This document shows, piece after piece, positions 1 to 64,000 of a stretch of DNA of 64,000 nucleotides. Each line of letters starts with the position of its first letter. Position 1 is the first letter of the stretch. The DNA is taken from contig NZ_FMHT01000003.1 in the NCBI RefSeq assembly GCF_900091585.1, forward strand, positions 1,364,001-1,428,000. The letters run 5' to 3'. Origin of the DNA: Micromonospora nigra (GTDB taxonomy: Bacteria; Actinomycetota; Actinomycetes; Mycobacteriales; Micromonosporaceae). The notes beneath the pieces were generated by a model. It saw only the letters and a program-made list of their open reading frames with translations, was not told the origin of the DNA and did no database searches. The translations under genes were made by a program, and so were the position numbers.

Positions 1-1550
1 GGGTGGTCCAGCAGCCCGTCGGTGAGCGTGGCGTTGATGCTCTCCGCGAGGGTCAGCGGGCCGGCCAGCTCCGGCGGCTTGCCGCCGAACGCCTCGGCGC
101 GGGCCGCCGCCGCCGGGCCGGCGGCCCGCGTTCCCGCGTCGGCCACCGCGCGGGCCACCCGCACCGGCCGGCGCGGGGCCAGGGAGGCGAGCACCTCGGC
201 GGCGCTGCTCAGCTTGGGCTCGTCGAGCACCTCCTCGGCGATGCGGCGCACCTGCCAGCCGATCTCGTCGTACCGGGCGAGCAGTTCCTCCCCACTGGCC
301 AGTCCCGCCCCGACCAGCAGGCGCGCGGTCGCGACCAGCGGATCCCGGGCCAGGTCGGCCTCGATCTCGTCGGGAGTCCGATACGCGGACTCGTCGTCCG
401 TCCCGGCGGGCCCCAGGAGTCGCACAGTGGTCAGGTGGAGCACCGCCGGTCGACGGTGCCGGCGTACCCAGTCCGCCGCCTCCTGCGCCGCCGCGTACGA
501 CCCGACCAGGTCGTCGCCCGCGGCGGCGAAGTAGCGGACGCCGGGCCTGGTCCGCAGGGCGGTCTCCACCCAGCCCTTCGGCGAACGGACGCTGGTCCCC
601 AGCCCGTTGTCCTCGCAGACGAACAGCACCGGGATGCGCAGGCCGGTGTGGTCGTACCAGCCGGCGGTGTTGAACGCGGCGGTGGCGCTCGCGTGGTTGA
701 CGGATGCGTCGCCGAAGGAGCACACGACGATCGCGTCCGGCGACCAGCCGGCGTGCTCCGTGTCCCCGCCGCCGCCCCGTACGCTCCCCTCCCGCCGGCC
801 GTCGAGTCGGCGCAGCCGCTCCACCGCCAGTCCCATCCCGACGGCGCGGGGCAGATGCGAGGCGATGGTCGAGGTGGTCGGCACGACGGCCAGGTCCGCC
901 CGGCCGAACACCTTGTGCCGCCCACCCGCGATCGGCTCCATGCTGGAGGCGACCATCCCGCGCAACACGTCCCGGGCCGCCCCGGCGTACGCGGGCGGGA
1001 ACGGGCGGTCGACGACGGATCCGGCGTCGCCGGCCGCGTCCGACGTGGCCGGTGGTTCAGGCGGAGCCGGCGCGTCACGCGTGGCGGGTGCTTCAGGCGG
1101 AGCCGAAATCTCAGGCGTGGCCGGCTGGTCTGGCGTGGTCGGCTGCTCGGGCGGGGCCGGTGGGTCGGACGGCGTGGTCGGCTGGTCGGGTGTGGTGGGC
1201 TCGTCGGCGGCCTGGGCGGCCCGCGTGCAGTAGAACGCTCCGGAGCGGTAGTGCAGCAGCGCCGGGTCGGTGGGGCGCAGTGCGGCGGCGACCGCCGCGT
1301 TGCCCTCGTGCCCGGCGGACCCGGTCGTGTACCAGCCCTCGCCGAAGCTGCGCAGCCACCAGCCGGCGAGGTCGAGTTGCCGGCTGGTCACCTGCGCTTC
1401 GAACAGGTCCAACGCGCGGGTGCCGGTCAGCGTTGCGCCGGGCTTGACCGGCGCGGCGGGGTCGCCCGGTCGTGGTGGAGCGGCCAGCGCGGCCAGGGCC
1501 GCCCGGAACCTTTCGTCGAGATCGTGCGGGGTGGTCACGTCGGACAGCAT
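1..1550 (-). CDS. Thiamine-diphosphate-dependent dehydrogenase E1, fused alpha/beta subunits (3' part outside window)
   Basis: Reading leftward from ATG at 1550, this frame stays open to the window edge (about 516 residues seen). Residues 40-110 and 195-330 resemble the alpha subunit of 2-oxo acid dehydrogenase E1 ([11 protein letters not shown] near 98; [15 protein letters not shown] near 195). A diphosphate-binding motif of the GDxSVNHA type lies near 275. From about residue 497 a beta-subunit pyrimidine domain begins ([15 protein letters not shown]), so alpha and beta are joined in one chain. Proteins of this layout act on pyruvate or branched-chain 2-oxo acids; the substrate cannot be told here. 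A Pro/Thr/Ala-rich stretch of about 65 residues (DNA 1022-1215) interrupts the alpha half and is odd for the family. The gene follows the marR gene by 50 nt on the same strand and may be cotranscribed. Confidence 0.8.
1022..1215 (-). repeat. Pro/Thr-rich low-complexity insert inside the E1 gene
   Basis: The coding strand holds imperfect repeats such as TPDQPTTP and APPEQPTTP between the conserved [11 protein letters not shown] and SSMEPIAGG blocks. It stays in frame and has no stop. It reads as a flexible surface loop or linker rather than a known domain. Confidence 0.6.
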
Positions 1551-1600
1551 TACCGACCCGGGCCGCTCGCGCCCACTCGGACACGTTCCACCCACTCGGC

Positions 1601-2092
1601 TCAGTCGGTCGCGCAGCTCTCCGGGCAGCCCCCGTCGGAGACCTTCCACACCAGCTCACGCAGGGCGGCCAGTTCCTCGGCGGTGAGCCCGGCCAGCAGC
1701 CGGGAATCGGACAGCACCCCGTGCACCCGCTGACGCATCCGGCGGCCGGCGTCGGTCACCACGAGAACCCGCTGCCGCCGGTCGGCGGGGTCGGCGCGGC
1801 GCTCGACGAGCCCGGCCTGCTCCAGCTTGTCGACCAGCGCGGTCACGTTGGACCGGTCACAGCGCAACTGCTCGGCGAGGTCACGGGCGGGCAGCGGGCG
1901 GTCGGGGTCGAGCTCGTGCAGCGCCCGTGCGGCGGCCGGGGTCAGGCCCAGTTCCCCGAACTCCACATCCTGGTGGTGCCGCATCGCGCGGGCGATGTGC
2001 ATGAGCCGCCGCACGGTGTCACCGGCGACGGCGGACCGTTCGCCGTCGGCGACGGCAGCCCGTTCACCGTCGGGCCGGGTGGGCAGCGTCAT
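1601..2092 (-). CDS. MarR-family transcriptional regulator
   Basis: A 163-residue winged helix-turn-helix protein. The DNA-binding region lies about residues 70-120, with [32 protein letters not shown] and the wing [15 protein letters not shown], all typical of MarR. MarR proteins dimerise, bind palindromes near their own gene and are released by small ligands or oxidation. Start: GTG at 2098 also opens the frame, but TAACAT lies exactly 6 nt before ATG 2092 with no Shine-Dalgarno, so a leaderless ATG at 2092 is preferred. It reads toward the E1 gene 50 nt downstream, which may be its target. It is divergent from the GbsR-ABC operon. Ligand unknown. Confidence 0.85.
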
Positions 2093-2098
2093 GACCAC

Positions 2099-2104
2099 AT
2101 GTTA
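2099..2104 (-). promoter_or_regulatory. -10 hexamer of leaderless marR transcript
   Basis: TAACAT on the minus strand, then 6 nt (GTGGTC), then ATG at 2092. Transcription would start at the A of the start codon. Confidence 0.6.
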
Positions 2105-2191
2105 CCGGCGGGTTCGGGCCGGTCCGCGCCGCTGACCGGGGCTCGCTCAAGGAGCAGCCTTGCCGGCAGGGGACGGCGGACGTATCCTTCG

Positions 2192-2207
2192 TTCAGAAGT
2201 TACTGAA
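2192..2207 (+). promoter_or_regulatory. Candidate operator of the GbsR-ABC operon
   Basis: Inverted repeat TTCAG-N6-CTGAA between the divergent marR and gbsR-like genes. It is followed at 2214-2243 by two copies of a 15-nt direct repeat (AACGATCAGCGCGGA) and a degenerate third copy. Its position between promoter region and ribosome-binding site suits autoregulation by either neighbour. This is inference; no binding data. Confidence 0.4.
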
Positions 2208-2270
2208 AGTTCCAAACGATCAGCGCGGAAACGATCAGCGCGGAAACCAACGAGCGCGGAACGAGGAGCG

Positions 2271-2750
2271 ATGACGGACCTGTCCGACCAGCGGCGGTAC
2301 GCCGAGGACGCCGCCGTCGTGCTGAGCGGCCTGGGGCTGCCCCCGGCGTACGGGAAACTGCTCGGCTGGCTGCTGGTCTGCGATCCGCCCTGGCAGACCA
2401 GCGGCCAGCTCGCCGAAGGGCTCGGATTGTCCAAGGGTTCGGTCAGCACCGGGATGCGGATGCTGGAGACCAGCGGGCTGGCCCGCCGGGTGCCCGTGCC
2501 CGGCCGACGTGGCCACGCCTACGAGGTGCGGGGTGACGCGATCGTCCGGATCGCCGCCGACGCCACGAAGTTCCGCACGTTCCGGGAACTGATGGAGCGC
2601 GGCCTGGAGGTCGTCGGCGGTGAGGACGCCCCCGGCACCGGGCGGCTGCGGCTCATGCGCGACTTCTACGCCTTCATCGAGCGCGAGATGCCGAAGCTCG
2701 TCGCACGCTTCGAAGCCGAGTACCCGCGGAAGGGGAACCACGATGAGTGA
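2271..2750 (+). CDS. GbsR/MarR-like transcriptional regulator of an ABC exporter
   Basis: A 159-residue winged-helix protein. Residues 20-85 carry the HTH (SGQLAEGLGLSKGSVSTGM, then LETSGLARRVPVPGRRGHAYEV). This is the pattern of GbsR-like MarR relatives that usually precede ABC-2 type exporters and repress them. Start: ATG 2271 has GAGGAG 4 nt upstream; an earlier in-frame GTG at 2160 would translate the 15-nt direct repeats and lacks a ribosome-binding site. The stop overlaps the start of the ATPase gene (ATGAGTGA), so regulator and transporter are translationally coupled. The inducer is unknown, probably the exported compound. Confidence 0.82.
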   Translation: MTDLSDQRRYAEDAAVVLSGLGLPPAYGKLLGWLLVCDPPWQTSGQLAEGLGLSKGSVSTGMRMLETSGLARRVPVPGRRGHAYEVRGDAIVRIAADATKFRTFRELMERGLEVVGGEDAPGTGRLRLMRDFYAFIEREMPKLVARFEAEYPRKGNHDE

Positions 2751-3654
2751 GCCCGCCGTCCACACCGAGGCCCTGGTCAAGACGTACGGCCGAAACCGTG
2801 GCCTGACCGGCCTGGACCTGCGGGTCGAGCCCGGCGAGGTGTACGGCTTCCTCGGCCCGAACGGGTCCGGCAAGTCCACCACCATCCGGCTGCTGCTCGA
2901 CCTGATCCGTCCCACCAGCGGCCACGTCCGCGTGCTCGGCGTCGACCCGCGCCGCGACGGTGTGGCACTGCGCCGCCGGATCGGCTATCTGGCCGGCGAC
3001 TTCGTCGTCAACGGCCGGCAGACCGCGCGCGAGCTGCTGACCTACCTGGGCAACCTGCGTGGCGGGGTGCCCCGGGCGCGGATCGACGGGCTGGCCGACC
3101 GGCTCGACCTCGACCTGGGTCGCCGCATCCGGGGGCTGAGCAAGGGCAACCGCCAGAAGGTCGGGGTGGTCCAGGCCTTCATGCACGATCCGGAACTGCT
3201 CGTCCTCGACGAGCCGACCAGCGGTCTGGATCCGTTCCTCCAGCAGGAGTTCCTGACACTGGTGCGGGAGGCCCGCGACGGCGGCCGGACGGTCTTCATG
3301 TCGTCCCACGTGATGAGCGAGGTGCAGCAGGCCGCCGACCGGGTGGGCATCATCCGGGACGGCCGGCTGGTCACCGTTGCCCGGGTCGAGGACCTGCGCG
3401 AACGCGCCGTACGCCAGGTTGAGATCCACTTCGCCGACCCGGTCGACGGCGCACAGTTCGCCGCGCTGCCCGGCGTCAGTGAGGTCAGCGTCGTCGGCAC
3501 CACCCTGCGCTGCCGCCTCGACGGCCGGGCCGACGCCCTGGTCAAGGCCGCCGCGGCGCACACCGTCGTCGGACTGCTGTCCGCCGAGCCCGACCTGGAG
3601 CAGATCTTCTTCGGCTACTACTCCCGGGAGGAGCAGGCCCGTGTGGCTGCGTGA
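2743..3654 (+). CDS. ABC transporter ATP-binding protein
   Basis: A 303-residue nucleotide-binding subunit of an ABC-2 type exporter. The Walker A motif GPNGSGKST has its lysine near residue 44, the signature LSKGNRQK lies near 132-139, and Walker B LLVLDEPTSGLD lies near 150-160, followed by the switch histidine in SSHVMS. The C-terminal 70 residues are the extra domain common in drug and antibiotic resistance exporters of the CcmA class. It overlaps the regulator gene upstream and the permease start downstream, so the three genes form one operon. Cytoplasmic face of the membrane; it powers export by the 3641-4438 product. Substrate not predictable. Confidence 0.93.
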   Translation: MSEPAVHTEALVKTYGRNRGLTGLDLRVEPGEVYGFLGPNGSGKSTTIRLLLDLIRPTSGHVRVLGVDPRRDGVALRRRIGYLAGDFVVNGRQTARELLTYLGNLRGGVPRARIDGLADRLDLDLGRRIRGLSKGNRQKVGVVQAFMHDPELLVLDEPTSGLDPFLQQEFLTLVREARDGGRTVFMSSHVMSEVQQAADRVGIIRDGRLVTVARVEDLRERAVRQVEIHFADPVDGAQFAALPGVSEVSVVGTTLRCRLDGRADALVKAAAAHTVVGLLSAEPDLEQIFFGYYSREEQARVAA

Positions 3655-4438
3655 CCCCTTCACCAAGACGCTGCGGGACGCGCGGCGGTCCCTGCTCGGT
3701 TGGGCGGTCGCGATCGTCGCCGTCGGCGCCATGTACGGCTCGTTCTGGCCGACCATGCAGACCCCCGAGATGACCCGCGCGCTGGAGGCGTACCCGCAGG
3801 GGCTGCTGGAGGCGATCAACTACACCGATCTGACCACCGCGGCCGGCTACCTCGGCAGCGCCGTCTACGGGATGCTGGTACCGCTGCTGGTGGCGGTGTT
3901 CGCGATCGCCGCAGGCGCCCGGGTGGTGGCGGGCGACGAGGAGGCCGGCACGCTCGACCTGGTGCTCGCCCACCCGGTGGGACGCGTCCGGCTGGCCCTG
4001 CTCCGCTACGCGGCGGTGGCGGTGGGCGTCGTCGCGGTGACCGGGCTGCTGGGGCTGGCCCTGGTCGCGCTACGGGGTCCGGCCCGCTTCGACGGCATCG
4101 GGGTGGGCGGCTTCGCCGCCATGACCCTGCACCTGGCCCTGTTCGGCCTGCTGTTCGCCGCGCTGGCCTTCGCGGTGGGGGCGGCCACGGGTCGGCGGGC
4201 CGCCGCGCTGGGCGTCAGCGCCGGCGTCGCCGTGCTCGGCTACCTGGCGAACTCGGTGTTCCCCCAGGTGAACGGCCTGGCCTGGGCCCGGGAGCTGTCC
4301 CCGTTCCACTGGTATCTCGACGGCTCGCCACTGGTCGGCGGAGTGCAGCCGCTCGGCGCGGGGCTGCTGCTCGGCGTCAGTGTCCTGCTCGTCGTCGCGG
4401 GCGTGTTCGCGTTCGACCGCCGGGACGTGGCGGTCTGA
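3641..4438 (+). CDS. ABC-2 type transporter permease
   Basis: A 265-residue membrane protein with about six hydrophobic segments (for example LLGWAVAIVAVGAMYGSFW, LVPLLVAVFAIAAGARVV, AAVAVGVVAVTGLLGLALVA and GLLLGVSVLLVVAGVFAF). The start is GTG 3641, 14 nt inside the ATPase gene and preceded by GGGAGGAG. The conserved soluble stretch GDEEAGTLDLVLAHPVGRVR is typical of ABC-2 permeases, where an amphipathic coupling region meets the ATPase. One permease gene suggests a homodimer with two ATPase copies. Last gene of the GbsR-ABC operon. Confidence 0.88.
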   Translation: MWLRDPFTKTLRDARRSLLGWAVAIVAVGAMYGSFWPTMQTPEMTRALEAYPQGLLEAINYTDLTTAAGYLGSAVYGMLVPLLVAVFAIAAGARVVAGDEEAGTLDLVLAHPVGRVRLALLRYAAVAVGVVAVTGLLGLALVALRGPARFDGIGVGGFAAMTLHLALFGLLFAALAFAVGAATGRRAAALGVSAGVAVLGYLANSVFPQVNGLAWARELSPFHWYLDGSPLVGGVQPLGAGLLLGVSVLLVVAGVFAFDRRDVAV

Positions 4439-4662
4439 CGCGTCGGGCGTGGCGAGGCCCCGGCCGGCGGCGGGACCGTCCCAATTGGACGGCTCGTCCC
4501 GGTCGGGGCCGCTTTGGCGGTGCGGGCAACCGGACGCGTCGACGAATGGCATGATCATCCGCGCCTGATCGGTGGATGGCGAGATACCGGAGCCCGGATG
4601 TCATCCGGCCACCGCCGTCAGGGTCACTTCCCCGCATCGGGGTGGACCGACCTGGAGGATCC

Positions 4663-6348
4663 GTGCCGCTGTCCCGACGTTCCGTCCTGATCTCCGGCGC
4701 GGCCGTCGGTGCCACCGGGGCGGTCACCGCCCTGCCCGACCCGGCGTCCGCGCGGCCCCGTCCCGCCCCGATCGGCGGCAGGAGCAGCTACCGGAAGCTG
4801 CCGTACCCGTTCACGCTCGGGGTGGCCTCCGGCGACCCGGACCACGAGGGCGTGGTGCTCTGGACCAGGCTCGCCGTCAACCCGCTCGCCGAGGACGGTC
4901 TCGGCAGCATGCCCTCGCGGATCGTCCCCGTCGAGTGGGAGGTGGCCGTCGACGCCGGGTTCCGGGTCGTCGTGCGGCGGGGCGTCGAGTACGCCCGGCC
5001 CGAGAACGCGCACAGTGTCCACGTCGAGGTTTCCGGTCTGCTGCCGAGCCGGTGGTACTTCTACCGGTTCCGCGCCGACGGCCACCACTCCCGCATCGGT
5101 CGCACCCGCACCGCCCCGAGCCCGTTGGCCGATCCGTCCCGGCTGGGAGTCGGCTTCGTCTCCTGCGCTATGTGGGAGCACGGCTACTTCACCGCGTACC
5201 GACGGCTCGCGGAGACCGGACCCGACCTGATCCTGCACCTGGGCGACTACCTCTACGAGCACCCGACGGGCAGCTGGCAGACGCCCGGGGGGAACCCCCG
5301 GCTCCACGACGGGCCGGTGACCCGGACGCTGGCGAACTACCGGCAGCGGCACGCCCAGTACAAGACCGACCCGGACCTGCAGGCCGCCCACGCGGCCGCC
5401 CCCTGGGCGGTGGTCTTCGACGACCACGAGGTGGACGACAACTGGGCCGGGATGGTGCCCAGGCTGCCCGACCCCGACTTCGCGGCCCGGCGGGCCGCCG
5501 CCTTCCAGGCGTACTACGAACACATGCCGCTACGGCGCACCTCCCTGCCCGACACCGCCGGCATGCAGATCTACCGGCGGCTGCACTGGGGGCGCCTGGC
5601 CACCTTCCACCTGCTCGACACCCGCCAGTACCGCGACGACCAGGTTTGCGGTGACGGGTACGTCCGCGACTGCGCCGAGGCGCAGAACCCCGCCCGGTCG
5701 ATTCTCGGCCTGACGCAGGAGTCGTGGCTGCTGGACGGCTTCCAGCGCTCCCAGGCCCGGTGGGACCTGCTCGCCCAGCAGGTGTTCTTCGCCCACCGTG
5801 ACCGGGACCGCGGGCCGGCCGTCGAATCCGCCATGGACGCGTGGGACGGCTACGCCGCCTCCCGGGACCGGATCACCCGCGGCTGGGTCAACGCCGGGGT
5901 GCGCAACGCGGTCGTGCTCACCGGGGACGTGCACGCCCACTGGGCCGCCGACCTGAAACTGGACTGGCGCGATCCGGGCTCGCGCACCGTCGGCACCGAG
6001 CTGGTCTGTTCCTCGGTCACCTCCGGCGGCGACGGGGCGGACTCGCCGAGCGGCTCGCACCCGTGGTTCGCCTGGAACCCCCACCTGCGCTTCAACAACA
6101 ACATGCGCGGCTTCGTCCGGGCCACCATCACCCGCAGCACCCTGACGGCGGACTTCTCCGTGCTGCCGTACGTGCGCCGCAAGGACGCGCCGGCGTACAC
6201 CCGCGCCCGGTTCGTCGTCGAGGACCAGGCGCCAGGTCTGCACCAGACGTACGACAAGCCGCCGGCCCCGACGGGCACCAAGGGTCTCCTCCGGGACGGC
6301 GTGGACGCCGACCGCGCCACGGTGGAGGCGGAGACCCGGCAGTACTGA
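4663..6348 (+). CDS. phoD: PhoD-family alkaline phosphatase/phosphodiesterase, TAT-exported
   Basis: A 561-residue metallophosphatase. The N-terminus (SRRSVLISGAAVGATGA) is a twin-arginine signal, so it is exported folded. PhoD metal-ligand motifs are present: LGDYLYEH, FDDHEVDDNWAG and LTGDVHAHW. PhoD enzymes use calcium and iron and release phosphate from phosphomono- and diesters such as teichoic-acid glycerophosphates. Start: GTG 4663 has GGAGG 7 nt upstream and puts the twin arginines at residues 5-6; earlier in-frame starts would bury the signal peptide. It stands alone; no phosphate (PhoP) box was recognised with confidence in the 224 nt before it. Confidence 0.9.
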   Translation: MPLSRRSVLISGAAVGATGAVTALPDPASARPRPAPIGGRSSYRKLPYPFTLGVASGDPDHEGVVLWTRLAVNPLAEDGLGSMPSRIVPVEWEVAVDAGFRVVVRRGVEYARPENAHSVHVEVSGLLPSRWYFYRFRADGHHSRIGRTRTAPSPLADPSRLGVGFVSCAMWEHGYFTAYRRLAETGPDLILHLGDYLYEHPTGSWQTPGGNPRLHDGPVTRTLANYRQRHAQYKTDPDLQAAHAAAPWAVVFDDHEVDDNWAGMVPRLPDPDFAARRAAAFQAYYEHMPLRRTSLPDTAGMQIYRRLHWGRLATFHLLDTRQYRDDQVCGDGYVRDCAEAQNPARSILGLTQESWLLDGFQRSQARWDLLAQQVFFAHRDRDRGPAVESAMDAWDGYAASRDRITRGWVNAGVRNAVVLTGDVHAHWAADLKLDWRDPGSRTVGTELVCSSVTSGGDGADSPSGSHPWFAWNPHLRFNNNMRGFVRATITRSTLTADFSVLPYVRRKDAPAYTRARFVVEDQAPGLHQTYDKPPAPTGTKGLLRDGVDADRATVEAETRQY

Positions 6349-6352
6349 CGAG

Positions 6353-6400
6353 GGGTCAGCCGGGCAGGAACGTGCCGCGCACGGGTCAGCCGGGCAGGAA
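6353..6400. repeat. 30-nt tandem duplication over the yjbQ stop codon
   Basis: GGGTCAGCCGGGCAGGAA occurs at 6353-6370 and again at 6383-6400, a period of 30 nt. The right copy encodes the last residues and stop of the leftward yjbQ-like gene. The left copy repeats that stop in the same frame, like a back-up stop. Confidence 0.7.
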
Positions 6401-6790
6401 GGAGAACCGGACCTGCCGTTCCGGGTTGTCGCCGTTGGTGTCGACGAGGCAGATCGACTGCCAGGTGCCCAACGCCAGTCGCCCGTCCAGCACGGGCAGC
6501 GTCGCGTACGGGGGCACGAAGGCCGGCAGCACGTGGTCACGTCCGTGGCCCGGGGACCCGTGGCGGTGTCGCCACCGGTCGTCGGTGGGCAGCACGTCGT
6601 CCAGCGCGGTGAGCAGGTCGTCGTCGGAACCGGCACCGGTCTCGATGACGGCCACCCCGGCCGTGGCGTGCGGCACGAACACGTGCAGCAACCCGTCGCC
6701 CTGCCCGCTGACGAACCGCTCGGCCTCCGCGGTGATGTCCCGGACGGTCGGCCGGGATCCGGTCCGGACGCTGATCACCTCACTTCGCAT
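6386..6790 (-). CDS. yjbQ: YjbQ/UPF0047 family protein (secondary thiamine-phosphate synthase-like)
   Basis: A 134-residue protein with family hallmarks: DITAEAERFVSG, LLHVFVPHATAGVAVIE, the acidic DDDLLTALDDVLP and the C-terminal LALGTWQSICLVDTNG. Escherichia coli YjbQ has weak thiamine-phosphate synthase activity; the real role of the family is unsettled. The second conserved histidine cluster is present as RWRHRHGSPGHGRDH. Start: ATG 6790 lies 7 nt after a CAGAAT -10 hexamer and matches the family length; an ATG at 6799 would overlap that hexamer. Convergent with phoD; the 3' end carries a 30-nt duplication. Confidence 0.85.
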   Translation of the reverse strand: MRSEVISVRTGSRPTVRDITAEAERFVSGQGDGLLHVFVPHATAGVAVIETGAGSDDDLLTALDDVLPTDDRWRHRHGSPGHGRDHVLPAFVPPYATLPVLDGRLALGTWQSICLVDTNGDNPERQVRFSFLPG

Positions 6791-6797
6791 ACGACGC

Positions 6798-6803
6798 ATT
6801 CTG
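6798..6803 (-). promoter_or_regulatory. -10 hexamer of leaderless yjbQ transcript
   Basis: CAGAAT on the minus strand, 7 nt before ATG 6790; no Shine-Dalgarno sequence. Confidence 0.5.
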
Positions 6804-7061
6804 CCCCAGGCGCCCGGGTCACCGACCACCCTGGCCCGCTCCCGTCGCCCGCACGGCGGGCAGGGGCGTCGTCCCACCGCCGGCCGAGGGACCGGGGAGC
6901 CGGGCGGGCGCGTCCGGCGGAGGGGCCCATTCGTCGCGCAAAGTTACTGATGGGTACCTGTGTCGAGCGTCGCGTCTCGGGCCGGTGGACGTGACGGCGG
7001 GTGCCACCAGGGGGCAGGATGGCGCTAGAGACCTATCCCACACGAAACCGAGGGAACGCCT

Positions 7062-9800
7062 GTGGCTACGGAACGCAAGCGCCCGGTGATCACCGCTGGT
7101 CTGCCGAGCCAGCTTCCGGACATCGACCCTGAAGAGACCGGCGAATGGGTCGAGTCGCTCGACGGTGTCATCGACGAGCGCGGGGCCAAGCGGGCCCGCT
7201 ACGTGATGCTGCGCCTGCTGGAGCGGGCCCGCGAGCGCCAGGTCGGGGTGCCGTCCCTGACCACCACGGACTACATCAACACCATTCCGCCGGAGCGGGA
7301 GCCGTGGTTCCCCGGCGACGAGCACGTCGAGCGGCGGATCCGGGCGTACGTGCGGTGGAACGCGGCCATGCTGGTGCACCGCGCGCAGCGGCCGGAGATC
7401 GGCGTCGGCGGGCACATCTCCACCTTCGCCAGCTCCGCCTCGCTGTACGAGGTGGGCTTCAACCACTTCTTCCGGGGCAAGGACCACCCGGGCGGCGGCG
7501 ACCACATCTTCTACCAGGGTCACGCCTCCCCCGGCATGTACGCGCGGGCGTACCTGGAGGGTCGCCTCTCCGAACACCAGCTCGACGGTTTCCGGCAGGA
7601 GCTGTCGCATCCGGGCGGCGGGCTGCCGTCGTACCCGCACCCGCGGCTGATGCCGGGCTTCTGGGAGTTCCCGACGGTCTCGATGGGCCTGGGTGGGCTG
7701 AACGCGATCTACCAGGCCCGGTTCAACCGGTACCTACAGCACCGGGGCATCAAGGACACCTCCGACCAGCACGTCTGGGCGTTCCTGGGCGACGGCGAGA
7801 TGGACGAGCCGGAGACGCTGGGCGCGATCGGGGTGGCCGCCCGCGAGGAGCTGGACAATCTCACCTTCGTGATCAACTGCAACCTGCAGCGCCTCGACGG
7901 CCCGGTCCGGGGCAACGGCAAGGTGATGCAGGAGCTGGAGGCGTTCTTCCGGGGAGCCGGCTGGAACGTGATCAAGGTGGTCTGGGGCCGCGAGTGGGAT
8001 CCGCTGCTGGCCCGGGACACCGACGGCGCGCTGGTGAACCTGATGAACACCACGCCGGACGGCGACTACCAGACCTACAAGGCGGAGTCCGGGTCGTACG
8101 TGCGGGAGCACTTCTTCGGTCGTGACCCGCGCACCCGCCGGATGGTCGAGCACCTGTCCGACGACGAGATCTGGAACCTCAAGCGCGGCGGGCACGACTA
8201 CCGCAAGCTGTACGCGGCGTACAAGGCGGCCATGGAGCACGCCGGCCAGCCGACCGTCATCCTGGCGAAGACGATCAAGGGTTGGACGCTGGGTTCGCAC
8301 TTCGAGGGCCGCAACGCCACGCACCAGATGAAGAAGCTGACGCTGGAGGACCTGAAGACCTTCCGCGACCGCCTCTACCTGGACATCCCGGATTCGGCGC
8401 TGGAGGAGAACCCCTACCTGCCGCCGTACGTGCACCCGGGCAAGGAGTCCGACGAGATGCAGTACCTGCACGAGCGGCGCAAGCAGCTCGGTGGCTACCT
8501 GCCGTCGCGGCGGACGACCGGCAAGACGCTGGCCATCCCGGGCAGCGAGCGGTTCGCCGACATCAAGCGCGGCTCGGGCAAGCAGAAGGTGGCCACCACG
8601 ATGGCCTTCGTCCGGCTGCTCAAGGACCTGATGAAGGACAAGGAGTTCGGCAGGCGCTGGGTGCCGATCATCCCGGACGAGGCGCGCACCTTCGGCCTGG
8701 ACTCGATCTTCCCGACCGCGAAGATCTACTCGCCGCACGGTCAGCGGTACACCTCGGTCGACCGGGAACTGTTCCTGTCGTACAAGGAGTCCACCGCCGG
8801 GCAGATCCTGCACGAGGGGATCAACGAGGCCGGTTCGGTCGCCTCGTTCACGGCGGCCGGCTCGTCGTACGCCACGCACGACGAGCCGATGATCCCGATG
8901 TACATCTTCTACTCGATGTTCGGCTTCCAGCGCACCGGTGACGGCTTCTGGGCGGCGGCCGACCAGATGACCCGCGGTTTCGTGCTGGGCGCCACCGCCG
9001 GGCGCACGACGCTCAACGGCGAGGGGCTCCAGCACGAGGACGGCCACTCGCTGCTGCTGGCGGCCACGAACCCGGCGGTCGTCGCGTACGATCCGGCGTT
9101 CGCGTTCGAGATCGCGCACATCGTGGAGAACGGCCTGCACCGGATGTACGGCGCGGAGCAGGAGAACGTCTTCTACTACCTCACCGTCTACAACGAGCCG
9201 ATCCACCAGCCCGCCGAGCCCGAGGGCGTCGACGTCGAGGGCATCGTCAAGGGCCTGCACCGCTACTCCCCCGCCCCGCAGGTCGACGGCCCGAAGGCGC
9301 AGCTGCTGGCATCCGGCACGGGCGTGCAGTGGGCGTTGAAGGCACAGCAGCTGCTGGCCCAGGACTGGGGGGTGGCCGCCGACGTGTGGTCGGTGACCTC
9401 GTGGACGGAGCTGCGCCGCGACGCGGTGCTCTGCGAGGAGCACAACCTGCTGAACCCGGGCGCGGAGCAGCAGGTGCCGTACGTGGCGCGGAAGCTGGCC
9501 GACGCCGAGGGCCCGAAGGTCGCGGTCAGCGACTGGATGCGCGCGGTTCCGGACCTGATCTCGCGTTGGGTGCCGGGTGACTGGACGTCGCTGGGCACCG
9601 ACGGGTTCGGCATGTCCGACACGCGGCACGCTCTGCGCCGGCACTTCCACGTGGACGCCGAGTCGGTGGTGGTCGCGACGTTGCGGCAGCTCGCGCTGCG
9701 CGGCACGGTGGCGGCCACCGTGCCGGCCGAGGCGGCCAAGAAGTACGCGATCGACGACGTCAGCGCCGCCCCGGTGGGCGAGACCGGCGGCGACAGCTAG
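7062..9800 (+). CDS. aceE: Pyruvate dehydrogenase E1 component, homodimeric type
   Basis: A 912-residue protein matching homodimeric AceE over its full length. It decarboxylates pyruvate with thiamine diphosphate and passes the acetyl group to the E2 lipoyl domain. Recognisable blocks are [20 protein letters not shown] near residue 120, the cofactor motif GDGEMDEP through [19 protein letters not shown] near 245-290, and [19 protein letters not shown] near 645. The start is GTG 7062 with GAGGG 8 nt upstream. Actinomycetes use this E1 with separately encoded E2 and E3; neither is in the window. A strong hairpin follows the stop. It is a single-gene unit, distinct from the fused E1 at the window start. 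Confidence 0.97.
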
Positions 9801-9815
9801 GCGGGGAGCCACCCG

Positions 9816-9849
9816 GGGGCCCGACGCGGTGCACACCGCGTCGGGCCCC
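9816..9849 (+). terminator. Hairpin terminator after aceE
   Basis: Perfect 15-bp inverted repeat (9816-9830 with 9835-9849) and a GCAC loop; no T-run, as usual in high-GC actinomycetes. Confidence 0.75.
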
Positions 9850-10054
9850 TGCGCGTACGCCCGGTGGTATGACGCAGCCGGTATCGATGGCCGTCTTTCG
9901 CCCGTAACATCTCGCATCCACAATTCTCGATAGGCGTCCAGGGGTCCGCGCTCCCGCGCGGGCACCCGGGTCGGCCGGTGGATCTCCCCCGTCGCGCCCG
10001 TCCACCACCGGCCGGGACGCCCCGCCGAACCGGCGCGACGGAGAGAAGGTGCAC

Positions 10055-11344
10055 ATGCGAGTCGTCCGGATCGGTATCGCCCTGGCGGTCGGCACCCTGG
10101 CGGTGTCGATGCTGGGGCCGGGTGCGCCATCGGTGGCGCACGACCCCGCCACCCCCGCCGGGCGGGCCTCGGCGCAGGAGTTCATGGCGCAACGTGAGCC
10201 CAGCCAGCCCCTCGCCGCCGCCGCGGCGGCGACCTGCACGAACGGCCAGGCGGCCGGCTACCCCTGCCGCAACGTCGACCTGCTGTCGTTCATGCCGCTG
10301 TCCACCATCGGCGGCAGCCAGGCCAACGACATCTGGGGCTGGACCGACAGCGCCACCGGCAAGGAGTACGCCCTCGTCGGGCGGCGCAACGGCACCTCGT
10401 TCGTCGACGTGTCGAACCCGACCTCGCCGGTCTACCTGGGCAACCTGCCCGCCTACCAGAACCGCAGCGCCGTGTGGCGGGACATGAAGGTCTACCGTGA
10501 CCACGCGTACATCGTGGCCGACGTGTCCGGGCACGGCATGCAGGTGTTCGACCTGACCCGACTGCGCGGGGTCACCTCGCCGCGCACCTGGTCGGCCGAC
10601 GTGCACTACAGCCGGTTCGGCAACTCGCACAACATCGCCATCAACGAGCAGACCGGCTACGCGTACGCGGTGGGCACGAACACGTGCAGCGGCGGCCTCC
10701 ACATGATCGACATCCGTACCCCCCGGTCTCCCGCGTACGCGGGCTGCGTCAGCAACGACGGGTACACCCACGACACCCAGTGCGTGGTCTACCGGGGGCC
10801 GGACTCGGCGTACAACGGTCGGGAGATCTGCGTCAACTCCAACGAGGACACCGTGACCGTGGTCGACGTGACCAACAAGTCGGCGCCCCGGCAGCTGTCG
10901 CGCATCGGCTACTCCGGCCGCGCGTACACCCACCAGGGTTGGTTCACCGAGGACCAGCGGTACTTCCTGCTCGACGACGAGCTGGACGAGTCGCGACGCG
11001 GGGTGAACACCCAGACGTACATCTGGGACCTGGCCGACCTGGACGCGCCCCGGCACATCGGCACCTACAGCGCGCCCTCCGGCGTCCGGGCCACCGACCA
11101 CAACCAGTACGTCAAGGGCAACTACAGCTACCAGGCCAACTACCGGGCCGGGCTGCGGATCCTGGACGTGCGCAACGTGTCGAGCGGCCGGGCCACCGAG
11201 GCCGGCTACTTCGACATCTACCCGTCGAGCAACAGCGCCTCGATGAACGGAGCGTGGAGCACGTACCCGTACTTCCCGAGCGGCATCGTGGTGGTCAGCG
11301 GCATCGAGCAGGGGCTGTTCGTCCTGCAGCCCCGGTTGCCGTGA
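10055..11344 (+). CDS. Secreted choice-of-anchor B / LVIVD-repeat protein
   Basis: A 429-residue exported protein. It has a signal peptide (residues 1-30, IGIALAVGTLAVSMLG to SVAH) and then repeated blades of the LVIVD/YVTN-like beta-propeller type: ALVGRRNGTSFVDVSNPTSP, AYIVADVSGHGMQVFDLTRL, GGLHMIDIRTPRSPAYAG, TVTVVDVTNKSAPRQLS and RAGLRILDVRNVS. Such proteins are called choice-of-anchor B family; their function is unknown, and binding of cell-surface or metal ligands is a guess. Conserved histidine-bearing loops (NSHNIAIN, YTHQGWFTED, TDHNQYV) face the same side in each blade. Start: ATG 10055 behind GAGAGAAGG; GTG 10049 is possible. Its stop overlaps the next start (GTGA), so it is cotranslated with the His-motif membrane protein. 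Confidence 0.85.
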   Translation: MRVVRIGIALAVGTLAVSMLGPGAPSVAHDPATPAGRASAQEFMAQREPSQPLAAAAAATCTNGQAAGYPCRNVDLLSFMPLSTIGGSQANDIWGWTDSATGKEYALVGRRNGTSFVDVSNPTSPVYLGNLPAYQNRSAVWRDMKVYRDHAYIVADVSGHGMQVFDLTRLRGVTSPRTWSADVHYSRFGNSHNIAINEQTGYAYAVGTNTCSGGLHMIDIRTPRSPAYAGCVSNDGYTHDTQCVVYRGPDSAYNGREICVNSNEDTVTVVDVTNKSAPRQLSRIGYSGRAYTHQGWFTEDQRYFLLDDELDESRRGVNTQTYIWDLADLDAPRHIGTYSAPSGVRATDHNQYVKGNYSYQANYRAGLRILDVRNVSSGRATEAGYFDIYPSSNSASMNGAWSTYPYFPSGIVVVSGIEQGLFVLQPRLP

Positions 11345-12297
11345 CGGCGACCAGCGACCGGCGACTGTCGGTGACCGCGCACACCGACCACGTCGAGGGG
11401 GCGTCCCAGCCGGGGCGCCCCCGCCCCGCCGACCCGACCGGACCGCCGGCCCCGGCCACCGGCCGCGCCTGGCGTCACGTCGCCACGGCGCTGGTGCTCG
11501 GCCTGACCCTCGCGGTCGGCTTCTTCGCCGGCCGGGCCGGTGACACCGCCGGCGGGCCGGTCCGGGCGGCGGCGCCCGACCCCACCGCGCACCTCGGCCA
11601 CGGGCCCGGCGGGCTGGAGGTGTCCCGCGACGGCTGGACGTTGGCGATGGACACGCCGAGGCTGACCGTCGGGAAGCCGGGCGAGCTGGTGTTCCGGATC
11701 ACCGACCCCACCGGCGCGGCGCTGACCACGTTCAAGGAGAACCACGAGCGCCGGATGCACCTGGTGGTCGTGGGCCGGGACCTGGCCGGCTACCAGCACG
11801 TGCACCCGCAGATGTCCCCGGACGGCACCTGGCGCGTCGCGGTCACCCCGGCCGCGCCCGGCCCGCTGCGCGCCATCGCGGACTTCTGGCCGGAGGGTGC
11901 GCCGGCGCAGGTGACGCTGGGGGTGGACGTGCCGGTGCCCGGTCGGTACGCGGCAGGGCCGCTCGCCCCGCCCGAGGAGACGATCCTGGTGGACGGCTAC
12001 ACGGTCACCCTGGACGCCGGACTGCGTGCCGGCGAGTCCAACCAGGTGCTGGTCTGGCTCGGGCGCAACGGTCAGCCGGTCAACGACCTGCAACCACACC
12101 TGGGGGCGTACGGGCATCTCGTGGCGCTCCGCCAGGGCGACCTCGCCTACCTGCACGTGCACCCGGCGGCGGCCAGCCAGCCCAGCTCGGTGGTGGCGTT
12201 CGGCGTCACGGTGCCGTCGGCGGGCACGTACCGGTTGTTCTTCGAGTTCCGCCATCTCGACAAGGTGCACGTCGCCGCGTTCACCGTGACGGTGTGA
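11341..12297 (+). CDS. Membrane-anchored protein with two His-Pro (HxHP) domains
   Basis: A 318-residue protein starting at GTG 11341, overlapping the upstream stop by 4 nt. A proline-rich cytoplasmic tail (1-40) is followed by one membrane helix (about 43-63, TALVLGLTLAVGFFAGR) and an extracellular part. This holds two copies of a motif: HLVVVGRDLAGYQHVHPQM near 140 and HLVALRQGDLAYLHVHP near 261, each followed by GTWRVAVTPAAPG or AGTYRLFFEF beta strands. The paired H-x-H-P motifs look like metal ligands, possibly copper, but no named family is recognised with certainty. Coupling to the LVIVD-repeat protein suggests a joint surface function. Confidence 0.65.
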   Translation: MTATSDRRLSVTAHTDHVEGASQPGRPRPADPTGPPAPATGRAWRHVATALVLGLTLAVGFFAGRAGDTAGGPVRAAAPDPTAHLGHGPGGLEVSRDGWTLAMDTPRLTVGKPGELVFRITDPTGAALTTFKENHERRMHLVVVGRDLAGYQHVHPQMSPDGTWRVAVTPAAPGPLRAIADFWPEGAPAQVTLGVDVPVPGRYAAGPLAPPEETILVDGYTVTLDAGLRAGESNQVLVWLGRNGQPVNDLQPHLGAYGHLVALRQGDLAYLHVHPAAASQPSSVVAFGVTVPSAGTYRLFFEFRHLDKVHVAAFTVTV

Positions 12298-12351
12298 GCC
12301 GGCGACGGCGCGATCCGGCGACGAGGGTGCGGGGCGGCGGCGCACAGCGGC

Positions 12352-12390
12352 GGCGGCCCGGGTGTTCCTGGCGGGAACACCGGGGCCGCC
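12352..12390. terminator. Bidirectional terminator between convergent genes
   Basis: 17-bp inverted repeat with one mismatch (12352-12368 with 12374-12390), between the HxHP gene and the leftward SRPBCC gene. Confidence 0.7.
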
Positions 12391-12423
12391 ACCGTCGCGG
12401 GTGACGCCAGGACGTCGGCCCGG

Positions 12424-12870
12424 TCAGCCGACGGCGGCCAGATCGGTCAGCCGGGCGAGCGAGTCCTCCAGGTCGGCGCCGACCCGACGCAGGCCGAGGC
12501 GGAGCAGGGCGGCCTTGACCGGGCCGGCCGGCCAGCGTACGACGATGAGCCGCACGACCGTCCCACCCTCCTCCTCGTCCGCGGTGAGCTGGACGTAGAT
12601 CTCGGTGCGCGCCTCCGCTCGGGCACCGGCACCCTTGGCACGTTCGCGCCAGCCGATCAGGGTCGGCTCCTGGTAGGCGATCACCTCGGCCTCATGCGCC
12701 GCGCCGCGACCGGCCTGGACCAGCTGTCGCCGGCCGAAGCCCTCCCCCGAGAGCACCTCGGCCGCGCGGACCCCCGCCAGCCAGGCCGGCAACTGCTCGG
12801 CGCGCTGCACGACGTCCCAGACCACTTCCACCGGCGCCGCCACGTGCGCACTGCGTTCCACGAGGATCAT
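12424..12870 (-). CDS. SRPBCC (START-like) domain protein
   Basis: A 148-residue single-domain protein of the SRPBCC/polyketide cyclase-like superfamily. It opens with the typical strand MILVERSAHVAAPVEVVWDVV, then a helix and a long antiparallel sheet ending in a C-terminal helix (ADLEDSLARLTDLAA). Members bind hydrophobic ligands; this one has no catalytic motif by eye. Start: ATG 12870 with GGAGG 10 nt upstream; longer upstream frames lack a ribosome-binding site. It is divergent from the GH1 operon across about 190 nt of lower-GC DNA that must carry both promoters. Confidence 0.75.
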   Translation of the reverse strand: MILVERSAHVAAPVEVVWDVVQRAEQLPAWLAGVRAAEVLSGEGFGRRQLVQAGRGAAHEAEVIAYQEPTLIGWRERAKGAGARAEARTEIYVQLTADEEEGGTVVRLIVVRWPAGPVKAALLRLGLRRVGADLEDSLARLTDLAAVG

Positions 12871-13017
12871 TTCCGTCTTCCTCCAGTGAGGACATCCCAC
12901 GATATTTGCCACTGTATGCGCAAAAACGGACGTACTGGGACGTGTTTGGAAAAGACACGCCGAAACCCATTGCGCTTCCATCCGCCACGGCCTATGGCGC
13001 GAATGCTCGACGCGCCC

Positions 13018-13023
13018 TAGAGT
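13018..13023 (+). promoter_or_regulatory. Putative -10 of the GH1/transporter operon
   Basis: TAGAGT just before the palindrome at 13024-13040. A start of transcription about 7 nt on would fall inside the palindrome. Confidence 0.35.
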
Positions 13024-13040
13024 CGCGAACACGTTTCGCG
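13024..13040 (+). promoter_or_regulatory. Candidate LacI-type operator before the beta-glucosidase gene
   Basis: CGCGAA-N5-TTCGCG inverted repeat, 20 nt before the start codon and over the predicted transcription start. It would block initiation. It differs from the GCGCTC-cored operators before the GH81 and GH74 genes, so a different regulator is likely. Confidence 0.45.
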
Positions 13041-13060
13041 TTCGATCCCGGGAGGACGCA

Positions 13061-14410
13061 ATGTCGACCGCACCACCGCCCCAGTTCCCCGCCGGCTTCC
13101 GGTGGGGCGTGTCCACCTCGGCCTACCAGATCGAGGGTGCCGCGACCGAGGACGGCCGTGGACGGTCCGTCTGGGACACCTTCGCCCACACCCCGGGGCG
13201 GATCGCCGACGGCAGCACCGGGGACGTGGCCTGCGACCACTACCACCGGCACGCCGAGGACGTCGCGCTGCTGGCCGGGCTCGGCGTGTCCGCCTACCGG
13301 TTCTCCGTCGCCTGGCCCCGCGTCCAACCGGACGGCAGCGGCGCGGTCAACCCCGCCGGCCTGGACTTCTACGAACGGCTCGTCGACGACCTGCTCGCCC
13401 GGGGCATCGACCCGGTCGCCACCCTGTTCCACTGGGACCTGCCCCAGCGGCTGGAGGACGCCGGCGGCTGGCTGGCCCGCGACACCGCCCACCGCTTCGC
13501 CGAGTACGCCGACCTGGTCGCCGCCCGCCTCGGCGACCGGGTGAAGCTGTGGATCACCCTCAACGAGCCGTTCATCCACATGAGCCTCGGCCACGGCACG
13601 GGTAAGCACGCCCCCGGCCGCACTCTGCTGTTCGACGCCTTCCCGGCCGCCCACCACCAGCTGCTCGGCCACGGGCTCGCCGTCGCCGCCCTGCGGGCCC
13701 GCAGCGGCAGCCCCGTCGCCATCGCCAACAACTACTCGCCCGTGCGGGTCGTCGGCGACACCGGGGCGGACGTCGCGGCGGGTGCGGCGTACGAGGCGCT
13801 GCACAACCGGCTGTTCACCGACCCGCTGCTGGGCCGGGGTTACCCCGAGGAGCTGGGCTTCGACCAGACCCCGGTACGTGCCGGCGACCTCGACACGATC
13901 GCCGCGCCGCTGGACGTGCTGGGCGTGAACTACTACAACCCCACGGGGGTACGCGCCGCCGCCGACGACTCGCCCCTGCCGTTCGAGCTGGTGCCGCTGG
14001 AGGGCTACCCGCGCACCGCGTTCGACTGGCCGGTCGTGCCCGACGGGCTGCGCGAACTGCTCGGCTGGCTGCACCGCACGTACGGCGCCGCACTGCCGCC
14101 CGTGCAGATCACCGAGAGCGGCTGCGCGTACGACGACGCCCCCGACGCCGAGGGCCGGGTGCCCGACCCGCACCGGATCGCCTACCTCGACGGGCACCTG
14201 CGCGCCCTGCGCGCCGCGCTCGACGACGGGGTGGACGTCCGTGGGTACTTCGTCTGGTCGTTGCTCGACAACTGGGAGTGGGCCGAGGGCTTCACCAAGC
14301 GCTTCGGCCTGGTGCACGTCGACTTCGCCACGCAGGCGCGCACCCCGAAGTCCTCGTACGCCTGGCTGCGCGAGGTGATCGCGGCCTCCCGCCGTGGGCC
14401 CGACCGGTGA
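13061..14410 (+). CDS. bglB: GH1 beta-glucosidase
   Basis: A 449-residue cytoplasmic glycoside hydrolase of family 1, full length for the family. FRWGVSTSAYQIEGA opens the barrel. TLNEPF supplies the acid/base Glu169 and ITESG the nucleophile Glu352; DNWEWAEGF near the end binds sugar. GH1 enzymes release glucose (or galactose) from beta-linked disaccharides such as cellobiose. The ribosome-binding site GGAGGACGCA precedes ATG 13061. There is no signal peptide, so it acts on imported sugar, presumably brought in by the transporter whose start overlaps its stop (GTGA). Confidence 0.95.
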   Translation: MSTAPPPQFPAGFRWGVSTSAYQIEGAATEDGRGRSVWDTFAHTPGRIADGSTGDVACDHYHRHAEDVALLAGLGVSAYRFSVAWPRVQPDGSGAVNPAGLDFYERLVDDLLARGIDPVATLFHWDLPQRLEDAGGWLARDTAHRFAEYADLVAARLGDRVKLWITLNEPFIHMSLGHGTGKHAPGRTLLFDAFPAAHHQLLGHGLAVAALRARSGSPVAIANNYSPVRVVGDTGADVAAGAAYEALHNRLFTDPLLGRGYPEELGFDQTPVRAGDLDTIAAPLDVLGVNYYNPTGVRAAADDSPLPFELVPLEGYPRTAFDWPVVPDGLRELLGWLHRTYGAALPPVQITESGCAYDDAPDAEGRVPDPHRIAYLDGHLRALRAALDDGVDVRGYFVWSLLDNWEWAEGFTKRFGLVHVDFATQARTPKSSYAWLREVIAASRRGPDR

Positions 14411-15684
14411 CCACCGTCGACCCCACGCCGGCATCGTTGCCGGCGGCCCTCGCGGAACCGGCGCTGCCGGTGCGGCGTGGCTGGGTGGCGCTGCTCGCCG
14501 CCGCGAACCTCGGGGTCTGGATGGCGTTCTTCACCCCGATCCAGGTGCTGCTGCCGCAGCAGGTCGGCCGGATCGTACCGGCCGACAAGGAGGCCGCCCT
14601 CGCCCTGGTCACCGGCCTCGGCGCGCTCGCCGCCGTGATCGCCAACCCCCTCGCGGGCGCGCTGTCGGACCGCACCTGCCTGCGGCTGGGCGGACGCGAG
14701 TTCGGCCGCCGGCACGTCTGGACCGCCGGCGGGGCCGTGCTCGGGGCGGCGGCCCTGGCGCTGCTGGCCCAGCAGCGCACCGTCGTCGGGGTGGCGCTGG
14801 CCTGGGTCGCCGCGCAGGTCTGCTTCAACGCGATGCTGGCCAGCCTGACCGCCGCGGTGCCGGACCGGGTGCCGGTCGTCCAGCGCGGCGCGGTGTCCGG
14901 CTGGGTGGGCATCCCGCAGGCCTTCGGCCTGGTGCTCGGGGTGGTGCTGGTGACCGCCCTGGTGACCGGCAACGCCGCCGGCTACCTCGCGGTCGGGGCG
15001 GCCGTGCTGCTGCTCGCGCTGCCGTTCGCGCTACTCACCACCGACGACCCGCTGCCGCGCGCGCACCGGCCCGCGCTGCGCCCCGGCGCCCTGCTCGCCT
15101 CGATGTGGGTCTCACCCCGCCGGCACCCCGACTTCGGCTGGGCCTGGATCACCCGCTTCCTGGTGCAGCTCGGCAACGCCCTGGGCACCCTCTACCTGCT
15201 GTACTTCCTCACCGACGAGGTGGGGGTGGCCGACCCCGAGGGCGGCCTGCTGGTGCTGATCCTGCTGTACACCGTCGGCCTCGCCGCGACCGCCGTGGTG
15301 GCCGGACGGCTGTCGGACCGCTCCGGCCGGCGGAAGATCTTCGTGATCGCCTCCGGGGTGGTCATGGCGGCGGCGACGGTGCTGCTCGCCGTCGCGCCGG
15401 TCTGGCCCGTGGTCATGGGGGCGGCCCTGCTGCTCGGCGCCGGCTACGGGGTCTACCTGTCCGTGGACGCCGCCCTGATCACCCAGGTGCTGCCGCACGC
15501 CACCAACCGGGCCAAGGACCTCGGCGTGATCAACATCGCGAACTCGGCGCCCCAGGTGCTCGGGCCGGCGATCTCCGCTCCGATCGTGGTGCACCTGGGC
15601 GGCTACCCGGTGCTCTACGCGGCCACCGCGGTGGTGACGCTGCTCGGCAGCGCCCTGGTGGTGAAGATCCGCTCGGTGCCCTGA
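14407..15684 (+). CDS. MFS/GPH-type sugar transporter
   Basis: A 425-residue membrane protein with about 12 hydrophobic helices. The loop between helices 2 and 3 reads AGALSDRTCLRLGGREFGRR, close to the loop of sugar-cation symporters and SLC45-like carriers, and AGRLSDRSGRRK repeats it in the second half. The start is GTG 14407, overlapping the beta-glucosidase stop by 4 nt, so the two are translated together. Context points to uptake of a beta-glucoside or similar disaccharide for the GH1 enzyme. A GC-rich hairpin follows. Confidence 0.85.
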   Translation: MTTVDPTPASLPAALAEPALPVRRGWVALLAAANLGVWMAFFTPIQVLLPQQVGRIVPADKEAALALVTGLGALAAVIANPLAGALSDRTCLRLGGREFGRRHVWTAGGAVLGAAALALLAQQRTVVGVALAWVAAQVCFNAMLASLTAAVPDRVPVVQRGAVSGWVGIPQAFGLVLGVVLVTALVTGNAAGYLAVGAAVLLLALPFALLTTDDPLPRAHRPALRPGALLASMWVSPRRHPDFGWAWITRFLVQLGNALGTLYLLYFLTDEVGVADPEGGLLVLILLYTVGLAATAVVAGRLSDRSGRRKIFVIASGVVMAAATVLLAVAPVWPVVMGAALLLGAGYGVYLSVDAALITQVLPHATNRAKDLGVINIANSAPQVLGPAISAPIVVHLGGYPVLYAATAVVTLLGSALVVKIRSVP

Positions 15685-15718
15685 CCCGCGCTCGGGCGAC
15701 GGCCCCGGGGCGGCGGCG

Positions 15719-15740
15719 GGCCCGGGGGCGGCCCCCTGGG
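15719..15740 (+). terminator. Possible terminator after the transporter gene
   Basis: GGGGG-CGG-CCCCC hairpin with flanking GC pairs in the 91 nt between the transporter and gltX. Short and GC-only, so uncertain. Confidence 0.4.
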
Positions 15741-15763
15741 CCGAATGCGGTCGCGGCCGGCCG

Positions 15764-15769
15764 TAGGCT
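15764..15769 (+). promoter_or_regulatory. -10 hexamer of leaderless gltX transcript
   Basis: TAGGCT, then GGGGGC (6 nt), then GTG 15776. No separate Shine-Dalgarno fits. Confidence 0.6.
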
Positions 15770-15775
15770 GGGGGC

Positions 15776-17185
15776 GTGACGGTACGTGTGCGCTTCGCCC
15801 CCTCCCCGACCGGTATGTTCCACGTCGGCGGTGCCCGCTCGGCGCTGCAGAACTGGATCTACGCCAAGCAGCAGGGCGGTGTCTTCGTGCTGCGCGTCGA
15901 GGACACCGACGCGGCGCGCAACAAGCCGGAGTGGACCGAGGGCATCCTGTCGGCGCTGGACTGGATCGGCATCGCCCGCGGCAGCTACGAGGGCCCGTAC
16001 TTCCAGTCGCAGTACGCCGGTGAGCACCGCGCCGCAGCGCAGCGGCTGTACGACTCCGGCCGGGCGTACCACTGCGACTGCACGCGGGAGGAGGTGCAGG
16101 CGCGCACCGGCTCCCAGTACACCGGGTACGACGGCTTCTGCCGCGACCGGGGACTTCCCGCCGGTGAGGGGCGCGCCCTGCGCTTCCGCACGCCCGACGA
16201 GGGGACGACCGTGGTGGTCGACCTGATCCGCGGCGAACCGACCTTCGAGAACAAGCTGATCGAGGACTTCGTCATCGCCCGGGGCGACGGCTCGCCCGTC
16301 TTCCTGCTGGCCAACGTCGTCGACGACATGACCATGGGCATCACCCACGTGATCCGCGCCGAGGAGCACCTGCCCAACACACCCAAGCAGCAGCTGCTGT
16401 GGGACGCGCTCGGGGTGAAGCCTCCGGTGTGGGCCCACGTGCCGGTGGTGGTCAACGAGAAGCGGCAGAAGCTGTCCAAGCGCCGCGACAAGGTGGCCCT
16501 CGAGGCGTACCGGGAGGAGGGCTACCTCGCCGCCGCGATGCGCAACTACCTGATGCTGCTCGGCTGGGCCCCCTCCGGCGACCGGGAGATCGTCCCCTGG
16601 TCGGTCATCGAGGACGAGTACCGGCTCGAGCAGGTCAACCCGGCACCGGCCTTCTTCGACGAGAAGAAGCTACGGGCGTTCAACGGGGAGTACATCCGCG
16701 CGCTGCCGGTCGACGAGTTCGTGGCCGCCTGCCAGCCCTGGCTCACCGGCACCGGCACCATCGCGCCGCCGCCGTGGCAGCCCGACGAGTTCGACGCGCG
16801 TGTCTTCGCCGCCGTGGCACCGCTGGCCCAGACCCGCATCGCGGTGCTCAGCGAGATCGTGCCGAACGTCGACTTCCTGTTCCTGGCATCCCCCCTGATC
16901 GACGAGGCCGCCTGGGCGAAGGCGATGAAGGAGGGCGCGGCCGACCTGCTCGACGCGGCGATCACGGCGTACGAGGGGCTGACCTCCTGGAACGCGGAGA
17001 CCCTGAAGTCGACGCTGGAGGCGGTCGGCGCGGAGCGCGGCCTCAAGCTGGGTAAGGCACAGGCCCCGGTGCGGGTCGCGGTCACCGGCCGCACGGTCGG
17101 GCTGCCACTGTTCGAGTCCCTTGAGGTGCTCGGCCGCGAACGCACCCTGGCCCGGCTGCGCGCCGCCCGGCTCCGCCTGGTCTGA
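15776..17185 (+). CDS. gltX: Glutamyl-tRNA synthetase
   Basis: A 469-residue class I aminoacyl-tRNA synthetase that charges tRNA-Glu (and possibly tRNA-Gln, where the GatCAB route is used). The opening [18 protein letters not shown] contains HVGG, the family's HIGH motif. KLSKRR near residue 231 is the KMSKS motif. The remaining C-terminal 170 residues form the anticodon-binding helical domain. Start: GTG 15776 places the conserved [11 protein letters not shown] at the N-terminus and sits 6 nt after a -10 hexamer. Convergent with the copC-like gene. Confidence 0.97.
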
Positions 17186-17243
17186 CCACACCGTCCACGG
17201 GCAGGTCGCGGGTCACGATCCGGCGGGCGGAGGGCTTCCCCGG

Positions 17244-17876
17244 TCAGCGGCGTGCCCTGCGGCGACGGAGCAGGAACCCGCCCGCGAGCACGGCGATCAG
17301 GGCCACCCCGCCCCCGGCCGCCCACCACCAGCCCCGCCCGGCCGGCTCGCCCCCGCCGGCAGAACCGACGGCGCTGTCGGGGTCGGTGGCCGGCGGCTCG
17401 CTCGGCCCGTTCTCGGACGGGCTGGGCGCGGGGGTCGTCGACGCGGCGGGGGTCGAGGTGACACTCGACGCCGGTTCGGCGGGGGTACCCGTGGTGAGCG
17501 TGAAGCGGACCTGCCCGGAGACCGGGTGCCCGTCGCTGGACACCACGCGGTACGAGACGATGTAGAGCCCTGCCGCACCCGGGGTGAACGGCACGCTGAC
17601 CCGGTTGCCCGACACCGTCGGTGGCCCGCCGGCAGCCGCCACGTTGTCCGGCCCGGTGACCGTGACCTTCGTCGTGGCCGGGTCGGCTCTGGCCAGGAAC
17701 CGCAGTTCGATCCGCTGCGGAGCGGTCGCCACCCGGGCGCCGTCGCGCGGATCGCTGCCGGTCAGCGCGTTGTGCGCGACCGCCGGGGCCGCCGGCAGCA
17801 GCACCGCCGCCGCCGCCAGCAGCACACCGAGCACGACCGGCCAGGTCCGTGCCGCCCGTGCGACCCTGCCGCTCAT
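17244..17876 (-). CDS. CopC-domain copper-binding/resistance protein, membrane-anchored
   Basis: 210 residues from ATG 17876. A signal peptide (TWPVVLGVLLAAAAVLLPAAPAVAH) leaves a mature N-terminal histidine, the usual copper ligand of CopC. The domain (HNALTGSDPRDGARV to SSDGHPVSGQVRFTL) has the CopC beta fold and second histidine. A Ser/Thr/Pro linker (about 120-165) leads to one C-terminal helix (WWWAAGGGVALIAVLAGGFLLRRRR). CopC proteins bind copper outside the membrane. Odd: the ribosome-binding site and start codon are duplicated 30 nt upstream in frame (ATG 17906), which would add ten residues to the signal peptide. Either start could be used. Confidence 0.85.
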   Translation of the reverse strand: MSGRVARAARTWPVVLGVLLAAAAVLLPAAPAVAHNALTGSDPRDGARVATAPQRIELRFLARADPATTKVTVTGPDNVAAAGGPPTVSGNRVSVPFTPGAAGLYIVSYRVVSSDGHPVSGQVRFTLTTGTPAEPASSVTSTPAASTTPAPSPSENGPSEPPATDPDSAVGSAGGGEPAGRGWWWAAGGGVALIAVLAGGFLLRRRRARR

Positions 17877-17920
17877 GGGATCTCCTTGGCAGACCCTGCC
17901 CCTCATGTGTTCTCCTTGGT
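17863..17920 (-). repeat. Tandem duplication of ribosome-binding site and start codon of the copC-like gene
   Basis: Two 28-nt copies, 30 nt apart, each read CCAAGGAGA-NNN-CATGAG-N-GGCAGGGTC on the minus strand. They differ at four positions. Both give AAGGAG with correct spacing to an in-frame ATG (17906 and 17876). Confidence 0.85.
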
Positions 17921-18129
17921 GAAGGTAAGATCGACCGCTGATCTACATCCGCTCATTGGTCGGGTCGAGATCCCAGATAGTTCCAAATACTGTTCCACCA
18001 GCTGCAACCGATCGACGTTCCGCGGAGTCTTTGAGGTAGGCATCCGGCCTGACGGCAGGGTCACCTACGCCGATCTTCCAACGCGTGACCTGCAGCACAG
18101 CCAGCCATCGAACGGGGCGAGGAGGCGGC

Positions 18130-18777
18130 ATGGTCCAACGGACGAGGCGATTGGTCGTACTGGTGGGCGCGCTGGCGGCGATGCTGGTGTCGCTCGGTCT
18201 GACCGGGCCGGCAGGCGCGGCGCCGAAGGCCCCACCGGCCGGAGTGGACATCACCGGCGAGGGCATCGACGAGCCGCTGCGGCTGCACGCCGACACCCAT
18301 CCGGCGGAGGTCGTCGGGGTCATCGAGCAGGTCAACTTCCTCGGCCGGGTCGGGTACTCGAAGGGTCCGAAGGCGGACACCCTCGGTCCGAAGTACACGG
18401 TCGTGGTGCTCGCCGGTGACGTCGCGAAGCAGACCTACGACCTCTACCCGAAGGCCGAGGGCGGTCCACGGGTCTTCCGGCCGGCCAAGCAGCCGGACAA
18501 CCGCAAGACCGCCGCCGCCTGGTTCCTGGGCCGGCTGGACATGTCCGAGAAGCTGCGGGTCGCCGGGGTGCCGCTGGAACGCACGTACGACACGATCAGC
18601 GGTGGTGTCGGCGGCGGCGAGCGGATCATTCCGGAGGACGCGGTCAACCCGGCGCGGGACATCGACGAGGCCCTCGGCGAACTCCAGCGTCTGCTGCTAC
18701 TGAACGTCGCCGTGGTGCTGGTCATCACCGCCGGCCTCGCCGGCATCGCGCTGCTGGTCCGCCGCCGGACCCGCTGA
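18130..18777 (+). CDS. Secreted/membrane-anchored protein of unknown function
   Basis: A 215-residue protein starting at ATG 18130 behind GAGGAGGCGGC. The signal peptide is residues 1-31 (LVVLVGALAAMLVSLGLTG to AGAA). A single C-terminal helix (about 183-210, LLLLNVAVVLVITAGLAGIALL) with a basic tail follows, so the middle part faces outside. The middle has short strands (HPAEVVGVIEQVNFLGRVGY, YTVVVLAGDVAKQTYDLYP) but no motif I recognise. It is divergent from the copC-like gene across 253 nt, and both are extracytoplasmic and anchored at the C-terminus. A link to copper is only suggested by the neighbourhood. Confidence 0.75.
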   Translation: MVQRTRRLVVLVGALAAMLVSLGLTGPAGAAPKAPPAGVDITGEGIDEPLRLHADTHPAEVVGVIEQVNFLGRVGYSKGPKADTLGPKYTVVVLAGDVAKQTYDLYPKAEGGPRVFRPAKQPDNRKTAAAWFLGRLDMSEKLRVAGVPLERTYDTISGGVGGGERIIPEDAVNPARDIDEALGELQRLLLLNVAVVLVITAGLAGIALLVRRRTR

Positions 18778-18811
18778 CCGCCGCCGGCTGGCGTGGTCGG
18801 CGGGCGAACGG

Positions 18812-19738
18812 CTAGACCTCCAGCACGACCTTGCCGCGGACGTGTCCCGTCTCGACCATCCGGTGCGCGTCCGCGGCCTGCTCGAGGGGAAAGACGCGGT
18901 CCACGTGGACGCGCAGGCGACCCGCGTCGACCAGGCCCGCCAGGACGGTCAGGTCGGCGGTGGACGGCTTCACGAACACGTAGCTGCCGCCGAGCCGGGT
19001 GACGTGCTCCGGGTCGGCGACGGAGACCAGCCGCGCCGGCCGGACCAGCAGCCGCGCGGAGACCTCCAGCGCCAGCCCGCCGAACAGGTCGAGAGCCACG
19101 TCCACGCCGTCCGGGGCGACCTCGCGGATCCCGTCGAGCAGACCCGCCTCGTAGCTGACCGGCTCGGCGCCCAGCGACCGGACGAAGTCGTGATGGGCCG
19201 CGCTGGCCGTGCCGATCACCCGGTCGGCGCCGAGCGCCCGCGCGATCTGCACCGCGAGGTGCCCCACGCCACCGGCCGCGCCGTGCACCAGCACCGTGTC
19301 GCCCGCCCCGGTGCGGGCCAGCCGCAACGCCTGGTACGCGGTCAACCCCGCCAGCGGCAACCCGGCCGCCTCGGCCCAGGACGCCCGGACCGGCTTGTCG
19401 GCCAGCGTCCGTTCCGGGGCGGGCACCAGTTCGGCGTACGTGCCGTGCTGGACGTGGTCGCGCCGCACGTACCCGACGATCTCGTCGCCGACGGCGAAGC
19501 CGGTCACCGCCGGGCCCACCGCAGCCACCACTCCGGACGCGTCCCAGCCCGGCACGAGCGGGAAGTGGGTCGGCAGCGCCCCGGCGAGTTGCCCCTCGCG
19601 GACCTTCCAGTCGACCGGGTTCACCCCGGCGGCGCGGACCGACACCAGAACCGTGTCCGGGCCGACCGGAGGATCCGGTAGTTCCCGAAGGGCGAGCAGG
19701 TCAGCGGGCCCGTACCGGTCGATCGCGATCGCCTTCAC
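18812..19738 (-). CDS. Zinc-independent NADP-dependent oxidoreductase (quinone oxidoreductase-like)
   Basis: A 308-residue medium-chain reductase of the quinone oxidoreductase branch. It opens MKAIAIDRYGPADLL, carries AAGVNPVDWKVREG and PGWDASGVVAAVG, and has the nucleotide-binding GAAGGVGHLAVQIARALGA near residue 150. The zinc ligands of alcohol dehydrogenases are absent. Members reduce quinones or conjugated enals with NADPH. Start: GTG 19738, 6 nt after a TAGCGT hexamer, leaderless. Convergent with the 18130 gene. Confidence 0.92.
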   Translation of the reverse strand: MKAIAIDRYGPADLLALRELPDPPVGPDTVLVSVRAAGVNPVDWKVREGQLAGALPTHFPLVPGWDASGVVAAVGPAVTGFAVGDEIVGYVRRDHVQHGTYAELVPAPERTLADKPVRASWAEAAGLPLAGLTAYQALRLARTGAGDTVLVHGAAGGVGHLAVQIARALGADRVIGTASAAHHDFVRSLGAEPVSYEAGLLDGIREVAPDGVDVALDLFGGLALEVSARLLVRPARLVSVADPEHVTRLGGSYVFVKPSTADLTVLAGLVDAGRLRVHVDRVFPLEQAADAHRMVETGHVRGKVVLEV

Positions 19739-19744
19739 GCCCTC

Positions 19745-19750
19745 ACGCTA
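19745..19750 (-). promoter_or_regulatory. -10 hexamer of leaderless oxidoreductase transcript
   Basis: TAGCGT, then GAGGGC (6 nt), then GTG 19738, on the minus strand. Confidence 0.6.
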
Positions 19751-19773
19751 GCGGCCGGAGGGCCGTCAGCGGG

Positions 19774-20157
19774 TCAGCACCAGCGGCGCGGCGGCCGTTC
19801 CCGCCGGACCGCCCGGTGGCGCGGGCGGACGGGGCCGTGCCGGTGTCCCCCGGCCCAGCCCGGCAGCTCACTGCGGCACCCCTGACCAGCCGACTCCGCC
19901 TCCTCGGGCACGGCCCGACGGTCGAGGGAGGGCTCGGCGGCGCGTTGGCGGGGCAGCGTCAGGTCGTTCTCCCACGCGGGCCCGTCGTCGCCCCAGGGCC
20001 GCCCGGGTTCGTCGTCCACCCGCTCGCCGACCGACTCCGGAGGGTGGGCGACACCCGTCGCCCACCGGGGGTGCTTGCCGCCCGAGGGCTGGTCGTGGTG
20101 GCCCGGCCGGCAGGGTTCCCCCTGGGCGCAGCCGTGCTCGGCCTCCCCGTGCGCCAT
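19774..20157 (-). CDS. Hypothetical hydrophilic protein
   Basis: 127 residues from ATG 20157, preceded by GTGAGGAGACCGGG, a good ribosome-binding site. The product is rich in Gly, Arg, His, Glu and Pro (CAQGEPCRPGHHDQPSGGK near residues 10-28) with no hydrophobic helix and no family I recognise. Parts such as ATGVAHPPESVGERVDDEPG look like ordinary protein, but the Arg/Pro-rich C-terminus looks like low-complexity high-GC DNA. The gene is real only if codon-position bias and homologues support it. Confidence 0.45.
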   Translation of the reverse strand: MAHGEAEHGCAQGEPCRPGHHDQPSGGKHPRWATGVAHPPESVGERVDDEPGRPWGDDGPAWENDLTLPRQRAAEPSLDRRAVPEEAESAGQGCRSELPGWAGGHRHGPVRPRHRAVRRERPPRRWC

Positions 20158-20291
20158 CCCGGTCTCCTCACGCTCGCCACGCCCGCCGGGTGGTGGCCCC
20201 GGCGTGCCCTGACACCGTACTGGCCGGGTCGGACAGGCCGTGCAGGGCGTACCGGGTCGGCACGGCAGTGGGGGACACGGCCGGCGGGCCG

Positions 20292-20837
20292 TCAGCCCAC
20301 CCGGTGGGCGTCCAGGTCGGCCCGGGTGAGCAGGGCCCGCAGGGCGATGCCGTGGCCGGCCAACGCCTCGGCGCCGCCCTCGGCCCGGTCGATCACGCAC
20401 AGCGCGTGCTCGACGCGGGCCCCCAGGTCACGGAGCTGCCCGGTGGAGATGACGACCTGGCCGCCGGAGGTCACCACGTCCTCGACGACCAGCACCTGCC
20501 GGCCGGCCACCTCGGCCCCCTCGGCGAGCCGGGCCGTGCCGTACTCCTTGGCGGCCTTGCGCACGAAGGCGCAGGGCAGGCCCGTGTGCCGGCCCAGGGC
20601 GGTGACCACGGGGATGCCGCCCATCTCCAGTCCGGCCAGTACCTCGGTGCCCGCCGGCACCAGGGCCGCCAGCCGCGCGGCGACCCGGTCGAGCAGGCGC
20701 GGGTCGGCCTCCAGCCGGTACTTGTCGAAGTACTCGGACGCGACCCGGCCCGACCGGAGCACGAAGCGTCCGGTGAGGCGGCAGGTGGCGTCGATCTCGC
20801 GGGCCAGGGCGGTCAGTTCGGTGTCGATGTCCGTCAC
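20292..20837 (-). CDS. pyrE: Orotate phosphoribosyltransferase
   Basis: A 181-residue enzyme that joins orotate to PRPP, forming OMP in pyrimidine synthesis. The PRPP-binding motif VLVVEDVVTSGGQ lies near residues 115-127. AFVRKAAKEYGTA is the flexible catalytic loop, and LTGRFVLRSGRVASEYFDKY is the N-terminal PyrE block. Start: GTG 20837 has no Shine-Dalgarno; CACAAT lies 8 nt before it, so it may be leaderless, with weaker support than others in the window. Divergent from the two-component genes. Confidence 0.95.
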   Translation of the reverse strand: MTDIDTELTALAREIDATCRLTGRFVLRSGRVASEYFDKYRLEADPRLLDRVAARLAALVPAGTEVLAGLEMGGIPVVTALGRHTGLPCAFVRKAAKEYGTARLAEGAEVAGRQVLVVEDVVTSGGQVVISTGQLRDLGARVEHALCVIDRAEGGAEALAGHGIALRALLTRADLDAHRVG

Positions 20838-20943
20838 GGGTGGTCATTGTGGCAGGAGCCCGGCGGTGTCCCTCGTTCGACGGAGCCCGGACGGCCGGTG
20901 ACCTCCTCCCCCGGTGGGCAGCCGACTGTGGTGGGATCGGGCC

Positions 20944-22179
20944 ATGGGACTGCCGCCGTGGCTCGGCCCGGACACGGCCGGCCGTGACACCGCGCTGGCC
21001 GGCGCGTCGGCGGCCGGTGGCCTGGTGATGTACGGCCTGGGCACCCAGCCGCAGGTGGACTGGCGGCCCGACGTGCCGAAGCCGCTGTTCCTGCTGCCGC
21101 TGGCCGCCGTCTGCGTGGCCGTCGGGCTGCGCCGGGTGGCCAGCCGGGGCAGCCTGGGCCTGGGCACGGCGGCGGTGGTGGCCGATCTGGGGCTGGGTGG
21201 GTCGCTGGCCACGATCCTGGTCTACACGCAGGTCCTCTACGACGCCTGCGTCTTCGGTTCGGCGCGCACCTGGCGGCGGCTGCTGGCGGCGACCGTCGGG
21301 CTGAGTGTGCTCGGCGTCGGGCTGGGCGTCACGCTGACCGGCGACTGGCGCGGGGTGGGATTCGGGGCGCCGGTGGTGCTGGCCGGGGTGCTGCCGGTGC
21401 TGACCGGGCTCAGCGTGCGGCAGTACCGGGACCAGGCCGCCACCGAACGGGCCCGGGCCGAGCAGACCGCCCGGCTGGTGGAGCTGGACCGACGGCAGGC
21501 GGTCGCCGCCGAACGCGCCCGGATGGCCCGGGAGCTGCACGACGTGGTCGCCAACCATCTCAGCGCGGTGGCCATCCACGCCACCGCCGCGCTGTCGGTG
21601 CCCGGTCTGGACCGGGCGCAGGTCACCCGGGCGCTCACCGTCATCAGGGAGAGCAGCGTGCAGGGACTGGCGGAGATGCGGCAGATGATCGGGCTGCTCC
21701 GGGAACCGGCCGAGGGGACGGCCGCCGACGCGACGGAGGGGGCGACCCGGGCCCGGCTGGGTGAGCTCGACCGGCTGCTGGCCCGGGCGGGGGAGGTCGG
21801 ACTGACCGTGCGGGCCCGGACAGTCGGCGAACCCGCGGCGCTGCCGGTGGGGGTGGACCTGGCCGGGTACCGGCTCGTGCAGGAGTCGCTAACCAACGCG
21901 GCGAAACACGGCACGGGCGAGGTCGACCTGGTGGTGGCGTACGAGCCGGGGCGGGTGGTGCTGACCGTGGAGAACGCGGTACGCGGCGGGCCGGCGGGGC
22001 TGCCCGGGGCGGGTGCCGGGCTGATCGGCATGCGCGAACGCGCGGTGCTGCTGGGCGGGGAGTTCCGCGCCGGTGCCGAGGGCGGCCGGTGGCGGGTCCG
22101 GGCGGTGCTGCCGACCCGTGCGGCGGACGGGACGCCGCCGCCCGCCGCACGGCTCGACGGCGGGCCGGTGTCCCGGTGA
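20944..22179 (+). CDS. Sensor histidine kinase (NarL/HisKA_3 class)
   Basis: A 411-residue membrane kinase. Residues 15-155 hold about four or five hydrophobic segments with little extracellular sequence. The dimerisation domain has the phospho-acceptor His199 in MARELHDVVANHLS, and the ATP-binding domain has LVQESLTNAAKHG and GLIGMRERAVLLGG. It phosphorylates the response regulator whose GTG start overlaps its stop by 4 nt. Start: ATG 20944; an in-frame GTG 30 nt earlier has no better signal. The sensed cue is unknown. It sits between pyrE and fasR with no clear link to either. Confidence 0.92.
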   Translation: MGLPPWLGPDTAGRDTALAGASAAGGLVMYGLGTQPQVDWRPDVPKPLFLLPLAAVCVAVGLRRVASRGSLGLGTAAVVADLGLGGSLATILVYTQVLYDACVFGSARTWRRLLAATVGLSVLGVGLGVTLTGDWRGVGFGAPVVLAGVLPVLTGLSVRQYRDQAATERARAEQTARLVELDRRQAVAAERARMARELHDVVANHLSAVAIHATAALSVPGLDRAQVTRALTVIRESSVQGLAEMRQMIGLLREPAEGTAADATEGATRARLGELDRLLARAGEVGLTVRARTVGEPAALPVGVDLAGYRLVQESLTNAAKHGTGEVDLVVAYEPGRVVLTVENAVRGGPAGLPGAGAGLIGMRERAVLLGGEFRAGAEGGRWRVRAVLPTRAADGTPPPAARLDGGPVSR

Positions 22180-22838
22180 CGGTGCGGGTGGTGCTGGCCG
22201 ACGACCAGCCCGCGGTGCGGGCCGGGCTGGCGCTGATCCTGTCGGCCGCCGCGGACGTGGAGGTGGTGGGTGAGGCCGACGACGGCGCGGCGGCGGTGCA
22301 GCTGTGCCGGGCGCTGCGCCCCGACGTGGCCGTGCTCGACGTGCGGATGCCACGGCTGGACGGGATCTCGGCGACCCGGGAGATCGTCGGTGGGCGGACG
22401 GCGGACGTGCTGGTGCTGACGACTTTCGACGTCGACGAGTACGTCTTCGGGGCGCTGCGGGCCGGGGCCGCCGGGTTCCTGCTCAAGGACACCGACGCCG
22501 GGTCGCTGGTCGCCGCCGTCCGCACGGTCGCCCGGGGTGAGGGGTTCATCGCCCCGGCGGTGACCCGCCGGCTGATCACCGCTTTCGCGGCGACCGCGCC
22601 GGAGCCCCCGGCGGCCACCCGGGCGGCGGTGGCGGCACTGACGCCCCGGGAACGCGACGTGCTGGCCTGCCTGGGGCTGGGCCTGTCCAACCACCAGGTC
22701 GCCGTCCGCCTGGGAATGGCGGAGAGCACGGTCAAGACACACGTCAGCCGGATCCTGACCAAGCTCGACCTGCGCAGTCGGGTGCAGGCCGCGATCCTGG
22801 CCCAGGAGCTGGCCCTGCCCGTGCCCCCACCCGCCTGA
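22176..22838 (+). CDS. NarL/LuxR-family response regulator
   Basis: A 220-residue partner of the upstream kinase, starting at the overlapping GTG 22176. The receiver domain (1-120) has VLADDQ, the phospho-acceptor Asp55 in VAVLDVRMP, and the conserved Thr and Lys in LTTFD and LLKDT. The LuxR-type HTH is at about 152-210 (LTPRERDVLACLGLGLSNHQVA, AESTVKTHVSRILTKLDLRSR). It should bind DNA as a phosphorylated dimer; targets unknown. A 19-nt direct repeat duplicates the DNA around its stop codon. Confidence 0.94.
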   Translation: MTVRVVLADDQPAVRAGLALILSAAADVEVVGEADDGAAAVQLCRALRPDVAVLDVRMPRLDGISATREIVGGRTADVLVLTTFDVDEYVFGALRAGAAGFLLKDTDAGSLVAAVRTVARGEGFIAPAVTRRLITAFAATAPEPPAATRAAVAALTPRERDVLACLGLGLSNHQVAVRLGMAESTVKTHVSRILTKLDLRSRVQAAILAQELALPVPPPA

Positions 22839-22861
22839 CCGGCCCCCACCCGCCTGACCGG
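22824..22861 (+). repeat. 19-nt tandem duplication over the response-regulator stop
   Basis: CCCCCACCCGCCTGACCGG at 22824-22842 is followed directly by GGCCCCCACCCGCCTGACC-type sequence to 22861. The first copy contains the stop codon at 22836-22838. Confidence 0.6.
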
Positions 22862-23013
22862 CTCCCGCCCCATGGCCCGCCCCGGCCGGTCCGGGCGCCC
22901 GGCCGGGTCTCGTTCGCCGACGGCAGGACGTCGCGGCCGAGCTGACCGGTCGACGGTCCTCCGCTCCGCCGGGCAGCCGGCCGCCCCGCGTACCGGGGCA
23001 GGTCCCGACGTGC

Positions 23014-23019
23014 CAGGCT
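23014..23019 (+). promoter_or_regulatory. -10 hexamer of leaderless fasR transcript
   Basis: CAGGCT, then AGGGCG (6 nt), then GTG 23026. Confidence 0.5.
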
Positions 23020-23025
23020 AGGGCG

Positions 23026-24276
23026 GTGAGCGAGCCGGGCGGGACCGAGCTGGCGGCCACGCTGCGCCGCATCGAGCGGGCGGCCGGGGCGCTGGCCACC
23101 GCGAGCGTGTCCCGGATGGACGACAGGCTGCCGTGGTTCCGTGAGCTGCCGGCCGACCAGCGCTCCTGGGTCATGCTGGTGGCACAGGCCGGCGTCCGCT
23201 CGCTGGTGCAGTGGCTGAGCTACGGCGGCGGCAGCGCCGAGGAGGGCACCCAGGAGGTCTCGGACGAGGTGTTCGCGACCGCGCCGCAGGCCCTGGCCCG
23301 GTCGATCAGCCTCCAGCAGACGGTCGCCCTGGTCAAGGTCACCATCGACGTGGTGGAGGAGCAGGTCGGCCACCTCGCGGTGGAGGGCGAGGAGCAGCAG
23401 CTGCGGGAGGCGGTGCTGCGCTTCTCCCGCGAGATCGCCTTCGCCGCGGCGCGGGTGTACGCCCGCGCCGCCGAGTCGCGCGGCTCGTGGGACGCCCGGC
23501 TCCAGGCCCTGCTGGTGGACGCGCTGCTGCGCGGCGACTCCCCGGACGTGCTGGCCAGCCGCGCGGCGGCGCTGGGCTGGACGGACGCGCCGCCGGTGGC
23601 GGTGGCGGTGGGCCGGTCCCCCGGTGGCGAGGTCTCGGCGGTGCTGCACACCGTCTACCGGCAGGCCCGGCGGATCGGCGCGGAGGTGATCGGCGGGGTG
23701 CACGGCGACCGCCTGGTGATCGTGCTCGGCGGCGTGGCCGACCCGGTGGCGGCGACCGGCAAGCTGCTCACCGCGTTCGGTGACGGCCCGGTGGTGGTCG
23801 GCCCGGCGGTGCCGAGCCTGGACGAGGCGACCGAGTCGGCGCGGGCCGCGCTGGCCGGCTTCCGGGCCGCCCCGGCGTGGCCGGCCGCGCCGCGTCCGGT
23901 GCCGGCCGGTGACCTGCTGCCCGAGCGGGCGCTCGCCGGGGACACGGAGGCACGCCGGCGGCTGCGTCACGACGTGTACGCGACGCTGGTCCGCGCGGGC
24001 GGGGAGCTGCTGGAGACGCTGGACGCCTTCTTCGCGGCGGGCGGGACGCTGGAGAGCGCGGCGCGGACGCTGTTCGTGCACCCGAACACGGTCCGCTACC
24101 GGTTGCGGCGGATCTCGGAGGTGACGGGCTTCTCCCCGCTGGTGCCCCGGGACGCCTTCGCGTTGCAGGTGGCGCTCACGGTGGGGCGACTCGATCCGGT
24201 GACCCAGCCCCAGACACTGCTCCCGGCCGCCGGTAGAAGACCGCAGAACGGCGATGAGACCCGCCGATCTTTGTAG
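23026..24276 (+). CDS. fasR: FasR-like PucR-family activator of fatty-acid synthesis
   Basis: A 416-residue regulator. The N-terminal two thirds has no named catalytic motif; a GGDEF-like degenerate domain of the CdaR/PucR type is plausible around 195-270 (ALGWTDAPPVAVAVG to GDRLVIVLGG). The C-terminal HTH is at about 345-375 (AGGTLESAARTLFVHPNTVRYRLRRI), typical of PucR. In Streptomyces coelicolor the protein of this type directly upstream of fabD is FasR, which activates the fab operon; gene order here is the same. Start: GTG 23026, 6 nt after CAGGCT, so leaderless. The 78 nt before fabD should hold its binding site. Confidence 0.85.
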   Translation: MSEPGGTELAATLRRIERAAGALATASVSRMDDRLPWFRELPADQRSWVMLVAQAGVRSLVQWLSYGGGSAEEGTQEVSDEVFATAPQALARSISLQQTVALVKVTIDVVEEQVGHLAVEGEEQQLREAVLRFSREIAFAAARVYARAAESRGSWDARLQALLVDALLRGDSPDVLASRAAALGWTDAPPVAVAVGRSPGGEVSAVLHTVYRQARRIGAEVIGGVHGDRLVIVLGGVADPVAATGKLLTAFGDGPVVVGPAVPSLDEATESARAALAGFRAAPAWPAAPRPVPAGDLLPERALAGDTEARRRLRHDVYATLVRAGGELLETLDAFFAAGGTLESAARTLFVHPNTVRYRLRRISEVTGFSPLVPRDAFALQVALTVGRLDPVTQPQTLLPAAGRRPQNGDETRRSL

Positions 24277-24295
24277 GATCCCTCCAAAGGTCCTA
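24269..24295 (+). promoter_or_regulatory. Candidate FasR/fab promoter element
   Basis: Between fasR and fabD, CTTTG-N10-CAAAG (starting at the fasR stop) overlaps TAGGA-N12-TCCTA. Nested inverted repeats in an otherwise plain region make this the best candidate operator for the fab operon. No footprint consensus was available to compare. Confidence 0.4.
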
Positions 24296-24354
24296 GTGCG
24301 GTTTGGTGGCGGTCCGCACAGCGCTACCCGCCCGTATCCAGGAGAGTCATAGAC

Positions 24355-25524
24355 GTGCTCGCCGTACTCTCGCCCGGCCAGGGTTCCCAGAAACCCGGCT
24401 TCCTGACCCCATGGCTCGACCTGCCCGGCACGGAGGCGCGGCTGCGCTGGTGGTCCGCGCTGGCCGGCGTCGACCTGGTACACCTGGGCACCGACGCCGA
24501 CGCCGACGAGATCAAGGACACGGCGCTCACCCAGCCGCTGCTGGTCGCCGCCGCGCTGCTCGCCGCCGAGCACCTGCCCATGTACGACGTGACCCTCACC
24601 GCCGGCCACAGCGTCGGCGAGCTGGGCGCGGCCGCGCTGGCCGGCGTGCTGCCGGCGGAGGCGGCGATCACCCTCGCCGGGGTCCGCGGCCGGGAGATGG
24701 CAGCCGCCTGCGCCCTGGAACCGACCGGCATGGCCGCTGTGCTCGGCGGGGACCCCGACGAGGTGCTCACCGCGCTCGCCGCCCACGGGCTGCACCCGGC
24801 CAACCGCAACGGCGCCGGTCAGGTCGTGGCCGCGGGCTCGGTCGACGGCCTGGACAAGCTGGCCGCCGAGCCGCCCGCGCGGGCCCGGATCGTCCGGCTC
24901 CGGGTGGCGGGCGCGTTCCACACCCCCTACATGGCGGCCGCCGAGTCGGCCCTCGCGGCGGTGGCCGCGGGGATCACCCCCACCGACCCGGCCCGGATCC
25001 TGTTGTCCAACCTCGACGGCGCCGCCGTCACCCACGGCCGGGAGATGGTGCAGCGGCTGGTCCGCCAGGTCGTCTCACCCGTGCGGTGGGACCTGTGCGT
25101 GGCCACCATGGCCGACCTCGGGGTGACCGGCGTGCTGGAGCTGCCGCCCGCCGGGACTCTCGCCGGCCTGGTCAAGCGCGAACTCAAGGGCAACGGCGCC
25201 CCGGAGATCGTCACCCTGAACACCCCCGACGACCTGCCCGCGGCCCGCGACCTGATCGCCCGGCACGGGATGGCCCCCAGTCACGAGCCGACCATGCAGT
25301 TCCGCGTCGTGGTCGCGCCGTCGGCGGGCAACTTCGCGCCGGCTCCGGACGTGGCGGAGGGCGACGACGTCCGCGTCGGCCAGGCCATCGGTCAGGTCGT
25401 CACCCGGCAGGGACCGGTCGAGGTGACCGCCCACGACAGTGGCGTGCTCACCGAGTGGCTGGCCCACCACGACGACCCGGTCGCCCCGGGTCAGCCGCTC
25501 GCCCGCATCGGAGGTCACTCATGA
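24355..25524 (+). CDS. fabD: Malonyl-CoA:ACP transacylase with C-terminal lipoyl-like domain
   Basis: A 389-residue enzyme that loads malonate onto the acyl carrier protein. SPGQGSQKPG opens the fold. GHSVGE supplies nucleophile Ser86 and GAFHTPYM the catalytic His189. Ordinary FabD ends near residue 310. Here about 75 more residues (314-389, MQFRVVVAPSAGNFAP to PGQPLARIG) look like a biotinyl/lipoyl-attachment fold, but Gln352 (in TRQGPVEV) sits where the modified lysine should be. The extra domain is therefore probably structural or protein-binding. First gene of the fab operon; GTG 24355 with AGGAGAG upstream. Its stop overlaps fabH (ATGA). Confidence 0.92.
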   Translation: MLAVLSPGQGSQKPGFLTPWLDLPGTEARLRWWSALAGVDLVHLGTDADADEIKDTALTQPLLVAAALLAAEHLPMYDVTLTAGHSVGELGAAALAGVLPAEAAITLAGVRGREMAAACALEPTGMAAVLGGDPDEVLTALAAHGLHPANRNGAGQVVAAGSVDGLDKLAAEPPARARIVRLRVAGAFHTPYMAAAESALAAVAAGITPTDPARILLSNLDGAAVTHGREMVQRLVRQVVSPVRWDLCVATMADLGVTGVLELPPAGTLAGLVKRELKGNGAPEIVTLNTPDDLPAARDLIARHGMAPSHEPTMQFRVVVAPSAGNFAPAPDVAEGDDVRVGQAIGQVVTRQGPVEVTAHDSGVLTEWLAHHDDPVAPGQPLARIGGHS

Positions 25525-26465
25525 CCGGGAGCCGCATCCTCGCGCTGGGGCACTACCAGCCCTCACGCGTGGTGACCAACGACGAGATCGCCCAGCTCGT
25601 CGAGACCAACGACGAGTGGATCCGCGACCGGGTGGGTGTGGTCACCCGGCGCATCGCCGGCGACGAGACGGTGGCCGACATGGCCGCCGTGGCCGCCGGC
25701 AAGGCCCTGGCCAACTCCGGCCTGACCGCCGCCGACATCGACCTGGTCGTGGTGGCCACCTGCACCTCCGTCGACCGCAGCCCCAACGTGGCCTGCCGGG
25801 TGGCGGCCAAGCTGGGCATCAGCGCGCCCGCGGCGTACGACATCAACACCGCCTGCTCCGGGTTCGCCTACGCCCTCGGCACGGTCGACCACGCGGTCCG
25901 GGCCGGTGCGTCGCGCCACGCCCTGGTCATCGGGGCGGAGAAGCTGTCGGAGTTCGTCGACTGGACGGACCGTTCGACCTGCATCATCTTCGGCGACGGC
26001 GCCGGTGCCGCGGTGGTCACCGCGACCGCCGAGGGCGAGCCCGCCGGGATCGGTCCGGTGGTGTGGGGATCGGCGCCGGAGAAGGGCGACGCGGTACGCA
26101 TCGAAGGCTGGCGCCCGTACGTGGCGCAGGAGGGCCAGTCGGTCTTCCGGTGGGCCACCACGGAGCTGGCGCCGCTGGCCCGGCAGGCCTGCGAGCGGGC
26201 CGGCGTGCACCCGTCGGAGCTGGCCGCGTTCGTCCCGCACCAGGCGAACACCCGAATCATCGACGGCATCGCCAAGCGGCTGGGCATCCCCGACGCGATC
26301 ATCGCGAAGGACATCGTCGAGTCCGGCAACACCTCGGCGGCGAGCGTGCCGCTGGCCCTGTCCAAGCTGGTCGAGCGGCGGGAGGTGCCCTCGGGCGCGC
26401 CCGTGCTGCTGTTCGGCTTCGGCGGCGGCCTGACCTACGCCGGTCAGGTCGTCCGCTGTCCCTGA
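25521..26465 (+). CDS. fabH: 3-oxoacyl-ACP synthase III
   Basis: A 314-residue initiating condensing enzyme. It joins an acyl-CoA starter, often branched in actinomycetes, to malonyl-ACP. The catalytic triad is Cys112 in NTACSGFAYAL, His240 in VPHQANTRI and Asn near 270 in ESGNTSAAS. GFGGGLTYAGQVV is the usual C-terminus. ATG 25521 overlaps the fabD stop and is preceded by GGAGG, so the pair is translationally coupled. A 78-nt gap follows before acpP. Confidence 0.97.
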   Translation: MTGSRILALGHYQPSRVVTNDEIAQLVETNDEWIRDRVGVVTRRIAGDETVADMAAVAAGKALANSGLTAADIDLVVVATCTSVDRSPNVACRVAAKLGISAPAAYDINTACSGFAYALGTVDHAVRAGASRHALVIGAEKLSEFVDWTDRSTCIIFGDGAGAAVVTATAEGEPAGIGPVVWGSAPEKGDAVRIEGWRPYVAQEGQSVFRWATTELAPLARQACERAGVHPSELAAFVPHQANTRIIDGIAKRLGIPDAIIAKDIVESGNTSAASVPLALSKLVERREVPSGAPVLLFGFGGGLTYAGQVVRCP

Positions 26466-26543
26466 TGCCCCTCCGGCCCGCCCGGAGAGCGACGGTCGGC
26501 GTCGTCGACCGTCGAGTAACCCCGATGAGAGGAACCCACCGTA

Positions 26544-26783
26544 ATGACCCGTGACGAGATCACCGCCGGCCTCGCCGAGATCCTCGAAGAGGTTGCCGGG
26601 GTGAACCCGGACGACGTGGCCGAGGGGAAGTCCTTCACCGACGACCTGGACGTCGACTCGCTCTCGATGGTGGAGGTCGTGGTGGCCGCCGAGGAGAAGT
26701 TCGGCGTCAAGATCCCCGACAACGAGGTGCAGAACCTCAAGACCGTCGGGGACGCCGTCAGCTACATCGAGGCGCAGTCCTGA
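26544..26783 (+). CDS. acpP: Acyl carrier protein
   Basis: A 79-residue acidic four-helix protein that carries growing acyl chains. Ser39 in DLDVDSLSMVEVV is the phosphopantetheine site. Helix II is followed by VKIPDNEVQNLKTVGDAVSYI, as in primary-metabolism ACPs. ATG 26544 sits behind GAGAGGAACC. Only 1 nt separates its stop from fabF. Length and neighbours argue for the FAS ACP rather than a polyketide ACP. Confidence 0.97.
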   Translation: MTRDEITAGLAEILEEVAGVNPDDVAEGKSFTDDLDVDSLSMVEVVVAAEEKFGVKIPDNEVQNLKTVGDAVSYIEAQS

Positions 26784-26784
26784 G

Positions 26785-28011
26785 ATGAGTCGCACCGACG
26801 TCGTCGTCACCGGGCTCGGCGCGACCACCCCGCTGGGCGGGGACGTCGCGTCGACCTGGGACGCCATGCTCGCCGGCCGCTCCGGGGTGAGTGCGCTCAC
26901 CCAGGAGTGGGCCGGGCAACTGCCGGTCCGGATCGCCGCCCAGCTCGCGGTCGATCCGGCCGGCCTCATCGACCGGGTCAAGCTGCGCCGGCTGGACCGC
27001 TCCGAGTCGATCGCGATCATCGCCGCGCACCAGGCGTGGGCGGACGCGGGGCTGGCCGACTCCGGGCTGGACCCGGAGCGGCTCGGCGTCAGCGTCGGCT
27101 CGGGCATCGGCGGGGCGCTGACCCTGCTGGCCCAGGACGACATCCTGGAGGCCTCCGGGCCGCGGCGGGTCTCCCCGCACACCATCCCGATGCTGATGCC
27201 CAACGGCCCCGCCGCGTGGGTCGGGCTGGAGTTGGGCGCCCAGGCCGGCGTCCACTCGGTGGCCAGTGCCTGCGCGACCGGCGCGGAGGCCATCGCGCTG
27301 GGCATGGACATGATCCGGGCCGGCCGGGCAGACGTGGTGGTGGCCGGCGGCACCGAGGCGGTCATCCACGCGCTGCCGATCGCCGGCTTCTCGTCGATGC
27401 GGGCGATGTCGACCCGCAACGACGACCCGGAGCGGGCCTCCCGCCCGTGGGACAAGGGCCGCGACGGCTTCGTGCTGGGCGAGGGCGCCGGCATCCTGGT
27501 GCTGGAGCGGGCCGAGCACGCCACCGCGCGTGGTGCCCGGATCTACGCGCGTCTCGCCGGGGCGGGCATCACCTCCGACGGCTACGACATCGTCCAGCCG
27601 CATCCGGAGGGTGCCGGCGCGATCCGGGCAATCTCGAAGGCGATCACCGACGCGGACATCGCCAAGATGGACATCGTGCACGTCAACGCACACGCCACCT
27701 CCACGCCGGTGGGTGACCTGGCGGAGATCACCGCGCTGCGGACGGCGCTGGGTGACCACCCGGTGCTGACCGCCACCAAGTCCATGTCCGGTCACCTGCT
27801 GGGCGCGGCGGGGGCGTTGGAGTCCATCGCCACCATCCTGGCCATCCGGGACGGCGTCGTACCTCCGACGATCAACCTGGACGACCCGGACGACAGTCTC
27901 ACGCTGGATGTGGCCGCCAACAAGGCGCGTCACCTGGAGATCCCCGCCGCGCTGAACAACTCGTTCGGCTTCGGCGGACACAATGTGGCTCTCGTCTTCA
28001 CGCGGGCCTGA
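26785..28011 (+). CDS. fabF: 3-oxoacyl-ACP synthase II
   Basis: A 408-residue elongating condensing enzyme. It extends acyl-ACP with malonyl-ACP and corresponds in position to mycobacterial KasA. Active-site residues are Cys163 in SACATGAEAIALG, His303 in NAHATSTPVGD and His337 in KSMSGHLLGAAG; NNSFGFGGHNV closes the chain. ATG 26785 follows acpP directly and depends on coupling or on the GAGATG context. The single KS with intact Cys and no neighbouring chain-length factor excludes a type II polyketide KS pair. Confidence 0.96.
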   Translation: MSRTDVVVTGLGATTPLGGDVASTWDAMLAGRSGVSALTQEWAGQLPVRIAAQLAVDPAGLIDRVKLRRLDRSESIAIIAAHQAWADAGLADSGLDPERLGVSVGSGIGGALTLLAQDDILEASGPRRVSPHTIPMLMPNGPAAWVGLELGAQAGVHSVASACATGAEAIALGMDMIRAGRADVVVAGGTEAVIHALPIAGFSSMRAMSTRNDDPERASRPWDKGRDGFVLGEGAGILVLERAEHATARGARIYARLAGAGITSDGYDIVQPHPEGAGAIRAISKAITDADIAKMDIVHVNAHATSTPVGDLAEITALRTALGDHPVLTATKSMSGHLLGAAGALESIATILAIRDGVVPPTINLDDPDDSLTLDVAANKARHLEIPAALNNSFGFGGHNVALVFTRA

Positions 28012-28033
28012 GACCACAGCCTTGGAGGCTCAC

Positions 28034-29452
28034 GTGACCACCACCGTCGTCGGCGCGGACACCACCGTCGTGGACCATCGGGATCCCGAGGTGCGGCTGC
28101 GGTCGTTGCTCGACGCCGGTACGTTGCGGTTGCTCGCGCCGCGGGACACGTCGGGTGTGTCGTGGGCACGCGGCGAGATCGACGGCACGCCGGTGGTGGC
28201 GTATGCCACGGATGCCACGCGGATGGGCGGGGCGATGGGCACCGAGGGGTGTCGGCACATCGTGGACGCTATCGACACCGCGGTGCGGGAGCGGGTGCCG
28301 GTGCTCGGGTTGTGGCATTCCGGTGGCGCCCGGTTGGCCGAGGGTGTGATCGCGCTCGACGCGGTGGGGCAGGTGTTCGCCGCGATGGTGCGGGCCTCGG
28401 GGCGGGTGCCGCAGATCTCGGTGGTCCTCGGTCCGGCGGCCGGTGGTGCCGCGTACGGGCCGGCGTTGACCGACATCGTGGTGATGAGCGGCGCGGGCCG
28501 GATCTTCGTCACCGGCCCGGAGGTGGTGCGCAGCGTCACCGGTGAACAGGTCGACATGGAACGCCTCGGCGGCCCCGAGCCGCACGGCCGGCGTTCCGGG
28601 GTCGTGCACGTGACCTGCGCCGACGACGACACGGCCCTGACCGAGGCACGGAAACTGGCCGCGTTGCTGGGCCGCCAGGGGCGGCTGAGCCCCGACGACG
28701 TGACCGACGCCGCCGGCCACGACCTCGCCGCCCGGATGCCGGCCGAAGCCAACCGGGCCTACGACGTCAAGCCGGTGGTCACGGCTCTCCTCGACGCCCC
28801 CGGCGTGGAACTGCACGCCAAGTGGGCACCGAACGTGGTGACCACCCTCGGCCGCTTCGCCGGACGCACCGTCGGCGTGATCGCCAACAACCCGCTCCGC
28901 CTGGGCGGCTGCCTCGACGCCTCCAGCGCCGAGAAGGCCGCCCGCTTCGTGCGCATGTGCGACTCCCTCGGCGTGCCCCTGATCGTCCTCGTCGACGTCC
29001 CCGGCTACCTGCCCGGCCTCGGCCAGGAGTGGGACGGCGTCGTGCGCCGCGGCGCGAAACTCCTGCACGCGTTCGCCGAAGCCGTCGTGCCCCGCGTCAC
29101 CCTCGTCACCCGCAAGGCCTACGGCGGCGCCTACATCGCGATGAACTCCCGTTCCCTCGGTGCGACCGCCGTGTTCGCCTGGCCCCACGCCGAGGTCGCC
29201 GTCATGGGCGCCAGCGCCGCCGTCAACATCCTGCACCGCAAGAGGCTCGCCGCCACCCCGGCCGAGGAACGCGACACCCTCCGCGCCCAGCTCGTCGCGG
29301 AGCAGACCCGCGAGGCCGGCGGCGTCAACCGCGCCCTCGAGATCGGCGTCGTCGACGACGTCATCACCCCCGCCGAAACCCGACGACGCATCGCCGAGGC
29401 GCTCGCCACCGCTCCCGCCGCCCGCGGTGCGCACAGCAACATCCCGCTGTAG
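28034..29452 (+). CDS. accD: Acyl-CoA carboxylase beta (carboxyltransferase) subunit
   Basis: A 472-residue carboxyltransferase. It moves carboxyl groups from biotin on a separate alpha subunit to acetyl- or propionyl-CoA, supplying malonyl-CoA to the operon. Family blocks are LGLWHSGGARLAEGV near 95, GPAAGGAAYGPALTD near 130, and the C-terminal VPGYLPGLGQEWDG and TRKAYGGAYIAMNSR. Its place at the end of fabD-fabH-acpP-fabF matches accD6 at the end of the mycobacterial FAS-II operon. GTG 28034 lies 7 nt after TTGGAGG. A perfect 18-bp hairpin follows. Acetyl or propionyl preference cannot be settled here. Confidence 0.93.
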   Translation: MTTTVVGADTTVVDHRDPEVRLRSLLDAGTLRLLAPRDTSGVSWARGEIDGTPVVAYATDATRMGGAMGTEGCRHIVDAIDTAVRERVPVLGLWHSGGARLAEGVIALDAVGQVFAAMVRASGRVPQISVVLGPAAGGAAYGPALTDIVVMSGAGRIFVTGPEVVRSVTGEQVDMERLGGPEPHGRRSGVVHVTCADDDTALTEARKLAALLGRQGRLSPDDVTDAAGHDLAARMPAEANRAYDVKPVVTALLDAPGVELHAKWAPNVVTTLGRFAGRTVGVIANNPLRLGGCLDASSAEKAARFVRMCDSLGVPLIVLVDVPGYLPGLGQEWDGVVRRGAKLLHAFAEAVVPRVTLVTRKAYGGAYIAMNSRSLGATAVFAWPHAEVAVMGASAAVNILHRKRLAATPAEERDTLRAQLVAEQTREAGGVNRALEIGVVDDVITPAETRRRIAEALATAPAARGAHSNIPL

Positions 29453-29463
29453 CCGGCCGCACC

Positions 29464-29503
29464 GGAACAGGGCCCGCGCTCCGTCGAGCGCGGGCCCTGT
29501 TCC
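29464..29503. terminator. Strong bidirectional terminator (fab operon / GH81)
   Basis: Perfect 18-bp inverted repeat GGAACAGGGCCCGCGCTC (29464-29481) with 29486-29503, loop CGTC, lying between convergent accD and the GH81 gene. Confidence 0.85.
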
Positions 29504-29582
29504 CTCACCACCTGCGGCACGGTGCGCCTTCCCGGGCTCCGAGTGCCGCGTCACGCCGCAGGTGGCGGTGTCCTACCGACTC

Positions 29583-32567
<2,985 letters not shown>

Positions 32568-32616
32568 CGCGTTCGCCTCCGTCAAGGAGTGTCGTGGGGT
32601 GGGAGAACCAGACCTG

Positions 32617-32630
32617 AGAGAGCGCTCTCT
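32617..32630. promoter_or_regulatory. LacI-type operator O1 of the GH81 gene
   Basis: Perfect palindrome AGAGAGCGCTCTCT, 50 nt upstream of the start codon. It shares the GAGCGCTC core with the cellulose-utilisation (CebR-type) operators of actinomycetes. Confidence 0.75.
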
Positions 32631-32682
32631 TGAAACCGAGGTTAAGTTTCTGTTACCCGATACGTCAATGGTCACCGATCCG

Positions 32683-32694
32683 GAGAGCGCTCTC
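32683..32694. promoter_or_regulatory. LacI-type operator O2 of the GH81 gene
   Basis: Second perfect palindrome GAGAGCGCTCTC, centre-to-centre 65 nt from O1, about six helical turns. The promoter must lie between them in an AT-richer stretch, so repression by looping is possible. Confidence 0.75.
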
Positions 32695-32904
32695 TGACGC
32701 TCCGGACCGCACCCACGGACCACGTCCGACGGGCCGCTGAGCAGCGACTCCGCGCATCGACGGGCACCCCTTGCCGGGGTCTGAGGCGCGGCAAACTCAG
32801 CACGGCGGCGGCGCATCCGGGATCACCGTCGGTGTTGCGGCTCCGCCCCAGAGTCACACCGGTCGAGCCCTCCCCGCCCCCGTTGCCGGCCGGGCTGCCG
32901 GGCC

Positions 32905-33041
32905 CACCCGCCACTCCCCGACCCACCGCCACTCCCCGAGCCACCGCCACTCCCCGACCCACCCACCGGCTCCGGTGCCGGCCCGCTCCCCCACCCACCC
33001 GCCCGCTCACGAGCCACCCACCGGCTCCGGTGCCGGCCGGG
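32905..33041. repeat. Intergenic minisatellite
   Basis: About three copies of an 18-nt unit (ACCCACCGCCACTCCCCG) at 32905-32958, then two copies of CACCCACCGGCTCCGGTGCCGGCC (20 nt and more) near 32967 and 33015. Part of the 549-nt gap between the GH81 gene and the lipoprotein gene. No gene is supported here; the open frames across it only translate the repeat as Gly/Ser or Pro/Arg runs. Confidence 0.65.
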
Positions 33042-33116
33042 CTGCGTCGGTTGACACCGGGAGTCCTCGTCGGCTTTCCTGAGCGCCGTTGACGATCATC
33101 ACGGGGAGTGGAAAGC

Positions 33117-33764
33117 ATGCGACGACGGGTGTCCGCGACGGTCCTGGCGGTCCTCACCATCAGCCTGGTCGGCGGCTGCGCCGACGAGCCCACTCCGGAG
33201 GCCGCCGCCCCCCGGTCGACCGGGGCACCCTGGCACGACGAGCACACCGCCGGCACCGGCGCCGGCAGCGTCGGCGCCCCGGGCACGGCCTGCGAACTGC
33301 CGGTGGCCTTCCCGCTGCCCGAGGGCTGGAAGGCGGAGGCCGTCGACGCCAACCCGGACGGCGAGATCGAGGAGGCCATCGTGGAGGCGCTCACCAAGCG
33401 GGGTGGCACCACCGCCGTCTGCGAGGTGGACGGTCGCGAACAGGGCGGCGGCTTCCTCCGGGTGTGGACCGCCGACCAGCCCGATGCCGCGCCACGGGAC
33501 GCGCTCGAGACGTTCGTCGCCGCCGAGGAGGGCCTGACCGACCAGGAGTACCGGGAGGTCCGGGCCGGAACCTTCGACGCGGTCGAGGCGACCTGGTCGG
33601 CCACCAGCGAACTGCTGGAGGAGGACAGCAGGTCCTGGGCGACGGCGGTACGGGTCGGCGACACGACGGTGCTGCTCACCGTCAGCGAGAGCCTGCTCGC
33701 CGAGGCCGGGGACATCCTGCCCGCGTACCGCCTGGCGACCGGTCAACTCGCCGCGGCCGGCTGA
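33117..33764 (+). CDS. Predicted lipoprotein of unknown function
   Basis: A 215-residue protein. Residues 1-21 form a lipoprotein signal ending in the lipobox LVGGC (Cys21). The mature part has a Pro/Ala/Gly-rich linker to about 60, then a compact domain starting CELPVAFPLPEGWKAEAV and ending VLLTVSESLLAEAGDILP. This resembles small actinomycete lipoproteins with a LpqN- or PsbP-like fold, but the match is by impression only. ATG 33117 (behind GGAAAG) is preferred to GTG 33108. Convergent with the GH3 lipoprotein gene. Confidence 0.75.
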   Translation: MRRRVSATVLAVLTISLVGGCADEPTPEAAAPRSTGAPWHDEHTAGTGAGSVGAPGTACELPVAFPLPEGWKAEAVDANPDGEIEEAIVEALTKRGGTTAVCEVDGREQGGGFLRVWTADQPDAAPRDALETFVAAEEGLTDQEYREVRAGTFDAVEATWSATSELLEEDSRSWATAVRVGDTTVLLTVSESLLAEAGDILPAYRLATGQLAAAG

Positions 33765-33821
33765 CCCCGGCCCGCACCGCCAGCCGCTGAGGTTGTCGCT
33801 GCGGCGTTACGGCAGGTCCGG

Positions 33822-35555
33822 TCAGGTCCCGCAGGTGGTGGCCGGCAGACCCGGCACCTTCACCGGGGACCGGCCGCCCGGCCGGGCCTTGCCGGCGAGC
33901 ACCTCGGCCAACGCGTCCATCGAGGACCGGCTCGACGAGTACGTCGCGAGCAACGTCGGCGAGGCGGCGTCCGCCAGCACGTACGGGGTGTCCATCGCGA
34001 CGGTCACGGCGGCCCCGGCCCGCAGGTCGCCCCTGCCGTCGCCGTAGCCGACCAGGTGGACCACCGTGCCGCCGCTCGGCATCACCTTCACCCCGGCCGC
34101 CGTCAGCGCCTCGGTCAACGCCTTGCGGGTGTGCTCCCGCCCGCCGGAGGAGGTGACGGTCACCGGCCCGCGCACCCCGTCGCCCGCGCAGGAGCCGCGC
34201 AGCACGGTGACGGCCGCCGCGGCGAGCCGCCGTGCCGCGTCCCGGTGCTCCGGCGCACGCAGCGTCGACAGCTCCGGCGTGGGCCGGTCGGCCAGCCGGA
34301 ACTTCATGGTCAGCACCCGGGTGGCCGCCTCGACGAGCCGGGCCCGGGGCAGCGACCCGTCCCGCAGCGCCGCGAGCAGCCCGTCGTACGCCTGGCCGAC
34401 GTGCGGCGGCATCAGGATCAGGTCGTTGCCGGCCTTCAACGCGCGTACCGCGGCCTCCCCCGGCGCCCAGCGCTTGGCCGGCGGCATGTTCATCCCGTCG
34501 GTGATCACCACGCCCTGGAATCCGAGCTGTCCCCGCAGCACCTCGGTCAGCAGCTTGTACGAGAACGTGGCCGGCGTTCCCGGGTCGACCGCGCGGACGT
34601 CGAGATGGGCCGACATGACGGCCATCGCCCCGGCGTCCACGCCGGCGGCGAACGGCGACCACGCCGCCTCCTCCAGCGTGCGGCGCGACTGCCGCAGCAC
34701 CGGCAGGCCCTCGTGCGAGTCGGCGGCGCTGTGCCCGTGGCCCGGGAAGTGCTTGACGGTGGCGGCGACCCCGGCGGACTGCAGTCCCCGGACCGCCCCG
34801 CCGACCTGCGCCGCCGCCCGCTCGGGGTCCGCGCCGAAGGAGCGGGACCCGATCACGGTGCTGCGCGTGACGAGCACGTCGGCGACGGGCGCGAAGTCGA
34901 GGTTGACGCCCATGGCGGCCAGCTCGGTGCCGGCGGCCCGCCAGGCGGCCTCGGTCAGCGCCGGGTCACCGGCGGCCCCGGCCGCGAGGGCGCTGGGCAG
35001 CATGGTCACTCCGGTGGTGACGCGGGTGACCACGCCGTACTCCTGGTCGGTGCCGATGAGCAACGGCGCGGCACCGGCGGGCAGCTTGCCGGCGGCCTCG
35101 CGCAGGCCGGCGGTCAGCGCGCGGACCTGCTCCGGGTTGTCGACGTTGGTGGTCTCCTGGTTGCCGCTGGTGGGGTCGTCCGCGCTGAAGCCGACCAGGA
35201 TCAGCCCGCCGAGGCGGTACTTCGTCACCATCTCGGCGGGGGTGTCGACCCCGCCGAGAGCGCGGTTGCCGGCCGCCGAGCCGGACGACACCTCGGTGGC
35301 CCTGTCGCCGTAGGCGTAGGGCATCAGGACCTGACCGACCAGGTCCTCGTCGGCCAGGCTGGCGACCAGGGCCGCGGCCCTGGCGGCCGGATCGCCGGCC
35401 GGTGCGCCCGCCCCGGGCGTCGCGGCGGTGGCCGGGGCCGAGGTGGGGGCCGGGCCGGGCCGCCGATCGTCGCCGGAGCACCCGGCGGCGAGCAGCGCGG
35501 TCAGGACGACGAGCGCGGCGCCGACACGCCGCGGGGTAATCGACACACGGCCCAT
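33822..35555 (-). CDS. GH3 beta-N-acetylhexosaminidase-like lipoprotein
   Basis: A 577-residue lipoprotein (lipobox LLAAGC, Cys26) followed by an Ala/Pro linker and a GH3 catalytic domain. KHFPGHGHSAADSHEGLP near residue 272 is the NagZ-type loop with the His/Asp dyad that replaces a glutamate acid/base. VVITDGMNMPPAKR near 352 holds the aspartate nucleophile. NagZ-type enzymes remove N-acetylglucosamine from peptidoglycan fragments or chitooligosaccharides; being outside the membrane suggests wall recycling or chitin use. Residues beyond 440 form the second domain. Start: ATG 35555; the ribosome-binding site is weak, but this start fits the lipoprotein signal. Confidence 0.88.
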   Translation of the reverse strand: MGRVSITPRRVGAALVVLTALLAAGCSGDDRRPGPAPTSAPATAATPGAGAPAGDPAARAAALVASLADEDLVGQVLMPYAYGDRATEVSSGSAAGNRALGGVDTPAEMVTKYRLGGLILVGFSADDPTSGNQETTNVDNPEQVRALTAGLREAAGKLPAGAAPLLIGTDQEYGVVTRVTTGVTMLPSALAAGAAGDPALTEAAWRAAGTELAAMGVNLDFAPVADVLVTRSTVIGSRSFGADPERAAAQVGGAVRGLQSAGVAATVKHFPGHGHSAADSHEGLPVLRQSRRTLEEAAWSPFAAGVDAGAMAVMSAHLDVRAVDPGTPATFSYKLLTEVLRGQLGFQGVVITDGMNMPPAKRWAPGEAAVRALKAGNDLILMPPHVGQAYDGLLAALRDGSLPRARLVEAATRVLTMKFRLADRPTPELSTLRAPEHRDAARRLAAAAVTVLRGSCAGDGVRGPVTVTSSGGREHTRKALTEALTAAGVKVMPSGGTVVHLVGYGDGRGDLRAGAAVTVAMDTPYVLADAASPTLLATYSSSRSSMDALAEVLAGKARPGGRSPVKVPGLPATTCGT

Positions 35556-35630
35556 CCCACCAGCTTTCCGCGCACCGGGGCAACTCGACCTCGGCCCGGC
35601 CACCCGACCGGGCGACCCGTCGACGGCCGG

Positions 35631-36122
35631 TCAGCCGACCCGGGTCAACAGGGTCACCGGCGCGCCGTCGCCGGCATGGCGGTAGGGCTCCAGTTCGGCG
35701 TCCCAGGCCGTGCCGAGGGCCTTGTCGAGGGCGTGCGCGAGGGCTTCCGGGGCCCGCGCGGACGCCATGATGCTGCGCAGCCGGTCCTCCCCGAGCTGGA
35801 TGTCACCGGCCGCACCCACGCTGGCGCGGAACAGCCCGCGCCCGGGTACGTACATGAACCGTTCGCCGTCGACCCCGGGGCCGGGCTCCTCGGTCACCTC
35901 GAAACGGATCATGGGCCACTGCCGGAGGGCAGCAGCCAGCTCGGCGCCCGTCCCCGGACGACCGGACCACCCGCACTCCGCCCGGCGGGCGCCGGGATCG
36001 ACGGGTTGGGTTGTCCACTGCAGGTTGACCGGCGCGGCGAGGACGCGCGCGATCGCCCACTCGACGTGTGAGCACACGGCGAGCGGGGTCGAGTGGACGT
36101 ATACGACGCCACGCGTTGGCAC
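35631..36122 (-). CDS. DUF3145 family protein
   Basis: 163 residues, matching the actinobacterial DUF3145 family along its length (TRGVVYVHSTPLAVCSHVEW at the start; ALDKALGTAWDAELEPYRH near the end). Function unknown; the family is conserved in many actinomycetes as a single short gene. No signal peptide. The start is GTG 36122 with GGGAGG 6 nt upstream. It is divergent from the 36433 gene across 310 nt. Confidence 0.88.
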   Translation of the reverse strand: MPTRGVVYVHSTPLAVCSHVEWAIARVLAAPVNLQWTTQPVDPGARRAECGWSGRPGTGAELAAALRQWPMIRFEVTEEPGPGVDGERFMYVPGRGLFRASVGAAGDIQLGEDRLRSIMASARAPEALAHALDKALGTAWDAELEPYRHAGDGAPVTLLTRVG

Positions 36123-36432
36123 GGTGACCTCCCGGAGAGCGAGGTGCGTCTTCCCCTACGACCTCGCCCACACCCGGGTGGTTTCTGCAACACATGATGA
36201 CTCCTGTGACGGATGGTGCGCCAGGGAATCGCAGAATTCGCTGCTGGAATACCTGCGGCCCGGACCGCGGTTCCACCTCGTGACGCCGCGATGACCAGCC
36301 AGGGTTCGTGGTCGTGTAAAGTTCCATCGGCGGCCTGTGCCGCGCACGTCTTCGCGGGTCCACCGTCCCGGTGCCGCCCGCACAGCCCCCGGACGAAACA
36401 GTCCTCCCGTACGTCTTGCAAGGAGTACCTCC
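36123..36432. other. 310-nt divergent intergenic region
   Basis: No gene seen. It contains the perfect palindrome CACCCGGGTG at 36171-36180, close to the DUF3145 start, and an AT-richer patch with TAAAGT near 36315 that could be a -10 for the rightward gene, leaving a leader of about 110 nt. Confidence 0.45.
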
Positions 36433-36762
36433 GTGGCGAGCAACACCTCTAAGACCGCGCGCGCGTCAGTCCGGGCCGGCCAGGCTGGCCAGGGTGGCGC
36501 CCTCAGCGTGCTGGGCGAGTTCAAGTACGTGATCCCGCTCAACGGCGGCAAGCACGCCTACGTGCGGAACCTGACCAACGGCAAGACGGTTCACCTGCGC
36601 ACCGACTCCGAGGCCTTCGTCGAGGAGATCCGGGTGCTGGCGGCAGCCGGCCACGCCACCAAGATCCGGGCCGAGCTGAACACCCTCAACGCCGCCCACC
36701 CGGGCGACGGCTGGGACGCCACCGAGAAGCGCCTCGTCGAGGCCGGCGTCTTCGAGGGCTGA
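36433..36762 (+). CDS. Small protein of unknown function
   Basis: 109 residues from GTG 36433, behind AAGGAGTACCTCC. The first 30 residues are basic and disordered (SKTARASVRAGQAGQGG). The rest is a compact domain: ALSVLGEFKYVIPLNGGKH, then AYVRNLTNGKTVHLRTDSE, then two helices and GWDATEKRLVEAGVFEG. The basic tail plus small domain resembles nucleoid- or RNA-associated proteins, but I recognise no family and claim no function. The good ribosome-binding site, codon pattern and following terminator support a real gene. Confidence 0.8.
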   Translation: MASNTSKTARASVRAGQAGQGGALSVLGEFKYVIPLNGGKHAYVRNLTNGKTVHLRTDSEAFVEEIRVLAAAGHATKIRAELNTLNAAHPGDGWDATEKRLVEAGVFEG

Positions 36763-36779
36763 GCCCCTTTCGCAGCATC

Positions 36780-36812
36780 CGAACGCCCGCCGGGTCCCCC
36801 GGCGGGCGTTCG
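36780..36812 (+). terminator. Hairpin terminator after the 36433 gene
   Basis: Perfect 14-bp inverted repeat CGAACGCCCGCCGG (36780-36793) with 36799-36812. Confidence 0.8.
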
Positions 36813-36895
36813 CGCGTCCGGGGCAGGCGGGGGCCCGGCGTACGCGAGGCACGCTTGCGGATCTTCTCAACGGGGTAGGTGGCGTGGTGTCATGG

Positions 36896-36925
36896 GGGAT
36901 AACCCGTGTTACCACCGGGTATCCC
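36896..36925. promoter_or_regulatory. Candidate operator before the alpha/beta hydrolase gene
   Basis: Imperfect palindrome GGGATAACCCG-N9-CGGGTATCCC, 39 nt before the start codon. Confidence 0.4.
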
Positions 36926-36963
36926 GGGCGTTACGGCCCTGTGCGGCCTGGGGAGGTTCGACG

Positions 36964-37878
36964 ATGCCGGAACACGTCGAGGTACGGCTTCCCGACGACG
37001 TACGCCTCCACGTGGAGGCCGTCGGCCCGGCGGACGCCGAGGTGACCGCGGTGCTGCTGCACGGCTGGACGCTGGACGGACGCAGCTGGCACCGGCAGTT
37101 GGCCGCGCTGCGGGCGGCCTTCGGGTCGGTGCGGGTCGTCACCTACGACGCCCGCGGGCACGGTCGCTCCAGCTGCATGACACTGCCCACCGCGACCCTG
37201 GAACAGCTCGGCGACGACCTGGCCGCCGTGCTCGACACGGTGGCCCCGACGGGCCGGGTGGTGCTGGTCGGGCACTCCATGGGCGGCATGACGATCATGG
37301 AGTACGCGCACCGCCACCCCGGGCACTTCGCCTCCCGGACGGCCGGCCTGGTCTTCGTGTCCACGACCGCCGAGGGGCACGCCCACACCGTCTACGGCCT
37401 GTCGCCACGGATCGCCCGGCTGATCCGGCTGGCCGAGACCACCGGCGCGGGGGTGCTGGCCCGCTGCGGGGCCTGGCGTCCGCCCCGGGCACTGCTGCGG
37501 GCGCTGCGGCCGTCCATCCGCTGGATGCTCTTCGGCGACCGCTGCGACCCCACCGACATCCGCCTGGTCACTTCGGCGGTGGCCCGCGCGACCCTGCGCT
37601 CGATCGGCGGGTTCCGCGCCTCGATCGGCACCCAGCACCGGCTGGACACCCTGGCCACGCTGGCCCACCTGCCGGCGGCTGCCCTGGTCGGCGACCGGGA
37701 CCGGCTGACCCCGCCGCCGTGCGCCGAGTCGATCGCCGCCGCCCTGCCGGCCACCGAGCTGACCGTCTGCCCCGGGGCCGGGCACATGCTGATGATGGAG
37801 CGCCCCGACAAGGTCAACGAGGCGTTGTTCGGCGTCCTGCGGCGGGTGCTCGCCCAGACCCCGCTCCACGGGTTCTGA
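36964..37878 (+). CDS. Alpha/beta-hydrolase
   Basis: A 304-residue serine hydrolase. The oxyanion segment is VLLHGWTLDGRSWH, the nucleophile elbow GHSMGGMT (Ser near 105), the acid lies in GDRDRLTP, and the catalytic histidine in CPGAGHMLMME. A lid region of about 100 residues (YGLSPRIARLIRLAETTG to GFRASIG) lies between. The substrate is open: esters, lactones or epoxides. Start: ATG 36964, 9 nt after GGAGG. It stands alone, 132 nt before helR. Confidence 0.88.
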   Translation: MPEHVEVRLPDDVRLHVEAVGPADAEVTAVLLHGWTLDGRSWHRQLAALRAAFGSVRVVTYDARGHGRSSCMTLPTATLEQLGDDLAAVLDTVAPTGRVVLVGHSMGGMTIMEYAHRHPGHFASRTAGLVFVSTTAEGHAHTVYGLSPRIARLIRLAETTGAGVLARCGAWRPPRALLRALRPSIRWMLFGDRCDPTDIRLVTSAVARATLRSIGGFRASIGTQHRLDTLATLAHLPAAALVGDRDRLTPPPCAESIAAALPATELTVCPGAGHMLMMERPDKVNEALFGVLRRVLAQTPLHGF

Positions 37879-38010
37879 CGGCGGTGGGCCGGGCAGCCGG
37901 CCGACGGTCTCGCGAGGTCGGCGACCTGGGGCACGGCGCGGTGGGCGGGGGCGTACCCTCTTGCGGTTGGCCTCGTGGCGTCCGGTGGCCGACGTCAGGA
38001 GGAACGAGCG

Positions 38011-40128
38011 TTGACCGACCAGACCACCCTGCGCCGGGAGATCGCCTCCGAGCAACGGCATCTCGACCGGGTGTACGCCCGGCTGGCCGAGCTGCGCCGG
38101 TCGGCGGTCCGGGCCGAGCGGGACGGCTACCGGCTGGCCCGGGTCGGCAACTTCGGTGCGCTGGTGGAGCGGGACGCGATGGTGTTCCACGCCGCTCAAC
38201 GTCGCCACACCCTGGACGCCGAGTACGAGGGCCTGGTCTTCGGCCGGCTCGATCGGCACGACGGGCAGGTGCTGCACGTGGGCCGGCTCGGCATCCGCGA
38301 CACCGACGCCGCCACCCTGGTGGTGGACTGGCGGGCCCCGGCCGCCGCGGCGTTCTACCAGGCCACCCCGGCGCAGCCGCTGGGCGTGGTGCGCCGCCGC
38401 ACGATCCAGTCCCGCGGGGAGCGGGTCACCCGGATCGAGGACGACCTGCTCGACCCGGCCGCCGCACCGCCGGACATGGCGGTGGTGGGCGACGGGGCCC
38501 TGCTGGCCACCCTGTCCCGGGCCACGGGCCGGGGCATGCGCGACATCGTGGCCACCATCCAGCGGGAGCAGGACGAGGCGATCCGCTCCCCCGGTTCGGG
38601 CGTGACGATCGTGTCCGGCGGGCCGGGCACCGGCAAGACGGCGGTGGCGCTGCACCGCGCGGCGTACCTGCTCTACTCCGACCGCAGCCGGTACGCCGGC
38701 GGCGGCATCCTGGTGGTCGGCCCCTCGTCGGTGTTCGTGGAGTACATCGCCTCGGTGCTGCCCTCGCTGGGTGAGGACACGGCCACCCTGCACTCGCTGG
38801 GCAGCCTCTTCCCCGGGTTCACCGCCACCCGCACCGATCCGCCCGAGGTGGCGGCGGTCAAGGGATCGCTGCGGATGCGGCGGGTGCTGGAGCGCGCCAC
38901 CCGCGACGCGGTGCCGGACGGCCCGGGCGAGCTGCGGCTGCTCTACCGGGGGCAGCTGCTGCGGCTGGAGCGGGCCGAGCTGGACGCGATCCGGGACCGG
39001 GCGTTGCCGCGCGGGGCGCGCCGCAACGAGGTGCGCCGGGCGGGTTTCGACGGGGTGCTGGCCGCGTTGTACGCCCAGGCCCGCCGGTTGGCGGTTCCCC
39101 GGCTGCCCGAGCAGCGCGCCTTCGAGGACGAGCTGATCGACCGGGCGGACTTCCGGGACTTCCTCAGGGCGTGGTGGCCCCGGCTGCACCCCCGCCATGT
39201 GCTGGGCTGGCTGGCCCGCCCGGATCGGCTGCGCCGGTACGCGGGCGGGATCCTGTCCGGCGCGGAGATCCGGCTGGTGCAGCAGGCGTACGGACGGTTG
39301 GCCGTCGACGGGCTCACGGTCGCCGACGTGGCGCTGCTCGACGAGCTGGACGCGCTGCTCGGCCAGCCGGTGCGGCCGGCGAGGCCGAAGCGGGATCCGT
39401 TCCGGCTGGCCGGCGGCGTCCGCGAGTTGAGCACCTTCGCCGACCGCCAGCGGGCCGCCCGGGAGGCGGCCCGGCAGCGCCCGGAGGACTACCGGGAGTA
39501 CGCCCACGTGGTGGTGGACGAGTCGCAGGACGTCTCGCCGATGCAGTGGCGGATGATCGGCCGGCGGGGGCGGCTGGCGTCCTGGACGGTGGTGGGCGAC
39601 CCGGCGCAGACGGCCTGGACGGGCGACCCGGAGGAGCTGACCCGGGCACGGGACCAGGCGTTGGGCCGACGCCGGAGGCACCACTTCACGCTGACCACGA
39701 ACTACCGGAACTCGGCGGAGATCTTCGCGGTGGCGGCGGCGGAGATCCGTCGCCTCTACCCCGACCTGCCGCTGCCCACGGCCGTGCGGTCGACGGGGAT
39801 CGAGCCGGTCCGCCTGACGGTCGGGGCCGACGAGTTGTCCACCACGGTGATCGCGGCGGCGAGCGCACTGCTGGCCGAGGTGGAGGGCACGGTCGGGGTG
39901 GTCACGCCGGTGCCGCGTCGCGACGAGGTCGCGGCCTGGCTGGGCGCGCTCGGCGGGTCGCGGTTGCAGGTGGTGACCAGCCTGGAGGCCAAGGGCATGG
40001 AGTACGACGGGGTCGTGCTGGTGGCCCCGGGAGAGATCCGGGCGGATCCGGGTTCGGGGATCCGGACGCTCTACGTGGCGTTGTCCCGGGCCACCCAGCG
40101 GCTCACCACGGTCGACCCGGTCACCTGA
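38011..40128 (+). CDS. helR: UvrD/Rep-like helicase, HelR-type RNA polymerase-associated ATPase
   Basis: A 705-residue superfamily 1 protein. An N-terminal coiled coil (REIASEQRHLDRVYARLAEL) is followed by IRDTDAATLVVDWRAPAAA, Walker A GGPGTGKTAVALHRAAYLL near residue 204, Walker B VVVDESQDVSPMQW near 505, the TTNYRNSAEI motif near 565, and LEAKGMEYDGVVLV and LYVALSRAT at the end. The layout is that of HelD/HelR, which insert into RNA polymerase, recycle stalled enzyme and, for HelR, can displace rifamycins. It lacks the nuclease domain of recombination helicases. The start is TTG 38011, with a strong AGGAGG 9 nt upstream. HelD and HelR are hard to separate by eye. Confidence 0.78.
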   Translation: MTDQTTLRREIASEQRHLDRVYARLAELRRSAVRAERDGYRLARVGNFGALVERDAMVFHAAQRRHTLDAEYEGLVFGRLDRHDGQVLHVGRLGIRDTDAATLVVDWRAPAAAAFYQATPAQPLGVVRRRTIQSRGERVTRIEDDLLDPAAAPPDMAVVGDGALLATLSRATGRGMRDIVATIQREQDEAIRSPGSGVTIVSGGPGTGKTAVALHRAAYLLYSDRSRYAGGGILVVGPSSVFVEYIASVLPSLGEDTATLHSLGSLFPGFTATRTDPPEVAAVKGSLRMRRVLERATRDAVPDGPGELRLLYRGQLLRLERAELDAIRDRALPRGARRNEVRRAGFDGVLAALYAQARRLAVPRLPEQRAFEDELIDRADFRDFLRAWWPRLHPRHVLGWLARPDRLRRYAGGILSGAEIRLVQQAYGRLAVDGLTVADVALLDELDALLGQPVRPARPKRDPFRLAGGVRELSTFADRQRAAREAARQRPEDYREYAHVVVDESQDVSPMQWRMIGRRGRLASWTVVGDPAQTAWTGDPEELTRARDQALGRRRRHHFTLTTNYRNSAEIFAVAAAEIRRLYPDLPLPTAVRSTGIEPVRLTVGADELSTTVIAAASALLAEVEGTVGVVTPVPRRDEVAAWLGALGGSRLQVVTSLEAKGMEYDGVVLVAPGEIRADPGSGIRTLYVALSRATQRLTTVDPVT

Positions 40129-40135
40129 ACTTCAC

Positions 40136-40164
40136 TTGCATACATAGCGATGTGAGCATAGATT
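40136..40164 (+). promoter_or_regulatory. Promoter of the CDF gene with operator in the spacer
   Basis: TTGCAT (40136-40141), 17 nt, TAGATT (40159-40164). The spacer contains the inverted repeat ACAT-AGCG-ATGT (40142-40153). The region is an AT-rich island. An operator between -35 and -10 fits an ArsR- or MerR-type metal sensor. Confidence 0.6.
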
Positions 40165-40200
40165 GTGCTCCGATCCCGACAGGTGACGGAGGGTGTCTGC

Positions 40201-41118
40201 GTGGGCGCGGGTCATGACCATCACCACGGCGCGGTCGCCAACGCCGCGCACCGCCACGCGGGGCGGCTCTGGGCGGCGTTCGCCCTGCTCGCCACGCTGA
40301 TGGTGGTCGAGGCCGTGGCCGCCCTGCAAACCGGTTCGCTGGCCCTGCTCTCCGACGCCGGCCACATGTTCACCGACGTGCTCGGCATCGGGATGGCCCT
40401 GGCCGCCGTCGCCGCCACCCGACGGGCGGCGGCGGATCCGCAACGCACCTTCGGCCTCTACCGGCTGGAGGTGCTCGCCGCGCTGGCCAACGCCGTACTG
40501 CTCTCCGGCGTCGCCGTCTACGTGCTGGTCGAGGCGGTCCGCCGGTTCGGCGACCCGGTCGAGGTGCCGGCCGGGCCGATGCTGGTGGTGGCGGTGCTCG
40601 GTCTGCTCGCCAACGTGGTCGCCTTCGCCCTGCTGCGCCCGGGGGCCAAGGAGAGCATCAACCTGCGCGGGGCCTACCTGGAGGTGCTGGGCGACCTGCT
40701 CGGCTCCCTCGGCGTGATCGCGGCGGCGCTGCTGATCGCCGTCACCGACTGGTGGTGGGCAGACCCCCTGGTGGCCGTCGGGATCGGCCTGTTCATCCTC
40801 CCCCGCACCTGGCGGCTCGGCCGGGCGGCGGTGCGCATCCTCGTGCAGGCGGCCCCGGAGCACCTCCAGGTCACGGCGGTGCACGACCGGCTGGCAGCGG
40901 TGCCCGGGGTGGCCGAGGTGCACGACCTGCACGTCTGGACGCTCACCTCCGGCATGGAGGTGGCCTCGGCGCACCTCACCATGGCCCCGGACGCCGAGGT
41001 CGGGGCGGTGCTGACCGCCGCGCGCACCGCCCTGCGGGAGGACTTCCGCATCGAGCACGCGACGCTGCAGATCGAGCCCGGCGCGTCGCCCGGGGCCTGC
41101 GGGACGGTGGAGTGGTAA
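40201..41118 (+). CDS. Cation diffusion facilitator (zinc/cobalt/cadmium-type) exporter
   Basis: A 305-residue exporter exchanging metal for protons. A His-rich N-terminus (GHDHHHG) precedes six helices. The transport site is HxxxD in helix 2 (SDAGHMFTD) and ExxxD in helix 5 (YLEVLGDLLGS), where many zinc CDFs have His for the Glu. The C-terminal cytoplasmic domain (VHDLHVWTLTSGMEVASAHL) is the metal-sensing dimer domain. Start: GTG 40201 with GGAGG 9 nt upstream. The promoter upstream has an operator in its spacer, so metal induction is likely. The TAA overlaps an ATG of a doubtful 56-codon frame. Confidence 0.92.
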   Translation: MGAGHDHHHGAVANAAHRHAGRLWAAFALLATLMVVEAVAALQTGSLALLSDAGHMFTDVLGIGMALAAVAATRRAAADPQRTFGLYRLEVLAALANAVLLSGVAVYVLVEAVRRFGDPVEVPAGPMLVVAVLGLLANVVAFALLRPGAKESINLRGAYLEVLGDLLGSLGVIAAALLIAVTDWWWADPLVAVGIGLFILPRTWRLGRAAVRILVQAAPEHLQVTAVHDRLAAVPGVAEVHDLHVWTLTSGMEVASAHLTMAPDAEVGAVLTAARTALREDFRIEHATLQIEPGASPGACGTVEW

Positions 41119-41158
41119 TGAGCACACGAGTGAATGGTGGAGTGTATTGTGCACTCAT
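41118..41158. promoter_or_regulatory. Imperfect palindrome after the CDF gene
   Basis: ATGAGCACAC at 41118 mirrors TTGTGCACTCAT ending at 41158, with an inner GAGTG-N7-CACTC, in AT-richer sequence. It may be an operator or promoter element for the riboswitch transcript, or a weak terminator hairpin for the CDF gene. Confidence 0.35.
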
Positions 41159-41283
41159 GCCGGATTTGCCCGTGATAGCCCGCGTACGTACCGTCACAGG
41201 TGCTGCACCAGTCACAGGAGCACCGGTACTCTCAGACCCGGCCCCCGCCAGGCGGCACCCAACGGTGCCGGCGGCGGCCGCCG

Positions 41284-41400
41284 CCTAATCGCCGACGACG
41301 GCGAACCGGGGAACCATGTTCCTGGGGTGCATCCGCGCATGCGGTAGGGATCTTCCGTCCCGAACCCGTCAGCTAACCCGGTCGGCGGCTGACGGAAGGA
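41284..41400 (+). promoter_or_regulatory. Cyclic di-AMP riboswitch (ydaO/yuaA type)
   Basis: The leader of the 41408 gene holds the actinobacterial ydaO-yuaA consensus: GCGAACCGGGGAACC, then TGGGGTGCAT, then GGGATCTTCCGTCCCGAACC, then CGTCAGCTAACC and GCGGCTGACGG (stem CCGTCAGC 41366-41373 with GCTGACGG 41388-41395). In actinomycetes this class precedes rpf and other cell-wall hydrolase genes, and ligand binding turns them off. Ends are approximate; the 5' part of the aptamer may begin earlier. Confidence 0.85.
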
Positions 41401-41407
41401 CACGTGC

Positions 41408-42508
41408 ATGCCAGTAGTGGCACCAGTCAGACGACGCGCCGCCCGGACGGCGGCCCTGATCGTTGCGACGCTCGCTCTCGGCGTCGCGATCGCCCCGGTG
41501 GCTCCGGCCACGGCGGCACCACGCGCCGGGTTCCTCGCGGCCCCGTCCGACCCGGGCGACGAGGGTGGCACCCCCGCCCTGCGGGCCCAGCTCGAGGCCG
41601 CGAGCAAGGGCTACCTCGACGCCAAGCGGGCCCTCGACAGCTCCGTCCAACGTCAACGCGAGTTGGCCACCCACCTCACCGCCACCGAGGCGCAGCTCGC
41701 CGAACGCAGCACCAAGGTCGGCGAGATCGCGGCCCAGGCGTACCGCTCGGGTGGACTCTCCGCCGCGTCGGCGCTGCTCAAGAGCGACTCCCCCGCCGGC
41801 TTCATGGATCGCGCGGCGGCGCTCGACGCGGTGGCCGCCAACGAGGACCGGGCGCTGCGCGAACTCCAGCAGACCCGTGACGAGGCGGTCCGCACCAAGA
41901 CCGCCCTCGACGGCGAGATCCGCGAGCAGCGCAAACAGGTCGCCGTCATGGCCAGGCGCAAGGAGCAGGCCGAGAAGGCGTTGACCGTGGCCAACCAGAA
42001 GGAGAAGGAGAAGGCGGCGGCGGCGGCCAGAGCCGACGACGGCGGCAGCAGGAGCGGCCGGAGCACCTCCACGGCCAAGGCCAAGCCGGCACCCCGCAAC
42101 TCCGACGGATCGTGGCCGGCCGAGTCGTGCAGCGTGAACGACCCCACGCCGGCCAACGGCTGCATCACCCCCCGCACCCTGCACGCGCTCAACCAGGCCA
42201 AGGCGGCCGGGTTCACCCGGTACGTCTCCTGCTACCGGCCGGGCGGCTCCGGCGAGCACCCCAAGGGCCGGGCCTGCGACTTCGCGGCCCAGAAGAACGG
42301 GTTCGGCGGGGACGCCACCGGCGGCGACCGCACGTACGGCAACAACCTGGCGGCGTTCTACGTCAACAACGCCAACCGGCTCGCCGTGCTCTACGTGATC
42401 TGGTACAGGCAGATCTGGCTGCCCAGCAGCGGCTGGAAGTCGTACAGCGGGGCCAACGGGGACCCGTCGAGCGACCACACCAACCACGTGCACCTGTCGG
42501 TGTACTGA
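41408..42508 (+). CDS. Secreted coiled-coil cell-wall protein with ARB_07466-type C-terminal domain
   Basis: A 366-residue exported protein. The signal peptide covers 1-37 (TAALIVATLALGVAIAPVAPATA). Residues 55-215 are a long coiled coil (RAQLEAASKGYLDAKRALD to KALTVANQKEKEK) like those of NlpC/P60 and FtsX-partner hydrolases. After a basic Ser/Gly linker, residues 238-366 (CSVNDPTPANGCITPRTLHA to SDHTNHVHLSVY) match the VanY/ARB_07466-like domain with CDFA and HTNHVH as probable metal-site motifs. Such domains are thought to act on peptidoglycan peptides. The c-di-AMP riboswitch in the leader ties expression to turgor and wall control. ATG 41408 behind GGAAGGA. Confidence 0.85.
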   Translation: MPVVAPVRRRAARTAALIVATLALGVAIAPVAPATAAPRAGFLAAPSDPGDEGGTPALRAQLEAASKGYLDAKRALDSSVQRQRELATHLTATEAQLAERSTKVGEIAAQAYRSGGLSAASALLKSDSPAGFMDRAAALDAVAANEDRALRELQQTRDEAVRTKTALDGEIREQRKQVAVMARRKEQAEKALTVANQKEKEKAAAAARADDGGSRSGRSTSTAKAKPAPRNSDGSWPAESCSVNDPTPANGCITPRTLHALNQAKAAGFTRYVSCYRPGGSGEHPKGRACDFAAQKNGFGGDATGGDRTYGNNLAAFYVNNANRLAVLYVIWYRQIWLPSSGWKSYSGANGDPSSDHTNHVHLSVY

Positions 42509-42512
42509 CCCC

Positions 42513-42559
42513 CGCACGAGGCCCGGGAGCTGCCGGTGAGGGCTCCCGGGCCTCGTGCG
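42513..42559 (+). terminator. Strong terminator after the riboswitch-controlled gene
   Basis: Perfect 18-bp inverted repeat CGCACGAGGCCCGGGAGC (42513-42530) with 42542-42559. Confidence 0.85.
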
Positions 42560-42601
42560 GCGCGTCGGACCCGACGTCCGGCGGAGCGCCGGTCGGTTGG
42601 T

Positions 42602-42607
42602 TACGGT
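42602..42607 (+). promoter_or_regulatory. -10 hexamer of leaderless PfkB-surE transcript
   Basis: TACGGT, then CGGCAG (6 nt), then ATG 42614. Confidence 0.6.
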
Positions 42608-42613
42608 CGGCAG

Positions 42614-43627
42614 ATGGCAGTCGACCAGACCCACCGATCGGAACCGACCGTGGGTGACCACGTCATGGTCTTCGCCCCGACGCCCCGGCTCACCGTCACG
42701 GTGGACCAGCCGAGCGACGTGCCCGAACTGCACCTGCACCCGGGCGGGCAGGGCGTGTGGCAGGCCCGGATGATCATGTCGCTCGGGGTCGACGTGGTGC
42801 TCTGCACCGCCCTCGGCGGCGAGATCGGGCAGGTCCTGCACCCCCTGCTGGTGAGCGAGGGCGTGGACCTGAAGGTGGTGCTGCGCGACTCCGGCAGCGG
42901 CGGGTACGTGCACGACCGGCGCGCGGGCTCCCGCCGCGAGGTCGTGGACGTGCCCGGCCAGCCGCTGAGCCGCCACGAACTGGACGATCTCTACAACCTG
43001 GCGCTCGGCGAGGGACTGCGGGCGGCGGTCAGTGTGCTCAGTGGCCCCAACGAGCCCTCCCTCGTGCCGGCGGACCTCTACCGCCGGTTCGCCGCCGACC
43101 TCGGCGCCAACGGCAGCCGGGTGGTGGTCGACCTGTGCGGCGAGCACCTCACCGCCGTCCTGGACAGCGGGGTCTTCTTCCTCAAGGTCAGCCACGAGGA
43201 GCTGATCGCCGACGGGCGTGCGGCCGGCGACGACGAGGAGCAGCTCACCCGGGCGATGTACGACCTGCACGCCGGCGGCGCGGAGAACGTGGTGGTCAGC
43301 CGCGCCGACCGGCCCGCCCTGGCCCTGGTCGACGGTGAGGTCTTCGAGGTGGAGATGCCCCGCCTCCAGGCGGCCGACCACCGGGGCGCGGGCGACTCGA
43401 TGACCGCCGGGTTCGCCGCCGTGGTGGCCCGGGGCGGCGACGTACACACCGCCGTACGCACCGGGGCGGCGGCCGGCGCGCTGAACGTGACCAGGCACGG
43501 GCTGGGCACCGGCCGGCTCGACTCGATCACCGGCCTGGTCGACCGGGTCCGCCTGCTGCCGGCCGGCAGCCGCCCACAAGGGCGGACCACCCCCGACGAA
43601 CTGGCCGACCGGGTGGCGGGCCGATGA
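42614..43627 (+). CDS. PfkB-family carbohydrate kinase
   Basis: A 337-residue ribokinase-fold sugar kinase. The N-terminal substrate loop reads LHPGGQGVWQARMIMSLG, closest to the 1-phosphofructokinase/tagatose-6-phosphate branch (their motif is NxGGNG). The ATP/catalytic motif GAGDSMTAGF puts the base at Asp261. The substrate is probably a phosphorylated ketose, but the HPGGQG variant makes this uncertain. Start: ATG 42614, 6 nt after TACGGT and without a Shine-Dalgarno. The stop overlaps the surE start (ATGA), so kinase and nucleotidase are made together. Confidence 0.85.
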   Translation: MAVDQTHRSEPTVGDHVMVFAPTPRLTVTVDQPSDVPELHLHPGGQGVWQARMIMSLGVDVVLCTALGGEIGQVLHPLLVSEGVDLKVVLRDSGSGGYVHDRRAGSRREVVDVPGQPLSRHELDDLYNLALGEGLRAAVSVLSGPNEPSLVPADLYRRFAADLGANGSRVVVDLCGEHLTAVLDSGVFFLKVSHEELIADGRAAGDDEEQLTRAMYDLHAGGAENVVVSRADRPALALVDGEVFEVEMPRLQAADHRGAGDSMTAGFAAVVARGGDVHTAVRTGAAAGALNVTRHGLGTGRLDSITGLVDRVRLLPAGSRPQGRTTPDELADRVAGR

Positions 43628-44448
43628 CGCTCCGGGTCCTGATCACCAACGACGACGGCATCGGCGCCCCCGGCATCCAGGCACTGGCCCGGGCGGCGGT
43701 GGACCGCGGGCTGGACGTGGTGGTCGCCGCTCCCCTGGAAGAGGCCAGCGGCACGAGCGCCGCGATGACCGCCGTGGAACGCGACGGTCAGGTGGTGGTA
43801 CGCCCACATCCGCTGCCGGAACTGGACGGGGTACCGGCCTTCGGCGTCGGCGGATCCCCCGGCTTCATCGCGCTGATCGCCACGCACGGCGCGTTCGGGC
43901 CCCCGCCCGCCATGCTGCTCTCCGGCGTCAACCGGGGTGCCAACGCCGGCCGGGCGGTGCTGCACTCCGGCACGGTGGGAGCCGCCTTCACCGCCGCCGC
44001 GAACGGCTGCCGGGCCATGGCGGTGTCCCTGGACGTGCTGTCGGCCGGGGAGGCCACCGCCGCCAGCGGCGGGGCGGCGGTGGCGGCCGCCGCGCGGGTC
44101 CGCGACTCCGAACGCCACTGGACCACCGCCGCCCGGGTCGCCCTGGACCTGCTGCCCCGGCTCACCGCCGCGCCGGCGGAGAGCGTACTCAACGTCAACG
44201 CGCCGGACCTGCCGCACAGCCAACTGCGCGGGGTGCGCCGGGGGGCGCTGGCGAGCTTCGGCCAGGTGCAGATGACGGTGGCCGAGGCGGGGCACGGCTT
44301 CGTGCGCACCTCGCTGGAGGAGCCCGGACAGTCGGTGCAACCGGGCACCGACCTGGCACTGCTCGCCGACGGGTACGCCTCGGTGACGGCGGTCCGGGCG
44401 GTCACCGAGGTCGCCGACGTGGACCTGTCCGGCCTCGGCGAGGAGTGA
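43624..44448 (+). CDS. surE: 5'/3'-nucleotidase SurE
   Basis: A 274-residue metal-dependent phosphatase of nucleoside monophosphates, linked to stationary-phase survival. The metal site is VLITNDDGIGAPGI; further ligands are Ser in EEASGTSAAMT and Asn in LLSGVNRGANAGRAVLHSGTVGAA. Length fits the family (about 250-270). ATG 43624 overlaps the kinase stop by 4 nt. Convergent with the STAS gene. Confidence 0.95.
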   Translation: MTLRVLITNDDGIGAPGIQALARAAVDRGLDVVVAAPLEEASGTSAAMTAVERDGQVVVRPHPLPELDGVPAFGVGGSPGFIALIATHGAFGPPPAMLLSGVNRGANAGRAVLHSGTVGAAFTAAANGCRAMAVSLDVLSAGEATAASGGAAVAAAARVRDSERHWTTAARVALDLLPRLTAAPAESVLNVNAPDLPHSQLRGVRRGALASFGQVQMTVAEAGHGFVRTSLEEPGQSVQPGTDLALLADGYASVTAVRAVTEVADVDLSGLGEE

Positions 44449-44492
44449 ACGCCGACCCGTGGCGGTGGCTGAGGGCCCCCGTTGCGGGTGGC

Positions 44493-44855
44493 TCAGGCCC
44501 CCGGGAGCACCTCGGGGGTGGCGGCACCCGCGTAGTAGGGCTCCGGGGCACCGAACAGCCCGAGCAGACCGGTGACCCAGAGCTGCCGGTGCACGAACCG
44601 GCTGGGTTGGGTGACCACGAGCTTGACGCCGCTGACCTCGGCGGTCTGGAACCCGGCGACCATCGCGCTGATGCCGACCGAGTCGATGAACGAGACCAGC
44701 CGCATGTTCAGCTCGATCCGGGCGGGACGCCCCTTGGCCAGAACCTCGGCGATGGCCTCGCGAACCTCGTACGCGGTGTCGACGTCGATCTCGCCCCGAG
44801 GGGCGATCTCGATGACACCACCGGGTAGCACCGACTGAACGATCGACAGGCTCAC
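44493..44855 (-). CDS. STAS-domain anti-sigma factor antagonist-like protein
   Basis: A 120-residue single STAS domain. The conserved loop FIDSVGISAMV places the regulatory phospho-acceptor at Ser59. In partner-switching systems the unphosphorylated form binds an anti-sigma kinase and frees a sigma factor. No kinase or sigma gene is adjacent. Start: GTG 44855 with GGAGG 8 nt upstream; an earlier in-frame ATG would add an unrelated 48-residue tail. It is convergent with surE across a 44-nt gap with imperfect repeats. Confidence 0.85.
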   Translation of the reverse strand: MSLSIVQSVLPGGVIEIAPRGEIDVDTAYEVREAIAEVLAKGRPARIELNMRLVSFIDSVGISAMVAGFQTAEVSGVKLVVTQPSRFVHRQLWVTGLLGLFGAPEPYYAGAATPEVLPGA

Positions 44856-45185
44856 GCGAGCACCTCCACTCACCCGTTCGACGGGCGCCTCATCAGTACG
44901 CGGGCCGCGACCGACAGTATTCCTCCGACTGCCCGGTCGCCACCCCTCGGGATGAGCAATTCGCGGATTCAGGCAGACCGGGCCACCCGATTCCGACATT
45001 CACGTCTTTTTGTCACTAGGGTCGGCTGGTCGCCGACGCGTTGCCGCACCAGAGTAGCCGCCCCACGCGAAGAGTGCCGACACCGACGTCCCGGCGCGGC
45101 GCCACGACGCCGCGCGGCGGCGTGCCGGTGTTGCCCGGCACGCCTAGCATCACCTCGACGGACAGCACGACGAGAGGAGCCATCG
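44856..45185. other. 330-nt divergent intergenic region
   Basis: No gene seen. It holds the promoters of the STAS gene (leftward; a GGAATACT patch near 44920) and of the Asp-rich gene (rightward; TTTTTGTCACTAGGGT near 45007-45022). A GC-rich palindromic stretch lies at 45105-45135. Confidence 0.4.
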
Positions 45186-45332
45186 ATGCTCAGGAAGCTT
45201 GCCGGTCTGGCTGGGGTCACCGCCCTGCTCGCCCTTGTACTGGCCTGCGGCTTCGGCGGCGGGGGCGAGGACGACGACGATGACGACGACGACTTCGCCC
45301 GTGGCGTGAGTGCCGCCGTCGTGCTGCGCTGA
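45186..45332 (+). CDS. Tiny predicted lipoprotein/membrane protein with poly-aspartate run
   Basis: 48 residues from ATG 45186, with GAGAGGAG 7 nt upstream. A basic start (MLRKLAG) leads to a hydrophobic segment (VTALLALVLAC) and a possible lipobox cysteine, then GFGGGGE, eight aspartates and FARGVSAAVVLR. If lipidated, the mature peptide would be about 28 residues with an acidic patch outside the membrane, suited to cation binding. No family recognised. The clean ribosome-binding site and signal-like N-terminus argue for a real gene. Confidence 0.6.
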   Translation: MLRKLAGLAGVTALLALVLACGFGGGGEDDDDDDDDFARGVSAAVVLR

Positions 45333-45480
45333 CGACGACCGTCGGAGGCCGGGCCGGTCGTGCGCGGGTTTGCGAAAGCACCGGGCGGGGCACAGGCCGG
45401 ACAGGCGAACCGCAACGCGCCGGGCAGCCGCCACAGATCGACGCCGGCGCCGGCTTCGGCACTCCGAGGAGGAAGAGAAG

Positions 45481-45885
45481 ATGTTCGCAACCAACCTGCT
45501 GGACCGCCGCAGCAAGCCGGAGCGGGTCGCGGACCAGGCCTGGCGGCACCTGCTCACCGCGGTGAGCTCGGCCGGCGACAGCGTACGTGACACGGCCCGC
45601 TCGGCCCGCCGCAGCGGCTCCGGCATCGCCGACGACGCCGGGGACCTGGTCGGTTCGGCGGCGGACGAGGCACGCCGACGCGCCGCCCGGGCCGTCGACG
45701 CGCTGGCCGGCCGCCGGCCCGCCCTGCCCTGGACCCTGCTGATCGGCGCGGCGCTGGTGGGCGCGGCGGTCGGCTGGGCCGCCGGCACCGCCGCCCGCGC
45801 CGCGGGCAGCCACGACCGGGCCGCGGACGACATCGAGTTCGTCGACGTGGACCGGCCCAACTCCCCCGTCGGCCTGGACGGCTGA
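45481..45885 (+). CDS. Small single-helix membrane protein
   Basis: 134 residues from ATG 45481, with GAGGAAGAGAAG upstream. An amphipathic helical region (residues 10-75: WRHLLTAVSSAGDSVRDTAR, ADDAGDLVGSAADEARRRAA) precedes one hydrophobic helix (PWTLLIGAALVGAAVGWAAGTAA) and an acidic tail (ADDIEFVDVDRP). The pattern is like DUF883/ElaB-type stress proteins, but the match is only architectural. It follows the Asp-rich gene by 148 nt in the same direction and may be cotranscribed. A terminator follows. Confidence 0.75.
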   Translation: MFATNLLDRRSKPERVADQAWRHLLTAVSSAGDSVRDTARSARRSGSGIADDAGDLVGSAADEARRRAARAVDALAGRRPALPWTLLIGAALVGAAVGWAAGTAARAAGSHDRAADDIEFVDVDRPNSPVGLDG

Positions 45886-45898
45886 CCCGACGCACGAC

Positions 45899-45935
45899 CA
45901 CGGGCCCCGTCGACGCTCGGTCGGCGGGGCCCGTG
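45899..45935 (+). terminator. Terminator after the small membrane protein gene
   Basis: 11-bp perfect inverted repeat CACGGGCCCCG (45899-45909) with 45925-45935. Confidence 0.75.
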
Positions 45936-45979
45936 CCGGGTGCCCACCCACGCCTCGCGGGCGTCGGGCGCTGCCCCTA

Positions 45980-46026
45980 CCGGGGCCCGGTCCGCCGGGG
46001 TGCCGGACCCCTCAGGCGGGCCCCGG
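45980..46026 (-). terminator. Terminator of the GH74 gene
   Basis: CCGGGGCCCG (45980-45989) pairs with 46017-46026, with an inner GGTCCG/CGGACC pairing; it lies 80 nt past the leftward GH74 stop. Confidence 0.65.
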
Positions 46027-46105
46027 CGGACCGGAGTTCAACTGCACCGCTGGCCTGCCCGGGGCCGGCGACCGGGACGGTTGCCGTCCACCCGGGGCGG
46101 GCGGC

Positions 46106-48856
46106 TCAGCGGGGGGTGCAGGTGATGGTGGACGGGGGGTTGTTGGCGGTGGCGTACGTGGCCAGGAAGCCGACGGAGGCGGTCGCGCCCGGAGCGAGCG
46201 CGCCGTTCCAGCCCGCGTCGCGCACCGAGACCGTCGCGCCGGTCTGGGTGTGGCTGCCGCCCCACAGCTGGCTGACCTGCTGACCGTTCGGGAACGTCCA
46301 GCTCAGCGTCCAGCCGGTGATCGAACTGGTGCCGGCGTTGCGCACCACGACCTCGCCCTGGAAGCCGCCCGGCCAGGAACCGGTCACCCGGTAGGTGGCC
46401 GCGCACCCGCCGGGCGCGGGGGTGGTCGGCGACGGATCGGTGGGGCTCGGCGACGGGCTGGTCGGGGACGGCGACGGACTGGTGGGGCTGGGCGACGGAC
46501 TGGTCGGGGACGGCGACGGGCTGCCGGTCGGGCCGGTCGGGGTGGGGGTCGGGCCGCCGACCCGGTCGGCGACCAGGATGCCCCGACCGTTGGTGCCGAG
46601 GTAGACCCGCCCGTAGACCCGGGGGTCGCCGGTCAACGCCTCGCCCGCGTTGCCGTACTGGTGCTCGTCGTCGTTGATGCGTACCCAGGTCGCCCCCGCG
46701 TCGTCGGAGCGGTGCACGCCGTGCTGCCCGTCGACGGTGCCGAACAGGTACAGCGCCGGGTAGGTGCGGCCGGGCGCGGCCTTGCCGAAGCCGATGTTGC
46801 CCGACGTGCTCACGGTCGTCGACGTCGCGAAGGTGGCCCCGGAGTCGGTGGAGTGCCACAGGCCGCCCTCGCCGGCCAGCCACAGCTCACCCTCCCGGCC
46901 GGGCAGCGCCTTGAACTTGACGTTGCCGGTGCTCGGCAGGCCGGTGGCGGCCGAGGCGGTGAAACTGGCCCCGCCGTCGGTGCTGACGTAGAGCCGGCCG
47001 CCGCTGTAGCCGTAGAACGTCAACGGGTCGACCCGGTCGGACTCGATGACGGCGTTGGCGGGGATGCCGGTCGAGGCCGTCCACGAGGTTCCGAAGCCGA
47101 CCGAGTGCACGACCTGCTGCCCCGCGTCGCCCGGTGCCCAGACGAAGCGGCTGCCGTCGGCGGCGGCGGCCACGGTGCCGCCGCTGTTGATCCCGGACGG
47201 TTCGCTGCCCTGGAACCAGTTGGCCCCGCCGTCGGTGGAGAAGGCGACGTGGCTGTCGTTGGGGCGGTCGGCGTCGGCGAAGTTGCCGGCCCGCACCATC
47301 ACCGCAGGGTTGGCCTCGGCGTAGTCGAGACTGGTGGTGCTGGTGAAGTTCGGCTGCGTGAACATCATCGGCGGGACCGCGTCGAGGTCGGTGTGCCGGA
47401 ACCCGCCGATGTCACCGAGGGCGCTGACCAGCGGTGCGCCCGTGGGCGGGCTGACCAGGTCGAGCACCGCGGTCTCCTCCAGCCCACGGACCATGGGCCG
47501 GATGGTGAACGTGCCGCCGGTGTCCCACTTCGTCAGGTCGGTGCTGCCGTAGATGGTGGCGCCGGTGCCGTAGAGGAAGCGGTCCGAGTCGTGCGGGTCG
47601 ATCTCCACCGACTCGTTCATCCAGCCCAGCTTCGGGGTCTCCTCGGGCGGCGACGGGTTGCTGCCGAAGGTCAGCCACGGCACGGAGCTGACGTCCATGG
47701 TGTACTTCTTGTCCCGTTGCGGATAGCTGCCCCAGTCCCAGATCCGGCTCCAGGTCGCGCCGCCGTCGGTGCTGCGCCAGAAGACCGCGTCCGGCCACCA
47801 CGAGATCTGGGTGGCCACCATGAGCGTGTCCGGATTCTGCCGGTCGATGGTCAGGCCGCTGTAGCCGAAGTACGCGTCGGTGCTGCTCGACGGGACCGGG
47901 CTGATCTGCGTCCAGTCGCCCGTGGCACGGGTGAACTTCCAGACGTCACCCTTGGCACCGTCGTACGGGCCGCCGGTGTCGCTGGTGGCGATGTACAGGT
48001 GGCCGCCGACGTGGTCCACCACACCCTTGTGGGCGAGGTAGCCGGTGGGCTGGCCGGGGATCCGCTCCCAGGTCACGCCACCGTCGACGCTGCGGTACAC
48101 CGGGTTCTCCTTGTCGGCCACGCCGACGTAGATCGTCTGCGTGGCGGTGCCCGGCGTGCCGGTGCCCTTGTCGAAGCTCACCCAGGTCAGGCCCTGGTTC
48201 TGGGCCTGGTAGCCGCTGCTGTCGGTCGGGTCGGCGACATAGTTTCCGACGTTCGGGAAGGCGGTGACCTGCGCCCAGGTCGCACCGAAGTCGGTGCTGC
48301 GCCACAGGCCGTTGCCGCCCTCGGCGGCGTAGTAGACGATGCTGTTGCGGTTCGGGTCGACGGCGAGGCGTTCGCCCATGCCCCGGCCGGGCATGTTCCC
48401 GCCGTTCTTGAACGGCAGCTCGAACGCCTGCCACGTCTCGCCCTTGTCGGCCGAGCGCAGGATCGCCCCGTTGTTCGGGTCCCAGCTGTTGGTGTACATG
48501 CCGACGGCCGCGTACACCCGGTTGGTCTGCACCGGGTCGGTGGCCAGGCTGACGACGCCGTTCCAGCCCCACCGGTCCTCGCCGACCCAGTCCAGCAGCG
48601 GCTTCCACGACTGGGTGGCCTGCTCCCACCGGTACGCCCCGCCGATGTCCGTGCGCGCGTAGATCAGGTCCTTCTCGGTGGGGTTGAAGACGATGCCGGG
48701 AACGAAGCCACCGCCGTCGATCCGGACGTTCTTCCAGGTGTACGTCTCGGCCGCGGCCTCCGCGGCCGGTGCCGAGCTGGCGGTGAGCGGCACCGCCACC
48801 ACGGCTGCGGCGGCGACCAGGGTGGACACGGTCGCGCCGACGAAACCTCTCCGCAT
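46106..48856 (-). CDS. Secreted GH74 xyloglucanase with C-terminal CBM2
   Basis: A 916-residue secreted enzyme cutting xyloglucan of plant walls. The signal peptide is residues 1-36. The catalytic region (about 38-760) is two seven-bladed propellers with repeated Asp-box sequences such as STDGGATW. The catalytic aspartates are Asp70 in YARTDIGGAYRW and the Asp in ALGDIGGFRH near 485. A Pro/Ser repeat linker (PSPSPTS units, about 766-810) joins a CBM2 cellulose-binding domain (CAATYRVTGSWPGGFQGEV to TITCTPR). Start: ATG 48856 with GGAAGGAA upstream. A LacI-type operator lies 165 nt upstream. Confidence 0.95.
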   Translation of the reverse strand: MRRGFVGATVSTLVAAAAVVAVPLTASSAPAAEAAAETYTWKNVRIDGGGFVPGIVFNPTEKDLIYARTDIGGAYRWEQATQSWKPLLDWVGEDRWGWNGVVSLATDPVQTNRVYAAVGMYTNSWDPNNGAILRSADKGETWQAFELPFKNGGNMPGRGMGERLAVDPNRNSIVYYAAEGGNGLWRSTDFGATWAQVTAFPNVGNYVADPTDSSGYQAQNQGLTWVSFDKGTGTPGTATQTIYVGVADKENPVYRSVDGGVTWERIPGQPTGYLAHKGVVDHVGGHLYIATSDTGGPYDGAKGDVWKFTRATGDWTQISPVPSSSTDAYFGYSGLTIDRQNPDTLMVATQISWWPDAVFWRSTDGGATWSRIWDWGSYPQRDKKYTMDVSSVPWLTFGSNPSPPEETPKLGWMNESVEIDPHDSDRFLYGTGATIYGSTDLTKWDTGGTFTIRPMVRGLEETAVLDLVSPPTGAPLVSALGDIGGFRHTDLDAVPPMMFTQPNFTSTTSLDYAEANPAVMVRAGNFADADRPNDSHVAFSTDGGANWFQGSEPSGINSGGTVAAAADGSRFVWAPGDAGQQVVHSVGFGTSWTASTGIPANAVIESDRVDPLTFYGYSGGRLYVSTDGGASFTASAATGLPSTGNVKFKALPGREGELWLAGEGGLWHSTDSGATFATSTTVSTSGNIGFGKAAPGRTYPALYLFGTVDGQHGVHRSDDAGATWVRINDDEHQYGNAGEALTGDPRVYGRVYLGTNGRGILVADRVGGPTPTPTGPTGSPSPSPTSPSPSPTSPSPSPTSPSPSPTDPSPTTPAPGGCAATYRVTGSWPGGFQGEVVVRNAGTSSITGWTLSWTFPNGQQVSQLWGGSHTQTGATVSVRDAGWNGALAPGATASVGFLATYATANNPPSTITCTPR

Positions 48857-49192
48857 CTGCGGTTCCTTCCTCAGGACGCCCACGAGTGGGCGTGGCGTGC
48901 CCGCGCCCGGCGCGGACGACGTGGGGGATCACGGTCGGAGTCGATGCCCTGGCTCCGGCCACCGGGGCGTGGCTCCCGCGCCCGAGGAACGCGCCCACCC
49001 TACCCGATGACCAAGTTGGATGGAAGCGCTCCCATCGCTGGTCATCCACCTCGGGTGAGGGCTACTCACCCGGCCCGCCGGCAGCATCGACGCGGACCGT
49101 CCCCACGTAGAGACGCAGCCCGTACCCGCGTGACGACGCACACCGTTCCCGCTCGACGACCCAGACCGTTCCCGCTGAACAGGAGCGAGCCG
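48857..49192. other. 336-nt divergent intergenic region (GH74 / BON gene)
   Basis: No gene seen. It contains the operator at 49021-49034 and, nearer the BON gene, two direct repeats of ACCGTTCCCGCT (about 49143 and 49167). Confidence 0.5.
49021..49034. promoter_or_regulatory. CebR/LacI-type operator of the GH74 gene
   Basis: TGGAAGCGCTCCCA, one base from the symmetrical TGGGAGCGCTCCCA known as the cellulose-regulon (CebR) operator in streptomycetes and Thermobifida. Confidence 0.8.
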
Positions 49193-49891
49193 ATGGCCAC
49201 CCTCTCGACGATCGACCGCATCGACCGCACCGACCGGCAGATCCAGTCCGCCGTGCTCGACGAACTGACCTGGGAACCCCGGGTACGCGCCCACGACGTC
49301 GGCGTCACCGTCGCCGAGGGCGTGGTCACGCTGACCGGCCGGGTCGACAGCTACGCGAAGAAGTGGGCCGCCGAACGGGCCGCACACCGGGTGGCCCGGG
49401 TGCGGGCCGTCGCCAACGACCTGACCGTGAACCTGGGCACGGGCGCCGAGCGGGCCGACCCGGACATCGCCGCCGCCGCCCGGCACGCCCTGGAATGGGA
49501 CGCCTTCGTCCCGGTAGACGGGCTCGACGTGACCGTCTCCCACGGCTGGGTCACCGTGCACGGCGAGGTGGAGTGGGAGTACCAGCGCCGCGCCGCCGAA
49601 CGCGCCGTGGGCCGGCTGACCGGCGTACGGGGTGTCAGCAACGGGATCACCGTGCGACCACAGGTGCGCCCGGACGGGCACCTCCTCGTCGAACGGATCG
49701 TCGACGCGTTGGCCCGCAACGCGGCCACCGAGGCCGAACGGATCACCGTGCGGGTGCACGGCGACACCGTGCTGCTCAGCGGCCTGGTGCACGCCATCGC
49801 CGAACGGGCGGAGGTGGAGCGGGTCGTCTGGTCGGCACCGGGCATCCGCGAGGTGCACAACCACATCGCCGTGGCGCCGGTGCTGGGCTGA
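49193..49891 (+). CDS. Protein with three BON domains
   Basis: 232 residues made of three tandem BON repeats (about 14-75, 88-150 and 163-230). Each ends in a GVVTLTGRVDSYAKKW-like strand-turn (GWVTVHGEVEWEYQR; DTVLLSGLVHAIAER). BON domains bind membranes or lipids and occur in OsmY and in stress proteins. There is no signal peptide, so it is cytoplasmic or on the inner face. ATG 49193 is 5 nt after AGGAGCG. It is followed by the DsbA-like gene in the same direction, but that gene has its own leaderless promoter. Confidence 0.9.
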   Translation: MATLSTIDRIDRTDRQIQSAVLDELTWEPRVRAHDVGVTVAEGVVTLTGRVDSYAKKWAAERAAHRVARVRAVANDLTVNLGTGAERADPDIAAAARHALEWDAFVPVDGLDVTVSHGWVTVHGEVEWEYQRRAAERAVGRLTGVRGVSNGITVRPQVRPDGHLLVERIVDALARNAATEAERITVRVHGDTVLLSGLVHAIAERAEVERVVWSAPGIREVHNHIAVAPVLG

Positions 49892-49975
49892 ACCGGAACG
49901 ACCGGATTCGGCCCGACCCGGGGTCACCGGCCGAACCACCCGGGTCGGGTGAGCCACCCTCACCCGACCCGCGAC

Positions 49976-49981
49976 CAGGCT
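49976..49981 (+). promoter_or_regulatory. -10 hexamer of leaderless DsbA-like transcript
   Basis: CAGGCT, then 7 nt (GACGGTC), then ATG 49989. Confidence 0.5.
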
Positions 49982-49988
49982 GACGGTC

Positions 49989-50546
49989 ATGACCGATCGG
50001 ATGACCACGCCCTTGCAGGTCACTGCCCGGCTGCGCACCCCGGTCACGGAACACGACCACGTCCGGGGCCCGGTGGACGCGCCGGTGACGATCGTGGAGT
50101 ACGCCGACTTCCAGTGCCGCTTCTGCGGCCTGGCGTACGGCGAACTGCGGGAGCTGCTGCGGCAGCGCGCCGAAACCGTACGCCTGGTCTACCGGCACTT
50201 CCCGATCAGTGGCATGCACCCGCACGCCGAGAACGCGGCGGAGGCGGCGGAGGCCGCCGGCCGGCGCGGGCGGTTCTGGGAGATGCACGACTGGCTCTAC
50301 GAGCACCAGGACCAACTCGACCGCGTGCACCTGACCCTCGGCGTGGAGCAGCTCGGCCTGCCCGCCGCCGAGATGGACGCGGAAGTCGCGCGGCAGTCGC
50401 ACGGCGACCGGGTGCGGCTCGACTTCGTCGGCGGCATCCGTAGCGGCGTGGACGCCACCCCCACCCTGTTCGTCAACGGGGTACGCCACGACGGCCCCGT
50501 CGACCTGGCCACCCTTCTCGTCACGGTGGACACCGCCACCGGCTGA
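49989..50546 (+). CDS. DsbA-family thioredoxin-fold oxidoreductase (cytoplasmic)
   Basis: A 185-residue thioredoxin-fold protein. The active site is FQCRFCG (Cys43, Cys46) after the strand VTIVEYAD. The inserted helical domain carries YRHFPISGMHPHAENAAEAAEAA. The cis-Pro is in VDATPTLFVNG. Exported DsbA homologues have a signal peptide; this one has none, which places it in the cytoplasm, where such proteins reduce or isomerise disulfides or arsenate-like substrates. Start: ATG 49989, leaderless. Convergent with the large LuxR gene, 19 nt apart. Confidence 0.9.
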   Translation: MTDRMTTPLQVTARLRTPVTEHDHVRGPVDAPVTIVEYADFQCRFCGLAYGELRELLRQRAETVRLVYRHFPISGMHPHAENAAEAAEAAGRRGRFWEMHDWLYEHQDQLDRVHLTLGVEQLGLPAAEMDAEVARQSHGDRVRLDFVGGIRSGVDATPTLFVNGVRHDGPVDLATLLVTVDTATG

Positions 50547-50565
50547 CCGGCCGTGCTGCCGCCCC

Positions 50566-53307
50566 TCAGATGAGGTGCAGTTCGCGGGCGCGGCGCACCG
50601 CGTCACGACGGCGGGTGGCGTCCAGCTTCCGGTAGATGTTGCGGACGTGGGTCTTGACGGTGTTGACCGACAGGGACAGCTCGGCCGCGATCTCCACGTT
50701 GGACAGGATGCTCTGCAGGTACCGCAGGATGGTCATCTCCCGTTCGGTGAGGGGTTCGTCGAGCGTTCCCGCCGCCGGCTGCCCGGCCGGTGCGCTGCCC
50801 GCCGTGTCGACGGCACGCACCAGGTCGCTGACCGTCGACCAGTGCGCCGTACCGGCGTCGAGGTGCGCCGCCAGCAGCTCCCGCAGCCCTGGCTCGGCCC
50901 GGGTGAACGCCCGCCGGAAGCCCTGCGCGTCGGCCAGGTCCAGGGCACGTTCCAGCACTCGGCCCGCCCGCCGGCCGTCGCCGGCCTCCGCCGCCAGCAC
51001 GACGTCGAGCAGGGCGGCGTCGAGGCGTACCGGCAGGGGCCAGTCGTCGGCGTCCGCCCAGTCGGGTAGCAGGCGGGCGGCGGCGCGGGGGTCCCCGGCA
51101 CGCCGGGCGAGCCGGGCCGTCGCGACGACCACCGACGCCCGCGCGCCGCCCGCATCGACGGGACCGGCCGGGTCCGGCCCGTACCCCGCCACGCCCAGCA
51201 GGTCCCGGGCCCCGTTCAGATCCCCCCGGGCGGCGCGCAGGTCCGCCTCCGCGGCGGCCAGCAGCGCGTGCAGGCCCCCCGCCGGACGGTCGGCCAGCCG
51301 ACCCCGGGCCGCGGCCAGCAGCCGCTCACCCTCGCCGGGGTCCCCCGCGTCAGCCGCCAGGGCCGCCCGGCACCAGGCCAGCACCGCGCCGGCAACGGGC
51401 TCGGCCCCCGCCGCGCCCCCGGGCACCAGGTGGGCGCGGGCCTCCTCCGGCTGGTCGCGGTGCACGGCCACCACGGCCAGGGCCAGATAGGCGTACGCGC
51501 AGTCCACCTGCGACGACCAACCCTGGCAGGGTGGCAGGGCCAGGGCCTGCCGGGCCGTCTCCTCGGCCGTCCGCAGCCCGCCCCGCAGCGCGGCGAGCAG
51601 CGCCGCGCGGCTCGCGCAGACCAGCTCGGTGCGGGGCCGACCGGCTTCCCGGGCCGCCGCCAGCGCCTCCCCGAACCCCCGCCCGGCCGTCTCCAGCTCC
51701 CCCTCGGCCAGGTCGACCAGCGCCAGGGCGACGCCCGCCACCGCCCGCACGTCGGCGTCGCCGACCGTGTCGGCCCTCGGCGCGGCGGCGGGCACCGGAT
51801 CGCCCGCCCGGGTGGCGAGCAGCCGGCCGGCGGCGGCTCGCACCCGGTCGTGGTCGTCGTCGAGCCGGGCCAGCGCCAACTCCACGGCGGCGACCAGCCG
51901 CAGGAACCGCTGCCGACGTGGCGCGGGCAGCGCCGGGGCGTACTCCGCCGCCAACCGCAGGTACGCGCCGGCGGCCTCGACGTCGCCGGCCTGCGCCCGC
52001 TCTGCCGCGCAGGCCAGCGCCAGCTCGGGCCCGGCCGCCACAGCCGGTGCGGGCGGAGGCGCGGGTGCCGCCGGGGCCGGCACGTCCCGGTCGTACGGGG
52101 CCAGCTCCGGCCAGCGCGCCACGAACAGCTCGGTCGCGCCGTCCCAGTCGCCGGCGGTGAGGGCGTGCCGCAGCCCCTCGGCGGGCCGCCCGTTGCCGGC
52201 GTACCAACCGGCCGCCCGCAGGTGCAGGTCGCGCACCTCGTCGGCGGGCAGCCCGCCCAGCTCGGCCCGCAGCACCTCGGTCAGCAACGGGTGGCACCGG
52301 TACCAGGGCGGCCGGCTGTCGTCCCGGCCCAGCAGCCCTCCCCCGTCGGCGAGGCCGGCCAGGACGGGTTCGGTGTCCGCCCGCCCGGTGAGCGTGTCGG
52401 CGAGGCCGGCGCACAGGGCGTCGGCGACGGCACCCCGGCGCAGCACGTCCCGGGTGCCGGGGTCGAGCCCGGCCAGCACCTCCTCGCGCAGGTACCCGGC
52501 CAGCTGCGGCTGGTCGGCGCCGAACCGTTCCACCCAGCGGGCCGGGTCCGGCTGCCCGCGCAGCGCCACCGCCGCGATGCGCAGCGCCGCCGGCCACCCG
52601 TCGGTGCGTTCCCGCAACCGGCGCACCGCCGCCAGCGGCAGGGCCACGCCGTGCGCGGTGAGCAGGTCGGCGATCTCGTCACCGGTGAAGGCCAGGTCGT
52701 TCGGCCCCAGCTCGGTCACCTCCCCGGCCAGGCGCAGCCGGTGCACCGCCAGCGACACCTCCGCCCGCCCGGCGGCGACCAGCCGCAACCGCTGGTCGGT
52801 GTGGCGCAGCAGGAACTCCAGCCCGGTCAGGGCCGCCGGGTCGGTCACCCGGTCCAGGTCGTCGAGGACCAGCAGCAAAGGACGCTCCCGGGCCGCCAGC
52901 GCGGCGGCCAGCAGCTCCAGTTGGTCAGGGCGGGGGGCCCGGTCGGGCACCGGCGGTCCGGCCCCGGCGGCGGGGTCGGTGGCGGCCCGCAACGCCGCGG
53001 CCAGGTACGCCCAGAGACGGTCCGCGTCGTCGCCGGCCTCCACCGACACCCAGGCGGGTACGGGGGTGCCCGCGTCGGCCGCCGCGCGGCACCAGGAGGC
53101 CAGCAGCGTCGTCTTGCCCCAGCCGGCCGGCGCCCGCACCAGGGTGAGGGAGCCGGCCACCGCCGTGTCGAGGGCCCGGGCCAGCCGGGGCCGCAGGACC
53201 ACCGGCTCGGGCGGTGCGGCCGGGGCGAGCCGGGACGCCAGCAGGGGCGGACCGGCCGGTGCCGGCACGGTCACGACATCACGAGCAGCGCTGTGGCCCT
53301 CCGGCAT
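50566..53307 (-). CDS. Large LuxR-family (MalT/LAL-like) ATP-binding regulator
   Basis: A 913-residue regulator of the STAND class. Walker A is VRAPAGWGKTTLLASWC near residue 60, Walker B LLLVLDDLDRV near 145, and the sensor region LVAAGRAEVSLAVHRL lies near 185. The middle (about 330-840) is Ala-rich TPR-like helical repeats. The C-terminal LuxR HTH (850-913) reads LTEREMTILRYLQSILSNVEIA and LSVNTVKTHVRNIYRKL. Like MalT it should bind an inducer in the repeats, hydrolyse ATP and activate promoters. Start: ATG 53307, placed by the first conserved residues; the ribosome-binding site is GT-rich and weak. Divergent from the dehydrogenase operon, its likely target. Confidence 0.88.
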   Translation of the reverse strand: MPEGHSAARDVVTVPAPAGPPLLASRLAPAAPPEPVVLRPRLARALDTAVAGSLTLVRAPAGWGKTTLLASWCRAAADAGTPVPAWVSVEAGDDADRLWAYLAAALRAATDPAAGAGPPVPDRAPRPDQLELLAAALAARERPLLLVLDDLDRVTDPAALTGLEFLLRHTDQRLRLVAAGRAEVSLAVHRLRLAGEVTELGPNDLAFTGDEIADLLTAHGVALPLAAVRRLRERTDGWPAALRIAAVALRGQPDPARWVERFGADQPQLAGYLREEVLAGLDPGTRDVLRRGAVADALCAGLADTLTGRADTEPVLAGLADGGGLLGRDDSRPPWYRCHPLLTEVLRAELGGLPADEVRDLHLRAAGWYAGNGRPAEGLRHALTAGDWDGATELFVARWPELAPYDRDVPAPAAPAPPPAPAVAAGPELALACAAERAQAGDVEAAGAYLRLAAEYAPALPAPRRQRFLRLVAAVELALARLDDDHDRVRAAAGRLLATRAGDPVPAAAPRADTVGDADVRAVAGVALALVDLAEGELETAGRGFGEALAAAREAGRPRTELVCASRAALLAALRGGLRTAEETARQALALPPCQGWSSQVDCAYAYLALAVVAVHRDQPEEARAHLVPGGAAGAEPVAGAVLAWCRAALAADAGDPGEGERLLAAARGRLADRPAGGLHALLAAAEADLRAARGDLNGARDLLGVAGYGPDPAGPVDAGGARASVVVATARLARRAGDPRAAARLLPDWADADDWPLPVRLDAALLDVVLAAEAGDGRRAGRVLERALDLADAQGFRRAFTRAEPGLRELLAAHLDAGTAHWSTVSDLVRAVDTAGSAPAGQPAAGTLDEPLTEREMTILRYLQSILSNVEIAAELSLSVNTVKTHVRNIYRKLDATRRRDAVRRARELHLI

Positions 53308-53455
53308 CCGGCCCCCACCCCCACGGACGCGATCACTCCTTCGGTCCTGCGGCGGCCGGTTACCCGGCCGCAGCCGGTTCACCCCTTCCGGGGGACCCCC
53401 CTTCACCCGCCGCCGGTCCACCCTGACGGGGACGGACGTCGGGACGGGAGGACGG

Positions 53456-53902
53456 GTGAGGCGGATGGGACCGGTGGGTCGGACGGTGGCGGCCCTTGCG
53501 GCGGTCGCCGGGGGTACGGCGGTGACGGCGGTGCTCGCCCGGCGGCGGGTGGCACGGCGACGCTCGGGCGGCCACGCCGGCACCGGGCGGTGGCAGGTGG
53601 TGACCGTGGGCGGGCCGCCGGGACGGGTGCTGCCCGGCGGCGGCTGGCCGGAGCCCCTGCGCCCGCTGCACGGTGCGGTGGCCGTACGGGTCCGACCCGC
53701 GCCCGGGGGCCGGGGCACCGAGCTGGCCGCCCGCGCGTTGCCCGGCCGGACCCCCGCCGGGCTGGCCGCCCACCTGGTCGGTGACGACCCGGCGCTGCTG
53801 GTGCGCCGGGCGCTGCGGGAGGTCAAGCAGCTCGCGGAGACCGGCGAGGTGCTGCGCGCCGACCGGTCGCCGGCCGAGCGCCCGACGACGCCGCCCGGAT
53901 GA
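53456..53902 (+). CDS. Small membrane-linked SRPBCC-like companion of the dehydrogenase
   Basis: 148 residues from GTG 53456, 5 nt after GGGAGG. One N-terminal helix (TVAALAAVAGGTAVTAVLARRR) is followed by a short soluble part: WQVVTVGGPPGRVLPGGGWP, then AVAVRVRPAPGGRGTELAAR, then VRRALREVKQLAETGEVL. The last two segments resemble the C-terminal half of SRPBCC proteins that often precede zinc alcohol dehydrogenase genes in actinomycetes. The N-terminal half of that fold is missing, so this may be a shortened version. ATGA overlap with the dehydrogenase. Confidence 0.7.
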   Translation: MRRMGPVGRTVAALAAVAGGTAVTAVLARRRVARRRSGGHAGTGRWQVVTVGGPPGRVLPGGGWPEPLRPLHGAVAVRVRPAPGGRGTELAARALPGRTPAGLAAHLVGDDPALLVRRALREVKQLAETGEVLRADRSPAERPTTPPG

Positions 53903-55053
53903 GGGCGCTGTGCTGGGCCGGCGACGGGCACCTGGCGGTGCGGCAGGTGCCGGACCCGGAGCTGCGCAACGACCAGGACGCGATCGTCCGGGTCCGGTGC
54001 AGTGCCACCAGCGGGGCGGACCTGCCCCTGCTGGCCGGCGGGTCGCCCACGTTCGCCGTGGGCGACGTGCTGGGGCACGAGTTCGTGGGCGACGTGGTCG
54101 AGGTCGGCCGGCGGGTGCACCGGCACCGTGTCGGCGACCGGGTGGTGGTCGCCGCCACGGTCTCCTGCGGGGCCTGCTGGTACTGCCGGCGCGGCCTGCC
54201 CGCCGCCTGCGACAACGGCAGCGTCGGGCCGACCGTGGACGACCCGGCCTGGGGGGAGTCGGTCGCCGGATGCTTCGGCCGTCCCCCGGCCGGTGGTGGC
54301 CTGCCCGGCGGCCACGCCGAGTACGTGCGGGTGCCGTACGCCGACGTGGGGGCGTTCGGGGTGCCGGAGCCGGTGCCCGACGACCGGGCGTTGTTCGCCT
54401 CGGCCGCCGCGCCGGCCGGTTGGCTCGGTGCCGAACTGGGCGGGGTGGGCCCCGGCGATGTCGTGGCGGTCTGGGGCGCGGGCGCGGTGGGGCAGCTGGC
54501 GGCCCGCGCCGCCCGGCTGCTCGGCGCGGACCGGGTGGTCGTGGTGGACCGGCATCCCGACCGGCTGCGGTTCGCCCGGTGGTACGCCGAGGCCGACACC
54601 CTGGACCACGCGAACGCCGACGTGCTGGCGGAGCTGCGCGAACTCAGCGGCGGGCGGGGTCCCGACGTGTGCGTCGAGGCGGTCGGGGCCGACGGTGGCC
54701 CGCCCCGGTCCCGGGCGGAGCGGTTCCTCGGCGCGGGCCGCCCACCGGACGCGGTCCGCGAGGCGGTGTACGCCTGCCGCAAGGGCGGCACGGTCGTCGT
54801 GCTGGGTGACCGGACCGACTTCGCCGACGCGTTCCCGCTCGGCGTGCTCACCCGCCGGGGCGTGACCCTGCACGGCTCGCGTCCGCAGGCCCACCGGCAC
54901 ATCCCCATGCTGCTCGGGCGGATGGCCCGCGACGAGCTGCGTACCGAGCACCTGGCCACCCACCACCTGCCCCTGGACCGGGCAGCCGACGGGTACGCCC
55001 TGTTCCGCGACCGCGCCGACGGCTGCCTGCGGGCGGTGTTCAGCCCCGGCTAG
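53899..55053 (+). CDS. Zinc-type alcohol dehydrogenase (MDR), catalytic Cys replaced
   Basis: A 384-residue medium-chain dehydrogenase close to the formaldehyde/threonine dehydrogenase branch. The structural zinc cysteines 90, 93, 96 and 104 are present (SCGACWYCRRG), as are His60-Glu61 in VLGHEFVG and the nucleotide-binding VWGAGAVGQLAARAARLLGA near 193. The usual catalytic ligand motif CGxD reads SGAD (Ser38), so the catalytic zinc would lack its cysteine. Either zinc binding is altered or the enzyme works differently. ATG 53899 overlaps the upstream stop. The 3' end seeds a 34-nt tandem repeat. Confidence 0.85.
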   Translation: MRALCWAGDGHLAVRQVPDPELRNDQDAIVRVRCSATSGADLPLLAGGSPTFAVGDVLGHEFVGDVVEVGRRVHRHRVGDRVVVAATVSCGACWYCRRGLPAACDNGSVGPTVDDPAWGESVAGCFGRPPAGGGLPGGHAEYVRVPYADVGAFGVPEPVPDDRALFASAAAPAGWLGAELGGVGPGDVVAVWGAGAVGQLAARAARLLGADRVVVVDRHPDRLRFARWYAEADTLDHANADVLAELRELSGGRGPDVCVEAVGADGGPPRSRAERFLGAGRPPDAVREAVYACRKGGTVVVLGDRTDFADAFPLGVLTRRGVTLHGSRPQAHRHIPMLLGRMARDELRTEHLATHHLPLDRAADGYALFRDRADGCLRAVFSPG

Positions 55054-55190
55054 CCCGGTGTCGCGGGCGGTGTTCAGCCCCGGCTAACCCGGTGTCGCGG
55101 GCGGTGTTCAGCCCCGGCTAACCCGGTGTCGCGGGCGGTGTTCAGCCCCGGCTGGCCCGGTTCCCAGCCCCGGCTGGCCCGGTGTCCCCG
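55029..55190 (+). repeat. 34-nt tandem repeat grown from the dehydrogenase stop region
   Basis: Units starting at 55029, 55063, 55097 and 55131 read GCGGGCGGTGTTCAGCCCCG then GCTAACCCGGTGTC. The first copy is the last codons and stop of the dehydrogenase. Partial copies of CAGCCCCGGCTGGCCCGGTG follow to about 55190. Copies are contiguous. Confidence 0.9.
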
Positions 55191-55212
55191 GGCGACGGGC
55201 GCTCCGAGGTGG

Positions 55213-55218
55213 CAGGAT
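55213..55218 (+). promoter_or_regulatory. -10 hexamer of leaderless enoyl-reductase-like transcript
   Basis: CAGGAT, then CGCGGG (6 nt), then ATG 55225. Confidence 0.55.
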
Positions 55219-55224
55219 CGCGGG

Positions 55225-56418
55225 ATGGGTGAGGATCGGGCATACGACGTCGTGTTGTTCGGGGCCACCGGGTTCACCGGCGGGCTGACCGCCGAATACC
55301 TGGCCCGGCACGCGCCGGCCGGGCTGCGCTGGGCGCTGGCCGGGCGCAACCCGGCCAAGCTGGCCGCGGTACGGGACCGGCTGGCCGCGATCGACCCGGG
55401 GCTCGCCGGGCTGCCGCTGCTGACCGCCGATGTGACCGACGCCGACGCGCTGCGGGCGGTGGCGGAGAGCACCCGGGTGCTGGCCACCACCGTCGGGCCG
55501 TACGTGCACCACGGGGAACCGCTGGTCGCGGCGTGTGCCCGCGCCGGCACCGACTACCTCGACATCACCGGCGAGCCGGAGTTCGTCGACCTGATGTACG
55601 TCCGCCACCACGCCGAGGCCGTCCGCACCGGGGCCCGCCTGGTGCACGCCTGCGGCTTCGACTCGGTCCCGCACGACCTGGGCGTCTGGTACACGCTCAA
55701 GCAGTTGCCCGCCGACGTGCCGATCGCCGTCGACGGGTTCGTCCGGGCCGGTGGCGCGTTCTCCGCCGGCACGTACCATTCGGCGCTGACCGCCTTCTCC
55801 CGCACGGCGCAGACGTCCCGCGCGGCGCGGGACCGCCGCGCGGTCGAGCCGCGACCGGACGACCGTCGCGTCCGCGCGGTGCCGGGGAAGCTGACCCGGT
55901 CGAGGGAACTGGGCGTCTGGACGGTGCCGCTGCCCACCATCGACCCGCAGGTCGTACGCCGGTCGGCCGCGGCCCGTCCCGAGTACGGGCCCGACTTCCG
56001 CTACCGGCACTTCGCGGCGGTGAAGCGGCTGCCGACGGTGCTGGCCGCCGGGGCGGGCCTGGGTGGCCTGGCCGCCCTGGTGAAGCTGCCACCGACCCGG
56101 CGCTGGCTGCTGGGGCGGCTCACCTCCGGGCAGGGGCCGAGCGCCGAGCGGCGCGCGAGGTCGTGGTTCCGGGTGCGGTTCGTCGGCACCGGCGGCGGCC
56201 GGCGGGTGGTGACGGAGGTGGCCGGCGGTGACCCCGGCTACGACGAGACGGCCAAGATGCTCGCCGAGTCGGCGCTCTGCCTCGCCCTGGACGACCTACC
56301 CGCGACCTCCGGCCAGGTGACACCGGTGACCGCGATGGGTGACGCCCTGCTGGAACGGCTCGTACGGGCGGGCCTGACGTTCCGGGTGCGGGAACAGACC
56401 ACCAGCGGAACGGCTTGA
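55225..56418 (+). CDS. Saccharopine dehydrogenase-like / trans-acting enoyl reductase family protein
   Basis: A 397-residue NAD(P)-binding protein. YDVVLFGATGFTGGLTAEYL is the Rossmann start; further blocks are LRWALAGRNPAKL, TTVGPYVHHGEPLVAACARAGTDY split around residue 95, and HACGFDSVPHDLGVW near 145. This is the layout of mycobacterial Rv2449c/Rv2953-type proteins, the latter an enoyl reductase acting with a polyketide synthase. No PKS is nearby, so the substrate is open. A hydrophobic stretch near 280-300 may touch the membrane. Start: ATG 55225, leaderless; frames reaching further upstream run into the 34-nt repeats. Confidence 0.88.
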   Translation: MGEDRAYDVVLFGATGFTGGLTAEYLARHAPAGLRWALAGRNPAKLAAVRDRLAAIDPGLAGLPLLTADVTDADALRAVAESTRVLATTVGPYVHHGEPLVAACARAGTDYLDITGEPEFVDLMYVRHHAEAVRTGARLVHACGFDSVPHDLGVWYTLKQLPADVPIAVDGFVRAGGAFSAGTYHSALTAFSRTAQTSRAARDRRAVEPRPDDRRVRAVPGKLTRSRELGVWTVPLPTIDPQVVRRSAAARPEYGPDFRYRHFAAVKRLPTVLAAGAGLGGLAALVKLPPTRRWLLGRLTSGQGPSAERRARSWFRVRFVGTGGGRRVVTEVAGGDPGYDETAKMLAESALCLALDDLPATSGQVTPVTAMGDALLERLVRAGLTFRVREQTTSGTA

Positions 56419-56439
56419 CCCTCCACCAGGTCGAGGTCA

Positions 56440-56445
56440 CAGGAT
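56440..56445 (+). promoter_or_regulatory. -10 hexamer of leaderless MerR/clamp transcript
   Basis: CAGGAT, then 7 nt (CAGCGGC), then GTG 56453. TTGACC at 56415-56420 could be the -35 (19-nt spacer). Confidence 0.5.
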
Positions 56446-56452
56446 CAGCGGC

Positions 56453-57532
56453 GTGGAGAGTGGACTGCGCAGCATCGGCGAGCTGGCCCGGGCCAGCGGG
56501 CTGACCGTGAGCGCCCTGCGGTTCTACGACCGCACGGGCGTCCTGGTCCCGGCCCTGGTCGACCCGGTCACCGGCTACCGCTGGTACGCCGACGACCAGG
56601 TGGCCCCGGCCCGGCTGGTGGCCGGCCTGCGCCGGGTCGGGATGCCGCTGGCCGAGATCACGGCGGCGGTGCGCCACCGCCGTGACCCGGCGGCGGTGAC
56701 CCGGCTGCTCGACAGGCACCTGCGCCGCCTCGAGGACGGCCTCGCCGATGCCCGCCGCGAACTCTCCCGGGTCCGTAGCCTGATCGATCCGGAGGAACCG
56801 ATGACCACCCGACTCACCCTGTCCCCCGCCGCGTTCGCCGCCGCCGTCGACGCCGTCCGGTTCGCCGTCGGCGACGATCCCGACCTGCCGGTGCTGGCCG
56901 GCGTGCTGTGCGAGGTGACCGACGACGGCCTGCGGCTGGTCGCCACCGACCGGCACCGGCTGGCGGTGGCCCGGGTGGCCGGCACGCCCGCCGGCCCACC
57001 GGTGCGGACGCTCGTTCCGGTCGCCCTGGTCGACGAGGTCCGCGGGCTGCTGGCGACGGCCGGTCCGCAGGCGCACCTGACGGTGTCCGCCTCGACGGTG
57101 GCGGTGTCCGTCGGTGAGCGGGAGGTGACGGCGGCCTGCCTGCCGTACGACTTCCCGGACTACCGCCGGCTGCTGCGCGACGCGGCCTCCGGAGCCCCGA
57201 CCCGCCGGGTCCGGGTGGAGGTGGCGGCGCTGCGGGAGTCGCTGACCGCCGGGCTGCCGCTGGTCAGGGAGCACGACGGGGTACGCCACGAGGTGACCGC
57301 CCTGGGCGTCGACGGCCGGGGCGGGTTGCGGGTGCTCGCCGCCGACGACCTCGCCGCCGACGACCCGGGCGTGCTGCGGGTCGGGGTGAACCGGGAGTAC
57401 CTGCTGGAGGCGTTGACGGCGGGCGGACGCGGCCAGTTGGTGCTGGAGCTGGACGGCCCGATCACCCCCCTCGCCGTCCGGCGCGAGGACGACGCCGACG
57501 CCTTCTCGATCCTGATGCCGATCCGCCTGTGA
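56453..57532 (+). CDS. MerR-type DNA-binding domain fused to beta-clamp (DnaN) domains II-III
   Basis: A 359-residue two-part protein. Residues 1-116 are a MerR HTH (IGELARASGLTVSALRFYDR, PVTGYRWYADDQV) with the dimerisation helix. From 117, TLSPAAFAAAVDAVRFAVGD through LRLVATDRHRLAVARV (near 165) is DnaN domain II. From about 240, the PYDFPDYRRLL and VNREYLLEAL blocks are domain III. The last residues, SILMPIRL, match the C-terminus of the replicative clamp that lines its client-binding pocket. Clamp domain I is absent and the MerR domain takes its place. An internal GGAGGA stands before an in-frame ATG at 56801. Role unknown: perhaps a regulator responding to replication or repair proteins. 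Confidence 0.88.
   Translation: MESGLRSIGELARASGLTVSALRFYDRTGVLVPALVDPVTGYRWYADDQVAPARLVAGLRRVGMPLAEITAAVRHRRDPAAVTRLLDRHLRRLEDGLADARRELSRVRSLIDPEEPMTTRLTLSPAAFAAAVDAVRFAVGDDPDLPVLAGVLCEVTDDGLRLVATDRHRLAVARVAGTPAGPPVRTLVPVALVDEVRGLLATAGPQAHLTVSASTVAVSVGEREVTAACLPYDFPDYRRLLRDAASGAPTRRVRVEVAALRESLTAGLPLVREHDGVRHEVTALGVDGRGGLRVLAADDLAADDPGVLRVGVNREYLLEALTAGGRGQLVLELDGPITPLAVRREDDADAFSILMPIRL
56791..56803 (+). promoter_or_regulatory. Internal ribosome-binding site and start in the MerR/clamp gene
   Basis: GGAGGA at 56791-56796, 4 nt, then ATG 56801, in frame and exactly at the domain border. Initiation here would give a 243-residue stand-alone clamp II-III protein. Confidence 0.6.
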
Positions 57533-57630
57533 CGGGGGGCCTGCGTCCGGGTGGGCCGGGGCGCGGGAAGGCGCGACGGTAGCATTCGAGGGTTACCCCA
57601 GCCGACCCGGACGGAGGCGTACGGAGCAGC

Positions 57631-58914
57631 ATGCTCGACATGGACTTGATCCGGAAGGATCGCGAGGCGGTGGCGACCGCGTTGGCGAAGCGGCTGGATC
57701 CCGCCGAGGTGTCCCGGGCGTTGGACGAGATCCAACGGCTCGACCAGGAGCGCCGTGCCCTGATCAGCGCGATCGACGGCGAGCGGCAGCGCCGCAAGGC
57801 CGACGCGCGGGCGTACGCGCAGGCCAAGCGGGCCGGGGTCGAGCCGGAGGTGGCGACGCCGGAAGCCGGCCGCAAGCAGCTCGCCGACCTGGAGTCCGAG
57901 CTGGACGAGGTGCAGGCCCGGCTGCGCACCTCGATGAGCGAGCTGCCGAACCTGCCCGCCGACGACGTCGTGCCCGGCGGCAAGGAGGCCAACCGGGTGG
58001 TAAAGACCTTCCGGGAGCCTCCGGCGATCGAGAAGGTCCGCGACCACGTGGAGCTGTCCCGGATGCTCGGTCTGGTCGACCACGAACGCGGCGTCAAGCT
58101 CGGTGGTTCCGGCTTCTGGATGTACACCGGCCTGGGCGCCCGGCTGGAGTGGGCGCTGATCAGCTGGTTCATCGACGAGCACGTGCGGGCGGGCTACGAG
58201 TTCCTGCTGCCGCCGCACCTGCTGCTCGACACGGCCGGGTTCGCCGCCGGCCAGTTCCCCAAGTTCTACGACGACGTCTACCACCTGGATCGGGAGTCGG
58301 CCCCGCGCGGGCAGTTCCTGCTGCCCACGGCGGAGACCGCGATTCTCGGCGCGTACCAGGACGAGATCCTGGAGACGGCGGCGCTGCCGCTCAAGCGGTT
58401 CGCGTACACCCCGTGCTACCGGCGGGAGGCGGCCGGCTCGCACTCGGACGAGCGCGGCACCGTGCGGGGCCACCAGTTCAACAAGGTGGAGATCTTCCAG
58501 TTCACCCTGCCGGAGCAGGCGGACGCGGCGCTGGAGGAGATGGTCGCGCACGCGGAGCGCCTGGTGGAGAAGCTGGGGCTGCACTACCAGCGCAGCCTGC
58601 TGTCGGCCGGCGACGCCAGCGCGTCGATGCGCAAGACGCTCGACATCGAGGTGTGGATGCCGAGCACCGGCAAGTACAAGGAGGTGTCGTCGGTCTCCTG
58701 GGCGGGTGACTACCAGGCCCGCCGGGCGGCGATCCGCTACCGGGAGCCGGGCGGCAAGCAGACCCGTTTCGTGCACACCCTCAACGGGTCGGCGCTGGCG
58801 ACGAGCCGCCTGTTCCCGGCCATCCTGGAGCAGTTCCAGCAGCCCGACGGCTCGGTGCTGCTTCCGGAGGTGCTCCAGGCCCGCCTCGGCACCGACCGCC
58901 TGACCCCCCGCTGA
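57631..58914 (+). CDS. serS: Seryl-tRNA synthetase
   Basis: A 427-residue class II synthetase. The N-terminal tRNA-binding coiled coil spans about 25-105 (RALDEIQRLDQERRALISAI and LADLESELDEVQARLRTS). Class II motif 2 is FAYTPCYRREAAGSHSDERG near 255-275, followed by VRGHQFNKVEIFQF, and motif 3 is NGSALATSRLFPAILEQFQQ near 385-405. It charges tRNA-Ser (and tRNA-Sec if present). ATG 57631 follows GGAGG; TAGCAT at 57580-57585 is a likely -10, giving a leader of about 39 nt. Convergent with the NuoF-like gene. Confidence 0.97.
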   Translation: MLDMDLIRKDREAVATALAKRLDPAEVSRALDEIQRLDQERRALISAIDGERQRRKADARAYAQAKRAGVEPEVATPEAGRKQLADLESELDEVQARLRTSMSELPNLPADDVVPGGKEANRVVKTFREPPAIEKVRDHVELSRMLGLVDHERGVKLGGSGFWMYTGLGARLEWALISWFIDEHVRAGYEFLLPPHLLLDTAGFAAGQFPKFYDDVYHLDRESAPRGQFLLPTAETAILGAYQDEILETAALPLKRFAYTPCYRREAAGSHSDERGTVRGHQFNKVEIFQFTLPEQADAALEEMVAHAERLVEKLGLHYQRSLLSAGDASASMRKTLDIEVWMPSTGKYKEVSSVSWAGDYQARRAAIRYREPGGKQTRFVHTLNGSALATSRLFPAILEQFQQPDGSVLLPEVLQARLGTDRLTPR

Positions 58915-58935
58915 CCGGCTGCCCGGCGGGTCAGG
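58899..58935. terminator. Possible bidirectional terminator over both stop codons
   Basis: CCTGACCCCCCG (58899-58910) pairs with 58924-58935 (one mismatch), spanning the end of serS and the end of the NuoF-like gene. Confidence 0.5.
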
Positions 58936-60394
58936 CGTCGGTCAGCCGCAGCGCGAGCGCCGGGCAGACCTTCACCGCCTTGAGCGCGCCCTCCCGCAGC
59001 CAGGTCGGCACGGGAGTGGGCGGGAAGGCGGGGTATCCGTTCTGGTCGAGGCGGATGAAGTCCGGCACGACGTGGGCGCAGAGGCCGTGTCCGTCGCACC
59101 GGGACCAGTCCAGCACGAGCTTCTGCGGGTCCGGGTCGGGCGCACCGGGCAGACCCATCATGCCCTTGACGCGGCGTCCGCAGCCCTCGCCGGTGGTGTG
59201 TTTGGCCAGGTCGTCGGCGAACACCTCCATGGCGGACAGGGCGAATCGGGACGTACCGTCGGGGTGGCTGCACGCACCACGGCCCTTGACGTCACCGGCG
59301 GCGGCCCGGACGACCTCGACCGGCGCGCTGCCGGAGACGGCCAGGTCGACGGCGCGGGCCAGGTCGGGCAGGCCGCGCTTGCACGGGCCGCACTGCCCGG
59401 CGGACTCCCCGGCCAGGTAGCGCACCACCTGGGCGGCCTCGCCGAGGGGGCAGGTGTCGTTGCCCAGTGGGACGATGATGCCCGCTCCCAGGGTGCCGCC
59501 CACCCTGGTCAGGCCTTTGCGGGAGATCTCGGCGGTGTCCGCCGACTGCTGGGTGATCCACTTGCCGTGGTAGCCGCCCATCAGGATGCCCGGACCGTCG
59601 GGCACCTCGCACAGGTCGAGGATCTCCCGCAGCGGGGTGCCCGCCGCACACTCGACGACCGCCTGGCGGGCGGCCGCGCCGGTCACCGTCAGCAGGACGG
59701 TGCCCGGTTCGTCGTCGGTGCCGAGCGCCGCGTACTCGTACGGGCCGAGGCGGGCGGCGATGGCCAGTTGCGCGTACGTCTCGGCGTTGCTGAGCAGGGT
59801 CGGCAGGTTGCGTACGCCGGAGTCACTGGACCGCTTCTTGGTGCCGGGCGGGATGTGTGGCAGGCCGTTGATGCCGTTGACCAGGGCGCCGCCCTCGCCG
59901 GAGATGAACCGGTGCGGCACCGTGACCACACTGGTCGGTGCGGGCATCGGGCGTTCGTCGAGGGCCTCCAGCAGGGAGTCCCGGCCGACGAGGTCGTCGG
60001 CGACGCAGAGCACGATCTCCTCGGCGTCCAACGCGAACGCGGCGAGTGCCGCCCCGTCGAGAATCAGGTGCGGGGCCCGGGTGAGCAGCACCTTGTCCTT
60101 CCAGCTGGCGGGCTCCCCCTCGCTGGCGTTGACCACCACCACGGGCGGCAGGTCCTGCCGCTCGCAGGACTCCAGCACCGCGCGCAGCTTCCTGGCGAAC
60201 GGGAAGCCCGCGCCGCCCTTGCCCTTGAGCTGGACGCCCTCGGCCAGCCGCAGCAGGTTGGCCGGCTCCATCGGCCCGATCGGGCCGTGCACCAGTTCGT
60301 GCGCCCGCAGGTCGAGCCGACCGAACTCGGCGAACCCGGCGGTGAGTCGGGGTTCGCCGACGCAGGCCACCGGAGGCACCGTCGTGCGCATCAC
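58931..60394 (-). CDS. NuoF-like NAD(P)H oxidoreductase fused to a ferredoxin domain
   Basis: A 487-residue predicted electron-input subunit. LKGKGGAGFPFARK and NASEGEPASWKDKVL bind NADH and FMN as in NuoF, and RFISGEGGALVNG follows. The usual fourth iron-sulfur motif ESCGxCxPC reads ESAGQCGPCKRG near residue 330, so the first cysteine is Ala. Residues about 415-487 form a small ferredoxin domain with only three visible ligand cysteines (SRCDGHGLCAH and KVCPAL), suggesting a 3Fe-4S cluster. It overlaps the haem-type membrane gene upstream (GTGATG); GTG 60394 or ATG 60391 may start it. Probably passes electrons from NAD(P)H to that membrane protein. Confidence 0.88.
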   Translation of the reverse strand: MMRTTVPPVACVGEPRLTAGFAEFGRLDLRAHELVHGPIGPMEPANLLRLAEGVQLKGKGGAGFPFARKLRAVLESCERQDLPPVVVVNASEGEPASWKDKVLLTRAPHLILDGAALAAFALDAEEIVLCVADDLVGRDSLLEALDERPMPAPTSVVTVPHRFISGEGGALVNGINGLPHIPPGTKKRSSDSGVRNLPTLLSNAETYAQLAIAARLGPYEYAALGTDDEPGTVLLTVTGAAARQAVVECAAGTPLREILDLCEVPDGPGILMGGYHGKWITQQSADTAEISRKGLTRVGGTLGAGIIVPLGNDTCPLGEAAQVVRYLAGESAGQCGPCKRGLPDLARAVDLAVSGSAPVEVVRAAAGDVKGRGACSHPDGTSRFALSAMEVFADDLAKHTTGEGCGRRVKGMMGLPGAPDPDPQKLVLDWSRCDGHGLCAHVVPDFIRLDQNGYPAFPPTPVPTWLREGALKAVKVCPALALRLTDA

Positions 60395-62025
60395 CTCGCT
60401 TCACCCCGCAGCCCGGCCCAGTACGCCCCGTCGACCGCGTCCGCGTTGGCGCGACGGCGGCGCGGGTCCCTGGCGGATCGCCGCGCCTCGCGTCGGGAGG
60501 CCAGGTCGACCAGGGTGGGGGTGTCGTCGGCCGGCACGTCGTCGGTCAGGTACCGCGCCGGCGGCCGCCAGTAGTCGGGTTCCTCCTCCGGCAGGTCGTC
60601 GTCGACGCTGTGCCGGCCGCCACCGCTGCGCGGCGCGGCGGAGATCGGGCTGCCGGAGATCGGGCCGGCCGAGATGGGCCGGCCCGCGGTCCAACGACGC
60701 GGGCTGTCCCAGGGCTCCTCCGGCTCGTCGAGGGGCTGCGGCGGGGCCGAGTAGCGGGTGCCGGCGTCCACGTCGGAGCGGGACCGGCGCGAGGGAGCGT
60801 CCTCCTCCTCGCGGCGACGCCGACGGGCGGGCTCCTCCTCCCGCAGATCCTCGTCGCGGCGCGACGCTCGGCGGCCGACCGACTCGTCGGCACGCCGGGA
60901 GCGACGGACAACGGGCTCCACGTCCTCCTCGCGGCGGGAGCCACGGACGACCGGCTCCACGTCCTCCTCGCGGCGGTATCGGCGGGCGGTCTCCCGTTCC
61001 TCGGTCTTCCGGCGGGCGGAACGGCCCGTCGCCGGCTCCAGGTCCTCGGCACGCTGGCGGCGGCCCGGCCGCACCGGTTCGCGCAGGGTCCCCGGTTCGG
61101 GGACCACCGGCACCGTGAACCGCTCGGGGTCGGTGCGCCGGACGGTGGGTCCGGCCCAGGTGCCGGAGGTGCTGTCGGCCCAACTCGTCTCACGGGCGGT
61201 CCGCTTCTCCCGGCGTTCCTCGTCCTCCCCACGGCGTCGGGTGATCGCGCCGAGCAGCAGGTTGCCCCGGGTGTCCTCGCTGCCCCTGCCGGTCATCACG
61301 GCGTTGAGCACGGCGGCCTGCTGCTGCTCGCGGCTGGTCCGTTGCAGGGCCACCGAGAGACGCACCAGCAGCGCCACCACGACCAGCAGGACACAGGCCA
61401 GGTAGCTCAGGGTCACCCAGGACGTGGCGGGTCGGCCCGCGTTCAGGCCGTGGACGATGGCGAACGGCCAGGAGGCGTACGCGGTGGAGTGCAGCACCCG
61501 CCACAGCCACTTCGGGCCGACGCCGGCGAACCGGGCGCGGATGAGGCCGGTCCACAGCACGCTGACCATCAGCAGGGCGGCGACGGTGCCGAGTCCGACG
61601 TAGATGCCCCGGCCGCCGACGAAGGGCACGAGCGCGTCGGTGGGGCCGGCCCGACCACTGGCGATCTTCGTGATGACGTGGAAGACCAGCCCGGCGACGC
61701 CGAGGATGCCGGTGGCCCGGTGGGCGGACTGGAGCAGCACCCGATGCCGGATGAGCAGCACCAGCCGATCGGTGGCGAGCAGCCCCATCATCACGGTCAG
61801 GCTGAGCGACACGAGGGCGATCACGCCCGCGAAGAACTCGGTGAAGAAGAAGCCGTACGCGTACGCCGTCTGCGCGGCACCGGTCAGCATGGTGACCGCC
61901 CACAGCGCCGCGAGCGCGGAGGCGCCCAGCAGGATCACCGTCGAGCGGGATGCTGTGCGGACCCCCCGGCTGGACGAGGCGGTGCGGACGGTCGTCGGCT
62001 TCTCGTTCTGCTTGGCCCGGGCCAT
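60391..62025 (-). CDS. Ferric-reductase-like (haem-binding) membrane protein with long charged tail
   Basis: 544 residues from ATG 62025 with GAGGAGCAG just upstream. About five helices lie in residues 30-240. Histidines in HRVLLQSAHRATGILGVAGLVFHV and in RVLHSTAYASWPFAIVHGLNAG are spaced to bind two haems, as in ferric reductase/cytochrome b-like domains. Residues 260-544 are a disordered Arg/Glu-rich cytoplasmic tail with repeats such as RREEDVEPVVRGSRR. No flavin domain is attached; that job probably falls to the NuoF-ferredoxin protein whose start overlaps this stop. Divergent from the amylase gene. Confidence 0.82.
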   Translation of the reverse strand: MARAKQNEKPTTVRTASSSRGVRTASRSTVILLGASALAALWAVTMLTGAAQTAYAYGFFFTEFFAGVIALVSLSLTVMMGLLATDRLVLLIRHRVLLQSAHRATGILGVAGLVFHVITKIASGRAGPTDALVPFVGGRGIYVGLGTVAALLMVSVLWTGLIRARFAGVGPKWLWRVLHSTAYASWPFAIVHGLNAGRPATSWVTLSYLACVLLVVVALLVRLSVALQRTSREQQQAAVLNAVMTGRGSEDTRGNLLLGAITRRRGEDEERREKRTARETSWADSTSGTWAGPTVRRTDPERFTVPVVPEPGTLREPVRPGRRQRAEDLEPATGRSARRKTEERETARRYRREEDVEPVVRGSRREEDVEPVVRRSRRADESVGRRASRRDEDLREEEPARRRRREEEDAPSRRSRSDVDAGTRYSAPPQPLDEPEEPWDSPRRWTAGRPISAGPISGSPISAAPRSGGGRHSVDDDLPEEEPDYWRPPARYLTDDVPADDTPTLVDLASRREARRSARDPRRRRANADAVDGAYWAGLRGEAR

Positions 62026-62222
62026 CTGCTCCTCGATCGTCTCGCGGCGGCACACCGCCGGCCGACCCTTTTCCGTCCACGGGTACGCAGCCCGGGCACG
62101 GTCGGATCAGCGACGGCGGGAACTTTTTCCGCGAGTTGTCGAACCGGCCCGTCTCCGGCTGCGTGTAGCCGCCGCCGGCGCCCTGCGCGAGCAGTCAGGC
62201 GACAGTGACCACTCTCCATGCG

Positions 62223-62252
62223 TTGACAGTTCTTGCAACGCGCTCGTAATCT
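62223..62252 (+). promoter_or_regulatory. Promoter of the alpha-amylase gene
   Basis: TTGACA (62223-62228), 18 nt, TAATCT (62247-62252): near-consensus housekeeping promoter, unusual in this GC-rich window. It lies in the 339-nt gap to the leftward membrane gene, the rest of which shows no gene. Confidence 0.75.
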
Positions 62253-62283
62253 TGCCGCAACCTTTCAGTCGGGTTTGCAAGAT
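62230..62283 (+). promoter_or_regulatory. MalR/Reg1-like operator cluster at the amylase promoter
   Basis: CTTGCAA (62232-62238) in the promoter spacer, CTTGCCGCAA (62251-62260) over the -10, and TTGCAAG (62275-62281, reversed). Repeated CTTGCA elements mark maltose/amylase control regions of actinomycetes, bound by the LacI-type repressor MalR/Reg1. Confidence 0.6.
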
Positions 62284-62364
62284 CCCGGCAGCGTCGCCCG
62301 TTCCCCCAGCTCCGACCCGTGCTCCATCCCCCGTCCCGCAGCCCCCCCGCCCCCAGGAGTACCG

Positions 62365-63813
62365 ATGCATCGACGCAGATCTCGCCTCGCGATCGCCACG
62401 TTGGGTGTGATCGCGAGCCTCCTCGCCCCGACCGTCGTCGCCGCGAGTCCCGCCGCCGCAGCCCCCAGCGGCGGCAAGAAGGTCATCGCCAACCTGTTCG
62501 AGTGGACCTGGCCCTCGGTGGCCAGCGAGTGCACGAGCACGCTCGGCCCCAAGGGATACGGCTACGTCCAGGTCTCCCCGCCGCAGGAACACGTCCGGGG
62601 CAACCAGTGGTGGGTGGCCTACCAGCCGGTCAGCTACCGGATCGAGTCCCGCAAGGGCACCCGGGCACAGTTCAGGTCCATGGTCGACACCTGCCACGCG
62701 GCAGGCGTGAAGGTGATCGTGGACGCGGTCGTCAACCACATGTCCGGCCAGGACAACGGCGGCACCGGCTGGGCCGGCTCGTCGTACGGGCACTACAACT
62801 ACCCGGGCATCTACTCGGCGCAGGACTTCCACTACTGCGGTCGCAACGGCGGCAACGACATCGCCAACTACAACGACCGGTTCGAGGTGCAGAACTGCGA
62901 ACTGGTCAACCTCGCCGACCTCAAGACCGGTTCGGACTACGTACGCAACCGCCTCGCCGCGTACCTCAACGACCTGCTCTCCCTCGGGGTGGACGGCTTC
63001 CGGATGGACGCCAGCAAGCACATGCCGGCCGCCGACATCGCCGCCATCAAGAACCGCCTGTCCCGGCCGGCGTACATCGTGCAGGAGGTCATCTACGGCG
63101 CGGGTGAGCCCATCCAGCCGTCCGAGTACACCGGCAACGGCGACGTGCACGAGTTCCGCTACGGCAAGGACCTGGCCCGGGTGTTCCGCTCGGAACGACT
63201 CGCCTACCTGCGCAACTTCGGCGAGGGCTGGGGCCACCTGCCCAGCGGCGTCGCGTCGGTGTTCGTGGACAACCACGACACCCAGCGCGATGTGGGCGGG
63301 GTGCTGACCTACCGGGACCGGGGCGTGTACGCGCTGGCCAACGCCTTCATGCTGGGCTGGCCGTACGGGTCGCCGACGGTGATGTCCAGTTACACCTTCA
63401 CCAACCGTGACGCCGGCCCGCCGTCGGACGCCAACAACAAGACCCGGGCCACGACCTGCTACTCGGGATGGGAGTGCGAGCACCGCTGGCCGGTGATCGC
63501 CAACATGGTCGGCTTCCGCAACGCCACCGAGGGCACCGGCGTCAGCAACTGGTACGACAACGGCAACAACCACATCGCCTTCAGCCGCACCGGCAGGGGC
63601 TACCTCACCCTCAACGACGAGGACTACGCGATCACCGGTCGCTCGTACTACACCGGGCTGCCGGCCGGCCGCTACTGCGACGTCATCCACGGCACCTTCA
63701 GCAACGGCACGTGCAGCGGGCCGGTGATCACCGTGGACGGGAACGGCTGGTTCTCCGCCACCGTCCCCGCCAAGGACGGGATCGCCATCCACGTGGGCGC
63801 GCGCCTGAGCTGA
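62365..63813 (+). CDS. Secreted GH13 alpha-amylase
   Basis: A 482-residue secreted starch hydrolase. The signal peptide is residues 1-33 (LAIATLGVIASLLAP to PAAAA). The catalytic barrel has region I DAVVNH near 118-123, region II GFRMDASKH with nucleophile Asp215, region III acid/base Glu241 in IVQEVIYG, and region IV FVDNHD with Asp305. Domain C (about 370-482) ends the protein; no starch-binding domain is attached. The layout fits the actinomycete/animal-type GH13 subfamily (KVIANLFEWTWPSVASEC at the mature start). ATG 62365 with CAGGAG 5 nt upstream. A strong promoter with CTTGCA operators precedes it, and a hairpin follows. Confidence 0.96.
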   Translation: MHRRRSRLAIATLGVIASLLAPTVVAASPAAAAPSGGKKVIANLFEWTWPSVASECTSTLGPKGYGYVQVSPPQEHVRGNQWWVAYQPVSYRIESRKGTRAQFRSMVDTCHAAGVKVIVDAVVNHMSGQDNGGTGWAGSSYGHYNYPGIYSAQDFHYCGRNGGNDIANYNDRFEVQNCELVNLADLKTGSDYVRNRLAAYLNDLLSLGVDGFRMDASKHMPAADIAAIKNRLSRPAYIVQEVIYGAGEPIQPSEYTGNGDVHEFRYGKDLARVFRSERLAYLRNFGEGWGHLPSGVASVFVDNHDTQRDVGGVLTYRDRGVYALANAFMLGWPYGSPTVMSSYTFTNRDAGPPSDANNKTRATTCYSGWECEHRWPVIANMVGFRNATEGTGVSNWYDNGNNHIAFSRTGRGYLTLNDEDYAITGRSYYTGLPAGRYCDVIHGTFSNGTCSGPVITVDGNGWFSATVPAKDGIAIHVGARLS

Positions 63814-63830
63814 CCGGGCAGGTGCCAGCG

Positions 63831-63870
63831 GGCCCCCGCCGACCGGAGCGATCACCGGCCGGCGGGGGCC
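63831..63870 (+). terminator. Terminator after the amylase gene
   Basis: 16-bp inverted repeat with one mismatch (63831-63846 with 63855-63870), loop AGCGATCA. Confidence 0.8.
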
Positions 63871-63922
63871 GTTCCCCACCACGTCGTGGCGCCGTTCCAC
63901 CCATCCCGCCGCCGACGGCGAT

Positions 63923-63928
63923 TACACT
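63923..63928 (+). promoter_or_regulatory. -10 hexamer of leaderless last gene
   Basis: TACACT, then CCCAAT (6 nt), then GTG 63935. Confidence 0.55.
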
Positions 63929-63934
63929 CCCAAT

Positions 63935-64000
63935 GTGGCGTTTGACCGATTCGAGCGGCAGTGGTTGGGCGGTGTGTTGGGCGTGGCCGTGCTGCTGGCC
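63935..64000 (+). CDS. Start of a probable membrane protein (cut by window edge)
   Basis: Only 22 codons are visible. From GTG 63935 they read as a short amphipathic start (MAFDRFERQWLGG) running into a hydrophobic segment (VLGVAVLLA). The -10 hexamer TACACT exactly 6 nt before it supports this leaderless start. The overlapping ATG at 63933 gives a Trp/Cys-rich frame and is unlikely. Family cannot be judged. Confidence 0.5.
   Translation, partial: MAFDRFERQWLGGVLGVAVLLA

Follow-up and report, generated by a model that had tools for sequence, protein, structure and literature searches.

The locus raises the question of what is done by a protein that joins the DNA-binding half of a MerR-family regulator to domains II and III of the replication sliding clamp, DnaN. 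The window, a 64,000-nucleotide stretch of the Micromonospora nigra genome, carries such a gene, which is made up of two parts.

56453–57532, + strand: MerR–clamp fusion gene, 359 amino acids, with a GTG start 7 nt past the −10 element, stop codon counted in
56453–56800, + strand: MerR half, composed of the helix-turn-helix (HTH; residues 7–72) and a long helix (residues 79–111), extending to residue 116 (Pfam, model)
56801–57532, + strand: clamp domains II–III, residues 117–359 (fold by profiles and model); the same span is that of a predicted separate short product

Profiles and a confident predicted model define a MerR DNA-binding half (approximately residues 1–111) joined to sliding-clamp domains II–III (residues 117–359). 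The protein scores 49.3 bits with the Pfam family MerR_1 (cut-off 21.6) and 45 with MerR (cut-off 28.2), and in the model the HTH is followed by the long helix, as in the dimerisation helix of the MerR family. Among solved structures, this half is best matched by the multidrug-efflux transporter 1 regulator, at E 1.2e-11. The alignment to DnaN covers domains II–III only, with domain I absent and a score below the dnaN cut-off, and the TipAS effector domain (PF07739) is missing from the Pfam scan of the fusion protein, in which clamp domains were found instead. Profiles and model thus confirm a preliminary description of this DNA, which had placed a MerR HTH in frame with DnaN-like domains II and III, replacing domain I; a clamp fold is predicted for the C-terminal half, and not the missing fold that would have spoken against it.

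The MerR–clamp fusion is an old actinobacterial family. Three protein searches, in each of which 8000 candidates were scored, gave 2777, 2525 and 866 matches; among the matches listed, a MerR part and the central clamp domains were both present in 120 of 120, 120 of 120 and 118 of 120, and two of those listed (P0283 and P0284) are without the MerR part. A match was found in 156 of 160 Micromonospora genomes at E 1e-20 and in 152 of 160 at E 1e-50 or better, and in 49 of 199 Streptomyces genomes at E 1e-60. Of 396 genomes drawn from the whole phylum, 11 had a match that spans both halves, that of M. nigra among them. An assembly or frameshift artefact is rejected in view of the age of the family and the 152 strong Micromonospora matches, and the sequencing error joining two genes that had been considered earlier is ruled out by the recurrence of the fusion across genomes. 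Public databases already contain the architecture, filed under two unrelated names, ‘MerR family transcriptional regulator’ and ‘DNA polymerase III subunit beta (family protein)’; no description of a MerR–clamp protein was found in the open-access literature, judged by title, start of abstract and term counts.

Two clades, each forming one group, have long branches and may go back to one fusion event or to two. Clade A comprises Micromonosporaceae, Streptomycetaceae and Blastococcus, its C-terminus being mostly MPxRL, and clade B comprises Nocardia, Streptomyces, Saccharothrix, Amycolatopsis, Prauserella and Rhodococcus. Two neighbour clusters in Micromonospora are common to 30 and 47 of 80 loci, respectively; the genes flanking the fusion in this genus are presumably serS and a gene resembling that of saccharopine dehydrogenase. 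Quite different neighbours were read by eye in 29 loci from other genera, and a regulator of one fixed neighbour is rejected because the neighbours change between genera. No constant biosynthetic or efflux neighbours were seen by eye in the 29 loci, which counts against a drug-sensor reading.

What the clamp half has kept and lost was determined from an alignment of 61 fusions with E. coli DnaN, M. nigra DnaN and 16 usable actinobacterial DnaNs (positions 128–366 used), with the 18 client-pocket residues of E. coli DnaN taken from a list in PMC11139829. The window protein has 12 of the 18 pocket residues as in E. coli, though domains II–III are only 25% identical, and the DnaN of M. nigra has 9 of the 18 at 24% identity. 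In clade A (44 rows) the mean entropy of the pocket is 0.46, versus 1.37 elsewhere, and 0 of 100000 random draws were equally low, also when compared with hydrophobic and glycine positions. In clade B (17 rows) pocket conservation is not clear, which counts against the explanation preferred below: 8048 of 100000 draws were equally low, and 2% with an earlier list of 20 residues. The conservation of pocket residues that the preliminary description had proposed to check is therefore found in clade A homologues and is unclear in clade B. The acidic dimer strand (E. coli positions 299–306) is gapped in 98% of the 44 clade A rows, and L273 and E304 of the ring-closing face are missing in the window protein. 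The DNA-facing residues considered are conserved no more than average, and the basic ones are mostly lost. Compared with DnaN, the fusion thus keeps the domain II–III fold and the client pocket, and lacks domain I, the ring-closing strand and most of these basic residues. The conserved pocket and gapped dimer strand together indicate that ring closing was lost and the pocket kept under selection. An extra replication clamp is rejected, as domain I is absent and the ring strand gone.

A candidate promoter and operator is positioned directly in front of the gene.

56415–56445, + strand: MerR-type promoter–operator with −35 TTGACC, a 19-bp spacer containing the imperfect dyad CTCCAC..GTCGAG, and −10 CAGGAT (sequence, predicted function)

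The GTG codon follows the −10 element by 7 nt, and the fusion mRNA is probably leaderless. All 129 distinct readable clade A upstream regions contain a TTGAC −35 element, the dyad, and a −10 element in which an A and a T have set places; this predicted MerR-type operator before clade A fusion genes is new here. A clade B variant, TTGACCTTC..(A/G)AYGATGG, occurs in five loci. In Streptomyces the site lies directly 5′ of the fusion gene in 48 of the 49 gene-bearing genomes by our reading (the exception is G730), and this self site is the only operator of its form seen in them, which counts against the explanation preferred below. Further sites in Streptomyces that read TTGA(G/C)TCTC.. look like the operator of another MerR protein and were set aside. 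The clade B site was found in 53 of 78 Nocardia genomes, singly in 48 of these, and precedes the clade B gene in the two genomes checked (G050 and G235). Read backwards as a control, the pattern had 0 matches in 160 Micromonospora genomes and 2 in 199 Streptomyces genomes. Another MerR regulator (L355 and L357) has a self-operator, TTGACTCTC..GGCTTGAGACG, that resembles this one and yet differs from it, so that operator specificity calls for caution. Since other MerR genes have similar operators, the extra sites described next are assigned by likeness, and that near dnaN also by co-occurrence.

With up to two mismatches allowed, the M. nigra genome contains exactly two sites, the self site with zero mismatches and one on contig C3 (3002179–3002209), about 670 nt before dnaN; three mismatches added three further sites, versus two for a reversed control. 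By our own count, 138 of 160 Micromonospora genomes have at least two operator sites. Among 20 non-self Micromonospora sites, chosen by hand for inspection, 11 lie between dnaA and dnaN, oriented to dnaN, with TTGTCCAC within the 44 nt that follow, a sequence that we take to be DnaA-box-like. Seven precede MFS-like genes, 7–8 nt 5′ of the ATG (one of these genes Pfam-tested), and two precede a TPR-like gene. No MFS-gene site was found in the genome of M. nigra, a point against the preferred explanation.

The dnaN site tracks the presence of the regulator. Upstream regions of dnaN were taken from 60 of the 160 Micromonospora genomes, including all eight without a strong regulator match. The site (up to three mismatches) lies 658–674 nt before dnaN in 51 of the 52 genomes with a strong regulator match, and the 52nd, G468, seemingly has a version in the same place with one base missing. 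It was found in one of the eight genomes whose regulator match is absent or weak (E 6e-26 to 3e-37), the best upstream match in the remaining seven having no fewer than 6–7 mismatches; these eight genomes probably represent few lineages, so that events are fewer than genomes. Seven Micromonospora genomes without any operator site had stood out beforehand, and the comparison takes in every one of the eight lacking a strong match, G433 among them. The predicted dnaA–dnaN operator and its co-occurrence with the regulator in Micromonospora are new here. Its distance from dnaN counts against the preferred explanation; it may serve dnaN as one promoter among several, or it may act on oriC. An assembly of 590 contigs (G433; locus L397, G433:C183:8701-9861) has the dnaN operator with one mismatch, and no regulator protein was found in it, either through an assembly gap or through recent loss.

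Twenty of the many sites in related genera comprised 10 self sites, 4 before TPR-like genes, 3 before YunG-like genes, 1 before an MFS-like gene and 2 before another MerR gene; most of these targets were named by likeness, and Pfam identified one of the YunG genes. No dnaN site was found among the 20 chosen. One TPR-like target is seemingly common, by eye, to Micromonospora and a related genus. A small TPR-like gene follows the operator at L276, L277, L338 and L341, which are from Micromonospora and the related genus, and at L276 and L277 it is accompanied by a mycothiol maleylpyruvate isomerase-like (MDMPI_N) gene. At L343, L347 and L348, in a genus related to Micromonospora, YunG-like genes begin at most 7 nt after operator-like sites.

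A second set of signals is located at the junction of the two halves.

56791–56796, + strand: Shine–Dalgarno-like GGAGGA, followed after 4 nt by an in-frame ATG (56801–56803) (sequence, conserved signals)

A free domain II–III product is predicted to start from this ATG, and the putative internal ribosome-binding site and start are new here. In Streptomycetaceae (a codon set that leaves L008 and L111 outside), the arginine preceding glutamate is encoded by AGG in 37 of 40 rows, versus 43 of 1687 arginine codons (2.5%) elsewhere in the same genes, the binomial value for this AGG use overstating certainty because the rows share ancestry. Two further rows have lysine AAG and glutamine CAG, both preserving AGGAG, and amino-acid changes that preserve the Shine–Dalgarno bases point to selection on the DNA. 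The internal start codon is ATG in 42 of 42 Streptomycetaceae rows. The seven-codon window of the gene with the most unusual codon choice is just 5′ of the internal start in both Streptomycetaceae and Micromonospora, with the 5′ end of the gene close behind in Micromonospora (8.2 versus 9.3). Relative to synonymous recodings, folding of the mRNA from −27 to +21 is weaker in 37 of 42 Streptomycetaceae rows and 43 of 44 Micromonospora rows (mean z +1.14 and +1.59, respectively, versus −1.03 to +0.22 at control places).

Internal start signals are present in 42 of 42 Streptomycetaceae rows and 44 of 71 Micromonospora rows, are absent in the other 27 of the 71, and are not evident in five clade B loci; these gaps count against the explanation preferred below. 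Exact Shine–Dalgarno matches of at least 5 bases, which overlook the Streptomyces form AGGGAG, occur at the junction in 59 of 124 clade A rows and at some other in-frame start in 101 of 124. By duplex energy alone, 0 of 38 Streptomycetaceae sites are in the best 5% relative to other in-frame starts, a further point against that explanation; group ‘B’ of that calculation (10 rows) also included some clade A rows misplaced by a C-terminus filter. As neither exact matches nor duplex energy single out the site, the evidence for it comes from codon choice, from folding and from amino-acid changes that compensate. Rare CGA (arginine) and CTA (leucine) codons are kept 5′ of the internal start in Streptomycetaceae (codon columns 112–118), CTA in 33 of 41 rows versus 9 of 1973 elsewhere; this stretch is possibly an internal promoter, a hairpin or an unstructured leader.

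The arrangement resembles that of tipA of Streptomyces lividans, which yields TipAL and TipAS through two start codons and is described in PMC7762955 as a minimal autoregulated multidrug system. Both TipA and the fusion have a MerR half with a coiled-coil helix and a C-terminal effector, and the autoregulation and the full-length and effector-only products of TipA are predicted for the fusion from its sequence. Unlike TipA, the fusion has PF02767-type clamp domains in place of the TipAS domain, and its operator is also found at dnaA–dnaN in Micromonospora. BmrR/Mta-like MerR regulators are similar in the MerR half, which matches the multidrug-efflux transporter 1 regulator, and differ in the effector domain.

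We give about an even chance to the protein being a TipA-like, autoregulated MerR regulator that responds to a ligand and has captured half of the sliding clamp, client pocket included, as its effector. The regulator dimer would occupy its operators, including that in the 19-bp-spacer dyad promoter just 5′ of the gene, through which it would regulate itself, and one gene would supply both the full-length regulator and, from the internal start, a free effector domain. A compound in the clamp pocket would alter the dimer and turn the promoters on, producing more regulator and more free clamp half, which could bind the compound and is unable to close a ring; in Micromonospora the supply of DnaN would rise as well, as would that of an MFS exporter in some genomes. 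DNA binding, isoform production, the direction of regulation and the ligand are what we infer here from sequence features. The likeliest ligands would be DnaN-pocket peptides of the griselimycin/mycoplanecin type, made by Streptomyces and Actinoplanes. Griselimycins and mycoplanecins bind the DnaN pocket, in which E. coli Met362 moves and Arg365 bonds, and the resistance clamps GriR and MypR are described as second DnaN genes located inside their biosynthetic clusters (PMC10817943). Equivalents of Met362 and Arg365 are retained in the window protein. As a second clamp-related protein, the fusion is conceptually tied, like GriR and MypR in that account, to the DnaN-pocket antibiotics of actinobacteria; unlike them, it is a MerR protein without domain I and has no constant cluster around it in the 29 loci read by eye. 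We propose that resistance to such a compound would need a regulon of this make-up, in which the regulator itself, the free pocket and dnaN are joined in some genomes by an exporter. Operator, internal start and TipA-like layout together shift the balance towards a drug sensor that mimics the drug's target.

The pocket could instead take up the clamp-binding motifs of native clients (polymerases, clamp loader, repair factors), so that the regulator gauges free client and sets dnaN supply or transcription through oriC. Given the oriC position, an endogenous client signal fits Micromonospora nearly as well: the pocket is intact, the gene is near-universal and single-copy-like in the genus, and in 51 of 52 genomes the operator keeps a constant position, flanked by dnaA and the oriC DnaA boxes. 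Such a replication sensor is nevertheless on the unlikely side, as the gene is found in only 49 of 199 Streptomyces genomes, and there with the self site only, as the 20 chosen sites of related genera include none at dnaN, and as MFS genes among the targets suggest compounds. An unlikely further reading is that pocket occupancy, by clients or drugs, switches the oriC-edge promoter, so that dnaN supply and transcription across the origin respond to how the replication clamp stands; this would be direct feedback from clamp to origin, with a free clamp half from the same gene as decoy. The preliminary description had offered a transcription factor sensing clamp-client peptides or the coupling of a promoter or locus to replication; both are partly supported, by the conserved clade A pocket, by the predicted operator at the gene's own promoter and by the recurrence of this operator in the dnaA–dnaN interval of Micromonospora, ligand and DNA binding being predictions.

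Decidedly unlikely is an ordinary MerR sensor, its clamp fold recruited for a small molecule unrelated to replication, with the sites at dnaN and at MFS genes belonging to its own regulon or to MerR paralogues: other MerR genes with similar self-operators (L355, L357), the YunG and TPR-like genes among sites in related genera and the altered clade B pocket are consistent with it, but the pocket retains the residues used by clamp clients and the dnaN site accompanies the regulator. A DNA-bound clamp mimic that gathers clients at oriC or its own gene, and is not mainly a transcription regulator, would suit an operator at the oriC edge and an intact pocket but is highly improbable, given the promoter geometry of the self and MFS sites (−35, 19 bp, −10, start codon 7–8 nt on) and the presence of the self site only in Streptomyces.

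If the target-mimic sensor is real, a regulator has acquired a copy of the pocket of an essential drug target and with it senses anything that hits the target, which would represent a general route to building drug sensors and a ready reporter for DnaN inhibitors. It would also help to explain actinobacterial life among DnaN-directed peptides, connect a clamp-pocket sensor with dnaN/oriC transcription in Micromonospora in a way open to testing, and mean that proteins labelled ‘DNA polymerase III subunit beta’ in databases can be regulators.

Two minor observations concern copies of these genes. Partial fusion matches with a self-operator nearby in G598, G612, G621 and G624 represent longer linkers or broken copies, and a second full-length DnaN-like match stands beside the main one in 4 of 119 genomes sampled (G023, G107, G118 and G042).
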